From NCBI GenBank assembly GCA_018971945.1, contig JAGWZH010000009.1, forward strand, positions 1 through 53,690: a stretch of 53,690 nt of DNA. The letters run 5' to 3'. Within the stretch, counting starts at the first letter, position 1; each line of letters starts with the position of its first letter. The translations under genes and the position numbers were made by a program. Below are positions 1 to 53,690 of the stretch, one piece after another. The DNA comes from Alphaproteobacteria bacterium. GTDB taxonomy: Bacteria; Pseudomonadota; Alphaproteobacteria; Caulobacterales; Aquidulcibacteraceae. Under the pieces are notes generated by a model that had not been told where the DNA came from, did no database searches, and saw only the letters and a list, made by a program, of their open reading frames with translations.

Positions 1-90
1 TGGCGGACAGAGAGGGATTCGAACCCTCGATAGAGTTTCCCCTATACACGCGTTCCAGGCGTGCGCCTTCAACCACTCGGCCACCTGTCC
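1..90 (-). tRNA. tRNA-Ser (anticodon GGA)
   Basis: The reverse strand folds as a class II tRNA. The acceptor stem is GGACAGG paired with TCTGTCC, followed by discriminator G and an encoded CCA at positions 3-1. The anticodon stem CACGC/GCGTG encloses loop CTGGAAC, which gives anticodon GGA for UCC/UCU serine codons. A long variable arm and the TTCGAAT T-loop are present. The gene is complete and flush with the window start, so anything downstream of it cannot be seen. Confidence 0.95.
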
Positions 91-327
91 GTTCGTCGAG
101 GCGGCAAGTGGGCCCTCTCGAAGAAGTCGGGTTGATACAAAGCGCCGGGCCTGGTGGCAAGCGGGGCGGACAGGCGGTGGCGAACTGTTCTGGCGCGGAT
201 TGGGAGGGGGAGAGACGGAGCGCAAGAGGCCACGTGGCGAGAGAGGGGCGCTACCCAAGAGGGGGCTGGCGCCTGAACGCGGCGCGCCTACTTTCCTTCT
301 TTCAGGAGCCGCTCTGGGAGCCCGCAA

Positions 328-981
328 ATGTTTGCCCGCGTCGACAAGACCCGTATGATCGCTCAATCTGAAGCCCTGCCGGGCAGGGCCGTCGCCATTA
401 AGACTGCGCCAACCCACGCCGTTAACGGCGCCCCCATCTATCCGCCATTTCCCGCTGGCGTCGAAGAGGCAGTCTTTGGCATGGGCTGTTTTTGGGGCGC
501 GGAACGCAAATTCTGGCAGGCGCCAGGGGTTGTTTCCACTGCTGTCGGATATGCAGGCGGGTACACGCCTAATCCTACTTATGAAGAGGTCTGCTCCGGT
601 CGGACGGGGCATACCGAGGTCGTCCGCATGTGGTTCGATCCAGCAAAGGTCAGCTACGGAAGCCTGCTCAAGCTTTTCTTCGAAAACCACGATCCCACCC
701 AAGGCATGCGCCAGGGCGGGGACGTTGGCACGCAGTACCGCAGCGCGATTTACACCACGACGCCCGCACAAGCCGAGCAGGCCGCCGCCGCCCGCGACGC
801 CTACGCGGCGTCATTGGCCAAAGCGGGCTTCGGGGCGATCACTACAGAACTGTGCTCTGCCCCAGCGTTCTACTATGCCGAGGATTATCATCAGCAGTAT
901 CTGCACAAAAACCCGAACGGTTATTGCGGTCTGGGAGGCACAGGGGTCGCCTGCACGATCGGTGTCGGCGTCCCAAGCTGA
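328..981 (+). CDS. msrA: Peptide methionine-S-sulfoxide reductase MsrA
   Basis: This enzyme reduces methionine-S-sulfoxide in proteins, using thioredoxin for recycling. The hallmark GCFWG motif puts the catalytic cysteine at residue 54. The C-terminal segment YCGLGG...AC carries two cysteines (about 200 and 209) that match the resolving cysteines of three-Cys MsrA enzymes. The 217-aa length is normal, including about 40 residues before the domain. GGGAG lies just upstream of the ATG. A second in-frame ATG at 355 is possible but would not affect the domain. The gene stands alone, convergent with the next gene, with a 4-nt gap between stops. Confidence 0.95.
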
Positions 982-985
982 GCTC

Positions 986-2101
986 TCAGGACGGCCAGCG
1001 TAAGCCGATGCGTTTGCGCTGCTGCAGGGCCGCCTGAGCGCGCTGCAGCGCTCGGGCTGCCACTTCGGCGTGCTGCAGGCTTTCGGTGGCGCGTAGCGCA
1101 TCCATCGCGATTTGCAGGCGGGAGACAGACTCCTCGAGTTTGTCGCGGGCGCCCTCGCGCTCGCCAAGGGCCAACAGCGCACGGCCGATTTCCTGTTGTG
1201 ACGCGCCCCAGGCCCCGGGGTCTTGGCTGCGGTCCACCCGGTCGAGATAGTGTTGCCGGGCGGCGAGCGCCTTCTCGAGCCAACGGACCTGGCCGCCCCG
1301 TTCGCCCAGGCTCAGCGCGCCTGACGCGAAGTCGTTCAAAATCTCCATCAGAAGCGTCTCTGAGACGCCGAGGTCCCGCTCTTGGGTTAGAGCGTCCAGG
1401 TTCTCCACGATCGGCTGCAGCTTTTCTGGTTTGTAGTCCTGCGGCCGGTTCAGAACAGGCCGGGCGCGGCGGGCGCAAGCAAACGCGAAGGCCTGCGCCA
1501 CCGACATATTGTCCTGTGGCCGACGCCATTGGAGCGTGATGGCGCTCAAATCTGGGGATCGACCATAAGAGGGAGCTTCCACAAGGCGCAGGTCAAGCTG
1601 CCCGGTCCACATGTTGCGCCGGCCCCAAACCACGACGTCCGCCGCGGTGCGCTCAAGCACTTCGCAGGCCGCCACCGCCAGCCGGCGTCGTTTCTCAGGG
1701 TGGGCGTTCATCGACACGAGCCCGAGGCGTATCGGGAAGAGGTCGATCTGGACTTCGGACTGGAAAGCGAAGCGGCCGAAATGCGCTTGGACAGCCTCTC
1801 GCATTTTTTGGCGCAGGCGGCCGTCGGCACCCTCGATTTGACCGATTAGGATGAGGGCTCGATGGTCCTTGTTGCGCTTCAGCCCCTGCGCCCGCAAGGC
1901 CACCCTGGCCGCGGAGCTGGCCTTCATCATGCCGTAAATGATCCAAAACGCGGCGATCAGCAAAGCCGACAGAGCCATGGACAGAAAGCCCATGACGACG
2001 CTCGGATATTGAATGAACGCCTCGCGGAGTTGGCGGGGCGCCAACGCCATCAAGAACTCCACCCATCCGCCGCTGGCTGCTTCGATCATTGCATCATCCA
2101 T
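986..2101 (-). CDS. Unknown single-pass membrane protein with helical C-terminus
   Basis: I do not recognise a family for this 371-aa protein. One clear membrane helix lies at about residues 34-60. It is followed by a basic stretch and a mixed alpha/beta region (about 80-200) that includes VVVWGRRNMW. The C-terminal half (about 230-360) is Ala/Leu/Glu-rich and helical, with a look of tetratricopeptide-like repeats. That suggests a membrane-tethered domain and a helical scaffold on the cytoplasmic side. It lies 79 nt downstream of another unknown membrane protein on the same strand, so the two may be co-transcribed. The function cannot be assigned. Confidence 0.6.
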   Translation of the reverse strand: MDDAMIEAASGGWVEFLMALAPRQLREAFIQYPSVVMGFLSMALSALLIAAFWIIYGMMKASSAARVALRAQGLKRNKDHRALILIGQIEGADGRLRQKMREAVQAHFGRFAFQSEVQIDLFPIRLGLVSMNAHPEKRRRLAVAACEVLERTAADVVVWGRRNMWTGQLDLRLVEAPSYGRSPDLSAITLQWRRPQDNMSVAQAFAFACARRARPVLNRPQDYKPEKLQPIVENLDALTQERDLGVSETLLMEILNDFASGALSLGERGGQVRWLEKALAARQHYLDRVDRSQDPGAWGASQQEIGRALLALGEREGARDKLEESVSRLQIAMDALRATESLQHAEVAARALQRAQAALQQRKRIGLRWPS

Positions 2102-2180
2102 GGCCTACGCAAGCCCTCAGCCATAGCAGAGCCAAGGGCCGCGACACAAGGACGCCGCCGCAGAGACGATAAAAGCGCGG

Positions 2181-2840
2181 TCAGCGATTTCGCCTTTGAG
2201 GCGAGCGGGGCGCCGCGTCGTTGGCAGCTTTTGAGGGGTCCGACGTCCCGCTTTTCCGCAGCTGCGCCCGCAAAGGGGGTGCGTTTGGGGCCAAGGGCCG
2301 CCGACGCTCGAGTTGAGGTTCCATCGGCGTCGGTGGCGGCGGTGGCGCCATCGGCCGCGGACGAACCGGGGCGCGCGCCGCCCGCAGACCTGGGGCTTTG
2401 GCCGCGCTCCTCCGAGTGAAGATCCAGACCAGAAGGGCGAAAACCGGAGCGAAACCCAAAGGCGCAAGCGCCAAGCCGAGCATGGCGTCCCGCCGCGCCG
2501 AGGTCCATGACTCCCAAGCTTGATCAAGACGCGCCTGCGCCGCGGCCATCACGGCATCGTCTTGGAGGCAAGAGGGATAGGTATCGACGAGAGCCGGATC
2601 GAGGGGTTCAAAGCGCGGCATCCAGGTGGCCCAATAGGGCGCGCCGTGCTGGGCGAGCGGGCCGATTTCGGCGGGAAGAGACGCCGTATCTGGGGCCCGC
2701 TGGGTTGTGAAGGCCGCGCAGAGCTGTTCCCGATTGGGATTAAGCGGGGGAGCGTCGGCTAAGACGACAACCGCGCCCACGGCCCAGACAAGGGCGCAGA
2801 GCACGCTGTAGGCGCACGCCCAGTTTCCCGCCCGTCCCAT
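2181..2840 (-). CDS. Unknown membrane protein with Pro/Arg-rich tail
   Basis: A 219-aa protein with two hydrophobic segments: an N-terminal one at about 8-30 that could be a signal anchor, and a second at about 118-140. The segment between them has a few cysteines and aromatic residues and is probably periplasmic. The last 70 residues are very rich in Pro, Arg and Ala, including a run of six prolines, and are probably disordered and cytoplasmic. AGGGCGAGCG directly precedes the ATG. No family is recognised. It probably shares a transcript with the 371-aa membrane protein downstream. Confidence 0.55.
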   Translation of the reverse strand: MGRAGNWACAYSVLCALVWAVGAVVVLADAPPLNPNREQLCAAFTTQRAPDTASLPAEIGPLAQHGAPYWATWMPRFEPLDPALVDTYPSCLQDDAVMAAAQARLDQAWESWTSARRDAMLGLALAPLGFAPVFALLVWIFTRRSAAKAPGLRAARAPVRPRPMAPPPPPTPMEPQLERRRPLAPNAPPLRAQLRKSGTSDPSKAANDAAPRSPQRRNR

Positions 2841-2954
2841 CGCTCGCCCTGCCGCTCGGTCCGCTTGGACCCCTATCTATCGACGAACTCAAGATAACGC
2901 CGACGGCCTAAGGTTTGGTTCATGAGCCTAGCCAATCGTCCTTAATGGAGCCGC

Positions 2955-3614
2955 CTAACGGCGGTCTGGACTGGCGAACTGGTCGGCCATTCCCGCCGCG
3001 GCCTGCCCCATCTCTGCAGCATCGATGACCGCAGCCCCGGGCGGCGGCTCGAACAGGCTCGGATCTTGCGGGCCCCGCCGCACCGAAATCGCCTGCCAAA
3101 CAAGCCGTTCGTCTTCGAAAGCCTGCAGCATGACCCCGTCCGGAGCGATGCAGGCGCGTCCAGCGCGGCCCGCGCCTGTGTTCGGGTTCTCAAACAGACT
3201 GCCTCTTTCCCCTGCGACGGCGCAGTCCCCGACTCTGCTCAGATCGGCCCCTGCGAGTGCTGCGTCCGGGAGGGATGGGGCGGCGTCGGCGGGAACGCGG
3301 ACCACGAGGTCATCCCCTAATAGCCGCATAATCATCAGCGTCTCGGTCTCGCGAACAAGAAACACCGCCTCGCCGCGATGAGGGAGGCTCATCTCAAGCC
3401 GCGTCCGGCGGCCGTCGCGGATCAAAGCCAGAGGCAGGGGCGCTGATCCATCTTCTGGAAAAATCTGGGCGTCGACGCGATAGGCCGCCTGGAACAGGGG
3501 AGGTTGCACCATCTCGCCTGCGCCCGGGACGCTGCGTGTGGCGGTAGGGTCTTGCGCGCCGCAGGCGGCGACGGCGGCTGCGGCCAAAGCCGCAGTCAAC
3601 AGAGCCTTTGTCAT
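2955..3614 (-). CDS. Predicted lipoprotein of unknown function
   Basis: The 219-aa product starts with a short lipoprotein signal peptide ending in the lipobox-like AVAAC, so Cys18 should be lipidated. The rest is a soluble, probably beta-rich periplasmic domain in which strands alternate with charged turns (for example TRLEMSLPHRGEAVFLV). Two more cysteines lie in the middle of the protein. The style is similar to DUF4412-like carrier lipoproteins, but I cannot assign the family. The gene lies 21 nt behind the acyl-CoA synthetase stop on the same strand, which suggests one transcript. Confidence 0.6.
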   Translation of the reverse strand: MTKALLTAALAAAAVAACGAQDPTATRSVPGAGEMVQPPLFQAAYRVDAQIFPEDGSAPLPLALIRDGRRTRLEMSLPHRGEAVFLVRETETLMIMRLLGDDLVVRVPADAAPSLPDAALAGADLSRVGDCAVAGERGSLFENPNTGAGRAGRACIAPDGVMLQAFEDERLVWQAISVRRGPQDPSLFEPPPGAAVIDAAEMGQAAAGMADQFASPDRR

Positions 3615-3635
3615 GAGGCGATCATCATGAGCTTT

Positions 3636-5234
3636 TCAGCCGGCTGAGGCAAGCGCTCTCGCAGCCTCGTAATTGGCTTTGCCATTTGGACCTCGGGGGC
3701 ACCTCGTGGCGAAGATGATGTTCTTTGGGCTTTTATAGGGGGCCAGGGTCCGCCGCAGGTGCGCGACCAGCTCTTCCGCCGTGACCGGGGAGACCGTCTC
3801 CACCACTGCCGTTACCGCTTGGCCCCATTTTTCGTCCGCCATCCCGAACACCAAGGCGTCTTCAACGGCGGGATGGGTTTTGAGGGTTTCCTCCACCTCC
3901 TCGACGAAGACCTTCTCTCCGCCCGTATTGATGACCTGACTACCGCGGCCGATCAGGTTGATGGTCCCGTCCGCCTCGATGGTGGCGTAGTCCCCCGGCA
4001 CGGCGTAACGCGCGCCGTTGAATGTCATAAAGGTGCGGCCCGACTTTTCGGGATCTTTATAATAGCCGAGCGGGATCGGTCCCCCCCGGAAAATACGCCC
4101 GATATCTCCAGAGCCGGGCGTGACTTCTCGGCCGTCGTCGGTGATGACTTTGGTGCGAGCGTCCGCCATGAAGCGGGCAGGTGCAGCCCCTGCCGCCGCC
4201 GCCCCCGGCGTCGCCGCCATGCCCATACCCATCACTTCCGAAGAGCCCAATGCATCGAGCAGCATGGTCCCCGGCATGTGCTTGCCCAATAGCGCCTTGG
4301 CCTCTGAACTCCACATCGCGCCCGACGAAATGATCATTCGGGTCGCGCTCAAGTCCCAACGGTTAGGGTGGGCCTCGAGCGCGCGGGCGAGCGGCCGACC
4401 GAAGGCGTCGCCGACGATGGCGGCGACGGCCGTTTTGTGCGCTTGCATCGCATCGAGCGCGCTTTCCGCGTTGAAGCTTGCGCCCTCGGCGGTGACGACC
4501 GTTCCTCCGCGGAGGAGCTGATTGACCGCTATGAGATAACCCGCACCGTGCATCAAAGGCGCGCAAATGAGGGTGGGCATCCCTGTTTGCCCCTGACGCA
4601 AAAGCGCTTCAAAGGCCTCAAGGGTCTCCGGGGCTGGCATGCCCGGGGCCGGCGATCCGCCTCCCAGAGCAGCCCAAAGCTCTGTCTGCCGCCACATCAC
4701 CCCTTTTGGCAGACCGGTGGTGCCGCCGGTATAGATGAAGAGCAAATCGTCCTGGCCGAACCGCCGCTCCGGCGCCGGTCGGCCGAGTGCGACGAGCGTC
4801 TCGTAGGCTTGGGCGAAACGCTGCGGCAAGCCTGCGTCGCTCACCTCCACAAACAGGCGCACCTTCTGCAGCCGCGGCCGCAAGGCGGCCACTTGGGGAG
4901 CAAACTCCTCTGCATAGACGATGACTTCAGCGTCGGAATTGTCGAAAATATAGAAGAGTTCGTTTTCCGTGTAGCGGTAGTTGACATTGACGTGGGTTAG
5001 CCCGGCCTTCCAGCAGGCGGCTGAGGTTTCCAGATACTCCATCCGGTTGCGCATATAGTGCGCGACCTTTGCGCCGGGCGGCGCGCCTGCCTCGACAAAC
5101 GCGCCCGCCAGGGCGTCCGAGCGTCCCTTTAATTCCCCCCAGGTGCGAACCAGCGGCCCATGCGCGAGCGCTGGTTTTCCGGGGTCCATCACCTGTTCCG
5201 CCACTGCCAACACCGCCGCAAATGGCCAGGACAT
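3636..5234 (-). CDS. AMP-forming acyl-CoA synthetase (fatty-acid-CoA ligase family)
   Basis: A 532-aa member of the ANL adenylating superfamily. It activates a carboxylic acid with ATP and transfers it to CoA. The A3 P-loop YTGGTTGLPKG lies at about residues 168-178. The downstream region has LGSSE and the hinge-type GRGSQVINTGGEKV. The C-terminus has PNGKANY with the catalytic lysine. The start is the ATG at 5234, because AAGGAGG precedes it at proper spacing; the TTG one codon upstream is less likely. Chain length and substrate cannot be read from sequence; family relatives act on medium or long fatty acids and on terpenoid or steroid acids. It is divergent from thiE. Confidence 0.88.
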   Translation of the reverse strand: MSWPFAAVLAVAEQVMDPGKPALAHGPLVRTWGELKGRSDALAGAFVEAGAPPGAKVAHYMRNRMEYLETSAACWKAGLTHVNVNYRYTENELFYIFDNSDAEVIVYAEEFAPQVAALRPRLQKVRLFVEVSDAGLPQRFAQAYETLVALGRPAPERRFGQDDLLFIYTGGTTGLPKGVMWRQTELWAALGGGSPAPGMPAPETLEAFEALLRQGQTGMPTLICAPLMHGAGYLIAVNQLLRGGTVVTAEGASFNAESALDAMQAHKTAVAAIVGDAFGRPLARALEAHPNRWDLSATRMIISSGAMWSSEAKALLGKHMPGTMLLDALGSSEVMGMGMAATPGAAAAGAAPARFMADARTKVITDDGREVTPGSGDIGRIFRGGPIPLGYYKDPEKSGRTFMTFNGARYAVPGDYATIEADGTINLIGRGSQVINTGGEKVFVEEVEETLKTHPAVEDALVFGMADEKWGQAVTAVVETVSPVTAEELVAHLRRTLAPYKSPKNIIFATRCPRGPNGKANYEAARALASAG

Positions 5235-5332
5235 CAACGCCTCCTTCAGGTTTATTACGCGCGCTCTTCGCTTCTCGCTGGCTCGATGATAGAGCGTCTC
5301 GCCGGCCCGGGTAGGGTTAAGGAAGGGATCGC

Positions 5333-5968
5333 GTGAAGGACAGACCTGCTACACAATTATATTTGATCAGTCCGCCGACGATCGTGGTAGCGGACTTCGC
5401 CCGCGCGCTCCAGGAGGCGCTGGCGGCAGGCCCAGTCGCGGCGTTTCAGTTGCGTTTGAAAAATCTGCCTGATGATGCGGTGACGGCCGCCGCGGAGGCG
5501 CTCGCACCGATTGTGCAGGGCGCTGGGACCGCGTTCATCCTGAATGATCGGCCCGACTTGGCCGCCCGCGTCGGCGCCGATGGGGTGCACATCGGCCAAG
5601 AGGACGCGTCTTACCCGGAAGCGCGCCGCTGGGTGGGCGAGAGCGGGATCGTCGGCGTGACTTGCCACGACAGCCGTCATCTGGCCATGGAAGCCGCTGA
5701 GGCGGGCGCTGACTACGTCGCCTTCGGGGCCTTTTTTCCCAGTCCCACTAAAATGCCGAAGACCGCCGCCGCCCCTGAGCTTCTTTCTTGGTGGCAGGAG
5801 ATCATGGAGGTCCCCTGTGTCGCGATTGGTGGGATGACGGTCGAGAACGCGCGAGACATCGCCGAATCGGGAGCAGATTTTGTGGCCGTCAGCGCTGGTG
5901 TGTGGGGTCACAGGGAAGGGCCCGCCGAGGCGGTGAGAGCCTTCAACCGGATCTTTCGCTGCGGGTGA
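5333..5968 (+). CDS. thiE: Thiamine-phosphate synthase ThiE
   Basis: This enzyme joins the HMP pyrimidine pyrophosphate and the thiazole phosphate to form thiamine phosphate. The 211-aa TIM-barrel shows the family signatures: QLRLKN near the N-terminus, the GADGVHIGQED segment, VGVTCH, YVAFGAFFPSPTK for phosphate contacts, and AIGGM near the end. The start is GTG, chosen because AAGGAAGGG precedes it. No TPP riboswitch signature is visible in the 98-nt gap to the divergent acyl-CoA synthetase, and no other thi gene is in the window. It could be a ThiE-like paralogue such as TenI, but the motifs fit the synthase. Confidence 0.87.
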   Translation: MKDRPATQLYLISPPTIVVADFARALQEALAAGPVAAFQLRLKNLPDDAVTAAAEALAPIVQGAGTAFILNDRPDLAARVGADGVHIGQEDASYPEARRWVGESGIVGVTCHDSRHLAMEAAEAGADYVAFGAFFPSPTKMPKTAAAPELLSWWQEIMEVPCVAIGGMTVENARDIAESGADFVAVSAGVWGHREGPAEAVRAFNRIFRCG

Positions 5969-6047
5969 GGCGCAGTTTGCCGACGAACCGAAGACAACCC
6001 CCGCTGTGCGCTTTGCCCGCGATCCCCTTCGTCTGAGACCCAAGACT

Positions 6048-7070
6048 TTAGGGGGTTGCTTGTTCCAACGCCAGGCTCCACCGCCCCTGGCTCGCCAAGC
6101 TGTTCATCTTGGCCCGGTGCAGAAACGCAGCCTGGGCTGCAGGGACGTTGTCCGCCTTGCCGCGCCACGCTTTTTGGGGAGCGGCTTGAAGCGCCCGTCC
6201 ATAAGAGAAGGTCATCGGCCAGGGAAACCCGCCAATTTCGTTCATGCGGTTGAGGTGGGCCGTGGCCTCCACATCCGACTGGCCGCCTGAGAGATAGGCG
6301 ACGCCTGGCGTCGCCGACGGCACAGTGAGTTTAAGGCAAGCGATGGTCTTCTCGGCCACCTCGTCGACGTTCGCCTGCTTGGCGCACTTCTTTCCTGCGA
6401 TCACCATATTGGGCTTCAGCACGATCCCCTCGAGTTGGACCCGATGCTCGAAAAGCTCGCTGAAGACTTCCTTGAGCACCGTGGCGGTAACCTCAAAGCA
6501 GCGGTCGATGTCGTGGGAGCCGTCCATAAGAACTTCAGGCTCCACAATGGGAACGATGTCGGCGGCTTGGCACAGGCCTGCATAGCGCGCCAGCGCCTGG
6601 GCGTTGGCGCGGATCGCTCCACGGCTTGGCACGCCCGTGTCGATGTCGATCACCGCCCGCCATTTCGCAAAGCGGGCCCCCCGTTCATGATATTTAGGGA
6701 GCCGCCTGGAAAGATTGTCGAGTCCCCGGGTGATGGTCTCCCGGCCAAAGCCGGGCAGGGTCTCGGTCCCCTCGTCCACTTTGACGCCCGGGATTGCGCC
6801 CGCCGCCTCGATCAATGTGACCAGGGGGACTCCGTCGGCGGCGGCCTGCCAGATCGTTTCATCGTAAAGGATGACGCCGGACACAAAGCTCATCGCTTCT
6901 TTTGAACGGAAAATGAGCTCGCGATAGTCTCGGCGGTTGTCCTCGGTGTTCTCCACACCGATGGCGTCGAACCTTTTTTTGATTGTTCCGGTACTTTCGT
7001 CCGCGGCGAGAATCCCGCGGCCTGGGGCAACCATCGCGGTCGCGACCGAATTCAAGGCGTCGAGATTCAT
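6048..7070 (-). CDS. Fructose-bisphosphate aldolase, class I
   Basis: This enzyme cleaves fructose-1,6-bisphosphate to two triose phosphates in glycolysis and gluconeogenesis through a Schiff-base lysine. The 340-aa protein shows ILAADESTGTIKKR near the N-terminus, the substrate loop, VPIVEPEVLMDG, the Schiff-base segment EGIVLKPNM, and LSGGQSDVEAT. It is the eukaryote-like class I fold also found in alphaproteobacteria. The open frame extends to 7304, but the true start is the ATG at 7070, preceded by CCAGGAGGGGG. It converges on thiE with a 79-nt gap. Confidence 0.95.
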   Translation of the reverse strand: MNLDALNSVATAMVAPGRGILAADESTGTIKKRFDAIGVENTEDNRRDYRELIFRSKEAMSFVSGVILYDETIWQAAADGVPLVTLIEAAGAIPGVKVDEGTETLPGFGRETITRGLDNLSRRLPKYHERGARFAKWRAVIDIDTGVPSRGAIRANAQALARYAGLCQAADIVPIVEPEVLMDGSHDIDRCFEVTATVLKEVFSELFEHRVQLEGIVLKPNMVIAGKKCAKQANVDEVAEKTIACLKLTVPSATPGVAYLSGGQSDVEATAHLNRMNEIGGFPWPMTFSYGRALQAAPQKAWRGKADNVPAAQAAFLHRAKMNSLASQGRWSLALEQATP

Positions 7071-7321
7071 CGCTTCCCCCTCCTGGCAAACCTGTGATTG
7101 CGTGCGGCCGGCCTTTTGCCTGCTGGCGCAGAAGACGTCCAGGGGGGATCGCGCGGCGCGCGAACCCATGGCGGAAGCGCAACACGTGATTTGACAGACG
7201 GCGGCATCCCCTGATTCCTCGCATGGCTGCCAATTGACGTCGGCAGGATTGACACCACCTGTGCGCTGCAACGTGCGGAAAGCCAGCAGTGGCGCCGACG
7301 CCAAACCGTGAAGGATCCCTT

Positions 7322-7876
7322 ATGCGCGCTTTCCTGTTCGCCTGCGCCGCCGCGCTCGCTTTGTCGGCCTGTTCCCAGCCGCCGGCCCCGCCGACGATGG
7401 GGCCGGAGGCGGCCTCCACCCCCGAACCGACCAGGGTGCAGCTCACGGTGACGCAGGGCTGGACCAGGGCCACCCCGGCAGGCGCGCAGGCGGCTGGCGG
7501 TTATCTCGTGATAGAGAACCCGACCCTTGAAGCCGATCGTCTGACCGCGGTTTCTTCGCCGCGGGCCGCCGCCTTGGAAATCCATGAAATGGCCGATGTC
7601 GGGGGCGTTATGACTATGCGTGCCATCCAGGGTTTGGATATTCCGGCCACGGGCCAAGTCAGCCTTCAGCCAGGCGGCCTGCACCTGATGTTCAGCGGCG
7701 TGACCGAGCCTTTCACGGCCGGCGAGGCCATTCCGGTGGCGCTGACCTTCCAGAACGCTGGGGTGGTTGAGACCGTCCTTGAAGTCCGGCCCATCGAAGG
7801 CGGGACGCCCGCCGACGCCGCAGCCGCTGCTCAGCCTGAGGGCGAAGCTGCCGTGGCTGGCGCCCCCGGTCAGTAG
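7322..7876 (+). CDS. Copper chaperone PCu(A)C-domain lipoprotein
   Basis: A 184-aa exported copper-binding protein. The signal peptide ends with the lipobox LSAC, so it should be anchored by Cys17. The PCuAC domain (about 40-160) carries the expected His/Met copper ligands: HEM followed about ten residues later by MTM, then LHLM. Such proteins deliver Cu(I) to the CuA centre of cytochrome oxidase, usually together with SCO proteins. A SCO gene follows after 3 nt, which strongly supports that role. The start at 7322 fits the AAGGA upstream; earlier in-frame codons would spoil the signal peptide. The tail is Ala/Glu/Pro-rich and probably disordered. Confidence 0.9.
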   Translation: MRAFLFACAAALALSACSQPPAPPTMGPEAASTPEPTRVQLTVTQGWTRATPAGAQAAGGYLVIENPTLEADRLTAVSSPRAAALEIHEMADVGGVMTMRAIQGLDIPATGQVSLQPGGLHLMFSGVTEPFTAGEAIPVALTFQNAGVVETVLEVRPIEGGTPADAAAAAQPEGEAAVAGAPGQ

Positions 7877-7879
7877 GCG

Positions 7880-8497
7880 ATGCTGCGCGCGGTTCAGATC
7901 GGGTTGTGGGCGTTGGCGGCGGCGGCGGTGGGCGTCTTGGCTTATCTGCAGTGGGAGCGTTCCCCGAGCCCGGAGCGCTCGGTCGCCGAAGACGTCGTCG
8001 CTCTCATGAACGGGGACGTCGTGGTGGGTGGTGCGTTCCGTCTGATCGATCAGAGCGGGCGGCCCTTCACCGAAGCTGATCTCGTCGGTCGGCCCACAGC
8101 TCTGTTTTTCGGCTTTATCACTTGCCCTGATATCTGCCCGACGACCCTGGCCACCTTAGCCACGCTCAAAGCCCAGCTTGGGCCTCAGGGCGATGATATC
8201 CAGGTCGTCTTCGTGACAGTCGATCCCGAACGCGACACGCCGGAGCAATTGTCGCTGTATTTGTCGAGTTTCTCGTTGCCAGTGATCGGATTGACCGGTG
8301 CCGAGACCGACTTGGCCGCCATGCGCGAGGCCTATTTCGCGCACGCAAGGCGGGTGCCGCTCGAGAGCGGCGGTTACACAATGGACCACACAAGTCTTCT
8401 CTATCTCCTCGACAGACAGGGTCGGTTTGTGGAGGTGAGGCCCTATGGCGAAGACCCCCAAGCCACACTCGCCGCCCTGAGAGCCCTGCTGACATGA
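7880..8497 (+). CDS. SCO1/SenC-family copper/thiol protein
   Basis: A 205-aa thioredoxin-fold protein anchored by an N-terminal helix (about residues 5-23). The redox and copper site is CPDICP with Cys82 and Cys86, and the third ligand His170 lies in DHTS. SCO proteins mature the CuA site of cytochrome c oxidase by reducing cysteines and passing copper. The gene lies 3 nt behind the PCuAC lipoprotein, so the two are one operon. No oxidase subunit genes are in the window; they must be elsewhere. Confidence 0.93.
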   Translation: MLRAVQIGLWALAAAAVGVLAYLQWERSPSPERSVAEDVVALMNGDVVVGGAFRLIDQSGRPFTEADLVGRPTALFFGFITCPDICPTTLATLATLKAQLGPQGDDIQVVFVTVDPERDTPEQLSLYLSSFSLPVIGLTGAETDLAAMREAYFAHARRVPLESGGYTMDHTSLLYLLDRQGRFVEVRPYGEDPQATLAALRALLT

Positions 8498-8536
8498 GCG
8501 GTTCTTGGTCGGTTCATGCGCCGCCTCGGCCGGGAG

Positions 8537-8559
8537 GCCGCCAGCGAGAAGCCGGCGGC
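8537..8559 (+). terminator. GC-rich hairpin after the copper operon
   Basis: GCCGCC and GGCGGC form a perfect 6-bp stem around an 11-nt loop, 40 nt after the SCO stop. No T-run follows, so this is a weak or factor-dependent terminator at best. It separates the copper operon from the TonB receptor gene. Confidence 0.3.
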
Positions 8560-8642
8560 TCGGCGCAAAGGCCTGCATCCGGCCGCGTTTCCCCCTACGT
8601 CGTCCGCTCCGCTGCCGCTCATCTTTGAATGAGGAACGCGCC

Positions 8643-10682
8643 ATGCCCAGGCTTTTCGGCGCGCTCAGCGGCGCGGTCTTTCTCGCCGGCGCCATGGCCC
8701 TACCCGCGGCGGCGCAAGAGACTGCTCCGGATGAAGTGATCTATGAGGCGAGATTCTTCGCCGAATACGCCCCTCAATCCGCCTTGGACATGGTGCGTCG
8801 AACGCCGGGTTTCACCCTGGACGAGGGCGAGAACGTGCGCGGTTTCGGCGGCGCGGCGGGCAACGTGCTCATCGACGGCGCGCGGCCCCCTGTCAAAGGT
8901 GACGGTCTCAGCGATTTTCTCGCGCGCATTCCATCTGAACAGGTTGCTGAGGTGCGCCTCATCCGCAATGCGCAAACAGCGGAGGCGCAAGGCCAGGCTC
9001 TGATCCTCAACATCATCCGCCGCCCTGTCGAAGCCAGCTCAGCCTGGAGCCTGGGCATCGAGCAGACGGGCGAAGGGTCGCCGGCGCCCTTTGGGTCCTT
9101 GTCCTTCGTCGGCGTGGCGGCGGGCTTTGAAGGCGCCTTTGAGATCGAGATTGTCACCGACCAGACGCCCTTCCGGACCCGGCGTGCGTTCTCGTCCCCG
9201 GATGGATCGGTTCTGGCGAACTGGTCTGAATCAAGGATCGAAGACTTTGAACGCGTGGGTTTCTCAGGCGACGCAAGTCGGACGCTCTGGGGCGGGGTGC
9301 TGGGGCTGGCGGGGGCTGCGCGATTGGACCGCTCCGCTCAAAGCCGGGAGAGTAGGCTCTATTTTGCGCGCCCTGCCGAAGGCTCCCCAGATGGCTTTGC
9401 CCCCTTCGCCGAGGCCGAAGAAGAATACGGCTTCTCCCTCGGCGCCGATTTCAGCCGCCGTTTCGGCGCCGCCGAGACCAGGCTCGTCGCTCTTCTGACG
9501 TGGGAGACCGAGACCGAAGAGCAGCGAGATAGCCGGCGCGACGCGGGGTTCGGGCTTCTGCGGAGACTGACGTCCGTTGCAGAGCGGGAGGCCTGGGAGG
9601 CGGTTGTCCGGGGCTCCGCCGCATGGGAGTTGGGTGAGGCGTGGCGGGTCGAGACCGCCGCCGAAGCCGCTTTCAATCGATTGAACTCTGAACTTTCGGT
9701 GACCGAGGACGAGGGAAGCGGCCCGATGCCTATTGTGATCCCGGGGGCCGCCGCAGTGGTAGGGGAATCGCGCGGAGAAGTGCTGTTCGCCATCGTCTAC
9801 GCGCCACCTGGTCGGCTGAGGATCGATGGCGCGCTGGGTGGAGAGAGCTCCCATATCGCAGTGAGCGGCGACGCCCAGAACAGCCAAGACTTTGTTTTCT
9901 TGAAGCCGCGCGCCTCGATCGCCTACGACCTCGGCGGTGGCGCATCCGTGAACCTGAGCGCCGAGCGCCGGATCGGCCAGCTCGATTTCGGCGATTTCGC
10001 CGCCAGCGCCCGTCTCTCCGATGGCGTCGCCACCGCCGGCAACCCTGCCCTTGGCCCCGATACGGCCCTGGTCTATCGCCTTGATTTTGACTGGCGCGGC
10101 GAAAATGGTCTCGCCTTAACGGTCGAGGCGTCGCATGAGGTACGCGACGGGGTTTTGGAGCAGGTGAGCTTGCCCACGGGCGGGGTCGGCGTCGCCAATG
10201 CAGGCGCCGCGACAGCCGCTGCCCTCCGCGTTTCGCTGGACTGGCCCATGGATGGGTTGATCGCTGGGGGGAAGCTCAGCCTTTCCGGAGAGAGCAATGA
10301 CAGCGTGTTTTCCGATCCCTTGACCCGCGCTGACCGTCTTTTGACCGATTTCAGCCCTTCATCGATAGAGGCGTCGTTCCGGCATGACCCTCCGGGCATG
10401 CCCTTCAGCTGGGGCGTCGAATGGCGGGGGAGCTCCCGGCAAATCAGTTATCGCATCGACTTGACTGACGAACGCGCCAGCGAGGCCCAACTCAGCGCCT
10501 TCGCCGAGACGACGTTATGGGGGCTGCGCAGCAGGCTCGAACTGCGCAATCTAGGCGGGTCCGGTTTCCGGCGCGAACGCCGAAATTTTCTTCCCGACCG
10601 GGCCGGCGCGCTCTCCGGGATCGAACGCCGCTGGACGACTTACGGGACCGTCGCCTCGTGGGAGATTGCTGGTCGGTTCTGA
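8643..10682 (+). CDS. TonB-dependent receptor-like outer-membrane protein
   Basis: A 679-aa outer-membrane protein. The signal peptide ends at about LPAAAQ. A plug-like domain follows (about 25-140), with DMVRRTPGFTL, GNVLIDG and the VRLIRN strand seen in TonB plug domains. The rest is a beta-barrel of alternating aromatic strands. The terminal residue is Phe (IAGRF), the usual outer-membrane sorting signal. I see no clear TonB box. The start at 8643 has GAGGAACGCGCC before it; the 46 codons upstream in frame are not signal-like. The substrate is unknown. It follows copper genes, but a 145-nt gap and a hairpin argue against one operon. Confidence 0.8.
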   Translation: MPRLFGALSGAVFLAGAMALPAAAQETAPDEVIYEARFFAEYAPQSALDMVRRTPGFTLDEGENVRGFGGAAGNVLIDGARPPVKGDGLSDFLARIPSEQVAEVRLIRNAQTAEAQGQALILNIIRRPVEASSAWSLGIEQTGEGSPAPFGSLSFVGVAAGFEGAFEIEIVTDQTPFRTRRAFSSPDGSVLANWSESRIEDFERVGFSGDASRTLWGGVLGLAGAARLDRSAQSRESRLYFARPAEGSPDGFAPFAEAEEEYGFSLGADFSRRFGAAETRLVALLTWETETEEQRDSRRDAGFGLLRRLTSVAEREAWEAVVRGSAAWELGEAWRVETAAEAAFNRLNSELSVTEDEGSGPMPIVIPGAAAVVGESRGEVLFAIVYAPPGRLRIDGALGGESSHIAVSGDAQNSQDFVFLKPRASIAYDLGGGASVNLSAERRIGQLDFGDFAASARLSDGVATAGNPALGPDTALVYRLDFDWRGENGLALTVEASHEVRDGVLEQVSLPTGGVGVANAGAATAAALRVSLDWPMDGLIAGGKLSLSGESNDSVFSDPLTRADRLLTDFSPSSIEASFRHDPPGMPFSWGVEWRGSSRQISYRIDLTDERASEAQLSAFAETTLWGLRSRLELRNLGGSGFRRERRNFLPDRAGALSGIERRWTTYGTVASWEIAGRF

Positions 10683-10809
10683 CGCTTTTGGCAGCATACG
10701 GCGCCCGCGATTCGGGCGGGGCGCCTGAGGGCTGGGCGGGGTTTCGGGCTGATGGGGTCGCAAAGAGCCTCGCTTTGAGGGCAGGCCCTGATCTGTCTAG
10801 GATGACCGC

Positions 10810-12219
10810 ATGTTCGACGAAATGCGCGATTCCCATGGCGGCGTGCGCGCGCCGTATCAACGGATTGAAGCTTGGCTTCAGTCTGCCGGCGTGGGCGCCT
10901 TGGCGGGGCGCCACGCGGAGGCCGAGGCCCTATTCCGCCGGATCGGGATCACTTTCGCTGTCTATGCCGAGGACGGCGGCGACCCCGAGCGGCTCATTCC
11001 TTTCGATCTCATCCCCCGGGTGTTTTCAGCCGCCGAGTGGCGCACTTTACAGCGGGGCATTAGGCAGCGCGCCCAAGCATTGAACGCGTTTCTCTATGAC
11101 GTCTACCACCGTGGCGAGATCTTGAAGGCAGGCGTTGTGCCAGAACATCTCGTCTATCGCAACGAGGCCTATTTGCCGGAGATGGCTGGCTTCGACCCTC
11201 CCGGCCGCGTCTACAGCCACATTGTCGGGGTGGACATCGTCCGCACTGGTCCGCACGATTTCCAGGTTCTGGAAGACAATTGCCGGACGCCCTCGGGCGT
11301 GTCCTACATGCTCGAGAACCGCGAGATCATGATGCGAATGTTCCCCGAGCTGTTCCGGGCTGGGGCCGTGGAAGCTGTGGACGCCTATCCGCGCCAATTG
11401 AAGCAGACCTTGGTCGAAGCCGCGCCTGCCAAGTGCGCGGGCGATCCCACCGTGGTTGTGCTCACGCCGGGTCCGCTGAACAGCGCCTATTTCGAACATT
11501 CATATCTCGCAGATCTGATGGGCGTCGAACTGGTTGAGGCCGCGGATCTTTTTGTGGACGAAGGGCTTTGCTGGATGCGCACCACACGCGGCCCTCAGCG
11601 CGTTGATGTCATCTACCGGCGCATCGACGACGCTTTCATCGATCCGCTCGCGTTCCGGCCTGACAGTCTTTTGGGCGTTCCGGGCCTGTTTAGCGTCTAT
11701 CGTGGCGGAGGGGTCGCCTTGTGCTCTGCGCCCGGCGCGGGCGTAGCCGACGACAAGGGGGTCTATGTCTTTGTTCCTGACATGATCCGCTTCTATCTGG
11801 GAGAAGCGCCCATCTTGAAAAACGTCGACACCTATCGCTGCGCCGATCCTGACGCGCTCAGCTATGTTCTAGCCAATCTCAAGGACCTGGTGGTGAAGGA
11901 GGCTCACGGGTCAGGCGGCTACGGTATGCTGATCGGCCCGCATGCTTCGAAAAAAGAGCTTGAGACGTTTCGCAAGAAGATTGAGGCCCGCCCAGAGGAC
12001 TACATCGCACAGCCGACTTTGGATCTGTCTACGGCTCCGGTGTTGGGTGAGAACGCGGTGGAAAATCGACACGTTGATTTTCGTCCCTATTGCCTGGTCG
12101 GCCGGGAGATCAGACTGACACCAGGAGGGCTGACCCGGGTCGCTCTACGAAAAGGGTCGTTGGTGGTCAATTCCTCCCAGGGGGGCGGGGTCAAGGACAC
12201 TTGGATCATGGCTGAGTAG
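10810..12219 (+). CDS. Circularly permuted type 2 ATP-grasp protein (Anbu operon)
   Basis: A 469-aa protein of the DUF404/DUF407 ATP-grasp type, a predicted peptide or amide ligase. Recognisable segments are the N-terminal region with YDVYH, EDNCRTPSGVSYMLENR (ATP-grasp core), RRIDDAFIDPL, and the glycine-rich VVKEAHGSGGYGMLIGP. It is the first of four tightly spaced genes (alpha-E, transglutaminase, Anbu peptidase). This set is known as a conserved bacterial cluster proposed to make and break peptide-like linkages. The exact substrate is unknown in the family. Confidence 0.9.
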   Translation: MFDEMRDSHGGVRAPYQRIEAWLQSAGVGALAGRHAEAEALFRRIGITFAVYAEDGGDPERLIPFDLIPRVFSAAEWRTLQRGIRQRAQALNAFLYDVYHRGEILKAGVVPEHLVYRNEAYLPEMAGFDPPGRVYSHIVGVDIVRTGPHDFQVLEDNCRTPSGVSYMLENREIMMRMFPELFRAGAVEAVDAYPRQLKQTLVEAAPAKCAGDPTVVVLTPGPLNSAYFEHSYLADLMGVELVEAADLFVDEGLCWMRTTRGPQRVDVIYRRIDDAFIDPLAFRPDSLLGVPGLFSVYRGGGVALCSAPGAGVADDKGVYVFVPDMIRFYLGEAPILKNVDTYRCADPDALSYVLANLKDLVVKEAHGSGGYGMLIGPHASKKELETFRKKIEARPEDYIAQPTLDLSTAPVLGENAVENRHVDFRPYCLVGREIRLTPGGLTRVALRKGSLVVNSSQGGGVKDTWIMAE

Positions 12220-12228
12220 AGAGCTGCG

Positions 12229-13155
12229 ATGCTGAGCAGGACCGCGGAGAATTTATTCTGGATGGGGCGCTATATCGAACGCGCCGATGCGACGGCGCGG
12301 CTTATCGAGATGGGCCGGGGAATGGCGATGTTGCCGGGTTCGAACGAGAGCGAGGAGTGGCGCAGCGTCGCCCGCGCCACCGCCGCGCCTGAAAGCCTCA
12401 CTGGCGAGGGCGCCGCTGCCGAAGACGTGATCCGCCATTTATTATTGGATGCGGATAATCCGTCATCGATACGGTCTTGCTTGGTCCAGGCCCGGGCAAA
12501 TGGCCGCGCGATCCGCACAGCCCTCACTCAGGACATGTGGGAGACCCTGAACGACGGCTGGCGGACTTTGGAGCAGGCAACGCCAGCACGGCTCAAGGAT
12601 GATTTGCCGCGGTATCTTGACTGGACCCGCCAGCGGGCGGCTGCTTTTCGCGGCGCCGCGGAGACATCGCTTTTGCGTAATGACGGCTACGCGTTCTTGC
12701 GGCTCGGCGAATATGTTGAGCGGGCGGACATGACCCTCAGGCTGCTGGACGTGAAATATTACGTCCTTCTGCCCGAGACCGACGTCGTCGGCGGCGGCAG
12801 GGACTATCATCAATGGACCTCGGTCTTGCGGGCCACCAGCGCGCTGCGCACCTATCATCATGTCCACCGAGACAATTACACGCCTTGGGGAATTGCGGAA
12901 TTCCTCGTGCTGAATCGGATGTTTCCGCGCTCGGTGATGTTTTCCTATCTAGGCCTGGAACGGTATTTGGAGGATCTTGCCGCGGTCTATGGGGTCCGGC
13001 GCGCGTGCCAGAACACCGCTGCGGGCATGGTTAAGCGATTGATGGGTTTTGACACGGGCGGCCTGTTCCAGTTCGGCCTGCATGAGTTCATCGTGGAGGC
13101 TGTTGGTTGCACACACCGGCTCTCGCGCGAGATCGCCGCGGCTTATGATTTCTGA
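12229..13155 (+). CDS. Alpha-E domain protein (DUF403, Anbu operon)
   Basis: A 308-aa, almost entirely helical protein of the alpha-E family. It begins with LSRTAENLFWMGRYIERAD, the family signature. A second similar ERADMTLRLLDVKYY segment and the C-terminal CTHRLSREIAAAYDF also match. Alpha-E proteins always accompany the permuted ATP-grasp ligase and probably act as its partner or scaffold. It starts 9 nt after the ATP-grasp stop and ends 6 nt before the transglutaminase start, so the genes are translationally close. Confidence 0.9.
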   Translation: MLSRTAENLFWMGRYIERADATARLIEMGRGMAMLPGSNESEEWRSVARATAAPESLTGEGAAAEDVIRHLLLDADNPSSIRSCLVQARANGRAIRTALTQDMWETLNDGWRTLEQATPARLKDDLPRYLDWTRQRAAAFRGAAETSLLRNDGYAFLRLGEYVERADMTLRLLDVKYYVLLPETDVVGGGRDYHQWTSVLRATSALRTYHHVHRDNYTPWGIAEFLVLNRMFPRSVMFSYLGLERYLEDLAAVYGVRRACQNTAAGMVKRLMGFDTGGLFQFGLHEFIVEAVGCTHRLSREIAAAYDF

Positions 13156-13161
13156 CCCGCC

Positions 13162-13971
13162 ATGAAGATCACGATCCGCCACCAGACCCGATACGCCTAC
13201 AGCCCCCCCGCCGGCCGCGCGGCTTTGCGTCTGCGCCTGTTTCCGCCGCAGTTCGACACCCAGCAACCTCTCGGCTGGACGGTGACAGTCAATGGCCAGC
13301 CCGTAGCGCCTTTGCACACGGCGGCCTTTGGCGAACAGGAGGCGGTGTGGAGCACCAGGGAGCCACAGACCGAGCTGTTAATCCTGGCCGCTGGAGTGGT
13401 TGACGCTAAAGACGGAGCGGGCGTGGTTCGGGGACTTCAGGACTATGCAAGGCCTGGCGTGTTCTTGCGCGCCACCTCCCTCACAGCCATTGACAGAGCC
13501 TTAAGCGGGCTTGCCCAAGAGGCACGCTGTGGGAGTAGTCTTGACACCTTGCATGCCCTTTGCGGTCTGGTCGCCGATCGCGTCGCCTATCAGCCGCGCA
13601 AGACCCATAGCCAGACCACGGCCGCCGAGGCTCTGGCGCAAGGCTACGGCGTTTGCCAGGATCATGCCCATGTGTTCATCGCGACGGCCCGGTCGATCGG
13701 CATCCCCGCCCGTTATGTGATGGGTTATATGGCGGCGGAAGAAGACTTTCATGAGACGCACGCCTGGGCCGAAGCCTTTGTGCCGGAATTGGCCGCTTGG
13801 GTGGGGTTTGACCCGGCCAACCGGCGCTGTCCCACCGACGCCTATGTCCGGTTGGGGTGTGGGTTTGACGCTGAGGGAGCTGCGCCCATAAGGGGGTGCG
13901 TGGGACCTGGAAGCAAGGAGACGCTGACAGCGGCGGTGGACATCGCCCTCTGCGGTGCGCAGGAGCAATGA
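13162..13971 (+). CDS. Transglutaminase-like cysteine protease (Anbu operon)
   Basis: A 269-aa protein with an N-terminal beta domain (about 1-110) opening with the family signature IRHQTRYAYS. The papain-like transglutaminase core follows. The catalytic triad is Cys165 in GYGVCQDHAH, His200 in ETHAWAE and Asp217 in GFDPANRR. In this cluster it is thought to be a peptidase or amidase working against the ATP-grasp ligase product. It has no signal peptide, so it should be cytoplasmic. It sits between the alpha-E gene and the Anbu gene. Confidence 0.92.
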   Translation: MKITIRHQTRYAYSPPAGRAALRLRLFPPQFDTQQPLGWTVTVNGQPVAPLHTAAFGEQEAVWSTREPQTELLILAAGVVDAKDGAGVVRGLQDYARPGVFLRATSLTAIDRALSGLAQEARCGSSLDTLHALCGLVADRVAYQPRKTHSQTTAAEALAQGYGVCQDHAHVFIATARSIGIPARYVMGYMAAEEDFHETHAWAEAFVPELAAWVGFDPANRRCPTDAYVRLGCGFDAEGAAPIRGCVGPGSKETLTAAVDIALCGAQEQ

Positions 13972-13993
13972 ACTTCAAACGAGGCGGTGGGCC

Positions 13994-14806
13994 ATGACCT
14001 ATTGTCTGGCGCTGAAAGTGCGGGAAGGGCTGGTGCTGTTGTCAGACACTCGCACCAATGCGGGCGTGGACAATATCGGCCGTTTCAAAAAAATGTTTCT
14101 CTGGCGCACCCATGGGGAGCGGGCCGTCGCATTGTGCGCCGCCGGCAATCTGGGCATTACCCAGGGGGTCATCACCCGGCTTCAGGCCGACATTGACAAA
14201 GCAAAGCGCTCCAAGAAGGTTGAGAGCCTCCTGTCCTGCGCGACGATCTATCGGGCGGCTGAGTTGGTCGGCGAAGCGATGGCCTCGATGCAGGCTCGCG
14301 ACCGCGCCCGTATCGAGGCGCAGGGCGCGGCCGCCGACGCCAGCATTATCGTCGCCGGGCAGCGCCAGGGAGGACAGCCCCGCCTCTTCATGGTGTACGC
14401 CGCCGGCAATTTCATCGAGGCCACTGACGACACGCCCTATTTCCAGATTGGCGAACACAAATATGGCAAGCCGATCTTGGATCGGGTCATCAAGCCGACG
14501 ACCCCTTTGGACGAAGCATTAAAGGCCGCTTTGGTGTCGATGGACTCCACCCTGCGTTCCAATCTCTCGGTTGGCATGCCGCTTGACCTGGCGGTTATCC
14601 CCGCCGACGCCGCTGGCGAAGCCCATACGAGGCGTTTTGAGGCCGATGATCCGGTTTTCCGGCACATCAGCGAGCATTGGGCGGCGGCGCTTCGGGACGC
14701 GTTTCATTCGCTGCCTGCGGTGCCCTGGGCCACGGGAAGCGTCCCTTCGGCGCCTTTATCGATTGGCGCGGCGGCAATTGCAGGGCATCGTGAGGTCCGC
14801 GAATAA
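13994..14806 (+). CDS. Anbu (HslV-like proteasome-type peptidase)
   Basis: A 270-aa proteasome-fold Ntn hydrolase of the Anbu family. The N-terminus MTYCLALKVREGLVLLSDTR gives Thr2 as the predicted nucleophile after Met removal, and RTNAGVDNI with the FKKM segment matches the family. GEHKYGKPILDRV and the SMDSTLRSNLSVG strand are further hallmarks. The open frame starts at 13955, but the ATG at 13994 gives the conserved N-terminus needed for activity. Known Anbu assemblies form open helical rings without an ATPase. A penicillin-acylase-type gene follows after 10 nt. Confidence 0.93.
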   Translation: MTYCLALKVREGLVLLSDTRTNAGVDNIGRFKKMFLWRTHGERAVALCAAGNLGITQGVITRLQADIDKAKRSKKVESLLSCATIYRAAELVGEAMASMQARDRARIEAQGAAADASIIVAGQRQGGQPRLFMVYAAGNFIEATDDTPYFQIGEHKYGKPILDRVIKPTTPLDEALKAALVSMDSTLRSNLSVGMPLDLAVIPADAAGEAHTRRFEADDPVFRHISEHWAAALRDAFHSLPAVPWATGSVPSAPLSIGAAAIAGHREVRE

Positions 14807-14816
14807 GGGGCTGAGG

Positions 14817-17105
14817 ATGGCGAAATCCGTCGTGAGGTGGGCCTTGGGCCTGACCCTGCTGCTTCTGGCCGGGGCGGCGAGCCTGGCTGGCTACGTGGTG
14901 TGGCGTTTCAACGCGCCGCCGCCCGCGCTTTCCGGGGAAGCGCATCTGCCGGGCGCGGATGGTCGGATCATGCTGATCAGGGATCGGTATGGCGTGCCCC
15001 ATGTTTTCGCCGACTCCGAGGCTGACCTTTATCGAGGCCTGGGTTTCGCCCACGCCCAGGATCGTTTTTTCCAAATGGACGCGACGCGCCGGGCCATGCA
15101 GGGTCGGCTCTCCGAGCTCTTGGGGCAGAGCGTTGTTCCCATTGACGCCCGTGCCCGGATCATGGGGTGGCGGCATGTGGCGGAGGCCCAGCTTGCGGCT
15201 TTGTCGCCTGAGGCGCGCGCCATCCTGGAGGCCTATGCCGAAGGGGTGAACGCGCAATTGGCCCTTGGTCCAGCGCCACCGGAGTACGCGCTCTTTTTCG
15301 CCCGCCCTGAACCCTGGACCCCGGCAGACAGCCTCGCGGTCTCCCTGGCCATGACCGACACGCTTTCCGGCGGCGCCTATATGGAGCGGACTCGCGAGCG
15401 GCTGGCGGGGGTCCTCTCCGAGGCCCAGATCGGGGAATTCCTGGCCGACTATCCCGATTTCGCCCCGACCTCTTATCGCGGCGCCGATCTGGCTGCGGTC
15501 CCGGCCGCGCCGACCATGGAGACTGAGCTCCCTGGCTCAAACGCCTGGGTGGTTGCGGGAGCGCGCACCGCAACGGGCCGGCCGATCCTGGCGAATGATC
15601 CGCATTTACCGCTTCAGGCGCCGGGGCCGTTCTATCTCTCTCGCCTGCAAGGTCCGGACGGTCCCCTGATCGGCGCCAGCCTCCCTGGCGCGCCGAATAT
15701 CGTCATCGGCCGGAGCGACACCCTAGCCTGGGGCACGACCACCCATGCGGTAGACGCCGAAGACGATGTGCTTTTGACCCCTGAGATGAGCGTGGTAGAG
15801 ACGACCGAGACGATCCGGGTCCGGGAATGGTTGGTCTTCTCCCGGACAGAAACCATCACCGTGCGGCGCACCGCGGACGGCCCGATCTTGGACCGGAGAT
15901 GGTTTGACTTGGATGGCCTCTATGAAGGGCGCGAAGTGGTGCTGCGCACCATTGCAGACGATCCCGACAATGGCGTTGCTGAGGCAGTTTATCAAGCATC
16001 CAAGGCAAAAAGCGTGGAGGCTTATTTCGCCGCTCTCGCTCCTTGGACAGCCCCACCCCAAAACCTCGTCGTCGCCGACGCCGAGGGCCATATCGGTCTG
16101 ATTTCTCCCGGGCGTTTCCCTCGGAGGGACGCGCAAGGCGCATGGGTTGGCGAGATCCCGGAGCGGCTTTACAGCATGGATCCAGCCGAGGGTTTCTTCG
16201 CGACCGCCAATAATCTGCAAACGCCCCGCGAATTCCCATATCCCATGCCCGGCGGACATGATCCGTTCCGTGTCGCAAGGATTGCCGAGGTTCTGGCCTC
16301 TGACGCGAGCGTGACCCTTGAAGAGACCCGCGCGCTGCAATTGGATCGGCAGTCGGTGCTGGCTGCGCGCCTTTCGTCAGTTCTGACGCAGGCGACCCCG
16401 CAAACCCCCGAGGGCCGGGCGATGCAGGCCCGGCTTGCGGCTTGGGACGGGGTCGCCCGCCCCGACGCGAGGGAGCCAACCATGTTCGCCTATTGGACCC
16501 GCGCGATCGGCGAAAAGCTTTATGCGGACGAATTGGGGGAGGCGCTGTTCTTGCGGTTCCAAGGGCCCCGCGACGTCTTTATCGACGGTGTTCTAACAGG
16601 CGCGCTCTCCGCCCAATGGTGCGACGACGTCACGACAGCGGAAACATCGGAGAGTTGTGCAGCGATCGTGGGGTCGGCGTTCGACGCTGCATCGCAAACC
16701 CTGGCCGCCGAGCGCGGCGCGAGCGAGGGCGGATGGGATTGGGGCGAGGCCCATGCCGCCCGGTTCGCTCATCCGGTTCTATCCCGGCTTCCGCTTGTCG
16801 GCGATCGGTTTGTAGTGACCACGCCCTTTGGCGGCAACAGCACAACGGTCAATGTCGCGCGCAATTGGCATGACAGACCAGCCTACCATACGGTGCACGC
16901 CGCAGGGATGCGGATGATCGTCGATTTCAGTGATCTGAACGGATCATTATTCATCGTCACGCCTGGACAATCGGGGCATCCGCATTCGGTCCATTTCGGA
17001 GATCTAGCGCCTCTATGGGGTCAAGGCGATTATATCCAGATCCGGAGCGACTGGAGCGTCTCAGACCCACCTCAAGGGGCATCTGTTCTTGTCCTTGTCC
17101 CTTAA
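14817..17105 (+). CDS. Penicillin acylase family Ntn hydrolase (S45)
   Basis: A 762-aa amide hydrolase of the S45 family, which covers penicillin G acylases, acyl-homoserine lactone acylases and similar amidases. A membrane or signal segment spans about residues 8-30. The alpha chain includes RDRYGVPHVFA and FAHAQDRFFQMDA. The beta chain should begin at Ser241 in LPGSNAWVV, the self-processing nucleophile. ILANDPHLPL and SDTLAWGTT are family motifs. The start at 14817 is chosen because GAGG precedes it and it gives a signal peptide; the frame is open further upstream. Natural substrate unknown. It lies 10 nt after Anbu and is probably co-transcribed. Confidence 0.9.
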   Translation: MAKSVVRWALGLTLLLLAGAASLAGYVVWRFNAPPPALSGEAHLPGADGRIMLIRDRYGVPHVFADSEADLYRGLGFAHAQDRFFQMDATRRAMQGRLSELLGQSVVPIDARARIMGWRHVAEAQLAALSPEARAILEAYAEGVNAQLALGPAPPEYALFFARPEPWTPADSLAVSLAMTDTLSGGAYMERTRERLAGVLSEAQIGEFLADYPDFAPTSYRGADLAAVPAAPTMETELPGSNAWVVAGARTATGRPILANDPHLPLQAPGPFYLSRLQGPDGPLIGASLPGAPNIVIGRSDTLAWGTTTHAVDAEDDVLLTPEMSVVETTETIRVREWLVFSRTETITVRRTADGPILDRRWFDLDGLYEGREVVLRTIADDPDNGVAEAVYQASKAKSVEAYFAALAPWTAPPQNLVVADAEGHIGLISPGRFPRRDAQGAWVGEIPERLYSMDPAEGFFATANNLQTPREFPYPMPGGHDPFRVARIAEVLASDASVTLEETRALQLDRQSVLAARLSSVLTQATPQTPEGRAMQARLAAWDGVARPDAREPTMFAYWTRAIGEKLYADELGEALFLRFQGPRDVFIDGVLTGALSAQWCDDVTTAETSESCAAIVGSAFDAASQTLAAERGASEGGWDWGEAHAARFAHPVLSRLPLVGDRFVVTTPFGGNSTTVNVARNWHDRPAYHTVHAAGMRMIVDFSDLNGSLFIVTPGQSGHPHSVHFGDLAPLWGQGDYIQIRSDWSVSDPPQGASVLVLVP

Positions 17106-17134
17106 ATTGTGAGGCTGCCGGGCCGGGGAGAGGC

Positions 17135-18091
17135 TCAATGCGGCGGGTGGGGCGTCTCGGCGGCGTCGGAGGGCGAAGGTCCGCGGAGAACAGTTCTGAA
17201 GCCGATATGCGCAGCGCCCATGGTGGGGTCCCCCGGTTGGCGAGCGGCGGTCCGGTAGCGGTGGCAAAAGGCGTCGGCGCAGAGATAGGAGCCGCCTTTG
17301 ACGATATAGGCGCCTGGGGCGGCCATAGGCGCGGCGGGAGGCCAGGGGTCAGCAACGATCTCCCAGACATTGCCGGCCATGTCGTAAAGCCCGAGACCAT
17401 TGGGAGCGAAGCAGCCGACCGGCGCCCGGCCCTGATAGCCGTCATCGCCGGTGTTGCGCACGGGAAACAAGCCTTGCCATATATTGGCGCGGGGGGCTGG
17501 ATCTGATGAGGCTTGATTGCCCCAGGGATAGCGTGCGGCCCGAAGTCCGCCCTGGGCCGCGCGTTCCCATTCCGCTTCGGTCGGCAGGTCTCGGCCCAGC
17601 CAGCGCGCATAGGCGAGAGCATCCTGCTGGGTCAGATGCACGACGGGCTCGGCTCCGCGGCCTTCCAGATTGCTGCCTTCACCTTCCGGGTTTCGCCATG
17701 TGGCTGTGGGGTCGATCCGCCACCATTGGCTTGCATCGCTCAGATCGGCTAAATGCGAAGGCGGGACAAAGCGGGCCGAACCTGCGGCGTTGCGTTCGGC
17801 CGTCGTGACGTAATTTGTGGCGGCGACGAAAGCTGCGTACTGGTCGTTGGTCACCTCGAAAGCGTCGATCCAAAATCCCGCCAAACTGGCTTCTTGTGCC
17901 GGCGATTCCTCTGGCCAGGGATCGGGAGAGCCCAGAGTCGTCAAGGCCGCAGGCAGCCAGATCATCCCGCCGGGATCGAAAGGCTTGGGCATTGGGGGAG
18001 GCGCTGCGCAGGCGCTTTGCCGCGGATGGACCTGCGGCGGGCCGCAGCCTGTCATCAGCACAATGCATACGACCAGGAGCAGCGTGCGCAT
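17135..18091 (-). CDS. Formylglycine-generating-enzyme family lipoprotein
   Basis: A 318-aa protein of the FGE/SUMF1 fold. FGE oxidises a Cys in sulfatases to formylglycine. The N-terminal signal peptide ends in lipobox LMTGC, so Cys16 would be lipidated and the enzyme would sit outside the cytoplasm. The domain starts at about residue 40. Signatures are TNDQYAAFVAAT, LPTEAEWERAA, YDMAGNVWEIVAD and GGSYLCADAFCHRYR, with the copper-binding pair Cys271/Cys276 intact. The ATG at 18091 is preferred over the TTG at 18103. It follows tetR in the same direction. It could have drifted to another role, but the Cys pair argues for real FGE chemistry. Confidence 0.85.
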   Translation of the reverse strand: MRTLLLVVCIVLMTGCGPPQVHPRQSACAAPPPMPKPFDPGGMIWLPAALTTLGSPDPWPEESPAQEASLAGFWIDAFEVTNDQYAAFVAATNYVTTAERNAAGSARFVPPSHLADLSDASQWWRIDPTATWRNPEGEGSNLEGRGAEPVVHLTQQDALAYARWLGRDLPTEAEWERAAQGGLRAARYPWGNQASSDPAPRANIWQGLFPVRNTGDDGYQGRAPVGCFAPNGLGLYDMAGNVWEIVADPWPPAAPMAAPGAYIVKGGSYLCADAFCHRYRTAARQPGDPTMGAAHIGFRTVLRGPSPSDAAETPHPPH

Positions 18092-18092
18092 C

Positions 18093-18689
18093 TCAGTCCT
18101 CAAAGCCGCGCCAGATGGCGAGCGCCGCCAGCCCCATCACGGCGCGCGCGCGCCTCGGCGAGAGGGATTGTTCGGTCCGCAGGCGTTTCCAGCTGTCCAA
18201 AGACATCGCAAAGTCAAGCGCCTCCACTCTGTCGCGCTGTGCCCGAAAGGCTGGAGGCAGAAGGCTCACGAGCATGGCGCGTTGAAATCGCGCGATGGCC
18301 TGGTGTTCTTTCTGAATGCCGGGGGAGCGGGCTGCATGCGCGTCGCCTGCACGCTTGAACGGGAGCAGTTCCTCAAAGAGTAGGCCCCGGCGATCCAAGA
18401 GCTCGACGAGCCGGCCAGAGGGGTCGGCAGCGCGAAATGGCTCGGCTGTTTTCGGCAAAAGCCGAGCGGAAACCTCCAGGGCGATCTCGCGATGCAGCGC
18501 CTCCATGTCGGCGAAGTGTCGGAAGACCGTTCTCAGCCCCACGTTCGACTCCTCGGCGACTGCTTCCGCTGTCGGCGTCGTCTGGCCCTTCTGGATCAGG
18601 GTCATGAGCGCCGCCACGATGCGGCGTCGGCTGGCTTCGGCGCGAAGACGACGTCCGTCGCGCTGGGGGTGATCTGTGTCAAGCATCAT
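18093..18689 (-). CDS. TetR-family transcriptional regulator
   Basis: A 198-aa regulator. The N-terminal helix-turn-helix lies at about residues 18-65 (TPTAEAVAEESNVGLRTVFRHF). A helical ligand-binding domain follows, ending in LAIWRGFED. The start overlaps the DUF1330 stop in an ATGA arrangement, and the FGE lipoprotein starts almost at its stop, so the three form one operon. Its likely operator is the palindrome at 19156-19172 in the divergent promoter region. The inducer is unknown and may be a substrate of the neighbouring sulfatases. Confidence 0.88.
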   Translation of the reverse strand: MMLDTDHPQRDGRRLRAEASRRRIVAALMTLIQKGQTTPTAEAVAEESNVGLRTVFRHFADMEALHREIALEVSARLLPKTAEPFRAADPSGRLVELLDRRGLLFEELLPFKRAGDAHAARSPGIQKEHQAIARFQRAMLVSLLPPAFRAQRDRVEALDFAMSLDSWKRLRTEQSLSPRRARAVMGLAALAIWRGFED

Positions 18690-19102
18690 AATCTTTGGGT
18701 GGGCTGGGTCCGGATATTGAGTTGGCCCTCGAGGCCGGCCTCGCGATGATAGGCAATCGCCGCGTAGTCCGCCGACATCGTCATGGCCAGAAACGCTTTC
18801 AGGGAGGGATATTCCACAAGGGCGACCATGTCCCAGGGCTGATCGATCTCGCCGATCAGAAGGCCGGTGACCGCGCCGCTATAGATGATGTGGCCCTGCG
18901 CCTTCGCCACAAGCGGGGAGACGCCGGCGGCGTAGCGGGCATAGGCTTCCGCCCCTGTCAGATGCGCGTCCGAGCCGTCTGGATAGAGAGCCTTGGGACG
19001 GAAGCGCAAAAGATTGACCATCACAAAAGGTCCGGTTTCCTCGGCGTGAAAAAAAGCCTTCGCTTGATCAGCGGTGGGAAGCAAGGCGTTGCGCACGGTC
19101 AT
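18686..19102 (-). CDS. DUF1330 family protein
   Basis: A small (138-aa) protein of the dimeric alpha/beta-barrel DUF1330 type. FVMVNLLRFRPKA near the start, then AYARYAAGVSPLV and VEYPSLKAFLAM, are the family pattern. Its chemistry is not established; relatives often sit in catabolic operons. The open frame runs back to an ATG at 19165, but that ATG lies in the centre of a palindromic operator candidate. The ATG at 19102 begins the conserved domain and is preferred. It is the first gene of the DUF1330-tetR-FGE operon. Confidence 0.82.
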   Translation of the reverse strand: MTVRNALLPTADQAKAFFHAEETGPFVMVNLLRFRPKALYPDGSDAHLTGAEAYARYAAGVSPLVAKAQGHIIYSGAVTGLLIGEIDQPWDMVALVEYPSLKAFLAMTMSADYAAIAYHREAGLEGQLNIRTQPTQRL

Positions 19103-19155
19103 GATCCACTCATAAGGTTGAGGCCAGCTTGACAGGAGCGCGACCGGCCATAAAG

Positions 19156-19172
19156 TGGCACTCATAGTGCCA
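19156..19172. promoter_or_regulatory. Perfect 7-bp-arm palindrome, candidate TetR operator
   Basis: TGGCACT, a 3-nt centre (CAT), then AGTGCCA form a perfect inverted repeat in the divergent region between DUF1330/tetR and the sulfatase arm. The 15-17-bp size fits a TetR dimer site. It lies 54 nt upstream of the DUF1330 start and 91 nt upstream of the DsbA-like gene, so it could control both directions. Confidence 0.55.
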
Positions 19173-19263
19173 ATAGTGTCCGCCGCGTCAATGGTCCTTT
19201 CAAAACGGAGCGTCGAAGCGGAACGCGGGCCGGGGTGCTGGGAAGCCTTCCTCGGAGGAAGCG

Positions 19264-20493
19264 ATGCGCGCCACGCTGCGCGTGGCTGCGGCCGCGCTGA
19301 TCAGCAGTTCGACCGTCCGCCAGGCCCAAAGGCTTTGCGCTGCGGGGCTAAGGCGTTCTCTGGGGCGAAGACCCCGCGTGCTTTATTTCCATCATTGGGC
19401 GGACCCTTTCAGCGCACTCGCAGCCGCAGCTCTTCCAGCAATAACGCAGGCCTATGACATCGACCTGCATTGTTTCTGCGTCGGTCCTGGAATCAAAGAG
19501 ACAGTTCCAGACCCGGAGCGGTGGATGGTTTGGTCCGAGCGCGATGCAGCGCGCTTGTCGCTCAAGCTTTCGATCGCGCCAGCCTCAGATCCCGAGGCCT
19601 TGGGCGTTCCGGCTGACACACCCGCCGCCCGGGCCGCCGGCGAGGCGTTGCGGGCCAAGCTCGGCCATTATGGTACGGCGATGTTCTATTTCGAGGGAGA
19701 GTGGTATTGGGGATTGGATCGGCTGAGCTTTCTTGAAGAGCGTCTGAAGCCTTTTCGACGCGGAGCCGCCCCGTCTGAAGAGATCGCCCCAAGGCCCCAC
19801 ATCGTCCGCAGTTCCTCCAGTCTCTCCAGCGCCTCTGTATCCCAAAACTCTAAAAGCGCCCCGCCGCTGTCGGGCCAGGACCATGACGCTTGCTTGGAGG
19901 TGTTCGCCTCCTTGCGCAGCCCCTATAGCTATTTGGCCTTAGAGCAGCTGGCCACGATAGCCCAAGAGTTTGGCGCGACCGTGCGCCTTCGTATGGTTTT
20001 GCCCATGGTGATGCGGGGGTTGCCGGTTCCCCCCTCAAAGCGGTTCTATATCGTCCGAGACTGCAAACGTGAGGCGGAACGTTTGGGGTTGGCTTTCGGC
20101 CGCATCTGCGATCCCCTTGGGGCGCCGACGGAGCGTGGGCTGGCGCTCATTCATTACGCTGCGCGGTCAGGGCGGGATCTGGCGGTCGCCCGCTCTTTTC
20201 TGCAAGCTGTCTTCGCTGAAGGGATCGACGCAGGCGGGTCTGCTGGCCTGAAGCTTATCGCCGGGCGCGCGGGGCTCAGCGCTCAAGACGTCCGCGCAGC
20301 CCTTGCCGACAACTCCTGGAGGGAAGAAGTCGAGCGCAACCGCATGGCTCTTTTCGCCGCGGGATTATGGGGGGTGCCTTCCTTCCGAGCAATCGGACCG
20401 GGGCTTTCCGGAGAGGCCCATTGGGGGCAGGATCGACTATGGGCAGTGGCGGACGATTGGTTCTCCGCCCGCGAGAGGGAGGCGGCCGTATGA
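19264..20493 (+). CDS. Two-domain DsbA / 2-hydroxychromene-2-carboxylate isomerase-like protein
   Basis: A 409-aa protein with two thioredoxin-like domains. The N-terminal one (about 35-170) begins RPRVLYFHHWADPFS. A Ser/Pro-rich linker follows, then a second domain (about 205-400) typical of HCCA isomerases and kappa GST: SLRSPYSYLAL, LRMVLPMVMRG, GLWGVPSFRA. Neither domain has a CxxC redox motif, so disulfide exchange is unlikely. A glutathione-dependent isomerase or transferase role is more likely. GGAGGAA precedes the ATG. The gene overlaps the sulfatase start by 4 nt (ATGA), so it belongs to the sulfatase operon. Confidence 0.78.
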   Translation: MRATLRVAAAALISSSTVRQAQRLCAAGLRRSLGRRPRVLYFHHWADPFSALAAAALPAITQAYDIDLHCFCVGPGIKETVPDPERWMVWSERDAARLSLKLSIAPASDPEALGVPADTPAARAAGEALRAKLGHYGTAMFYFEGEWYWGLDRLSFLEERLKPFRRGAAPSEEIAPRPHIVRSSSSLSSASVSQNSKSAPPLSGQDHDACLEVFASLRSPYSYLALEQLATIAQEFGATVRLRMVLPMVMRGLPVPPSKRFYIVRDCKREAERLGLAFGRICDPLGAPTERGLALIHYAARSGRDLAVARSFLQAVFAEGIDAGGSAGLKLIAGRAGLSAQDVRAALADNSWREEVERNRMALFAAGLWGVPSFRAIGPGLSGEAHWGQDRLWAVADDWFSAREREAAV

Positions 20494-22154
20494 GAGGGAA
20501 AACCATCCTATGGGGTGTTGCTGCGGTCGCCATTTGCGGTCTCGCCATAGGGGCGTCCACGTTCGATCTCTGGAAAATCCGCATCCCACGTCTGATGGCG
20601 GATATCGCCAATCCGGTTGGTCCGGTTCAGGACGTGACATGGGCGGAAGGGCCAAGCGCGCCTCCGGCGTCAGTTGCTGAACGGCCGCCAAATATCGTGC
20701 TGATCGTCGCCGACGACCTTGGCTTCAACGACATCACTGCCTATGGGGGCGGTGTCGCACAGGGCGCGGCGCCTACCCCCGCTATTGACAGCCTGATGCG
20801 GGACGGGGCGACGGTGCGCGGCGGCTACGCCTCGCATGCGACCTGCTCGCCGACCCGCGCCGCCTTGATGACCGGGCGATATCCGAGCCGATTGGGCTTC
20901 GAGTACACGTCTGCGCCCATTCAATTCGCCCGGACGATTTTTGAAACCCTGCAAAGGGAGCGGGAAACTGGACCGCCGCCCATTTATCATCAGGATCGGG
21001 AGGCGGACATGCCGCCATTTCAGACCCTCGGTTTGCCGCAGAACGAGGTGACCATAGCGGAACTCTTGGCTGAGCGCGGCTATCGCAACCTGTTGATTGG
21101 GAAGTGGCATCTCGGCGACGTGCCCGAGCTGCAGCCGCACGCGCAGGGCTTTGACGAGTGGCTGGGCTTCACCCGCGGCGCGACCCTGTTTGGCGATCCG
21201 CGGTCGCCCGACATTGTCAACGCGCCGCAGGATTTTGACCCTATCGATCGGTTCTTGTGGGCCAATCTTAGGTTTGAGATCGTCAAGGACGGCGGTAGGC
21301 CGTTTCGGCCGGCGTCCTACTTGACCGATTATCTGGGCGATCAGGCCGCGGCGGCGATCCAAGCCAATCGCAACCGGCCATTTTTCCTATACCTGGCATT
21401 CAACGCGCCGCATACTCCGCTTCAGGCATTACGCGCAGATTACGAGGCGCTGAGCGGGGTTGAAGACCATGCCTTGCGTACCTACGCCGCGATGATCGCT
21501 GCGCTTGACCGCAATGTGGGAAAGGTCTTGGCGGCTCTGGAGGATGCGGGCTTGTCGGACAATACGCTTGTCATTTTCACAAGTGACAATGGTGGCGCGA
21601 ACTATGTCGGTTTTGAAGACATTAACGCTCCCTATCGCGGTTGGAAGGCCACATTTTTCGAGGGGGGCGTGCATGTTCCTTACATGCTGCGCTGGCCTGC
21701 GCGAATCCCGGCCGGGGTACGCGCGGAAGTAGACGCAGCCTCCATCGACATCTTCGCCACCATCGCGGCCGCGGCCGGTGCGGTTCAGTCCGAGATCGTG
21801 GACGGAATAGACTTGACGCCGATCCTCAGAGGAGAGACGCCGGCGCCGGCGCGGCCTCTGTTCTGGAGGGCTGGCGAATATCGCGCCGTATTGCATGAGG
21901 GATGGAAGCTGCAGATTGCCCAACGGCCGGCGGCGACCTGGTTGTTCAATCTGCATACAGACCCCACCGAGCGGACCAATCTCGCCGCCGTCGAGCCGGA
22001 GCGGGTAGCGGCTTTGCGTGCGCTGCTCGATCAGCAAGATCGTTTGGCGGCTCATCCTCTTTGGCCGGCTTTGGTAGAGGCCCCAATCCTCATCGACGCG
22101 CCCGCGAACGCCGCAACCGCTCCGGGGGCGGAGTATGTCTATTGGGGCAATTGA
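20490..22154 (+). CDS. Type I sulfatase with N-terminal membrane anchor
   Basis: A 554-aa alkaline-phosphatase-superfamily sulfatase that hydrolyses sulfate esters. The N-terminal hydrophobic segment (about 5-23) is a Sec signal or anchor. Metal ligands Asp75/Asp76 lie in ADDLGFND. The maturation motif CSPTR has Cys119, which must be converted to formylglycine. GKWHLG and FTSDNGGANYV supply further active-site residues. The start overlaps the upstream gene (ATGA) and has GGGAGG before it. Substrate unknown. Two FGE homologues nearby can mature it; the lipoprotein one would face the same compartment. Confidence 0.92.
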   Translation: MRGKTILWGVAAVAICGLAIGASTFDLWKIRIPRLMADIANPVGPVQDVTWAEGPSAPPASVAERPPNIVLIVADDLGFNDITAYGGGVAQGAAPTPAIDSLMRDGATVRGGYASHATCSPTRAALMTGRYPSRLGFEYTSAPIQFARTIFETLQRERETGPPPIYHQDREADMPPFQTLGLPQNEVTIAELLAERGYRNLLIGKWHLGDVPELQPHAQGFDEWLGFTRGATLFGDPRSPDIVNAPQDFDPIDRFLWANLRFEIVKDGGRPFRPASYLTDYLGDQAAAAIQANRNRPFFLYLAFNAPHTPLQALRADYEALSGVEDHALRTYAAMIAALDRNVGKVLAALEDAGLSDNTLVIFTSDNGGANYVGFEDINAPYRGWKATFFEGGVHVPYMLRWPARIPAGVRAEVDAASIDIFATIAAAAGAVQSEIVDGIDLTPILRGETPAPARPLFWRAGEYRAVLHEGWKLQIAQRPAATWLFNLHTDPTERTNLAAVEPERVAALRALLDQQDRLAAHPLWPALVEAPILIDAPANAATAPGAEYVYWGN

Positions 22155-22205
22155 AACCAATCTCTGACGCCTGAGAAGGGCGGTATGCAGGAGAAGGCGA
22201 GCGCG

Positions 22206-23300
22206 ATGAAAAAACGATGGTTTGTTGCGGGCTTTGCGCTGGCGCTTTTGGCAGCGGGAGCGGCGGCTGTGCGGTTTTCCGCACCTGTACAGGCGGCTTT
22301 GGCCTCCCGCATGATTGATCGACACATGGGGGAGAACCGCGACAGGCTCATGACGGACGATGCGCTACGCGTGGTGATCTGCGGATCGGGATCGCCGCTG
22401 CCCGATCCCAACGCGGCTGAATCCTGCGTCGCCGTGATCGCTGGGGGACGGATCATTCTTTCGGACGTCGGTTCGGGCAGCATGCGGAACCTCGTGTCCT
22501 GGCCGCTCCCTATCGGGCGCGTCGGCGACGTGCTTCTGACGCATTTTCATTCCGACCACATCGCCGATCTTCCTATAGCCAATATGCAAAGCTGGGTTGA
22601 CGGCAGGTCAGCGCCGCTAAGGGTCTGGGGCGGTCCTGGCGTCGAGGCCGTGGTCGACGGCTACAATCTCGCCTTCGCCCAGGACTCTTCTTATCGCAGT
22701 GGGCATCATGGCGAGGTCCTGATGCCGATGCGGCTCGCGGCCATGGAGGCGCGCCTCGTCGCCCGTGCCGATGGCGCGCCATTGTCTGGGCTGGAGCAGG
22801 CGGTCATCGTCGACGACGGCGCTCTGAAGATCACAGCTTTCGCTGTAGAACACCCACCGGTTTCGCCTGCTTACGGCTATCGCATCGACTATCGGGGACG
22901 ATCGGTGACGATCAGCGGCGACACGCATGCGACCGCCAGCGTCGCTGAGGCCGCGGCGGGCTCTGACGTGCTGATCCATGAAGCGATCGACGCCCCGATG
23001 GTGGCAGAGTTGGCGGAGGCGGCGCAACGTCATGGACGGGATCGCTTGGCGAAGGTGCTTGACGACATCCAAACCTATCACGCGACCCCGGCTGACGCCC
23101 GAGAGGCCGGCGTTGCCGCAGGGGTACGCCTCGTGATTTTGACGCATCTGGTGCCGCCGATCCCGCCTGCCCTGGGCGATACGCTCCGCCTTCGAGGTCT
23201 TGCGACCCGGGATCCCGAGCTGCGCGTGGCAAGAGACGGGATGGTGATTGAGTTGCCGATCGGATCAAGCGACGTGCATGTGGGCGCGGTCAGGAGATGA
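22206..23300 (+). CDS. MBL-fold hydrolase, RNase Z/arylsulfatase-like
   Basis: A 364-aa metallo-beta-lactamase-fold protein with an N-terminal signal or anchor helix, so it is not an RNase Z acting on RNA. The zinc motif HxHxDH is THFHSDH (His113, His115, Asp117, His118). Later ligands include HPPVSPAYGYRI, SGDTHA, HEAI and LTHLVPP. The layout matches exported arylsulfatase-type MBL proteins, which need no formylglycine. That would make it a third, independently matured sulfatase, but other ester substrates are possible. Two ATGs, 22185 and 22206, both have a Shine-Dalgarno; 22206 has the tighter spacing. Confidence 0.8.
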   Translation: MKKRWFVAGFALALLAAGAAAVRFSAPVQAALASRMIDRHMGENRDRLMTDDALRVVICGSGSPLPDPNAAESCVAVIAGGRIILSDVGSGSMRNLVSWPLPIGRVGDVLLTHFHSDHIADLPIANMQSWVDGRSAPLRVWGGPGVEAVVDGYNLAFAQDSSYRSGHHGEVLMPMRLAAMEARLVARADGAPLSGLEQAVIVDDGALKITAFAVEHPPVSPAYGYRIDYRGRSVTISGDTHATASVAEAAAGSDVLIHEAIDAPMVAELAEAAQRHGRDRLAKVLDDIQTYHATPADAREAGVAAGVRLVILTHLVPPIPPALGDTLRLRGLATRDPELRVARDGMVIELPIGSSDVHVGAVRR

Positions 23301-23304
23301 GCGC

Positions 23305-25689
23305 ATGACCGAAAAGCCAAAGAACGGGCTGGATCGTCGTTCGATCCTTCTGGGCGCCGCGGGTGGCGCCGCCGCCACGGGCGCGATCGCGGCTGGGGCG
23401 CAAGCTTTTCATGCGATGGGACGGCGCTTGCGCACGCCTCCAGCCGTTTCCGATGGGCAAGAGGCGGTGATCGCGGATGATTTCGCTGATTCCCGTCCCG
23501 CCTATGCAGGGCAGATGACGCCGCCGGAAGGGGCTCCCAATATCATCGTTATCATTTTGGACGATGTCGGGTTCTCCGATCTTGGCTGTTACGGGTCGGA
23601 GATCGCGACCCCGGCGTTTGACAGCCTGGCCGCCCGTGGTTTGACATACACAAATTTTCGCACGACCGCGATGTGCTCCCCGACCCGGGCTGCTTTGATG
23701 ACGGGCCTCAACCCGCATTCCGCCGGCATGGGATGGCTTGCCGATATCGACAGCGGTTATCCAGGGTATCGGGGCGACCTGACCATGGACGCCGCGACGA
23801 TGGCGGAAGTTCTGCAGTCAGAGGGTTGGGCGACATTCCACATCGGGAAGTGGCACGTCAATCTCGCAGCCTCAAATGGCCCGCATGGCCCGTTCCATAA
23901 TTGGCCGACGAGCCGCGGTTTCGATCGCGCCTATTGGTTTCAGGGGCATTCCACAGACTATTTCCGTCCAGCTGAGCTGATCGATGGTGTAACGCCGGTC
24001 GAGCCCCCGGAGGAGGCGGACTATTATGTCACTGAGGATCTGACGACACGGGCTATTGCGTATCTCCAGAGCCTTAAAGCTCTGCAGCCTGAGCGCCCGT
24101 TCTTCCTGCAGATCGCTTATCCCGCGGCGCACTCCCCGCTGCAGGCGCGCGCACGCGACCGGGATATCTATCAAGGCCGCTATGCAAGCGGATGGGACGC
24201 GGTGCGCGCTGAAAGGCTTGCGCGTCAAAAAAGCCTTGGCGTCATGCCTGCGTCTGTCGAGTTGCCGCCCCTGTCACCGGGGGCGGACCCTTGGTCCAGC
24301 TTGTCGAGCGATCAACGCCGGGTGTACGCTCGATACATGGAGGTCTATGCGGGCTGCATTTCAGCAATGGACACGGAACTTGGGCGTCTTCTTTCCACCC
24401 TTGAGGATATGGGCGTTAGCGAGAACACGCTGATCGTCGTCTTGTCCGACAATGGCGGTTCTGCAGAGGGGACGCCGGAGGGAACCCCGAACGTGTTTGC
24501 GCCTGCTTTTGGGCGACCCGCAAGCCTTGCTGAGGCCGAAGCGCTTCACGATGTGATGGGGCTGGATGAGACCTTTCCTCATTATCCGATCGGTTGGGCG
24601 TGTGCGTCGAACACGCCATTTAGAATGTACAAGCAATACGCCCATCTTGGCGGCGTGGCCGATCCCTTGATCGTATCATGGCCGGCGCGAATCGATCAGG
24701 TCGGCGTCCGCGCCAATTTCGTGCATGTGATCGATCTGTATCCCACCATCCTGGAGGCAGCCGGCGTGGCGCGACCGGAGGCGTTCAGGGGGCGCCGGCT
24801 GAAGCCCGTGGAGGGGCGAAGTATTCTTTCGACTTTCGACGATGCTGGAGCGCCGACGCGGACCGAGCAGTATTTCGAGCTCGGCGGCCAGCGCGCCTAC
24901 ATGGACGGGACCTGGCGGCTCGCCGCACGGCACGTGCGCGGAAGCCCTTACGAGGACGATATCTGGGAGCTCTACGACCTGTCTGTGGACCCCAATGAGT
25001 TGCGAAACCTCGCCGGTCAATATCCGGACAAAGTCCAAGAATTGGCGGCCAAATGGGACGCCGCTGCCGAACGGCACGGGGTGTTTCCTTTGGATGATCG
25101 GAACCTCGTTGTGAAAATGGCGCAAGATCGGCTGCGCCGCGGCATACGTGCGGACTGGGAGTTCAAGCCGCCGTTTGAAAAGCTGGCCGCATCGGTGGCG
25201 CCCGTGGTCTGCGGTTTCAGCCACGAGATCATCGCCGACATCGAGATGAACGCAGGCGACGAGGGCGTTTTGGTCAGTCATGGGTCACGCCATGCGGGGT
25301 ATGTGCTTTTCGTCCAAGACGGCCAGGTGCGTTATGAACAGCGCCTCGCCCCATGGGAGGATCGGATCGTTTCGTCCCGGAGGCTTACTCCGGGCAGACA
25401 CAGAGTGCGGTTTGAGCAGCGACTGACCGAGCGTCCCTTTCGCGGCCGCGGTGCGATTCATGTCGACGGGTTCTTATGGGGCGAGACCGCCTTCGACCAT
25501 GCGCTGTTCTCCACCTCTTATGACGGGTTTATGATCGGTTCAGATCCAGGCAATCGGGTCTCTACGCGGTACCAGGGGCGCTTTCCATTCACTGGCATTA
25601 TCCACAGTGTGCGCATCAGAGTCGACAATAGGCCCTACGGGCCGCTCGAGACCCAGCGTTTCCTGGACGCCATGGGGATTGATGTGTGA
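23305..25689 (+). CDS. Tat-exported arylsulfatase (type I)
   Basis: A 794-aa sulfatase. The N-terminus has a twin-arginine signal, DRRSILLGAAGG followed by an alanine-rich helix, so it should be exported folded through Tat. The catalytic domain has metal ligands Asp86/Asp87 in ILDDVGFSD, the maturation motif MCSPTRAALMTG with Cys124, GKWHVN and VLSDNGGSAEGTPEG. The length and the extra C-terminal beta domain (about 640-790) resemble the large arylsulfatases such as AtsA. AGGAGATGAGCGC precedes the ATG. Because Tat cargo folds inside, its formylglycine should be made in the cytoplasm. It overlaps the next FGE gene by 1 nt (TGATG). Confidence 0.92.
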   Translation: MTEKPKNGLDRRSILLGAAGGAAATGAIAAGAQAFHAMGRRLRTPPAVSDGQEAVIADDFADSRPAYAGQMTPPEGAPNIIVIILDDVGFSDLGCYGSEIATPAFDSLAARGLTYTNFRTTAMCSPTRAALMTGLNPHSAGMGWLADIDSGYPGYRGDLTMDAATMAEVLQSEGWATFHIGKWHVNLAASNGPHGPFHNWPTSRGFDRAYWFQGHSTDYFRPAELIDGVTPVEPPEEADYYVTEDLTTRAIAYLQSLKALQPERPFFLQIAYPAAHSPLQARARDRDIYQGRYASGWDAVRAERLARQKSLGVMPASVELPPLSPGADPWSSLSSDQRRVYARYMEVYAGCISAMDTELGRLLSTLEDMGVSENTLIVVLSDNGGSAEGTPEGTPNVFAPAFGRPASLAEAEALHDVMGLDETFPHYPIGWACASNTPFRMYKQYAHLGGVADPLIVSWPARIDQVGVRANFVHVIDLYPTILEAAGVARPEAFRGRRLKPVEGRSILSTFDDAGAPTRTEQYFELGGQRAYMDGTWRLAARHVRGSPYEDDIWELYDLSVDPNELRNLAGQYPDKVQELAAKWDAAAERHGVFPLDDRNLVVKMAQDRLRRGIRADWEFKPPFEKLAASVAPVVCGFSHEIIADIEMNAGDEGVLVSHGSRHAGYVLFVQDGQVRYEQRLAPWEDRIVSSRRLTPGRHRVRFEQRLTERPFRGRGAIHVDGFLWGETAFDHALFSTSYDGFMIGSDPGNRVSTRYQGRFPFTGIIHSVRIRVDNRPYGPLETQRFLDAMGIDV

Positions 25690-26513
25690 TGGATTGTGAC
25701 CTCGTAGCGATTGAGGCTTCGGTCGCGCGCATCGGGTCTGACCGTCATTATCCGGAGGAGAGGCCGGCTCGGCTGGTGGAGACGCCAGGCTTCAGGATCG
25801 CGCGCAGGCCTGTCAGCAATGCGGACTTCGCAGATTTTGCGGCTGCGACAGGGTATGTCACCGCTGCCGAGGCTTTGGTTACAGGCGGTTCGATCTGCTT
25901 TACCCAGCCTCTGGGTCCGGTTGCTCTCAACGACCCGCGCGGCTGGTGGCGGCACGACCGCGAAGCCTGCTGGCGCGCGCCGGAGGGCGCAGGGTCAACG
26001 ATCGAAGGCCGGATGAGCCATCCCGTGGTTCATGTGTCGCTGCGGGATGCAGAGGCGTACGCCGCCTGGGCTGGGTTGCGCCTGCCGACCGAAATCGAGT
26101 GGGAAGTCGCCGCCCGGGGTGGACTTGCGGACGCTGAGTTCGCCTGGGGCGAGGAATTGCTGCCTCAGGGGCGGCCGCCCGCCAATTTCTGGACGGGTTC
26201 CTTTCCATGGCACTATTCCCGCGGGGGTCGACCCGGACCCTCCGCGCCCGGGCAGTATCCGCCAAACTTGTTTGGGCTTTTCGATATGATCGGCAATGTG
26301 TGGGAATGGACCAGCAGCCCTTTTGATCGCAGATCGACGCGATGTTGCAGCGGAACCGCCACAGAGAACGAGGCTCGGCTCTGGACGCTGAAGGGTGGGT
26401 CTTATCTGTGTGCTGCGGAATACTGCGCGCGCTATCGGCCCGCAGCGCGCATGGGGCTTGCAGCTCTGAGCGCCGCCGGCCATATCGGGTTTCGCTGCGC
26501 CGCCGATGGCTGA
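25689..26513 (+). CDS. Formylglycine-generating enzyme, cytoplasmic
   Basis: A 274-aa FGE/SUMF1-family protein without a signal peptide. Motifs in order are RRPVSNADFADFAAAT, HPVVHVSLRDAEAYAAWAG, LPTEIEWEVAARGG, FDMIGNVWEW and GGSYLCAAEYCARYR. The copper-binding pair Cys241/Cys246 is intact. It is translationally coupled (TGATG) to the Tat sulfatase just upstream, which fits co-translational or pre-export maturation. A GTG at 25686 is an alternative start one codon earlier. It ends the five-gene sulfatase arm. Confidence 0.9.
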   Translation: MDCDLVAIEASVARIGSDRHYPEERPARLVETPGFRIARRPVSNADFADFAAATGYVTAAEALVTGGSICFTQPLGPVALNDPRGWWRHDREACWRAPEGAGSTIEGRMSHPVVHVSLRDAEAYAAWAGLRLPTEIEWEVAARGGLADAEFAWGEELLPQGRPPANFWTGSFPWHYSRGGRPGPSAPGQYPPNLFGLFDMIGNVWEWTSSPFDRRSTRCCSGTATENEARLWTLKGGSYLCAAEYCARYRPAARMGLAALSAAGHIGFRCAADG

Positions 26514-26843
26514 GCCCCTTCCAGGCAAAGCTGCAGGCCCGCGGCGGGCCCGCAGCGAAAGAGCAGGCAAGACCCGATCGCTAAAAGGAAGGGGCAAGCC
26601 TCCGCCTCCCAGCGAGCAGGAACGGGTTGGAGCAGGCGAAGGCCGCAAAGCCTCGACGGAGCGCGGCGCCCCTGGATAGGTCGGCGCGTCGGGTCTGGGC
26701 GGCGGCCGCCGCCCAGGGCCTCCGACTGCGGGATAGTGGGATTGTGACAGTCCTGTAAGCGCCCACTACGATGAGTTTAGTTGCCGCAGCGAGACCGAAT
26801 TTTCCGACAAAGCGAGCGGCGATCACCTGTCAGCGGGGACGCC
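26514..26843. other. 330-bp intergenic region with a perfect 22-bp palindrome
   Basis: No gene is seen here. At 26695-26716 two 11-nt arms (CTGGGCGGCGG and its exact complement) meet with no spacer. No T-run follows, so a standard intrinsic terminator is not supported, although a folded 3' end of the sulfatase transcript is possible. A GC-rich imperfect repeat also lies at about 26535-26560. The 3' part must hold the promoter of the cyclase gene, but no clear -35/-10 pair is visible. Confidence 0.5.
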
Positions 26844-27659
26844 ATGCCGCTCTTTATGGATCGACATGACCTTGAGGGCGCGACGGCCTTAGGCGTCGGC
26901 CATGCCCATGCCCAGGATCTGGCGATCCAAGGCAAGCACGGCGTCGTGTTTCACACCTATTGGTTCGACGCCAAAGCCCGCACGGCCTGTTGCCTCATCG
27001 AAGCGCCGGACGCTGAGAGCGTGATCAAGGCCCACAGCGAATCGCATGGCCTGACGCCAGCGGAGATCATCCAGGTCGACGCCGCCCTTGTGGAGGGCTT
27101 TCTCGGTCGCTTGAGCGATCCGCAGTCGGTGGTGCACAGCTCCAAGCCGATTGATGAACCGGCGGTGCGGGTTGTCATGTTCACCGATATCGTCGGTTCA
27201 ACCGACATGACTGCGGACCTCGGCGACGATCATGCGCTTCGCCTGGTCCGCGCCCATGACGGCGTCGTGAGGTGGTCCTTGTCGGCTGCGGGCGGGCGCG
27301 AGGTCAAACATCTGGGCGACGGCATGATGGCCTCCTTCGCCGACCCCGCGGCGGCGGTGCGCAGCGCCTGCGAGATCCAGCGTCGCATCGCCGGCTTCAA
27401 CAAGGATAATGCGGAGTCCTTGTTTGTGCGCATCGGCTTGCATCTGGGCGAGCCGGTTCGCGAGAACAACGACCTGTTCGGAGCGACGGTGCAGCTGGCT
27501 GCCCGCATTTGCAACGACGCCGCCGTCGATGCGGTGGTGATTTCCGCGGAGCTGAAAGAGGCAATTGGCGATGCCTTTGTGGTGGTCTCTTTGGGCCGCC
27601 GCATGTTGAAAGGCTTCAAGGCCCCCGTGCGGCTCTTCGCTGTGGACTGGTTGGTCTGA
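26844..27659 (+). CDS. DUF4242 - class III adenylate/guanylate cyclase fusion
   Basis: A 271-aa protein of two parts. Residues 1-80 match the DUF4242 (SCO4226-like nickel-binding) ferredoxin-like fold: MPLFMDRHDLEGATA, then a YWFDAKARTACCLIEAP strand pair. Residues from about 100 to 265 are a class III nucleotide cyclase domain: MFTDIVGSTDMTADLGDD supplies the first metal Asp, HLGDGMMASF the second, and LFGATVQLAARIC the C-terminal signature. No membrane segment is present. The start at 26844 is preferred because it begins the DUF4242 domain; upstream codons look random. It is likely to make cAMP in response to whatever DUF4242 binds. It is monocistronic. Confidence 0.85.
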   Translation: MPLFMDRHDLEGATALGVGHAHAQDLAIQGKHGVVFHTYWFDAKARTACCLIEAPDAESVIKAHSESHGLTPAEIIQVDAALVEGFLGRLSDPQSVVHSSKPIDEPAVRVVMFTDIVGSTDMTADLGDDHALRLVRAHDGVVRWSLSAAGGREVKHLGDGMMASFADPAAAVRSACEIQRRIAGFNKDNAESLFVRIGLHLGEPVRENNDLFGATVQLAARICNDAAVDAVVISAELKEAIGDAFVVVSLGRRMLKGFKAPVRLFAVDWLV

Positions 27660-27871
27660 GCGCGCGCCCACAGCCCCAAGGCTTCTGCGCAGAGCTGCTG
27701 CCGTCCAATCGCTCAGGGCCCGAAGGCCGCCCACTTTCGAGTCTGTTCTGAGGGCATGGCCCCAGACCAAGTGCGCCCGCAGGACGCGCAGGAGGCGTCA
27801 AAGGAGCGACGACGCCCGCCGGGACGCTGTGACGTCTCGGCGAGCGCATCGAAAGTCTGCAACATGAACCG

Positions 27872-28681
27872 TCAGAAGCGGAACGCAGCTCTCAGGGTCA
27901 GTGGAACAGACAGGCGGTCGCCTTCGTTATTGATTGATGCAAGTCCGAGAGCGCCGATATCGCGGTCGTCGTCTTTGAGTCCGGACTGGTAACGCAGGCC
28001 AGTGTCGAGGCCGACGGAGAAGCCTGGAGCGAGTTCGAAACTGACCCCTACATCCAGTCCCACCGTGAACGCGGTGCTGTCGTCATAAAACCGGACATTG
28101 TTCAAAGCGATGTCATTAGGCTCCGCACCCACGCCCGCGGGCACGGGGACAGTGAACGTCGCCCGGATCCCGTCCACCTGAGTCAAGCCCACGCGGCCTC
28201 CGATATAGGGAGCAAAGCCGCCGCCCAGATCGAAATATTGGCGCACGCCGCCTTCAAGGCTCAACGCTTGAAATGCGCCAAAGCGCCCGAATACTGGCAG
28301 GCTCGCCGACAACGCCGGCACAAACGCCTGGCCGACTTGCGCCTGCGCTTCCTCCGCCTCGATCGCCCGCAGCGCGCCGAACAGTTCGCGGCCGCCGCCG
28401 AGGCCATAAGCGCCCTCGACGCCAAAGCTTGCCGCCTCACCATAGATGTCCTCAAAGCTGCGCGCCTGGATCCGCAATTCTGCATTCACAGCCGGAAGGT
28501 TGGGATTGAGCGCAGCCAGAGAGGCCAGAGGAGCGTTCGTCCCGCCATGGACATCCCCGCCGATTGGGTTCTCAACGCCCCCGGTAATGGCCCCTGAGAA
28601 CTGGCCCGAAGCGAGAGGTTTGGCGAGTGCAGGAGCGATCAACAAGGCCGTGGCTGCAAGACAGGCGAAGAGCATCTTCAT
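27872..28681 (-). CDS. Outer-membrane beta-barrel protein
   Basis: A 269-aa exported protein. The signal peptide MKMLFACLAATALLIAPALA precedes a mature chain of alternating beta strands ending in LTLRAAFRF, with a terminal Phe as in porin-like barrels. Glycine-rich GGVENPIGGDVHGGTN near the start and repeated YGLGG, YFDLGGGFAPYIGG segments resemble small OmpW/Omp-like barrels. The ATG at 28681 has GGAG eleven nt upstream; the longer open frame is spurious. The upstream 100 nt are AT-rich, consistent with a promoter. Function unknown. Confidence 0.75.
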   Translation of the reverse strand: MKMLFACLAATALLIAPALAKPLASGQFSGAITGGVENPIGGDVHGGTNAPLASLAALNPNLPAVNAELRIQARSFEDIYGEAASFGVEGAYGLGGGRELFGALRAIEAEEAQAQVGQAFVPALSASLPVFGRFGAFQALSLEGGVRQYFDLGGGFAPYIGGRVGLTQVDGIRATFTVPVPAGVGAEPNDIALNNVRFYDDSTAFTVGLDVGVSFELAPGFSVGLDTGLRYQSGLKDDDRDIGALGLASINNEGDRLSVPLTLRAAFRF

Positions 28682-28904
28682 TGGTTTTTCTCCATCTAAT
28701 GACGTAAGCAGTGAGACAATATCGTAACGCATATTGCATACAATACGAAATATCCAAAAATGGGTAGCGACGCGAGTCAGCTCGCGCGCCAAGCGACTGC
28801 AGGCGTCGCGAGACAAGGAAAGGCGGCCGTAGGGCCGATCGGGCGGCGTACTTTGCGGCGCGCGCGAGGGGCTTGTTCTGCGATGGCGGGACGCTGAACC
28901 GCCT

Positions 28905-29774
28905 TCAGTTTTTGATACGTTCCTCGACGGCCACGATATGCTGGTCTTCGGGCCGGCGCGCCCCGGCCTTAAGATCAAGGCCCAGCCTTTTTTTCGTGTA
29001 GTAGAGGAGCGCCTTGCGCGTCTGGATCTCGGCCCGGCCTCGACGCATGCCATAGTCCATCTCAACGGCTTTGCGCTGAGCGTCAGAAAGGTTGGGGTGC
29101 GGCGCGATCACGAGCGTCACCAGCGTCGCCCATTCGACGTCATCGGCGCCGGTTGAGGTCGCCGCCGCCCCGAGGCTGGTCCGCGAGAGCCGCCCCAAGA
29201 CAAAGTCCTTGAAAGCCCCATCGTCGATGTCGCGCGCGCGGGCATGCCAACGAAACCCATCGAAGGCGAGCGCATGCGGCTCGATCGTGCGCCGACGTGC
29301 TTCTGGGCGCGCAAAGGAGGTGTAGTCCACCGCAAGCCGCCGGCCTTCGCGGATGGCTGCGAGCACGTTGCGCAGAACGGAGGCGTCGACTGCCCGCGTC
29401 GGCGCACGGGCCACGTCCATAGGCGGCGCAATTTGCAGTGCCTCAACCCCCAGCGCACCCTCGGCCAGCAGGCGGAAATCAGCGAGAAGCCTGTCAGGGT
29501 CCGGCCGGTAAAGCACCGGATCAAACATGTCGCTTGCCCTGTAGGTCTTGGCGCTCTTGTCATAGACGAGATTATTGGGGGCCATCGCCTGATAGCGGGT
29601 CAGATCGCTTGAGGCCTGTTGCTCAGAGACGCCAAAACGCTCGATCAGGTCCCGGCGGTTGGCGGTTCCCTCCCAGAAGAGTTTGCGCTCCAGCAAATCG
29701 AGGCGCGCCTCAACAGCCCAACGCAGGGGCTCGCTCGCCAAGGGCGCGCTTGACTCTTTCTTACGGATCGTCAT
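28905..29774 (-). CDS. WYL-domain transcriptional regulator (CapW/BrxR-like)
   Basis: A 289-aa regulator with three parts: an N-terminal winged helix (about 20-80, RRDLIERFGVSEQQASSDL), a WYL domain (about 130-200) with RRTIEPHALAFDGFRWHARA and DFVLGRL, and a C-terminal WCX-like extension (about 220-289). The HARA form in place of WYL is what CapW and BrxR regulators of CBASS and BREX loci show. Family members sense a small ligand or DNA and de-repress defence genes. It is divergent from an ARPP-1 gene. ATGAG-A-CTCAT right at its start (29775-29785) could be part of an operator. No canonical BREX or CBASS effector is adjacent. Confidence 0.85.
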   Translation of the reverse strand: MTIRKKESSAPLASEPLRWAVEARLDLLERKLFWEGTANRRDLIERFGVSEQQASSDLTRYQAMAPNNLVYDKSAKTYRASDMFDPVLYRPDPDRLLADFRLLAEGALGVEALQIAPPMDVARAPTRAVDASVLRNVLAAIREGRRLAVDYTSFARPEARRRTIEPHALAFDGFRWHARARDIDDGAFKDFVLGRLSRTSLGAAATSTGADDVEWATLVTLVIAPHPNLSDAQRKAVEMDYGMRRGRAEIQTRKALLYYTKKRLGLDLKAGARRPEDQHIVAVEERIKN

Positions 29775-30003
29775 ATGAGACTCATCCAGTTACATGACCC
29801 ATCGAGTTGTCTTGCGCCACGAGTGACGACATGAACGCGGCGAAAAGAAGGCGAACAAAAAAAGAACAAAAGCTCTCTGATTGTCGACGGTGTTGAGGCG
29901 ATACGGCGCTAATGGATGGGCGCGAAATCTAAAGACGCGTTGCCGGGGCGTTAGGCTCGGCGTTGCGCCGTTCGGGCGGTCCCGACGGCGATCAGGAGCA
30001 TGC

Positions 30004-30972
30004 ATGACGGCCATTTCCGATCTCATTACCCGTCTCGTCGTCGGTCAAAGCGCGCGCATCGGCGCGCTCGAAGTGTTTCCCCTTTTCCACCCAAGCGATC
30101 CATCCGGCAATTCGACCGATCTGTCCACGCCTTACCTGCTTCTCGCCGACGCGCTCTCCAGCGGAGCGGCGCGTGTGGAAGAGGTCAGCGAAGGCGGCTC
30201 GGTCCCGACGCTGCGTCTGCTCAACGCCTCGGATCTTCCTGTTCTTGGCTTTGACGGGGAGGAGCTCTTAGGGGCTAAGCAGAACCGCATCCTTACGGTA
30301 TCGTTTTTGGCGCCGCCTCAGGCGGCGATCATGATCCCGGTGGCGTGCGTCGAGCAGGGCCGTTGGCGGTTCACGAGCCGAGATTTTGTCTCGAGCCGAG
30401 ACATGTTGTTCGCCAAGGCGCGGGCGGCAAAGGCGGCTTCGGTGCGTGCGTCTTACAGGGCAGGGTCATGCCCCGACGCGGACCAGGGACGGATTTGGAG
30501 CGCCATAGACGACAAGCTCAACCGCTTGCGCGTAAGCTCAGAAACCTTGGCGATGGCGGAAGTTTTTGAAAACCGCGCCTCCCGTGTTGAAGAATACGCA
30601 GCCGCGGTGCGCCCACAGGAGGGTCAGGTCGGTGCGGTGTTTGCGCTCAACGGCCGGATTTTCGGTCTCGACGTCTTCGAACGTCCGGCGGTCTCCGCCG
30701 CGCTCCTGCCCAGGCTCGTGCGCTCCTACGCGCTTGATGCGCTCGAGATCGAGGAGCTTGGCGAGGCTCAAGCCCCCAAGGCTTGCGGCTACGGCGTCGA
30801 TAAGCTCGGCGATTTCTTAAACGCGATCGTCGCCGCCCATGTCACGGCGCGTCCCGCCATTGGGTGGGGCGAGGATCTGCGCTTCGACGGACGCGACATC
30901 GAGGGCGGCGCCCTGATCCATGGCCAGAAACCGCTGCACATCTCAGCCTTTGCAGCGAGCGAAGTCGTCTGA
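30004..30972 (+). CDS. ARPP-1 / DUF6569-like protein
   Basis: A 322-aa soluble protein. It contains FGFDGEELLGAKQNRIL-like text (GFDGEELLGAKQNRI at about 80-95), LPVLGF upstream, and VACVEQGRW followed by a helical segment. This matches, from memory, the ARPP-1 family (named for association with ADP-ribosylglycohydrolase and rhodanese-phosphatase proteins). That family is predicted to act in ADP-ribose or nucleotide-related conflict or repair systems, with no proven activity. AGGAG precedes the ATG at 30004. It is divergently paired with a CapW/BrxR-like regulator across 229 nt. A 26-bp perfect palindrome lies 62 nt after its stop. Confidence 0.7.
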   Translation: MTAISDLITRLVVGQSARIGALEVFPLFHPSDPSGNSTDLSTPYLLLADALSSGAARVEEVSEGGSVPTLRLLNASDLPVLGFDGEELLGAKQNRILTVSFLAPPQAAIMIPVACVEQGRWRFTSRDFVSSRDMLFAKARAAKAASVRASYRAGSCPDADQGRIWSAIDDKLNRLRVSSETLAMAEVFENRASRVEEYAAAVRPQEGQVGAVFALNGRIFGLDVFERPAVSAALLPRLVRSYALDALEIEELGEAQAPKACGYGVDKLGDFLNAIVAAHVTARPAIGWGEDLRFDGRDIEGGALIHGQKPLHISAFAASEVV

Positions 30973-31034
30973 CGGCAAGGAGCTCCTCGCAGCTGGGCGA
31001 GCCCGCGGCGTACGCGCTGAGGGAAAGGGGGAGG

Positions 31035-31060
31035 CAGGGCGGCGCAGCTGCGCCGCCCTG
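31035..31060 (+). repeat. 26-bp perfect palindrome downstream of ARPP-1
   Basis: Two 13-nt arms (CAGGGCGGCGCAG and its exact complement) meet without a spacer. It resembles the palindrome at 26695-26716 in composition (GGGCGGCG core). No T-run follows. It may end the ARPP-1 transcript or be a small dispersed repeat. Confidence 0.5.
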
Positions 31061-31292
31061 TCCGCATCGGGCCCCGCGCCGCTGAAAGCGGAGGCACGCT
31101 CGATCCATCGCCCGCTTGCGGCCTCTGCTTTTGGCGGCGGCTCCTGATGAGGTCGGACTAGGACGGAAAGCCTTTCGAGACAAAAAAGGCGCGGTGGGAT
31201 GTCGCAGCGCTGTGAGAAGGGTTTGCGTGGGAAGCGTTGCGCCTGAAGCTCCTTGTAGGCTTGGCTATCGCACCAACAATCAGCGCTCGGAT

Positions 31293-31490
31293 ATGACCCG
31301 ATCAGCCATCGCAGCCCCAAAAGCGCCCGGGGCGCGTCTTTGCCTGGGCGTCGCCGGTCATCGCGCCGACCATCCCGCCTATGGTCGGAACGCGGCGCGG
31401 TCCGAAGAAGCTGGGCAGGTCAGCCCGCCCGCTTGGAGGCTCACCCGACGAGGCTGGCGGGTGGGACATCAAGCCTCGCGGCACGACTAG
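31293..31490 (+). pseudogene. Possible N-terminal gene remnant with a LGVAGHR motif
   Basis: A 65-codon frame whose residues 14-35 (GARLCLGVAGHRADHPAY) look like the start of proteins that open with an RLGVTGHR Rossmann-type motif (SLOG/TIR-like sensor families). After about 40 residues the text becomes Arg-rich and non-protein-like, as expected of a truncated relic. No ribosome-binding site is evident. It may be chance; the surrounding 500 bp hold no other recognisable coding sequence. Confidence 0.25.
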
Positions 31491-31536
31491 TGACTTAACG
31501 CGTCGGAGCCGATCACCAAAAGGGTCCTGATGCAGA

Positions 31537-32067
31537 CTAAGATGGCTTCGCGTGGGAGACAAATCTTTGATGGATCCCCTGAAATGATGAGGGCCTCACG
31601 CCAAAAACACGTCGCCTGGACAGTTCGCCACAAAGATAAATGACGAAGGAGAAGCATTGGCTCAGAGACCCTCCCACATCTTTCAAATTGACGGATAGGT
31701 CGCAAAGATGCGTCTTTTGGGCGTGGGTTTTGAACCAAACATCAAAGCCCAGGTCTTTTTCAGCGACGGAAAAAACCAAATTACGGGGCGGGAGCATCCA
31801 ATAAAAATCAAGAGACTGGGTCGCTTGTCCAGCCCCGTGTAGCCTGGCGTCAAAGCCAAAGCTTTGGAATATGGACCGGCAGTCCGTGTGAAGATGTGCA
31901 AGAAACCGAGAGGTGGCGGTTTTTGCGACATAAAGCTCTATGTGCGAACCTGAATACCGATCGAGTTCAGCCAAGGTGCCATCATGATTCTCTGTTTCGG
32001 CGGCTTTGCGAAAGACATCCACGAGGCCGGTCGGACGATCGTCCTGGGAAGAGTGATCAGCGGTCAT
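31537..32067 (-). CDS. Unknown protein, 176 aa
   Basis: I recognise no family. The composition is that of a real protein, with balanced charged and aromatic residues (SLDFYWMLPPRNLVFSV, KDLGFDVWFKT) and without the Arg/Pro excess of spurious frames. Base composition is clearly more AT-rich than the surrounding genome, which suggests transfer. GAGGG lies at proper spacing before the ATG at 32067; the frame is open a little further upstream. No membrane or signal segment is seen. It sits alone between the ARPP-1 gene and a decayed ATPase gene. Confidence 0.45.
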   Translation of the reverse strand: MTADHSSQDDRPTGLVDVFRKAAETENHDGTLAELDRYSGSHIELYVAKTATSRFLAHLHTDCRSIFQSFGFDARLHGAGQATQSLDFYWMLPPRNLVFSVAEKDLGFDVWFKTHAQKTHLCDLSVNLKDVGGSLSQCFSFVIYLCGELSRRRVFGVRPSSFQGIHQRFVSHAKPS

Positions 32068-32608
32068 TGCCAGAGCCCTCAGTCTAAAAGAAGTATAATC
32101 CAATGCAAAGACCGAATCCACAAGAGGGCCTTTTGGAGAGCTCTAGTCGTCGCCAAGGTTCGCTAAGATCAGTTCATGGCTGTTTGCGAGAGCCGCTTCG
32201 GGAGCGATGGGTCTAAGGCCGGCCCGGCGCTGTCTGTCGGCGAGCGTCCGCGAGTTGACGGCCGATTCTGAAGGTGGGGGAGAGATCGGCGCCGCGAACG
32301 TCTGCACTCGGCGCAGCTTTCGGCTTCGGCTTAAAGGATTGTTGTGCAGGCCTCAATGAAGCGGCGGTTCGCATGAGGGGAGGGGATCGGATGAGCCTGA
32401 TGGGCAGCGGACAAAGCGGAATAGAGAGAAGGGGGCGCATGACCAGCGGCGGCGGGGGGGCTGCGGCGTCTGTCACGCGCCATGTGAGATAGCCCCCTCG
32501 GCGTCACGAGGAATGGCCTCATCCCTGACGCTGGAGGAGTGCATCTGTGGCTGAAGAACGAACTGACCGAAGACACCCGAATGGACGCAACCTAGGTTTC
32601 CGGAGGCG
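32068..32608. other. Intergenic stretch without recognisable genes
   Basis: Open frames on both strands here are Pro/Arg/Ser-rich and show no family motif. A G-rich run lies at 32445-32460. The left end, just upstream of 32067, must carry the promoter of the 176-aa gene. I see no other feature. Confidence 0.4.
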
Positions 32609-33306
32609 ATGAGCCGTGAGACCCAGCGGCTGCGTCACGATTGGCTATGTTCCTATCTCACCTCGATTCTGACGCGGGACCTGCGTGACATCGCCGACAT
32701 CGAAAAATGAGCGAGTTGCCGAAATTCGAGCGACCTCTGGCTGAGCACTCAGGACGGTTGGTCAACCAGTCGCAGTTTGCCGGCGGGATCGACGTCACAC
32801 ACTAGACAGGGCAGCGCTGTGAAGATTTTCTCGAACAGATCTTTCTGATGGGAGCCCTTTAGCCCTGGTTCACCAATGTGCTGAAACGCATCACCAAGAC
32901 GCCCAAACTGCACATCCTCGATTCAGGCCTATTGGCGACTGCGCGAGGGCTTGCTTTTGAGCGAGTGCGGGTTGATCGGGGCGCCTTCGGCGCCCTTCTC
33001 GAAAGTTTCGTCCTCTCGGAAGTTCTGAAGCGCATGGGCGCCTCACATCTGCGACTGTCTCCTTATCACTTCTGCGATCGGGATAAGCATGAGGTCGACA
33101 TCGTGTTGGAACACGATGAAGGCATGCTTTTCCGAATCGAAGTCAAAGCAAGCGCCACTGTGAAGGCTGCTGATATCGGGGGGCTGCAGGCTTTTGCCGA
33201 AGCCTGCGGAGAAGGGTTCGCATTCGGCGTCGTCCTTTCCGACAGCACCGATCTGGTAGCGTTCGGCGACAGGCTGGCGGCGGCGTCCCTGTCGAGCCGT
33301 TGGAGC
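32609..33306 (+). pseudogene. Decayed DUF4143-type AAA+ ATPase gene
   Basis: The C-terminal two thirds of the AAA ATPase/DUF4143 family can be read across disruptions. Frame one (32609-32710) gives WLCSYLTSILTRDLRDIADIEK and then a stop. A shift then gives SELPKFERPLAEHSGRLVNQ, followed by two in-frame stops (near 32804 and 32861). PWFTNVLKRITKTPKLHILDSGLLATARG, the LLESFVLSEVLKR helix and KHEVDIVLE...IEVKAS (nuclease-like end) follow. The N-terminal Walker ATPase half is missing. The open frame continues to 33591 past the expected end, but that extension is not family-like. It is not functional. Confidence 0.8.
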
Positions 33307-33734
33307 GCGGACGCGCCAACAAAAAATCGAGTGAGGCAGCGTCGCACGGTTCTGTATGAGAGGTTTTGCGACGCCACGAGGAAAAGAACGAACCGAAGCA
33401 CGACTGGACCGATGTTGAGAAGGACCGCGGACGCCGCCCTGCCGCTGTTATCCGCGGCTTCGCCTCCCCAGTCGCTGTTGGACGATTTCGTGCGATCAAT
33501 GAGTGAGGAGCTAGCCCAGTCTCGAGCTTTCTCGGTCCACAAGACGGTGCACCAAAAACCTGCCAAACGGTGGACCGGAAGTGATTTTTAGGCGCATCAG
33601 TGTCAGAAAAAATTGAATAACAATATGGATTTTGGCCCCGTGACCCGCGTCACAGCGACGGGGTTAAGGTGGGGGTAGGTTCTCTTCATCGAAACGCGGC
33701 AAGCGAAGCGCCGCTGCCATGATGGAGAGACCAG
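33307..33734. other. Region between the ATPase relic and the micropeptides
   Basis: The frame running to 33591 is Arg/Ser-rich and looks non-coding. An AT-rich stretch at about 33594-33632 contrasts with its surroundings and is the likely promoter region for the two small genes downstream. A small palindrome GTGAC-CCGC-GTCAC at 33640-33653 could be a regulator site. No other gene is seen. Confidence 0.4.
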
Positions 33735-33836
33735 ATGACCGCCGCCACCCGCATAGCCGCCTTTGTCGCCGCCTTCGTCGCCTACGTCATTGTCGCGATG
33801 CCGGTGTTGAACCAAGCCAGCCAAATCGTCGCCTGA
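33735..33836 (+). CDS. Micropeptide 1, 33 aa, single hydrophobic helix
   Basis: A short frame with ATG preceded by GGAGAG at 8-nt spacing. The product is a basic N-terminus (MTAATR), a hydrophobic helix of about 20 residues rich in Ala, Val and Phe, then PVLNQASQIVA. It looks like a small membrane peptide or a signal peptide with a very short mature tail. Its tail pattern P-x-L-x-QA-x-x-I-V is shared with the next small gene 30 nt downstream, so the two appear to be tandem paralogues. I know no function for it. Confidence 0.55.
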   Translation: MTAATRIAAFVAAFVAYVIVAMPVLNQASQIVA

Positions 33837-33866
33837 ACAATCCACCTCGTTTTTTGGAGCCGACCC

Positions 33867-33965
33867 ATGACCGCTCTTCGCACCTCCAGCTTCCTCTTCG
33901 CCTTGGCTTTGACCGCCACTGTGGCAGCCCCCATTCTCACCCAAGCCGCCCGGATCGTGGGGTAG
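33867..33965 (+). CDS. Micropeptide 2, 32 aa, paralogue of micropeptide 1
   Basis: A short frame with GGAG eight to nine nt before the ATG. The product opens MTALRTS, has a hydrophobic helix (FLFALALTATVAA), and ends PILTQAARIVG. The end matches the PVLNQASQIVA end of micropeptide 1 position by position. Same size, same layout, own ribosome-binding site and a shared downstream terminator argue that both are real, translated genes. Function unknown; candidates are secreted or membrane-acting small peptides. Confidence 0.55.
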   Translation: MTALRTSSFLFALALTATVAAPILTQAARIVG

Positions 33966-34031
33966 GTGAGCTTCCCCCGCACGGCGGCCGGATCCGAGCC
34001 AAGCGCTTGTTTGTTCGATTGTTTGTGAGTG

Positions 34032-34060
34032 GACGCGCGGAGATCCCTCCGCGCGTCTTT
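34032..34060 (+). terminator. Intrinsic terminator after the micropeptides
   Basis: GACGCGCGGAG and CTCCGCGCGTC form a perfect 11-bp stem with loop ATCC, followed by TTTCGT. It lies 67 nt after the second micropeptide stop and should end their transcript. Confidence 0.75.
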
Positions 34061-35110
34061 CGTCACGCGTGGTTTTCCCTCAGGCCCTTAAGAGCCAGGG
34101 CATGCGATGCCGGGGCCGGCCGCCTTCGGTCTCGGCGCTGCGGCTCAAGCGCCCTGCTTTCAGCGGCTGACCCGCTCAGCCCTCTCAGGGGCTCAAGACC
34201 CTATGGTCGCGAGGCCCCGCCACGAGGCGATCTGCCCTGCGACGGCCGCGCGAGCCGAGGGCGGCCAATGGGCCTGCACGCTACGAGAGGGGGAAGCGCC
34301 TTCCAATAAAAGATCATTCAGGGAAGGGCCCACCAGCGAAGCAATGACGGGAGACGAAGAGACTGGTGGTCCCGCAGACGAGAGCGACGGGTGTTGAGGA
34401 TGTGGGATGTGGTCTTCGCCGCCAAGATTGCGACGAAGCTGCGTCTGGGCTCGTCCGTCCGCGGGTTGTAAAAACAGGGCGTTGATCGTTCGGCGCGCTG
34501 TCCTTCTTCATGCCTGTGGGGCGCGCAGAAGCGGCCCTCTAGCGAACCATCCAGCGACTGCTCTTTGGCTTCCTCCCAAACGATCCGTAGGGCGACAGGT
34601 TCGCGTTTGCTCTTCTTGGGAGGCAGAGCCCTCCCAGGTTCATTGCGTCACCGCTCAGCGGACTCGCCGCGCGCCGCACGAAACGTCAGGCTGTCCAATC
34701 GCTGGGCTGTCCAATCGCGCCTCGCTCAAATGCGGCGCCATTGGCCATCAAGGTCGCGGTCGGCGCTCCGGGCTCGGGGCGCCCATTACTTGCGATGCCT
34801 CGCGGATGGTCGATGCGCGATCTTGCGAAAGGGCCGATCCGCCTCATGCTTTATGTTCAATAGCCCGCGCGCAATGCGGATCAGCGCTCTTGCAGCATGC
34901 ACCTCGTCTTTTTCTCAAGCGTAAGGGGGCGATGCTCCGCCTGCGCAGTCGTTACATCTCCCTCCAATTGCCCTCAGGAAACCAAAAATCGAGGCCAGCG
35001 CCATTTGGTCCGAATGAGTGAGCATCAACTCATCGGCATTGATGAGCGTCAGTTCGTCGGGGCGTCATGGCGTTACTCCTCCTGAGATGAATGGCTTATC
35101 GGGGTGAGGG
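34061..35110. other. 1-kb region without recognisable genes
   Basis: Frames here are Arg/Cys/Ser-rich and show no family motif. A 13-bp direct repeat GCTGTCCAATCGC occurs twice near 34690-34720. On the minus strand near 34930-35060 a short stretch reads as plausible protein (DELMLTHSDQMALASIFGFL) and then stops, so it may be a relic. The region is probably eroded DNA; the right end holds the promoter of the membrane protein that follows. Confidence 0.4.
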
Positions 35111-36346
35111 ATGTCGACGATGGATCTTTGGAAGGGCGCACCTGGAATGCTCGGCAGCAGCGGACTACTGCGTCTCATGCTGGCGTTCTTTGCGATCGCG
35201 ATATTTGCGTTTCTTCATTTTGGACCGTCCGAACAAGACTGGAGAGAGAGATACCAAGCTCTCGGTGTTGAAGCCATGGATTGGCCAGGCGCCGACGCAC
35301 GCAACATACAGCAAGCCGCCTATTGTCTCGACCAACGTCCCGACGCCAATCTGGCCGAATGCGTCGCTTCATCGAGCCTGGTTCGGCAGCATTACCCGAA
35401 CGCGGAAGTGCCGCCTCTGAATTATCCGTCGATCTGGGTTCGGATTTATGCCGTCATCGGCGACCATAGCGAGGCTTTCTTTCGCGACTTCATCAACATG
35501 AACGCACTCGCGGTAGCGGCGACGATCGTCCTTATCTCGCTAAGGTTTCAATCCATTGCCTGCCTTTCCTTTCTCTTCTGCCCGATCTTGAGTCTCCTCG
35601 TCGAACGTGGGAACGTTGACGGGTTGACGTTCGCTGTGCTGTTCGCGCCAATCTTGCTCGCGTCCGCGCCGGGCTTCGCCGCGTTCGTTATCGGCATGGC
35701 CACCGGCCTAAAGGTGTTTCCAATTTTCTCCTTTGTTTCGGTTCTGAGGGATGCCGGCCCTGGGCACTATCTCGCCGTGGCTGTTGGGGCTGCAGTCTCC
35801 GCGCCCCTTATGATCGGCGCCCTCTATGAAATCCCAACTTATGTCGGAAACACGCTCTATGGTTTCGGGTGGGCTTACGGCCTGCCCACGCTCGGCTTGG
35901 TATCCACGTTGGGCGAGGGAATTCGGCTTTTGCCGTATGCGCTATCGAGCCTGTTGGTCATGGCTGCGGCGGCCCTGTCCATCGTCTTGTCGAACCGGGA
36001 AAGCTTCACCGACTTCTTCCCGCAGGCGCTCTCCAGAAGCGAGCGCCTCGTGCTCTTATGCTCACTCGCGATCTTTTGCGGGACGTTCTTACTATTGGGG
36101 AATTGGGTCTATCGGCTGGTTTTTCTCATCCCGGCCTTCGCGATCCTGGCGAGGCAACGTTTTTGGATCTCCCGCTTATTCTGCGCGAACCTCCTTACAG
36201 TGATGTGGATGCCTCTTCTTCCGCACGCATGGTTCCTACTGAATGTCGCATGCTATCCGCTCTTCATCTTCTCAGCCTTCATGATCATCGTGATCTTATA
36301 CAAAGAATTTCCCCTATTCGCGCGCCACAAGGCGGCGCCGTCGTAG
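35111..36346 (+). CDS. GT87-like polytopic membrane protein (probable glycosyltransferase)
   Basis: A 411-aa integral membrane protein with about 8-10 helices. The segment ERGNVDGLTFAVLFAPILL followed by GMATGLKVFPIF matches the GT87 (polyprenol-phosphate-mannose-dependent mannosyltransferase, DUF2029) pattern with the Asn-x-Asp and Lys-x-x-Pro signatures. A large extracytoplasmic loop (about 40-125) follows the first helix. A second ATG at 35120 has better spacing from GAGGG and may be the true start. It could add mannose or another sugar to a lipid or glycan at the membrane. It is not in an operon with the genes on either side. Confidence 0.65.
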   Translation: MSTMDLWKGAPGMLGSSGLLRLMLAFFAIAIFAFLHFGPSEQDWRERYQALGVEAMDWPGADARNIQQAAYCLDQRPDANLAECVASSSLVRQHYPNAEVPPLNYPSIWVRIYAVIGDHSEAFFRDFINMNALAVAATIVLISLRFQSIACLSFLFCPILSLLVERGNVDGLTFAVLFAPILLASAPGFAAFVIGMATGLKVFPIFSFVSVLRDAGPGHYLAVAVGAAVSAPLMIGALYEIPTYVGNTLYGFGWAYGLPTLGLVSTLGEGIRLLPYALSSLLVMAAAALSIVLSNRESFTDFFPQALSRSERLVLLCSLAIFCGTFLLLGNWVYRLVFLIPAFAILARQRFWISRLFCANLLTVMWMPLLPHAWFLLNVACYPLFIFSAFMIIVILYKEFPLFARHKAAPS

Positions 36347-36453
36347 CGAGCGCGACACCATCATGGGTCGCATGTCTACCAACCGAGGAATTGATAGATT
36401 GAGCCTTTGGGGCCACGAGATTAAAGCATCCCAGTCGCCCCCGTCGAGCGCGA

Positions 36454-39400
36454 TCATGCGACTTCGCCGAGATCGTGGACTGAGAGTTCAGGAAAGACAT
36501 CTTGCGCCAAGCGACGAAGGTGGGCGTGATGGGTGAAAAAGAGCACCTGGGTCGTACGCGACAGCTCGCCCAGCACAGCAAGCCCTGCTCTGGCGCGGTC
36601 ATCGTCGAAAGCCACGAAAAGATCGTCGGCGAAGAACGGCAGCTTGGCGTCGCCTGCTGGAGCGCGTTCGATCACAGCCAGGCGCAGCGCGAGGAAGAGC
36701 TGGTCCTGTGCGCCTTCGCTCATGTCTGCGACTTGCACCACGGTGGCGCCATCGGCGCAGACGCCGAGCAGGCGCCTCTTGTCGGTTTCGTGGTCAACCC
36801 GCAGGTCCGAGTAGCGGTCTAAGGTCAGGGTACGAAAAAGATCAGCGGCGCGCTTGAGCAGGGGATTGCGATCGCGCTCTGCCTGCAGCTTGACAGCATG
36901 GTCGAGGAGAATCCGCTGGCTGCGCTTGAGCAGGTAGGTTTCGGCGATAGCCTCGATCTCTGCACGCGCCGCTTCGAGGTCCGCGGCGGCGGCGCTGGCG
37001 GCCCCTTCAGTGTCGAGCCGCCGCAGCTCGGATGTGGCCTCGGTCAGCTGCCTTCCAATCTCTTCCCAAGCCTTTGTAGCGGCCTCGGTGTGTTGCCGAA
37101 GCGCATTGGCTCGCGCCGCGAGGTCCTCCGCGGAAAGGTCGGTGCAGGCTGCCTCGAGCGCCTCGAGTGGCGCCCCGTCCGCATGGTCGAGCAGCTCGCG
37201 GCCGAGAATTGCGAGTTCCTTCTCAAGCGCGCGACGGCGGCCGGCGGCGTCCAAAGCGGCGGCGAGCGCGGTTCGGTCGGCGGCGCCAGTGAGTGTGAAA
37301 GCGTCGGCGAGGGTCGCATCGGCCGCCGCCAAGGCGACCTCGGCAGCGCGAATTGCGTCCCGTCGCGCCTGGACGCTTTCCTCCAGCGTGAGCCGACGGA
37401 CAGAGTTTTTTCTCGCCGTTTCAATACGCGCCTTCGCCGCGCGCACAATCTCTAGCGGATCTGAAGTTGGAAGTCCGAGCGCGGCAGCAATCTCCATGGC
37501 GTCGGCGGCGAAACGAGCTGAATCCCGCATCATCGCATGGATCCGGTCGCGGTAGTCGCGTGCCTGCTTCAAGGCTCCGCGCAGTGCTTCGAATACTGGC
37601 AGCCGCGCTTGAGCGACATCAGGGGCAAGGGTCAGGCCGGCTGCGTCGATCTCGGCCGCCCACTGTGCTCCCCAACCGTCAAGCTCGCGTTCGGCTTGCC
37701 AGAGGGAACGGCTAGCTTCTTCCAGTCGCTTCCCTGCATCAGTCGCGGCGCGCTTTCGCTCCTCATAGGCGCGCGACCTCGCGTGGAGATCAGTGAGGTG
37801 AGCTTCTGCGCGGTTCAGCGTGGGAGCAAGCGCGAGGTGGGGGGGGGGATCCGGGGCGCCGGCGGCCTCAGAGAGCATCTGCAACACCGTGCGCCGCGCC
37901 CGCTCCGCGTGTTCGAGAGCGTCTTCGATCTCGACCTGAGCCGCGTGTGCGGCCAGGGCGTCGGCCCGACGCCGGAGCCAGTCGCGCAACTCACCCGGCG
38001 ACAGAGACGGCAGCTTCGCGCTTTTTAGCGCGGCGCGCCACGCGGCGCGCTCTGCCTCGAACTTCTTGAGCGCCTCGGCGTGATGTCTTGCTGACTGGTC
38101 GCGTTTCAGCAACGCTTCTTTCACCCCGGCTTGAGCCTGGGCGAGGCGAGCAGCAGCGTCGGCAGCCGCAAAGCGACTGTCCGCTAGATCGTCAGTGAGG
38201 CCGATCTCGCCGACGAGTCGGTCGATGGCCGCGAGGGGATCGTCAAGGCGGTGTTCTTCCAAGAGATGTGCGCGGACCCGACCGAGTGTCTTGTCCCGGG
38301 TCGCCCGGGCTGTCTTCAACCGCTCAAGCGGAATGACGCCCTCGCCGTCAATCAGCGTCTGGACCTGCGCCTCGGCCAAGCCCAGAGCGTCTGTCCGATC
38401 GGAGACCGCGCGTTGGGCGTCAGCCAGTTCGCGTTCAGCGCTCGCCCAATTCTCCTTGGCGGCGTCGATCGTCGCCTCGACAGGCGGGACGAGCCTCGCG
38501 AGTGCGGCGAAGTCCCCGTTCCAAGGCGCGAGCGCAGCAAGAAGGAGGCTCTGCTGATCGCGGGCGCGAAGGAGCGCCTTCCGCTTGACGTCAACGGCGG
38601 CGTCAAGGTCTCCAGCGCGCTTTGCGGCGTCGATCGCCAAACTCAAACGATCAAACCCTTCCGGCGCCTGGCCGCCGGCGAGCGCCTCGGCGGCGGCGTT
38701 GGCGGCTGCCTTTGCCGCCTCAAGCGTGGTCCTTGCTGATTCTGCGAGCGTTTGAAGCTCGACCCGACGTTTCACCAAGTCGCCGAGACGCGCGAGGTCG
38801 GAGGCGTCCGGTATTGGCGCGGTGAGGTCGGCCGCAAGTGCGACGCCCACTTTTTCGGCCGCGATGATGGCCGAGGCCTGAAGTCCCTTCAGGCTTTCTT
38901 CCCGAGCAGGGAGTTGTTCGCGTCGGTCCGTCTCCGCTTTCACGCCCTGTACCAAAGCATCGATCCGGTCCGCGATGTCCAGCGTCCTTGAATCGTCCGG
39001 TTCGGACGCAAGCTTGGCCAGGTCGTCATCAAGAAGAGCTTTCGCCGTGTCACGCTTTCGGGTCGCGTCCGCGGCGGCTGTCAGGGCCTCGCGGGCCGCG
39101 AGGTCGATGGTCTCTGGGACAGCCAGCGCACCGAATTCCGCAAGCGCTTTTGTGAACGCCCGGCGCTGGGTCAGCGGCGCAAGAACACGCCGGAGCCGCT
39201 CGGCCTCCGCCAAGGCTGCGGCAGCGCTCTGACGCTCCTGTCCGGCGGCGGCGTACTGATCGCGCAGCCGATCAACGGCGTCGCGCGCACGGCTCCATTC
39301 GCCGGGTTTCACAGCTGCTTCCTTCACTGCGGCCCGGGCTGCGGTCCAGGCGCGCTCGGCGCGGGTGAACGATCGTCTGTCGGCGGCGCGTCTCGCCCAG

Positions 39401-39915
39401 ACCCCATCGAGCTCTTCGTCGAGCGCTGCGATCACCTCGCGCAGGTTCGTCACCCCGGAGCTGGCTGCGAACAACATCTCGCCAAGGTCGTCTTTGCTCT
39501 CAGCCATCGCGCGACCGCCGAGGCGGAGCCGCTCATGGTCGAGGCTGGACGACTGCAGAAAGCTTTCGCGCGTCTGGCCGTGCAGCATGGCGCGCAGCGG
39601 GCCCTCATCAAGAGGCGCGTCGTTGGCGTCGACCAGGCCGCCGCCAGCCCGCCCGCGGCGACGCCGGCAGGCGAAGCGCCTGGTCTTCTGCTCAAAAATC
39701 GCGCCGACCCGCAAAAGGCTCGCGGGAAAGCGGTAGTCGTAGGCGACCCGATGCTGGAAACCGAAGAGCAGGTCCGCAAGGGCCGCCAGGGTCGTTGTCT
39801 TGCCTGCCTCGTTGGGCCCATAGACGAGGTGGAAGTCCTGCTCCCTCCTGGGAAACGTCAAGCGATGGTCCTCGAACCTGCCATAGCGTTCGAGCGTCAG
39901 TTCAGCGACCCGCAT
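36454..39915 (-). CDS. YhaN-like AAA ATPase (SbcC/Rad50-type)
   Basis: A 1153-aa ATPase with the Rad50/SbcC plan. The N-terminal Walker A is GPNEAGKTTTLAALADLLFGF (about 30-50), then very long Ala/Glu/Arg-rich coiled coils, then the C-terminal signature MSEGAQDQLFLALRLAV and Walker B LPFFADDLFVAFDD. It lacks an obvious zinc hook CxxC, as in the YhaN subgroup. With the partner nuclease it should process DNA ends. It starts at the ATG at 39915, overlapping the phosphoesterase stop by 1 nt (TGATG), which indicates a complex made stoichiometrically. Confidence 0.85.
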   Translation of the reverse strand: MRVAELTLERYGRFEDHRLTFPRREQDFHLVYGPNEAGKTTTLAALADLLFGFQHRVAYDYRFPASLLRVGAIFEQKTRRFACRRRRGRAGGGLVDANDAPLDEGPLRAMLHGQTRESFLQSSSLDHERLRLGGRAMAESKDDLGEMLFAASSGVTNLREVIAALDEELDGVWARRAADRRSFTRAERAWTAARAAVKEAAVKPGEWSRARDAVDRLRDQYAAAGQERQSAAAALAEAERLRRVLAPLTQRRAFTKALAEFGALAVPETIDLAAREALTAAADATRKRDTAKALLDDDLAKLASEPDDSRTLDIADRIDALVQGVKAETDRREQLPAREESLKGLQASAIIAAEKVGVALAADLTAPIPDASDLARLGDLVKRRVELQTLAESARTTLEAAKAAANAAAEALAGGQAPEGFDRLSLAIDAAKRAGDLDAAVDVKRKALLRARDQQSLLLAALAPWNGDFAALARLVPPVEATIDAAKENWASAERELADAQRAVSDRTDALGLAEAQVQTLIDGEGVIPLERLKTARATRDKTLGRVRAHLLEEHRLDDPLAAIDRLVGEIGLTDDLADSRFAAADAAARLAQAQAGVKEALLKRDQSARHHAEALKKFEAERAAWRAALKSAKLPSLSPGELRDWLRRRADALAAHAAQVEIEDALEHAERARRTVLQMLSEAAGAPDPPPHLALAPTLNRAEAHLTDLHARSRAYEERKRAATDAGKRLEEASRSLWQAERELDGWGAQWAAEIDAAGLTLAPDVAQARLPVFEALRGALKQARDYRDRIHAMMRDSARFAADAMEIAAALGLPTSDPLEIVRAAKARIETARKNSVRRLTLEESVQARRDAIRAAEVALAAADATLADAFTLTGAADRTALAAALDAAGRRRALEKELAILGRELLDHADGAPLEALEAACTDLSAEDLAARANALRQHTEAATKAWEEIGRQLTEATSELRRLDTEGAASAAAADLEAARAEIEAIAETYLLKRSQRILLDHAVKLQAERDRNPLLKRAADLFRTLTLDRYSDLRVDHETDKRRLLGVCADGATVVQVADMSEGAQDQLFLALRLAVIERAPAGDAKLPFFADDLFVAFDDDRARAGLAVLGELSRTTQVLFFTHHAHLRRLAQDVFPELSVHDLGEVA

Positions 39916-41162
39916 CAAGCGGGCCCCGCCGTCAGACGGGCGCGCAAGGCCAAGGACGCCGCAGCGAGAAGGTCGTGGAGCCGGCCGTCACGCGCCGTCG
40001 CCTGCAGCCCCTCCGGCTCGCAGGCGTCCAATGGCACGCTGTCCAAGAAGGGCTTGAGATCGGCTTCTAGCAGCGTTGGCAATGCCGGGTCGGAGAGCGC
40101 TTCCTCAAGGAGGCTAATCGCGTCGTCGGCGGCCCCGAGCGCCTGGGCGGCAGGCGGCCTGGTGCCGAGGATGAGCTTCTCGATCCAAAGCTCCTCGAGC
40201 GCTTCGGCGATCGCGCATACATCCTCACGCAAGGCGTCTCGCCGGTCGGACAGACGCCCTGCCAAGGGGGTCTCGCCTGTCAAGATGACGCGGACCACAG
40301 CGGCGCGGTTGTCTGTCTGCGCCGCCCGGACCTCTGTCAGGCGCCGCCGAACCCTTGTGTGCACCTCAGACATGTCGGCGACGTTTGTGCAGTCGACTTC
40401 GGCCGCAACCCAACGCACCACGTCGAGCGCCAAGGCGCGAGCTGAGAGAACGCGACCGTCCTCGACATCGACCAGCGTCGCGCCCTTGACGCCTGTCTCA
40501 TGAGCATGTCGGCCCTGGAGATTGCCGGGGAAGACGATCCAAGGGTCTTTGTGCAACACCTCTCGCGCGTGAACGTGCCCGAGCGCCCAATAGTCGTAGC
40601 CCTTCGCAATAAGCGCGGGAAGGGTGCACGGGGCGTATGTCTGGTGCTGGGCGTAGCCGCCGAGCGCAGTGTGCAACACGCCAATATTGAAACGGCCTGG
40701 GATAGGCGGCGGGTACCCCGCGCTCAGGTCCTCTTTCACGGCTGCCGTGGGAAAACTACGGCCATGCAACGCGGCGCCCAGTTCGGGCCAATCGTGGGTC
40801 TCCGCCCTTTGGCTGCCGAACACGATGACGTTATCAGGCCAGGGCAAGCTGCGTGTCACCGCGCAGTCAGCGTCGTGGTTGCCCTTCAGTACAAAGACCC
40901 GAACCCCCGTTTCAGCCAACCGACCCATCGCGCGCGCAAAATAAAGACCAGTCGACATGTCTTTCCAGTCGCCATCGAAAAGGTCGCCAGCGATTACGAC
41001 AAAATCGACTTTCTCCTTGATTGCGATATCGATCAGATTGTCAAAGGCGTCTCGGGTCGCGCGTCGGAGCCGATCAGCCGGCAGCCCTTCATAGCGGGAG
41101 AGACCGCGAAGGGGACTGTCCAGGTGAATATCGGCAGCGTGGAGAAAGCGAAACGAAGACAT
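39915..41162 (-). CDS. YhaO-like metallophosphoesterase (SbcD/Mre11-type nuclease)
   Basis: A 415-aa calcineurin-like nuclease. Motifs are LHAADIHLDSPLRG (first metal Asp-x-His), VIAGDLFDGDW, VLKGNHDAD and the late ALGHVHARE. The family makes the nuclease partner of Rad50/SbcC-type ATPases. The start at 41162 is set by AGGGAGGGGG directly upstream; a longer frame back to 41537 is an IS110 relic, not part of this protein. With the overlapping ATPase gene it forms a two-gene DNA-end-processing operon. Confidence 0.9.
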   Translation of the reverse strand: MSSFRFLHAADIHLDSPLRGLSRYEGLPADRLRRATRDAFDNLIDIAIKEKVDFVVIAGDLFDGDWKDMSTGLYFARAMGRLAETGVRVFVLKGNHDADCAVTRSLPWPDNVIVFGSQRAETHDWPELGAALHGRSFPTAAVKEDLSAGYPPPIPGRFNIGVLHTALGGYAQHQTYAPCTLPALIAKGYDYWALGHVHAREVLHKDPWIVFPGNLQGRHAHETGVKGATLVDVEDGRVLSARALALDVVRWVAAEVDCTNVADMSEVHTRVRRRLTEVRAAQTDNRAAVVRVILTGETPLAGRLSDRRDALREDVCAIAEALEELWIEKLILGTRPPAAQALGAADDAISLLEEALSDPALPTLLEADLKPFLDSVPLDACEPEGLQATARDGRLHDLLAAASLALRARLTAGPA

Positions 41163-41344
41163 GCGCCCCCTCCCTGGCGACGTGATGCGCGAGCATAGCC
41201 GAGCGCGCTGGGTCACGACAATGACGATCGTCTTGGCCAGTGGGAGTTGGTCGAACAATCTTGGTTTCTTGCGGGGCCTGGAAGGGGATCGCGTCGCGAT
41301 CCAATGCGCCAAACCGGCCTTGCTGTTTTCTGTGGCCTCCCTGT

Positions 41345-41690
41345 TTGATGGCTCCAAGGGGCCCGTTGAAGCGACCTGAAGGGCCAGCCTTGACATCTCG
41401 GCCTTGGACGCGTCGTTCTTCTGTCGCTTGGCAAACGGTTTCACGTCTTGGGGCGAGGTGCGCTTCGCCCGGTGCCCGATTTTGGCAATCGCGCGCGCCG
41501 AAGAGCGAGACGTGGAAAAAGCCTCCATCACCGCCACGCCTCTTGGCAGATCGGCAAAAAACCGAACACTTCGGTCCTGCTCAATGTTCAGCTCAACAGT
41601 TGGCGCCCAGTGCTGTCCGCGCCATGGGGCTGAAAAACGTGCTAAGCCAAGTCAAGGTCGATGATGCTAACCGTTTGCCGTGGCCGCTCC
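41345..41690 (-). pseudogene. IS110-family transposase relic
   Basis: Read on the minus strand. Near 41680 the text is IIDLDLA, a stop, then HVFQPHGADSTGRQLL and a second stop, which is IS110-type DEDD N-terminus with a Lys-to-stop change. A frameshift leads to VAVMEAFSTSRSSARAI and VKPFAKRQKNDASKAE, the IS110 core signature. After about 41390 the similarity fades. It is an N-terminal fragment with at least two stops and one shift; no termini are seen. Confidence 0.75.
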
Positions 41691-41747
41691 CTTAAAGTGG
41701 AATAACGCCATCTCCACCTTAGCGCATCGATGCCGTCCGGAGGGGCC

Positions 41748-43358
41748 CTACTGGATCCACACTGCGACCTCATAGGGATCGAGGGTCGTGAACGCCCGGG
41801 CGTCATTGCATCGCAACTCCGCCTCGCCGTAGACGCGCTCGAAAGCGCCAGAACCGCATCCCCACGACACCTCCATCCGGCGTGACCCAAAGTTGAAGGC
41901 CACATAGGCCATCTGGGATGGGCTTCGGCGGATCAAGACCACGGCATCGTCGCTGCGTGCGGCCACTTCGCTTGTACCTGCCCCAAGAGCGGGGTGACGC
42001 GCACGCAGCGCGGCCAGGGCACGATAGGTTTCCAGCAGCGAACCGGGGCGACCGTCCTGCTCAGCCACGGAAACGCCATCTCCCGGTCGGTTGCTGTCGC
42101 CGACCGGATAAAGATCGGGAAACGCAGTGTACCAGGTCGCAAGGCCTGCGAAATCTGGTTCGCCATGCCAACGAAAGGCCTGGCGCAAAGGAATGTCACG
42201 CACGTCGTCAGCCGAAACAGAGAGGGGGGTGGGGAGTTCGCCTTCCAGCTTGTCGCCAGTCATGCCGATTTCTTGGCCATAATAAAGGATCGGCGTCCAA
42301 CCGGTCAGCAACGTCACCGCCGCCCCTAGTTTCAGCAATTCTGGGCGATTGCGATCGGCTCCTGCAAAGCGATTGGTGTCGTGGTTCTCGATAAACACGA
42401 ACTGGGCGTGGCCTTCGCCGATCACGGCCCGAGATCTCGTCACCGCCTCTGCGTACGCCGACGCATCAAGCTCGCGCGCCGCCGCCCAGATTGGGAAGCC
42501 AAAAACCATATCGGCCTTGGCTTGGTGGAGAAAGCTTTCGCCATAACCCCAATCATATTGTTCAGCGGCGATGACGATATCGGGATTGAGGGCCCGCAGG
42601 TCGTCGAAGATCGGGATCCAAAACCGGGAGAACAGACCTGTCAGGACGCCGGCATTGTCGAGATCATCCATCATGTGATCGATGCGGAAGCCATCAACCC
42701 CGTCAGTGAAATCCCCGTCCCCGTTAGGGTCCATCCAAAACATAAGATACGCGCGAAAATACTCTCGGACGCGTGGGTTCAGCAGGTCAATAGTGACGAT
42801 GGTCTGATCCTGATCTGGCCAAACATGGAACTGGGTGCGGCCGAACAGGGTGCCCACGGGCCTGGTGTTGCCCTGGTCAGAAAAAAGAGCGAAGCCATCC
42901 CAGTCCGATCCAGGATTGTTCAGCGCATCACTGTACCAAACGTGCTGGCCGCTGACATATTGAATCTCTTGGTCGAGAAAGACACTTATGTCGCGGGTTT
43001 GCGCTTCGCGGATCAAGGCGGAATAGTCTTGCATCGTGCCGAATTCGGGGTCGATCCCTTCAAATTCGTCAGCGAAATAATTATGGTAAAAGTGGGATGG
43101 ATAAAGCGGCGTCATCAGAATGCCAGTGACGCCCAATGACTGGAGATAATCCAGCCTCTCGATAAGGCCCCGGAGATCGCCCTGGCGATCGCCGTCGCTG
43201 TCGGCGAAGCTGCGCACGAAGATTTGATAGAAGAGGGGCGGCGCCGTCGATCGTCCGGAAACGGTCGCTGGCGCGCTTGGCGTCAAAGGGGAGGCTGCGC
43301 AGCCGGCTGCTAGGAGCACGATGCCAAACGCGGCGATGACAATTTTTATGGTGGACAT
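41748..43358 (-). CDS. GH13 alpha-amylase-family lipoprotein
   Basis: A 536-aa secreted glycoside hydrolase. The signal peptide ends in lipobox LLAAGC, so it is anchored to a membrane. GH13 region II DGFRIDH gives nucleophile Asp227, region III IAAEQYDW gives acid Glu266 and region IV FIENHDTNRF gives Asp327. Region I reads LDQEIQY where most GH13 enzymes have DxxxNH, so the usual His is replaced by Tyr. GGAGGT precedes the ATG at 43358. It likely acts on alpha-glucosides, but the region I change means specificity is open. It is the last gene of the glycan operon, 14 nt after GH92. Confidence 0.88.
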   Translation of the reverse strand: MSTIKIVIAAFGIVLLAAGCAASPLTPSAPATVSGRSTAPPLFYQIFVRSFADSDGDRQGDLRGLIERLDYLQSLGVTGILMTPLYPSHFYHNYFADEFEGIDPEFGTMQDYSALIREAQTRDISVFLDQEIQYVSGQHVWYSDALNNPGSDWDGFALFSDQGNTRPVGTLFGRTQFHVWPDQDQTIVTIDLLNPRVREYFRAYLMFWMDPNGDGDFTDGVDGFRIDHMMDDLDNAGVLTGLFSRFWIPIFDDLRALNPDIVIAAEQYDWGYGESFLHQAKADMVFGFPIWAAARELDASAYAEAVTRSRAVIGEGHAQFVFIENHDTNRFAGADRNRPELLKLGAAVTLLTGWTPILYYGQEIGMTGDKLEGELPTPLSVSADDVRDIPLRQAFRWHGEPDFAGLATWYTAFPDLYPVGDSNRPGDGVSVAEQDGRPGSLLETYRALAALRARHPALGAGTSEVAARSDDAVVLIRRSPSQMAYVAFNFGSRRMEVSWGCGSGAFERVYGEAELRCNDARAFTTLDPYEVAVWIQ

Positions 43359-43372
43359 GTTCACCTCCTTCG

Positions 43373-45562
43373 TCATGGCGCCGGGAAGGCCAGAACGCCG
43401 CCGGCGACAAGGCTCTCATGAGCGATGCGCGGCCCGTCCAGGGGGGCGTTGTTCCATGTCACCAGGGCCTCGTGCGGCTCTGTGGGTCGGCGCACAATCA
43501 CGAGTGTCGGCCGACCGGGTGCTGTCACCACGGCCCGCTCAACCAGAGGGCGCCCGAGCACGTATTGAGCGCTTGCCGGCTCGACGGGATAAAACCCGAG
43601 CGTGGCGAAGACGTACCACGCGCTCATCTGACCTGCATCGTCGTTGCCGATGATCCCGTCAGGCGTGTCGCGGTAAAAGCGCGATGCAATGCGCGCTGTC
43701 AAAGCGTGGCCTGTTTCTGGCGCAGCCGTAAACGCGTAGAGCCAGGCGACGTGGTGGCTTGGCTCATTGCCATGAGCATATTGGCCGATCATCGCTTCTT
43801 GACCGAGATAGGTCCACCCTTGGAGGGGCTCGAGTTCGAAGAAGAAGCGATCAAGCATGGCCTGAAAGCTCTCGCGCCCACCCATGGCCGCGATCAGGCC
43901 TTCCACATTGTGGAGGGCGGGGGTCCAGCTATATTGCCAGGCATTGGCTTCAGTGTAGTCGCCGGGATTGTTCAGTGGCGAGGTTGGCGTTATGGGATCG
44001 AAGGGGGTACGCCAGAGGCCTGTGCTGTCCCGCCCCCGGGCAAGGCGTGTGTTGGGATCGATCAGGTTCCGCCACCAGCCGGCCCGTTCTTGGAACCTCA
44101 TCGCAGCCTCGCGCTCCCCGAGCATGGCCGCCATCCGCGCAACGGCATCATCGCCAATGCCAGCCTCGAGGGAGCGGGACACGGCCTCCCCGTGGCTGAG
44201 ATCAAACGGATAGTATCCGAAGTGTTCGTACAAGGACCAAATCGAAAGCGCGGTATCTCCAGCAAAGACTGGCGCTGCATCGACCGTGGATGTACGGACC
44301 ATCGCGTCCAGCGCCCTGCGCCCATCAAAACCACGAAAGCCTTTTGCCCAAGCGTCAGCGATCACGGGCAAAGCCGGTTCGCCGATCATCGTCCCTGTTT
44401 CGCCACCCCAAATGGTCCATTTCGGGAGCCGACCTGCGGCGTCGGCATGATCCAGGAGGCTATTGACGAAGTCATCCACGCGCTCAGGAACGAGGAGCGT
44501 GTAAAGAGGGTGAGCGGCGCGGAACGTGTCCCATAGCGAGAATGTAGAATAGCGCATGCCATTGGCGACGGTGCGAACTGCGCCGTCGGGGCCGCGCCAT
44601 CGTCCATCCACGTCGCTGATAAGACTTGGATGCAGTAAGGCGTGGTAGAGAGCGGTGTAAAAGACCCGCCTCTGGGTTCGCGGCGCATCAATCTCGACCC
44701 TCTGAAGAAGGCTCTCCCAAGCTTCAGCGGCTTTCTCCGACTGGGCATCGAAATCCCATCCCGCAACGGCGTCTCGATTGGCCCTGGCGCCGTCAATGTC
44801 CACTGTCGACAGCCCCACTTTCGCCTCAAGAACTCTGCCATCGCCAAGATCAAAGCCCAAAAGGTAGCGGGGCGCCGCATCGCCGTGGCGAGGGGGAAGG
44901 GTGATGGCTTCCGCTATGGGATGATCAAAAAGGAGGCTGAAGGCGACCGTCCGGGTCGTCCAATTGGAGCGACGGAGCACGCCTTCGACCCCATCCCTGA
45001 TGACCTGGGACGCGTGTTCCAGGACGGGCTGCTGGTCCGTTCGAAACGTCAAACCGTGCTGAAGATCAACCAGAACCCAGACGCGTCCGCCTCGATCGAA
45101 GCTGTACCGATGCAACGCCGTGCGGTCGGCTGCGGTGAGTTCGACCCGCACCTCGTTGTCGGTCAGAGAGACAGCATAGTAGCCCGGTCGTGCAGTCTCG
45201 CTGGCTTTGTCGTAACGGCTTGCAAAATCGGCCCGCCTCGTTTGACTTGGCTGAAGAAGCAAATCCCCCAACTCAGGGATTCCTGTCCCGCTTGCGCGGT
45301 TTTGCGAGAAGCCGAAGATCGCGTTTGCTCGGTATTGGTAGCCGCTTGTGAACTCCCACCCGGAGGCCGCATTGTCCGGCCCCGGCTGTACCATGCCGAA
45401 AGGCATACTAGGGCCTGGGAACGTGTGGCCCGTGCCATCTGTCCCAATAAAGGGGTCGACATCATTGACCAGCCGGTCTTGGGCCGACGCCACTGGGCCA
45501 TGGGTGGAGAAGGCAATGAAGAACAATCCGGCGAAGGCCGTTAAACGGAAACCGGTCCTCAT
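43373..45562 (-). CDS. GH92 alpha-mannosidase, secreted
   Basis: A 729-aa exo-acting, calcium-dependent alpha-mannosidase-family protein. The signal peptide ends at ASAQ. It starts VDPFIGTDGTGHTFPG, the GH92 opening. HGNEPSHHVAWLY contains the predicted acid Glu, and IGNDDAGQMSAWYVFATLGFYPV is the family's most conserved block with the catalytic aspartates. Such enzymes trim alpha-1,2 and related mannose from N-glycan or yeast mannan. It is preceded by the isomerase with a 15-nt gap and followed by the GH13 gene. Together they point to use of a mannose-bearing glycan. Confidence 0.93.
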   Translation of the reverse strand: MRTGFRLTAFAGLFFIAFSTHGPVASAQDRLVNDVDPFIGTDGTGHTFPGPSMPFGMVQPGPDNAASGWEFTSGYQYRANAIFGFSQNRASGTGIPELGDLLLQPSQTRRADFASRYDKASETARPGYYAVSLTDNEVRVELTAADRTALHRYSFDRGGRVWVLVDLQHGLTFRTDQQPVLEHASQVIRDGVEGVLRRSNWTTRTVAFSLLFDHPIAEAITLPPRHGDAAPRYLLGFDLGDGRVLEAKVGLSTVDIDGARANRDAVAGWDFDAQSEKAAEAWESLLQRVEIDAPRTQRRVFYTALYHALLHPSLISDVDGRWRGPDGAVRTVANGMRYSTFSLWDTFRAAHPLYTLLVPERVDDFVNSLLDHADAAGRLPKWTIWGGETGTMIGEPALPVIADAWAKGFRGFDGRRALDAMVRTSTVDAAPVFAGDTALSIWSLYEHFGYYPFDLSHGEAVSRSLEAGIGDDAVARMAAMLGEREAAMRFQERAGWWRNLIDPNTRLARGRDSTGLWRTPFDPITPTSPLNNPGDYTEANAWQYSWTPALHNVEGLIAAMGGRESFQAMLDRFFFELEPLQGWTYLGQEAMIGQYAHGNEPSHHVAWLYAFTAAPETGHALTARIASRFYRDTPDGIIGNDDAGQMSAWYVFATLGFYPVEPASAQYVLGRPLVERAVVTAPGRPTLVIVRRPTEPHEALVTWNNAPLDGPRIAHESLVAGGVLAFPAP

Positions 45563-45577
45563 GGGCTTTGCTTCCTT

Positions 45578-46411
45578 TTACCTTTCGGCTTGCGCCGTAA
45601 GCACGTCCTCGCCCCATCGAGACAAGGCCAGAGCATCTGCAAATCGGTCTGAAGCCTCCGCGTCATCCGCGTAGGAGATCCAGCGCCCACCTTGGGCGTC
45701 TGGCAATCGCGCTGGAAGCAGTTCAGGAGCGAAAGACACGAGCTCTGGCGTATTTGGGAGCGCCTGTAAGCGCGCCAGACAGCGGCCCAAGGCCTGCGCG
45801 TGGTCGGCGGTGTGGGGCGCTGCGGGATCGAAGGGCGCCTGGATGCGACCGGTTGATCCGATCCGGATTTGGATGCTGCGCACGCGGTCGAAAATAGGAT
45901 CGAGACTTTGCAAGCGTGCCGCGAATTCGCCGCCATAGGTCATCTCGTGTCCTGTGTACCAATGAGAGAAATCCAAAGTCAGGGTCAGGTCCGGCACGCG
46001 GGCGATCAGATCCAAAGTCCGCTTGATATCCTGGGTCATGGTCGCGCGATGCGTTTCGATATGCAGGGGATGACCGGTTGCTGCGGCGGCCTCCGCCACA
46101 GCGATCGCAAGGACGTCCATTTCCGTATCCGTCTCAAACCCTTTCCCGACATGCACTGTTGTGAACTCGAGACCCATGTCGCGATGGCGTGCAGCGATCA
46201 TCGGCGCGTCTGCTGGGGAAACTATGCGTCCCATCCCGCAAGGGATCAGTCCCGCCGCATAGATCTCTTCAAAGCCATCCCAAGCGATGACGCCTTGGTA
46301 GCCTTTCTCTCGCAACAGGGCGAGGCCCTCCCCAAGGGTCGCCCGCCACCCGCTGCTCGCTTGCGGCAAGCTCACCAGCCCGCCAAGGCAGAAGTCTCGG
46401 CGCAACCGCAT
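45578..46411 (-). CDS. Sugar phosphate isomerase/epimerase-like TIM barrel
   Basis: A 277-aa xylose-isomerase-like TIM-barrel protein (AP endonuclease 2 superfamily). Metal-ligand positions are visible in LHIETHRATM and LTLDFSHWY, followed by IQIRIGSTG and APELLP. No signal peptide is present, so it is cytoplasmic. It likely isomerises or epimerises a sugar or sugar-acid, but the substrate is not known. It overlaps the PhyH stop by 1 nt (TGATG), so the dioxygenase and isomerase are translationally coupled and probably act on the same compound. Confidence 0.72.
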   Translation of the reverse strand: MRLRRDFCLGGLVSLPQASSGWRATLGEGLALLREKGYQGVIAWDGFEEIYAAGLIPCGMGRIVSPADAPMIAARHRDMGLEFTTVHVGKGFETDTEMDVLAIAVAEAAAATGHPLHIETHRATMTQDIKRTLDLIARVPDLTLTLDFSHWYTGHEMTYGGEFAARLQSLDPIFDRVRSIQIRIGSTGRIQAPFDPAAPHTADHAQALGRCLARLQALPNTPELVSFAPELLPARLPDAQGGRWISYADDAEASDRFADALALSRWGEDVLTAQAER

Positions 46412-47220
46412 CAGCCGGCGTCAAACAGGATGGGGTTGATCGGGGAAGCGGCCATGTCCCCTGGTGAGAGGCCTGGAAGCCACTGGGCGAGGTCGTTGCG
46501 CTGCATGGTGTTTATCGGCTCCGCGACGCGCATCTCCGCATCCATATAGATGATGGTCATCACCGACCTTGGCGTTTCGCTTTCGTTTGCGCCGGCGCGA
46601 TGAAATGTCCATCCGCCATGGAAACTGACGTCGCCAAGCGCGTAGGGCTGAGCATCGATGACAAAGCCGTGCGCTTCCATTGCCCTGGTGATAGCGGCCT
46701 CGCTTTCGTCAGAAATGGGCAGATTGCGCCCAAACGCCTCGCCTTGGCTGCCGCGATAAAATGCGAGAGGCCCCATGTGAGCAGGGACATCCTGAAGCGG
46801 GATCCAGGCAGTGACCGTTCGGTCGCTCGCAAGCGGCCAGTAGTACTGATCAGCATGGGCTGGCGTGATGCCTCCGCCGGGCTCCTTGTAGAGAGACTGA
46901 TCGTGGTAGAGGCGCACGCTGCGCACTTCGAGAAGCGACGCTGCAAGCCTGGCAAGCCGCTGGCTGAAGACGAGCCGTCGCGCTGCATCGTCTGCGCGCC
47001 ACAAATTCATCACTTGGAGGAAGGCCCGATCGTAGGTGGAGCGCTCCGCTAGAGGCCGATGATCGGTATTGAGCCTCAACGTCGCGTTCGTAATAGAGCG
47101 GCCATAAGCAGCGACCGTTTCCGGCGACAGCGCTCCAGCGATCCGGACGAAGCCGTCTTTTCGGAACCCCTCGATGGTCTCCCGCGCGAGGAGCAATGGA
47201 GTGTCGAGGTCGCCAGTCAT
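46411..47220 (-). CDS. Phytanoyl-CoA dioxygenase (PhyH) family protein
   Basis: A 269-aa Fe(II)/2-oxoglutarate oxygenase-fold protein. The iron ligands are in HADQYYW (His-x-Asp) and the later TFHRAGAN (second His). FRKDGFVRIAGALSP is the family start. GGAG lies 7 nt before the ATG at 47220, which is preferred to the upstream frame start. PhyH relatives hydroxylate diverse small molecules. It heads the operon PhyH-isomerase-GH92-GH13 and is divergent from the AraC regulator, so it is probably controlled by it. Confidence 0.85.
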   Translation of the reverse strand: MTGDLDTPLLLARETIEGFRKDGFVRIAGALSPETVAAYGRSITNATLRLNTDHRPLAERSTYDRAFLQVMNLWRADDAARRLVFSQRLARLAASLLEVRSVRLYHDQSLYKEPGGGITPAHADQYYWPLASDRTVTAWIPLQDVPAHMGPLAFYRGSQGEAFGRNLPISDESEAAITRAMEAHGFVIDAQPYALGDVSFHGGWTFHRAGANESETPRSVMTIIYMDAEMRVAEPINTMQRNDLAQWLPGLSPGDMAASPINPILFDAG

Positions 47221-47322
47221 CCGTCTGCTCCGCATGCGCTTTGGTCGAGGCTAGCGGCACGCTGCTGATTATCGAGCACGCAGGCTGTTGCAAACCCAAG
47301 AAAAAATTATAAGGATTTTGTC
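47221..47322. promoter_or_regulatory. Divergent PhyH/AraC promoter region
   Basis: 102 bp between the two starts. The araC side has AT-rich AAAAAATTATAAGGA, which holds its Shine-Dalgarno AAGGA. Both promoters and the AraC operator must lie here, but I cannot place a -35/-10 pair with confidence. Confidence 0.45.
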
Positions 47323-48171
47323 ATGGGCCCTCAACTGACCGCTGAACCGGTGGCTTTGCCATCGGCCTTGCCGATCCGCGTGGTGCGCGTGAAACGCGAT
47401 GGGTTGGCCGATCCGCCCGCCCGATTCGCACATTTCCACGCTGTAGCGGAATTGGTTATTTTCGAGACGGTCTCGGGCGCGATGCATACCGACGCGGCCC
47501 GGTTTGAACTCGGTCCAGGCTGCGCCACGTGGTGTCCTTCCATGAGCGCGCACGATTTCGCGCTCGGTCAAGAGCCTGCAGCCTGGACCCTTATTCAATA
47601 TTATCAAGATTTCATCGAACCTGCGCTCAGCCCAGATTCCGTCTGCGTGAAGTTCGGCGAGGACGCCCGCCGCCGTGTTGGCTTACTCGCAGAGTGGTTG
47701 GAAGAGGCGGTGCAGCAAGGTGACAAGGAGGCGGCGCGCAAGAATCTCGAGTTGATATTGTTGCATGTCCTGCGCGCCGAGCGGAAGGATGCGCTGCCGA
47801 TGGCCGCCTCCCATGCCCTGGGCAGGTTCCGCCCGCTGCTGGAATGCCTGCGCGCAGCCCCCGCCGCCCGGATCCCGCTGGGGCAGGCCGCCTCGATGTG
47901 CGGGCTATCGCCTTCCTATTTCTCGCGGTTATTCCGCGATGTTTTCGGCCGCGGATTCACCGACTACGTCACTCAAATGCGGGTGGAGCGGGCGGCGATT
48001 GCCCTTGCATCGAGCCGCAAGCCGGTCTCAACCATTGGGTATGAGACCGGCTTCCAAAGCCACGCCTATTTCACTGCGCAATTCCGCGCGCGTTTTGGCG
48101 TCACGCCATCTGAATTCAGGCGCTGCTCTGATCGTCCAGAAATAGTATCCAAGGACAGCCGGACGGCGTAA
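47323..48171 (+). CDS. AraC-family transcriptional regulator
   Basis: A 282-aa regulator. The N-terminal cupin-like ligand domain spans about 15-100 (FAHFHAVAELVIFE). The C-terminal double helix-turn-helix lies at about 165-270 (PLGQAASMCGLSPSYFSRLFRDVFG and VSTIGYETGFQSHAYFTAQF). AAGGA precedes the ATG. It is divergent from the PhyH-isomerase-GH92-GH13 operon and is the obvious candidate to activate it when a sugar from the glycan is present. Confidence 0.9.
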   Translation: MGPQLTAEPVALPSALPIRVVRVKRDGLADPPARFAHFHAVAELVIFETVSGAMHTDAARFELGPGCATWCPSMSAHDFALGQEPAAWTLIQYYQDFIEPALSPDSVCVKFGEDARRRVGLLAEWLEEAVQQGDKEAARKNLELILLHVLRAERKDALPMAASHALGRFRPLLECLRAAPAARIPLGQAASMCGLSPSYFSRLFRDVFGRGFTDYVTQMRVERAAIALASSRKPVSTIGYETGFQSHAYFTAQFRARFGVTPSEFRRCSDRPEIVSKDSRTA

Positions 48172-48574
48172 TCGCCGCGCGGCCAGGCCTCGCCCAGCAG
48201 GGTCCTTACCGCACGGCGTGGAGAGAACGCACACTGACAAACCACCCTTGCTTTCACCAAGTCGGCGCCGAGCGTCCTATGAAGCGGAATGGGCGAGCGG
48301 GCAGAGACTCTTGAGGTCTGCACGCCCGCGCTGGCCCTCGGTGTTGACGCCCACAGCCACGATCACGGTGTCGAGACCACCCGCCCACCAATGCGGCCCT
48401 TGATGCAGGTGGCGGCGGTCCACAGCCAGCCTGCATCATTCACGAAACCCATCCAGAGTAGGGGGTGGGCGGATGTTGTTTAAGCACAAACGCCCGGGCG
48501 CAAGACATCGCACCCTGGCGGCGTGGTTTTCTTCGGCATTGACAGGCTATCTCCAGACCGGTTGCGACGTAGGC
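48172..48574. other. Region between araC and the transposase relics
   Basis: No recognisable gene. Short frames on both strands are not protein-like. It marks the passage from the glycan locus to mobile-element-rich DNA. Confidence 0.4.
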
Positions 48575-48840
48575 TCATTCAGCGGCTGTTTTGGGCCGCG
48601 TCATATAGGCCGGAGCCGGCTTTGGCTTTTGAACCACGAGATCTTCAAAAAACTTCCGGATGAGATCCGTTTCCGGACATGAAGCGGCGAAGGCGATGCG
48701 CACGCGTTGGGCCGTCTCGCGAATGCGGGCCCCGATTTTCAGGAAGCGCAGGCGAAGCATGTTGAACTCAGGGCGTGCGAGCATGTGGGCTGGATTGATC
48801 GTCTCTCGCACCTTTGATCGTCAACCAGTACGCGGCCGTA
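48575..48840 (-). pseudogene. C-terminal relic of an IS1380-type transposase
   Basis: The minus strand reads RPFLHTAAYWLTIK, a frameshift, then MLARPEFNMLRLRFLKIGARIRETAQRVRIAFAASCPE and a stop at 48575. HTAAYxL and LRLRxLKIGAR are the end of IS1380-family DDE transposases. Only about the last 80 residues remain. Its upstream part was lost where the IS3 fragment begins. Confidence 0.65.
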
Positions 48841-48873
48841 TGCAGGAAAGGGCGCATCTGATTGGATTGGGGG

Positions 48874-49215
48874 TGAGGCACGGTTTTCTGAGACAGCGTG
48901 AAGCGCTACCTTTTCCAAAATATGAGGGTAGAGCATGGGCAAGAAAGAAGAGTTGGGATTGGGCGCGACGGAGGCCACGGCCCCCGTCGGCGCGCGCTCC
49001 AGACGCTGGCGGCTGGCGGGGACGCGGCCGGGCCGGGGTGGCGCTTTTCGGCCAAGCGCAAGCTGGCTGCGGTGCAACGGCTGCTGCGCGGGGAAAGCCA
49101 GGAGTCTGTGTCGCGGGAGCTGAATGTGCCGGTTCACCGGCTGATGGAGTGGCGCGACCGTGTCCTGATGGCGGCGGAAGGCGCGCTGAAGGAGCGCGAG
49201 CGCGATGCGCTGTAG
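48874..49215 (+). mobile_element. Truncated left end of the IS3-family element
   Basis: This is a diverged copy of the left 340 bp of the complete IS at 50291-51709. It starts with a matching terminal repeat (TGAGGCACGG then TGAGACAGCG) and carries orfA sequence from GKKEELGLGATEATAP to WRDRVLMAAEGALKERERDAL. An extra base in a C-run near 48985 shifts the frame inside orfA, and the element stops at about 49215. It is a dead fragment. Confidence 0.8.
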
Positions 49216-49343
49216 GGCGACATGCCACTGACGGCCTAGCGCGACACCCAGATTTACGCGGTGTCGGCCCAATATAGGGTCTCTTGCTTGCCCCAGAGAT
49301 TGGGGCGTAGGCGGGGATGGCCCGACTGGATCGGGAGGCCCGT

Positions 49344-49430
49344 ATGACTATCAAATCGTTAACCCGGCGCGGCGTTTGCAAGTCCGAAGTCGCGCGTCTG
49401 CCGCCGCCGGAACAGATTCCAGCCCGTTAA
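49344..49430 (+). pseudogene. Possible transposase N-terminal scrap (IS21-like)
   Basis: A 28-codon frame MTIKSLTRRGVCKSEVARL... resembles the helix-turn-helix start of IS21-type transposases and then ends. It could be chance. An IS21-like IstA tail lies at the right edge of the window, but on the other strand. Confidence 0.2.
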
Positions 49431-49449
49431 ACGCGCCGATCGCCCGGCC

Positions 49450-49749
49450 CTATAGATGGGCTGAGGTATCAATCCGCTGATGAAGGATGCGGACAACATC
49501 AATGCTGAAATCGGACTGTCTGTAAAACACCAAATGCGAACCGACAGCGTACTTGAAATAGCCGTCGCGAACATCGACGGGCCGCCCGACCTTAGAGCCC
49601 GCCGCAAGGCCTTCAAACGCCGCGACGATGTCGGAGTGATACGCGTCGGCCTGTTCGAGCGACCAGGTTTTGAACGTGTAGAGCCAGATCTCTTCCAAAT
49701 CGGCTTCCGCGAGAGGGGACAGTTTGAAGGGGCGGACCTTACCCGACAT
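49450..49749 (-). CDS. parE: ParE-family toxin
   Basis: A 99-aa RelE/ParE-fold toxin. FKLSPLAEADLEEIWLYT is the family N-terminus. GRPVDVRDGYFKYAVGSHLVFYR and VVRILHQRID are the conserved C-terminal strands. ParE toxins poison DNA gyrase; without the partner they are lethal. GGGACAGGG precedes the ATG at 49749. It overlaps parD by 11 nt. The open frame extends upstream to 49815 but the extra residues belong to the antitoxin region. Confidence 0.9.
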   Translation of the reverse strand: MSGKVRPFKLSPLAEADLEEIWLYTFKTWSLEQADAYHSDIVAAFEGLAAGSKVGRPVDVRDGYFKYAVGSHLVFYRQSDFSIDVVRILHQRIDTSAHL

Positions 49750-49984
49750 CCCTGTCCCGCATCCTTTGCAGGAATGCGCTGCTATCGAATTCGGTGGGCG
49801 GCCCCGATTGCTCACCGGCGATCAAGGCGTCTTGCAGCGCCTTCACCTTAGCTTCGTGCTCTTCGAGCAGCCGCAGACCGGCGCGCACGACTTCACTCGC
49901 AGAGCCGAAGCGCCCACGTTCGACCTGCTGGTCGATGAAATCGGCGAAATGATCGCCGAGGGTGATGGATGTGTTCTTGGCCAC
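49739..49984 (-). CDS. parD: ParD-family antitoxin
   Basis: An 81-aa ribbon-helix-helix antitoxin: SITLGDHFADFIDQQVERGRFGSASEVVRAGLRLLEE is the DNA-binding domain and the Ser/Phe/Arg-rich tail binds ParE. The start is GTG at 49984, selected because GAGGAGG lies 6 nt upstream; the frame before it is promoter sequence. It would repress its own promoter at 49997-50032. Confidence 0.9.
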   Translation of the reverse strand: MAKNTSITLGDHFADFIDQQVERGRFGSASEVVRAGLRLLEEHEAKVKALQDALIAGEQSGPPTEFDSSAFLQRMRDRDVG

Positions 49985-49996
49985 GAGAAACCTCCT

Positions 49997-50032
49997 CGTA
50001 CCAATATATACGATTTTTGGGTATTGCTGCAA
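49997..50032 (-). promoter_or_regulatory. parDE promoter with overlapping palindrome
   Basis: On the minus strand, -35 TTGCAG (50032-50027) and -10 TATATT (50008-50003) are separated by 18 nt. CGTA-CCAATATA-TACG at 49997-50012 covers the -10 and is a likely ParD operator for autoregulation. Confidence 0.55.
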
Positions 50033-50154
50033 GCCGCGACCCCTAGGGCGGGCGCACCACAAACGAACCTTTTCGGTGCACTTAACCCCGTCTTTCTAAA
50101 CCCCTGAAATCGTTAGTTCTCGTCTGCACCAAAAACCTGCTCCACTATAGCCCC

Positions 50155-50290
50155 ATGAAAATCGGCTATGCGCGGGTCTCCACCGACGAACAAAACCTCG
50201 ATCTCCAGACCGACGCCCTCAAGGCGGCGGGGTGCGACCGGCTGTTTCAGGATGATGGCATCAGCGGCGCGACATCAGAACGCGATTGGG
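50155..50290 (+). pseudogene. Serine resolvase/invertase truncated by the IS
   Basis: A serine recombinase N-terminus: MKIGYARVSTDEQNLDLQ with catalytic Ser9, then LFQDDGISGATSERDW. The family continues for about 140 more residues, but the sequence ends at the IS left terminus (50291). The frame then runs into the IS and stops at 50319. No matching C-terminal half is found after the IS right end, so part was deleted. Confidence 0.85.
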
Positions 50291-50352
50291 CTGGGGCACG
50301 GATTTCTGAGACAGCGTGAAGCGCTACCTTTTCCAAAATGTGAGGGTAGAGC

Positions 50353-50754
50353 ATGGGCAAGAAAGAAGAGTTGGGATTGGGCGCGACGGAGGCCACGGCT
50401 CCGTCGGCGCGCGCTCATCACGCAGGCGACGGCGGGGCCGAGGCCGGGCCGGGGTGGCGCTTTTCGGCCAAGCGCAAGCTGGCTGTGGTGCAACGGCTGC
50501 TTCGCGGGGAAAGCCAGGAGGCTGTGTCGCGGGAGCTGAACGTGCCGGTTCACCGGCTGGTGGAGTGGCGCGACCGTGTCCTGATGGCGGCGGAAGGCGC
50601 GCTGAAGGAGCGCGAGCGCGACGCGCGCGATGACGAGATCGCGCGCCTTAAGGCCAAGGTGGGCGAGATCACCATGGCCAACGAACTTCTCTACGCGAAG
50701 ATCGACAAGCTGGAGGGCGGGCGCCCTTTGGCCCGGCGGAGATCGAGGACATGA
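50353..50754 (+). CDS. IS3-family transposase OrfA
   Basis: A 133-aa DNA-binding subunit: RFSAKRKLAVVQRLLRGES and SRELNVPVHRLVEWRD form the helix-turn-helix, followed by a coiled segment (DDEIARLKAKVGEITMANELLYAKI). The N-terminal 40 residues are Gly/Ala-rich and variable relative to the truncated copy. Its stop overlaps the orfB start (ATGA), so OrfB may be made by coupled re-initiation rather than by the usual programmed frameshift. Confidence 0.85.
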   Translation: MGKKEELGLGATEATAPSARAHHAGDGGAEAGPGWRFSAKRKLAVVQRLLRGESQEAVSRELNVPVHRLVEWRDRVLMAAEGALKERERDARDDEIARLKAKVGEITMANELLYAKIDKLEGGRPLARRRSRT

Positions 50755-51674
50755 GCGGCGCTTACTCGATCTCCACCCGCCAGCGCTTTGGTATGACGCG
50801 CGTCTGCAGCGTCTGGGGCGTGGCCCGCGCGACCGTTTACCGCCATCGCGCTGCGGCCGGCGCGGCCAATACCCCACGACCACCGCGGCGGCGCGGGCCG
50901 CAGGGAGCCTGCAGCGATGCAGCGCTCCTGGTCCATATCAGGGCCGTGATCGACGCTTCGCCGTTCTCCGGCGAAGGGTACCGAAAGGTCTGGGCGCGGC
51001 TGCGGGCACAGGGCGTGCGTGCTGCCCCGCGCCGGGTCCGGCGGGTCATGAAGGCGGCCAACTTGCTTGCCCCACAGCGGCCCGTCCCGCGCGACGCCCA
51101 CCCGCATGATGGCACGATCGTCACCGACAGGGTCGATGAAGTCTGGGGCACGGACATGACCCAGACGGTCACGACCCAGGAGGGCCGCGCCTATGTCTTC
51201 ATCGCGGTCGATCATTGCTCGGGCGAGTTCATCGGCACGCACACCTCATCGCGTGCGAGCCGCTGGGAGGCCCTGGAGCCGATCCGGCAGGGCCTCACGC
51301 GCCACTTCGGCGGCGTCGGGCCCGACACCGCCGTCGGCCTGATCCTGCGCCACGACCATGGATCGAACTACATGTCCGACGACTTCCAGAACGAGATCAG
51401 GTGCTTCGGCATCACCAGCTCCCCGGCCTTCGTCAGGCAGCCCGAGGGCAACCGCGTGGCCGAGCGCGCCATCCGCACCCTCAAAGAGCAGCTCCTCTGG
51501 GTCCGACACTTCGCGACCGTCGAAGAGCTCCGCCAGGCGCTGGCGGCCTTCACAGCAAAGTACAACGCCTCCTGGATCCGCCAACGCCACGGCTACAGAA
51601 CCCCGGATCAGATCCGGGCGGAACAGAAGGCCCTTGAAACCGAAGCTGCCACGGAGTTCAAATTGGCAGCGTAA
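50751..51674 (+). CDS. IS3-family transposase OrfB (DDE integrase core)
   Basis: A 307-aa transposase catalytic subunit. An N-terminal helical region with YRKVWARLRAQG (HTH_21-like) is followed by the rve integrase core. The DDE residues are in WGTDMTQT, LRHDHGSNYMSDDF and QPEGNRVAERAIRTLKEQ. The C-terminal ASWIRQRHGYRTPDQIR is typical of the family. It looks intact, so the element could still be active. Confidence 0.92.
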   Translation: MSGAYSISTRQRFGMTRVCSVWGVARATVYRHRAAAGAANTPRPPRRRGPQGACSDAALLVHIRAVIDASPFSGEGYRKVWARLRAQGVRAAPRRVRRVMKAANLLAPQRPVPRDAHPHDGTIVTDRVDEVWGTDMTQTVTTQEGRAYVFIAVDHCSGEFIGTHTSSRASRWEALEPIRQGLTRHFGGVGPDTAVGLILRHDHGSNYMSDDFQNEIRCFGITSSPAFVRQPEGNRVAERAIRTLKEQLLWVRHFATVEELRQALAAFTAKYNASWIRQRHGYRTPDQIRAEQKALETEAATEFKLAA

Positions 51675-51865
51675 CCGGCGCAGTGCGCTGTCTCATAACC
51701 GTGCCCCAGTTCAGCAACGGGCGGACACGGAATGTTCGCACACACGCATTTTGTGGCGATCAGCAGTTTTCATGTTCGCGGTGAAGGCGTTTGTCATCAA
51801 GATGTAGTGGCGCCTTCCTTGTCGTGCCGCCAGATGTTGTGCGGCGCATACGAGGAGACGACACC

Positions 51866-52081
51866 ATGAGCTATGATGAGTTGTTGACCGTCGAAGAAGC
51901 CGCCACCCGTCTGAAGATTTCCAAGCACACTGTTAATCGCTGGCGCGTCACCGGCGAAGGCCCGCCCTTTGTCAAATACGGCCCGCGCCTGGTGCGCTAC
52001 CTTGAAGCGTCGCTCACCGATTGGGAAAAACGCCGCACGCGGCGGTCGACAAGCGATGTCGGTGGGGATGCTTTCCGATGA
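51866..52081 (+). CDS. Excisionase-like helix-turn-helix protein
   Basis: A 71-aa MerR-type (HTH_17) DNA-binding protein: LLTVEEAATRLKISKHTVNRWRVTGEGPPFVKYGPRLVRY. Proteins like this are found next to integrases and act as excisionase or as small repressors. GAGGAG precedes the ATG at 51866. An integrase fragment lies 1 kb further right, which supports an excisionase link, but the two are not adjacent. Confidence 0.82.
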   Translation: MSYDELLTVEEAATRLKISKHTVNRWRVTGEGPPFVKYGPRLVRYLEASLTDWEKRRTRRSTSDVGGDAFR

Positions 52082-52120
52082 AGGGGGGGAGCGATCTGCC
52101 TCAGGCGGGTCGGGAATGGC

Positions 52121-52540
52121 TCAAGGCGCGATGGCGACGCTTATAGACCGTCCTGCTGCAGCGAGCTTGGTGTCGAACGTGGCGAGCATGACGTTGAGGC
52201 GCTGCGCCATCGCAAGGTGAAGGGCGTCGGGCGCTCGCAGGTTCACCAGGAACGCCCCCACGAGCTTCGCGGCGGCCTCAAGATCGCTTGATTCCAAGCC
52301 TACCGGGACCGCGAAATCCTTTCGCCACTGGTCAAGGTTGTCGCGAGCGGTTTCGGCTTCGCGAAGCGTGATGGCGCCTGATCGCGCCTTCTGCGCAAAT
52401 GCGGAGATGGTTTCCAACGCCGCCCAATCGCTCACGAGCAATGTTTGCCCGGCCTGCGCAACGAACGCCAAGGCTCTTGGGGTCAGCGTGTCGCGCGCGA
52501 ACAACGGCACAAGGACGCTTGCATCCAACAGGACCGTCAA
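52121..52540 (-). CDS. PIN-domain toxin (VapC type)
   Basis: A 139-aa PIN-domain RNase. The first acidic residue is in LLDASVLVPLF, a second in SDWAALETIS, the third in RAPDALHLAMA and the fourth in ATFDTKLA, the expected order. It starts with TTG overlapping the antitoxin stop (TTGA), so translation is coupled. It should cleave tRNA or other RNA when free of its antitoxin. Confidence 0.88.
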   Translation of the reverse strand: MTVLLDASVLVPLFARDTLTPRALAFVAQAGQTLLVSDWAALETISAFAQKARSGAITLREAETARDNLDQWRKDFAVPVGLESSDLEAAAKLVGAFLVNLRAPDALHLAMAQRLNVMLATFDTKLAAAGRSISVAIAP

Positions 52541-52797
52541 AACCGGGCCGCCTCTTCATCACGCATCCGCGAAAGCAGGGCGCCGGCGTCCTCGTTGGGG
52601 TCTGCATGCCCAACAAGGCGCTGTTCGAGCCAGGCGATGTCGATCGGTCTTGGGCTTCTGGCCGCCGCGTCGTTGGCCGGTTTGATCTCCGCCACGGCGG
52701 CGCCGCCCTCCGTGAGGACGACGCCTTCGCCGCGACGCACGCGATCGATGAGTTCGGGGAGCTTGGCCTGGGCTTCGGCAAGAGAATAGCGGGTCAT
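52537..52797 (-). CDS. Phd/YefM-family antitoxin
   Basis: An 86-aa antitoxin: YSLAEAQAKLPELIDRVRRGEGVVLTEGG is the Phd/YefM DNA-binding fold, and the DEEAARF end should bind the PIN toxin. The pairing of Phd-type antitoxin with a PIN toxin is a known variant of VapBC. It opens the operon; GTTT-GCGGT-AAAC just upstream (52802-52815) may be its operator. Confidence 0.88.
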   Translation of the reverse strand: MTRYSLAEAQAKLPELIDRVRRGEGVVLTEGGAAVAEIKPANDAAARSPRPIDIAWLEQRLVGHADPNEDAGALLSRMRDEEAARF

Positions 52798-53121
52798 ACG
52801 ACAAGTTTACCGCAAACGTCTCTTGGCGGCCAGCACAACGCGAACCTATGCGGCAGCCAGATCCACGCGGACGGCGGCTGGGCTGGCGGACATGCCGCCC
52901 TGCTTGCGGCAGTCAAGGGCAAGCAAGCCGCGCTTCGCGCGGCCCTTGACCGCCGCTGCGCGGGGCGACGGCCCTGAAAGTGGCGGGACAAAGGGTTCGT
53001 CCCGATTTCGCCCACGCCTCCGGCCGGGCGAACAAAGGGTAAGGCTGAAACGGCGCATAATGGCATTGGATCAGCCAGAGCTGTGTTCTTGGCCAGAGCA
53101 CAACGCCACCTCTTGGTCGCC
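52798..53121. other. Region between the toxin module and the integrase
   Basis: The antitoxin promoter should lie in the first 50 bp. A plus-strand stretch at about 52855-52975 reads HADGGWAGGHAALLAAVKGKQAALRAAL, which has no start and no family I know. GC-rich repeats such as GCGCGGCCCTTGACCGCCGCTGCGC are present. No gene is called. Confidence 0.35.
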
Positions 53122-53690
53122 TTAATCTTCTCTGGTGTTCAGAATTTCCCGGGCAACCAGTTCGGCGACTCTCTGGAGCGGGTCGTCCGCCACATGTGCG
53201 TAGCGTTGTGTAGTCGCCGCGTTGCGGTGGCCCAACATCTTTCCGGTCAAATAGAGCGATGTGCCCTGACTGACCGCCACGCTCGCGACATTGTGGCGAA
53301 GGTCGTGCAGCCGGACATCGTCCAACCCCGCGCGGGCGCGAACACGGGTCCAAGCCCGAGGCAGGCCGATCATGTGGCCGGAGGCGCTTTGCGCCGGGAA
53401 CACAAAATCCTTGGAGCGAGGCTGGCGCTGCAAAATCTCAATCGCGGCCTCAGCAAGCCTTATCGGTTCCCGCGCCCCTGTTTTCGATCGTGTCTCGGGC
53501 AGTTTGATCCATTGCCGCTCCAGATCAATTTCTGACCAGCGCAGACCAAGGATCTCGGACTTCCGGGCTCCGGTCAGCGGCGCGCGCATGGCGCGGTCGA
53601 GATTGTTTTCCAGGATCGAGCGGATCGAGCCGTAGCTGCAGGCGCCATGATCCAGCCCGCGCGCGCACGCCGCTTCGAGACGATCGCCGC
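53122..53690 (-). CDS. Chimeric frame: IstA-like tail joined to a tyrosine integrase C-terminal half (partial)
   Basis: The minus-strand frame is open to the window edge. Its first 33 codons read RLEAACARGLDHGACSY and RSILENNLDRA, which match the C-terminus of IS21 IstA transposases. From about 53590 on it is a tyrosine recombinase: LTGARKSEILGLRWSEID (first Arg), RLHDLRHNVASVAV (His-x-x-Arg), LGHRNAATTQRYAHV (His and catalytic Tyr). The integrase N-terminal SAM-like and core-binding part is missing. An ATG at 53589 could express the catalytic half alone. It probably cannot recombine DNA specifically. Confidence 0.75.
   Translation of the reverse strand, partial: GDRLEAACARGLDHGACSYGSIRSILENNLDRAMRAPLTGARKSEILGLRWSEIDLERQWIKLPETRSKTGAREPIRLAEAAIEILQRQPRSKDFVFPAQSASGHMIGLPRAWTRVRARAGLDDVRLHDLRHNVASVAVSQGTSLYLTGKMLGHRNAATTQRYAHVADDPLQRVAELVAREILNTRED

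Follow-up and report, generated by a model that had tools for sequence, protein, structure and literature searches.

The window analysed here, a stretch of 53,690 nucleotides that constitutes contig C226 of genome G000 (3.4 Mb in 233 contigs), carries two adjacent short reading frames on its forward strand. ORF1 (33735..33836, 33 aa, MTAATRIAAFVAAFVAYVIVAMPVLNQASQIVA) and ORF2 (33867..33965, 32 aa, MTALRTSSFLFALALTATVAAPILTQAARIVG) are preceded by the Shine-Dalgarno sequences GGAGAG (33724-33729) and GGAG (33856-33859), respectively, and in both peptides an early arginine is followed by one hydrophobic stretch and by P-x-L-x-QA-x-x-I-V. An intrinsic terminator (34032..34060, +) closes the unit, its arms GACGCGCGGAG (34032-34042) and CTCCGCGCGTC (34047-34057) forming an 11-bp stem with the loop ATCC ahead of the T run TTT. 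These elements agree with a sequence-only reading of the region, which had described two frames of 33 and 32 codons with a Shine-Dalgarno sequence each, a shared layout of basic start, hydrophobic helix and common tail, and an 11-bp-stem terminator behind the pair. On the 5' side lies an operator-like palindrome of the CRP type, CGTGACCCGCGTCACA (33639..33654, +; consensus TGTGAC-N4-GTCACA), and exactly 21 nt 3' of it a -10-like hexamer, TAGGTT (33676..33681, +). With +1 predicted from this hexamer at 33688, the palindrome centre at 33646.5 falls at -41.5 and the predicted 5' leader comprises 47 nt (33688..33734, +), with a stem formed by GCGGC (33696-33700) and GCCGC (33710-33714).

The sequence-only reading had also placed the pair in a degraded region, which holds for the surroundings in part but not for the pair, which is intact. 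The neighbouring ORF at 32878..33591 (+), outside the unit, looks truncated, because its match to the DUF4143 model PF13635 covers positions 71-160 alone of 160 and thus the C-terminal part of such a protein, and the 411-aa ORF at 35111-36346 gave no Pfam match. About 6 kb 5' of the pair, positions 26781-27659 (+) encode a nucleotidyl cyclase domain of class III (PF00211, E 5.4e-11).

A search of G000 with ORF1 retrieved relatives on contig C154 (85% identity) and twice on C79. The C154 relative is a twin pair as well, its ORF1 being 85% identical in protein to ORF1 of the window, and a profile search gave six family members at four places of this genome, namely one pair each on C226 and C154 and two unpaired genes on C79. 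A further weak candidate, LSKEKSMRMVNTVSFKLSAFAAAVLITLTAFAPVLVVAARIAI, is situated about 550 bp 3' of a family member on C79 (L007:4449-4580, E 0.84). Within the window's own taxonomic family, which we take to be the GTDB group around Terricaulis and Vitreimonas, members were present in 36 of 60 genomes (profile, E <= 0.1). Extension to the order with a better profile (E <= 0.001) yielded 36 of 348 genomes, all within this same family and belonging to five genera, while at the level of the class 4 of 385 genomes matched, the window's own and three weak ones. The three weak matches (E 4e-4 to 7e-4) lay inside open frames of 214-423 aa and were rejected as chance among 385 genomes. When 84,980 species were scanned for NQA[AS]QIVA, 44 matches at 43 loci were confirmed, labelled Hyphomonadaceae, Terricaulis, Caulobacterales, Caulobacteraceae or Alphaproteobacteria MAGs. 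Full copy counts reached 24 in G052, 13 in G032 and 10 in G031. All 24 copies of G052 lie between 2.15 and 4.16 Mb of its 4.18-Mb chromosome, a positional bias of a type that was not present in G031 and G032. A plasmid location of the family was looked for without a match.

For comparative work, 68 distinct loci were drawn from the best matches per genome rather than from every copy; loci that did not differ over 130 bases around the first ORF's end were merged, and ORFs were called from ATG or GTG starts only, with lengths of 26-48 aa. Tandem pairs made up 48 of these loci and single genes 20. The profile was extended step by step with the hits it had itself returned, and the promoter-only search described below served as an independent check. 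The window peptides matched no Pfam, NCBIfam or PHROGs family at cut-off, ORF1 matched no PDB chain, and 30 family members scanned against Pfam and NCBIfam gave none at cut-off (the best, with E 0.012, remained below it). Nothing on such a micropeptide family was found among open-licence PMC papers. Six members in the same genome, the twin pair on C154, relatives in 36 genomes and a common promoter box place the pair beyond chance and indicate that these are real genes. From its distribution in the searched genomes, the family is evidently a lineage-specific, many-copy one, within a branch of the Hyphomonadaceae that has been little studied.

The make-up of the peptides was assessed on 108 representatives with a Shine-Dalgarno-supported start. 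Their length is exactly 30 aa in 77 cases and their net charge +1 in 94; an aspartate or glutamate occurs in a single peptide, and 107 reach a 19-residue mean hydropathy of at least 1.6. AlphaFold2, run on ORF1 of the window with 11 relatives, predicted one helix spanning residues 3-32 (mean pLDDT 92.4), a model that does not prove membrane insertion. A conserved helix face was not found (p 0.14 for all columns, 0.31 for the core), so that oligomerisation is not supported.

Selection was analysed on the 106 of 116 cores that share the tail register, 10 being dropped. The median dN/dS was 0.39 over 5130 pairs, and the pooled pN/pS was 0.53 for core pairs with pS of 0.05-0.65. In comparison with its partner on C154, ORF1 of the window showed pS 0.30 and pN 0.07; the corresponding values for ORF2, pS 0.50 and pN 0.38, mean that ORF2 is far less constrained than ORF1. 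Numbered back from the final alanine of the tail (0), near-invariant residues are Q at -6, A at -5, I at -2, V at -1, A at 0 and A at -12, and several third codon positions vary. The tail QAxxIVA is not universal, since in genus g9 its Q is replaced by other residues. The substitution pattern indicates that the peptides are under purifying selection and that, g9 excepted, their C-terminal QAxxIVA is nearly invariant. The sequence-only reading had taken the twin arrangement as a sign of selection on the peptide and not of chance, to be judged by homologues in relatives and by the kind of nucleotide change; homologues with conserved frames were found, most loci are tandem and change is mainly synonymous, all of which sustains it.

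The main finding is the promoter, which lies 5' of the coordinates covered by the sequence-only reading; that reading had noted neither the conserved promoter nor the multi-locus family and the likely regulator. In G000, GTGACNNNNGTCACAGCG stands 5' of all four family places, and its four exact matches genome-wide are all at family loci. The palindrome TGTGAC-N4-GTCACA, called when at least 9 of 12 positions matched, is present at 66 of the 68 loci, the two others being without a box, and in 63 of the 66 a TAnnnT hexamer follows exactly 21 nt 3' of it (offset 20: none; offset 22: one). If this hexamer is the -10 element, the palindrome is centred at -41.5, where CRP-type activators sit at class II promoters, and the layout as a whole is the one expected of a class II CRP-type promoter. 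A search pattern consisting of palindrome, spacing and hexamer, which holds no peptide information, gave 169 matches in the 60 family genomes versus 5 for the reversed control; it was found in 33 of 36 peptide-bearing genomes and in 4 of the 24 others. In G000, G031, G032 and G052, 23 of 27 promoter matches stand before a peptide that the profile had detected on its own. The remaining ones precede a 95-aa protein and a CARDB-type exported protein in G052, and a 154-aa protein and a 25-aa ORF in G032. As the same promoter thus stands before the 95-aa protein, CARDB-type exported proteins and the 154-aa protein, the regulon is not peptide-only. In G012 and G013, the pattern also led to micropeptides of 30-37 aa that are more diverged.

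Further occurrences of this promoter were noted. At L226-L229 (G052, G030, G043 and G051) the same layout, together with a very conserved leader, precedes the conserved 95-aa protein, which has one hydrophobic stretch and matched no Pfam family at cut-off. At L186, L187 and L262 (G018 and G022), in a genus without peptides, it stands before a SCO4226-like protein of about 100 aa (PF14026, E 2.3e-14 for the G018 copy). On account of this peptide-free genus, this type of promoter may predate the peptides. At two loci, L158:1504-3678 (G013:C5) and L248:568-3132 (G032), an IS is inserted exactly at the micropeptide operator, and the 14 bp duplicated on its two sides are the palindrome GTGACNNNNGTCAC itself. 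The G013 element encodes a transposase with an IS1595/ISXO2-like domain and the G032 element has matching ends; an IS element may use the CRP-type operator as a target.

Which regulator could act on this site? G000 encodes two clear Crp/Fnr proteins. The one on C181 combines a cNMP_binding domain (E 9.5e-19) with HTH_Crp_2 (E 1.3e-11) and has the recognition helix SREKVNR, which we take to be of the CRP-type RE..R kind, while the helix of the second one on C94, LETVSR, is presumably FNR-like. With its cNMP domain and RE..R helix, the C181 protein has the domain composition predicted for a CRP-type regulator encoded in the same genome. Orthologues of it (E < 1e-45) occur in 35 of the 60 family genomes, that is, in 33 of 36 peptide-bearing versus 2 of 24 other genomes (Fisher p 4e-11, a value inflated by common descent); two further matches at 27% identity (G021 and G022) were left out of the count. 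At the genus level, an orthologue is present in 5 of 5 peptide genera versus 1 of 9 others (p 0.003). In genus g13, 2 of 3 genomes encode the regulator but no peptides, and no orthologue was detected in three peptide-bearing genomes, G010, G044 and G049, whose completeness is 83, 79 and 91%, respectively. In 6 of 14 neighbourhoods (G023, G032, G039, G031, G042 and G033) the regulator gene adjoins a box-plus-peptide unit or lies at most about 2.6 kb from it, and in 3 of 14 (G023, G013 and G011) it adjoins a nucleotidyl cyclase-like ORF, identified through PF00211 in G023 and G013 and recognised from its sequence in G011. Cyclase domains were present in 5 of 5 genomes searched, which is consistent with cyclic-nucleotide control.

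Leader lengths across the loci range from 30 to 54 nt, and the mean folding z of 60 distinct 30-nt leader starts was -1.86. A stem was found in 56 leaders and starts at their first or second nucleotide in 37 of them. The arms vary while pairing is kept, as in TCGAAGCG/CGCTTCGA, TCGGGGCG/CGCCCCGA, CCGAAGCG/CGCTTCGG, ATCGC/GCGAT and GCGGC/GCCGC; because the MAFFT alignment of the leaders was poor in the hairpin, stems were read leader by leader, and the paired changes are taken from this reading and not from a formal test of covariation. The stem in the window leader is weaker than those of the relatives, has a 9-nt loop and was missed under the loop limit of the stem search, and the whole window mRNA folds no better than its shuffles (z 0.26). 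As 5'-terminal stems slow mRNA decay, we infer that the leader hairpin may stabilise the message.

At the other end of the transcript, many terminators of genus g14 (L020-L043) carry a TGCTCCC loop complementary to GGAGCA of their own Shine-Dalgarno sequence. Among the 52 of 66 loci that have an acceptable terminator and were tested, 26 carry a GCTCC-type loop able to pair with the Shine-Dalgarno sequence of the same locus, in g14, and loop and Shine-Dalgarno sequence are associated in a 2x2 table (21/8 vs 5/18, p 6e-4). Long-range pairing between the two was rejected, as cis combinations did no better than Shine-Dalgarno sequences swapped between loci (328 of 1000) and the pairing is absent in the window. 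Terminator loops differ across genera and are not conserved.

From the family, its selection, the operator with its spacing and the co-occurrence with the regulator, all of them computed, we arrive at a reading that we consider probable: a cAMP-CRP-like activator drives transcription of many short messages for bitopic inner-membrane peptides that act as effectors. A cAMP-CRP-type activator would bind TGTGAC-N4-GTCACA at -41.5 and recruit RNA polymerase to a promoter devoid of a -35 element, i.e. by class II activation. The resulting short mRNA would carry a stem-loop at or near +1 and its own terminator at the end, and its translation would yield one or two peptides some 30 residues long. Each of these would be inserted in the inner membrane as a single helix, with the N terminus inside in keeping with the K/R near the start and the conserved QAxxIVA tail at the periplasmic face. 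As many loci have a common operator, one signal would raise the dose of many near-identical peptides together, and these, as membrane effectors, may adjust the envelope or a membrane complex when cAMP rises. Regulation is well supported at the level of sequence; the choice of a membrane effector role is, we think, a matter of judgement.

The nature of the product can be read in other ways. The first 20 or so residues could be a signal peptide cut by signal peptidase I after A-x-A, in which case a mature 10-12-mer ending in NQAAQIVA would be freed to the periplasm or the outside, for example as a signal. An A-x-A-like site is correctly placed at the signal-peptidase position in 87 of the 108 peptides; this is a raw count, and such sites would often be expected in peptides as alanine-rich as these. 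The site is preceded by a proline and a large residue, which fit signal-peptide c-regions, and the least variable positions fall within the last seven residues (QAxxIVA). Yet the other 21 peptides are without an A-x-A-like site, the position of the proline varies between genera and 20-odd dispersed copies of nearly one signal seem needless, and we regard export as unlikely. We think it quite unlikely that the peptides resemble type I toxins, small helices that depolarise the membrane and are restrained at the RNA level. They are like membrane type I toxins in size, hydrophobicity, positive charge and their dispersed multi-copy and tandem layout, they conform to the pattern of a small hydrophobic peptide with one predicted helix, and the GCTCC loops of the g14 terminators can pair with their own Shine-Dalgarno sequence. 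This reading is weakened by the missing signal for an antisense promoter: in a consensus scan, antisense promoter scores were below those of shuffled sequences with scattered positions, and the window had none. The loop pairing counts against it as well, being no better in cis than after swapping and absent in the window, and so does the activator-type promoter that the family loci share, since a common promoter of this kind is not typical of toxins.

The RNA itself could be the product, a regulatory RNA with an anti-Shine-Dalgarno loop in which the reading frames are secondary. The 5' hairpin with its paired changes and the C-rich terminator loops of g14 would suit such an RNA; against this, variation at third positions goes along with conserved frames, peptide length and tail, and the loops are not conserved across genera, which makes an RNA product highly improbable. 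A last alternative concerns the palindrome, which might be a repressor operator or the site of a regulator other than the CRP-type protein of C181, and the second Crp/Fnr protein encoded on C94 of G000 is a candidate for the latter. We judge this very unlikely, given that a site at -41.5 without a -35 element, the half-site TGTGA and the RE..R helix fit a CRP-type activator, that FNR-type sites differ (TTGAT-N4-ATCAA), and that co-occurrence favours the C181 protein.

The proposed CRP-type control of membrane peptides has counterparts among known systems. Class II CRP-dependent promoters such as E. coli gal P1 have TGTGA-N6-TCACA at -41.5 and a -10 element but no -35 element; the predicted promoters share the position of the palindrome, the -10 element and the missing -35 element and differ in that the layout is repeated at many loci, mostly micropeptide genes. 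AcrZ, MgrB and CydX, each about 30-50 aa long, span the inner membrane with a single helix, associate with a larger membrane complex and are usually encoded in single copy. The peptides described here, predicted single-helix membrane peptides of about 30 aa, are similar in kind, whereas they are present in many copies. Membrane type I toxins comprise several members and are multi-copy, and with them the family shares the short hydrophobic cationic helix and the dispersed or tandem members; it differs in the lack of an antisense RNA signal, in one shared activator-type operator and in the C-terminal QAxxIVA. In PMC8309996, IbsC, LdrD, TisB, Hok, Fst and AapA1 are described as short hydrophobic cationic helices of fewer than 60 aa. 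AzuCR and VcdRP are dual-function RNAs under CRP control. For VcdRP of Vibrio cholerae, PMC8672173 describes the 29-aa VcdP, which is CRP-repressed and raises citrate synthase activity, and for AzuCR of E. coli, likewise CRP-repressed, it describes AzuC as raising GlpD activity, so that in both the small protein tunes a metabolic enzyme (PMC8672173). Likeness lies in a small protein of similar size, a short mRNA and control by CRP, direct there and predicted here, and the difference is that CRP represses there whereas activation is predicted here. Moreover, up to 24 copies per genome occur here, and sequence relation, compared via profile libraries alone, gave no family. The counterpart of a base-pairing segment would be the Shine-Dalgarno-complementary terminator loop, seen in g14 only and no better in cis than swapped. 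AzuCR and VcdRP come closest in logic and membrane type I toxins closest in peptide make-up, and the locus is not counted among either.

Most micropeptide candidates come without a regulatory handle; here, the uniform promoter lets a regulator be named, and the promoter alone can locate micropeptide genes too diverged for the profile. No description of a cyclic-nucleotide-controlled micropeptide regulon of this kind was found among open-licence PMC papers. It is possible, and we put it forward tentatively, that in this hyphomonadacean branch the CRP-type regulator is now largely the master switch for a private fleet of paralogous 30-residue membrane peptides, all made from separate mini-transcripts that share one class II promoter layout and 5' hairpin. 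The fleet would have expanded to two dozen copies per genome, and its QAxxIVA tail would hold a novel activity in the membrane or in signalling. If true, a cyclic-nucleotide regulon would have paralogous tiny membrane peptides as its main output, the membrane response would be scaled by gene number, and a gene family undescribed in the libraries searched would be given a testable function.
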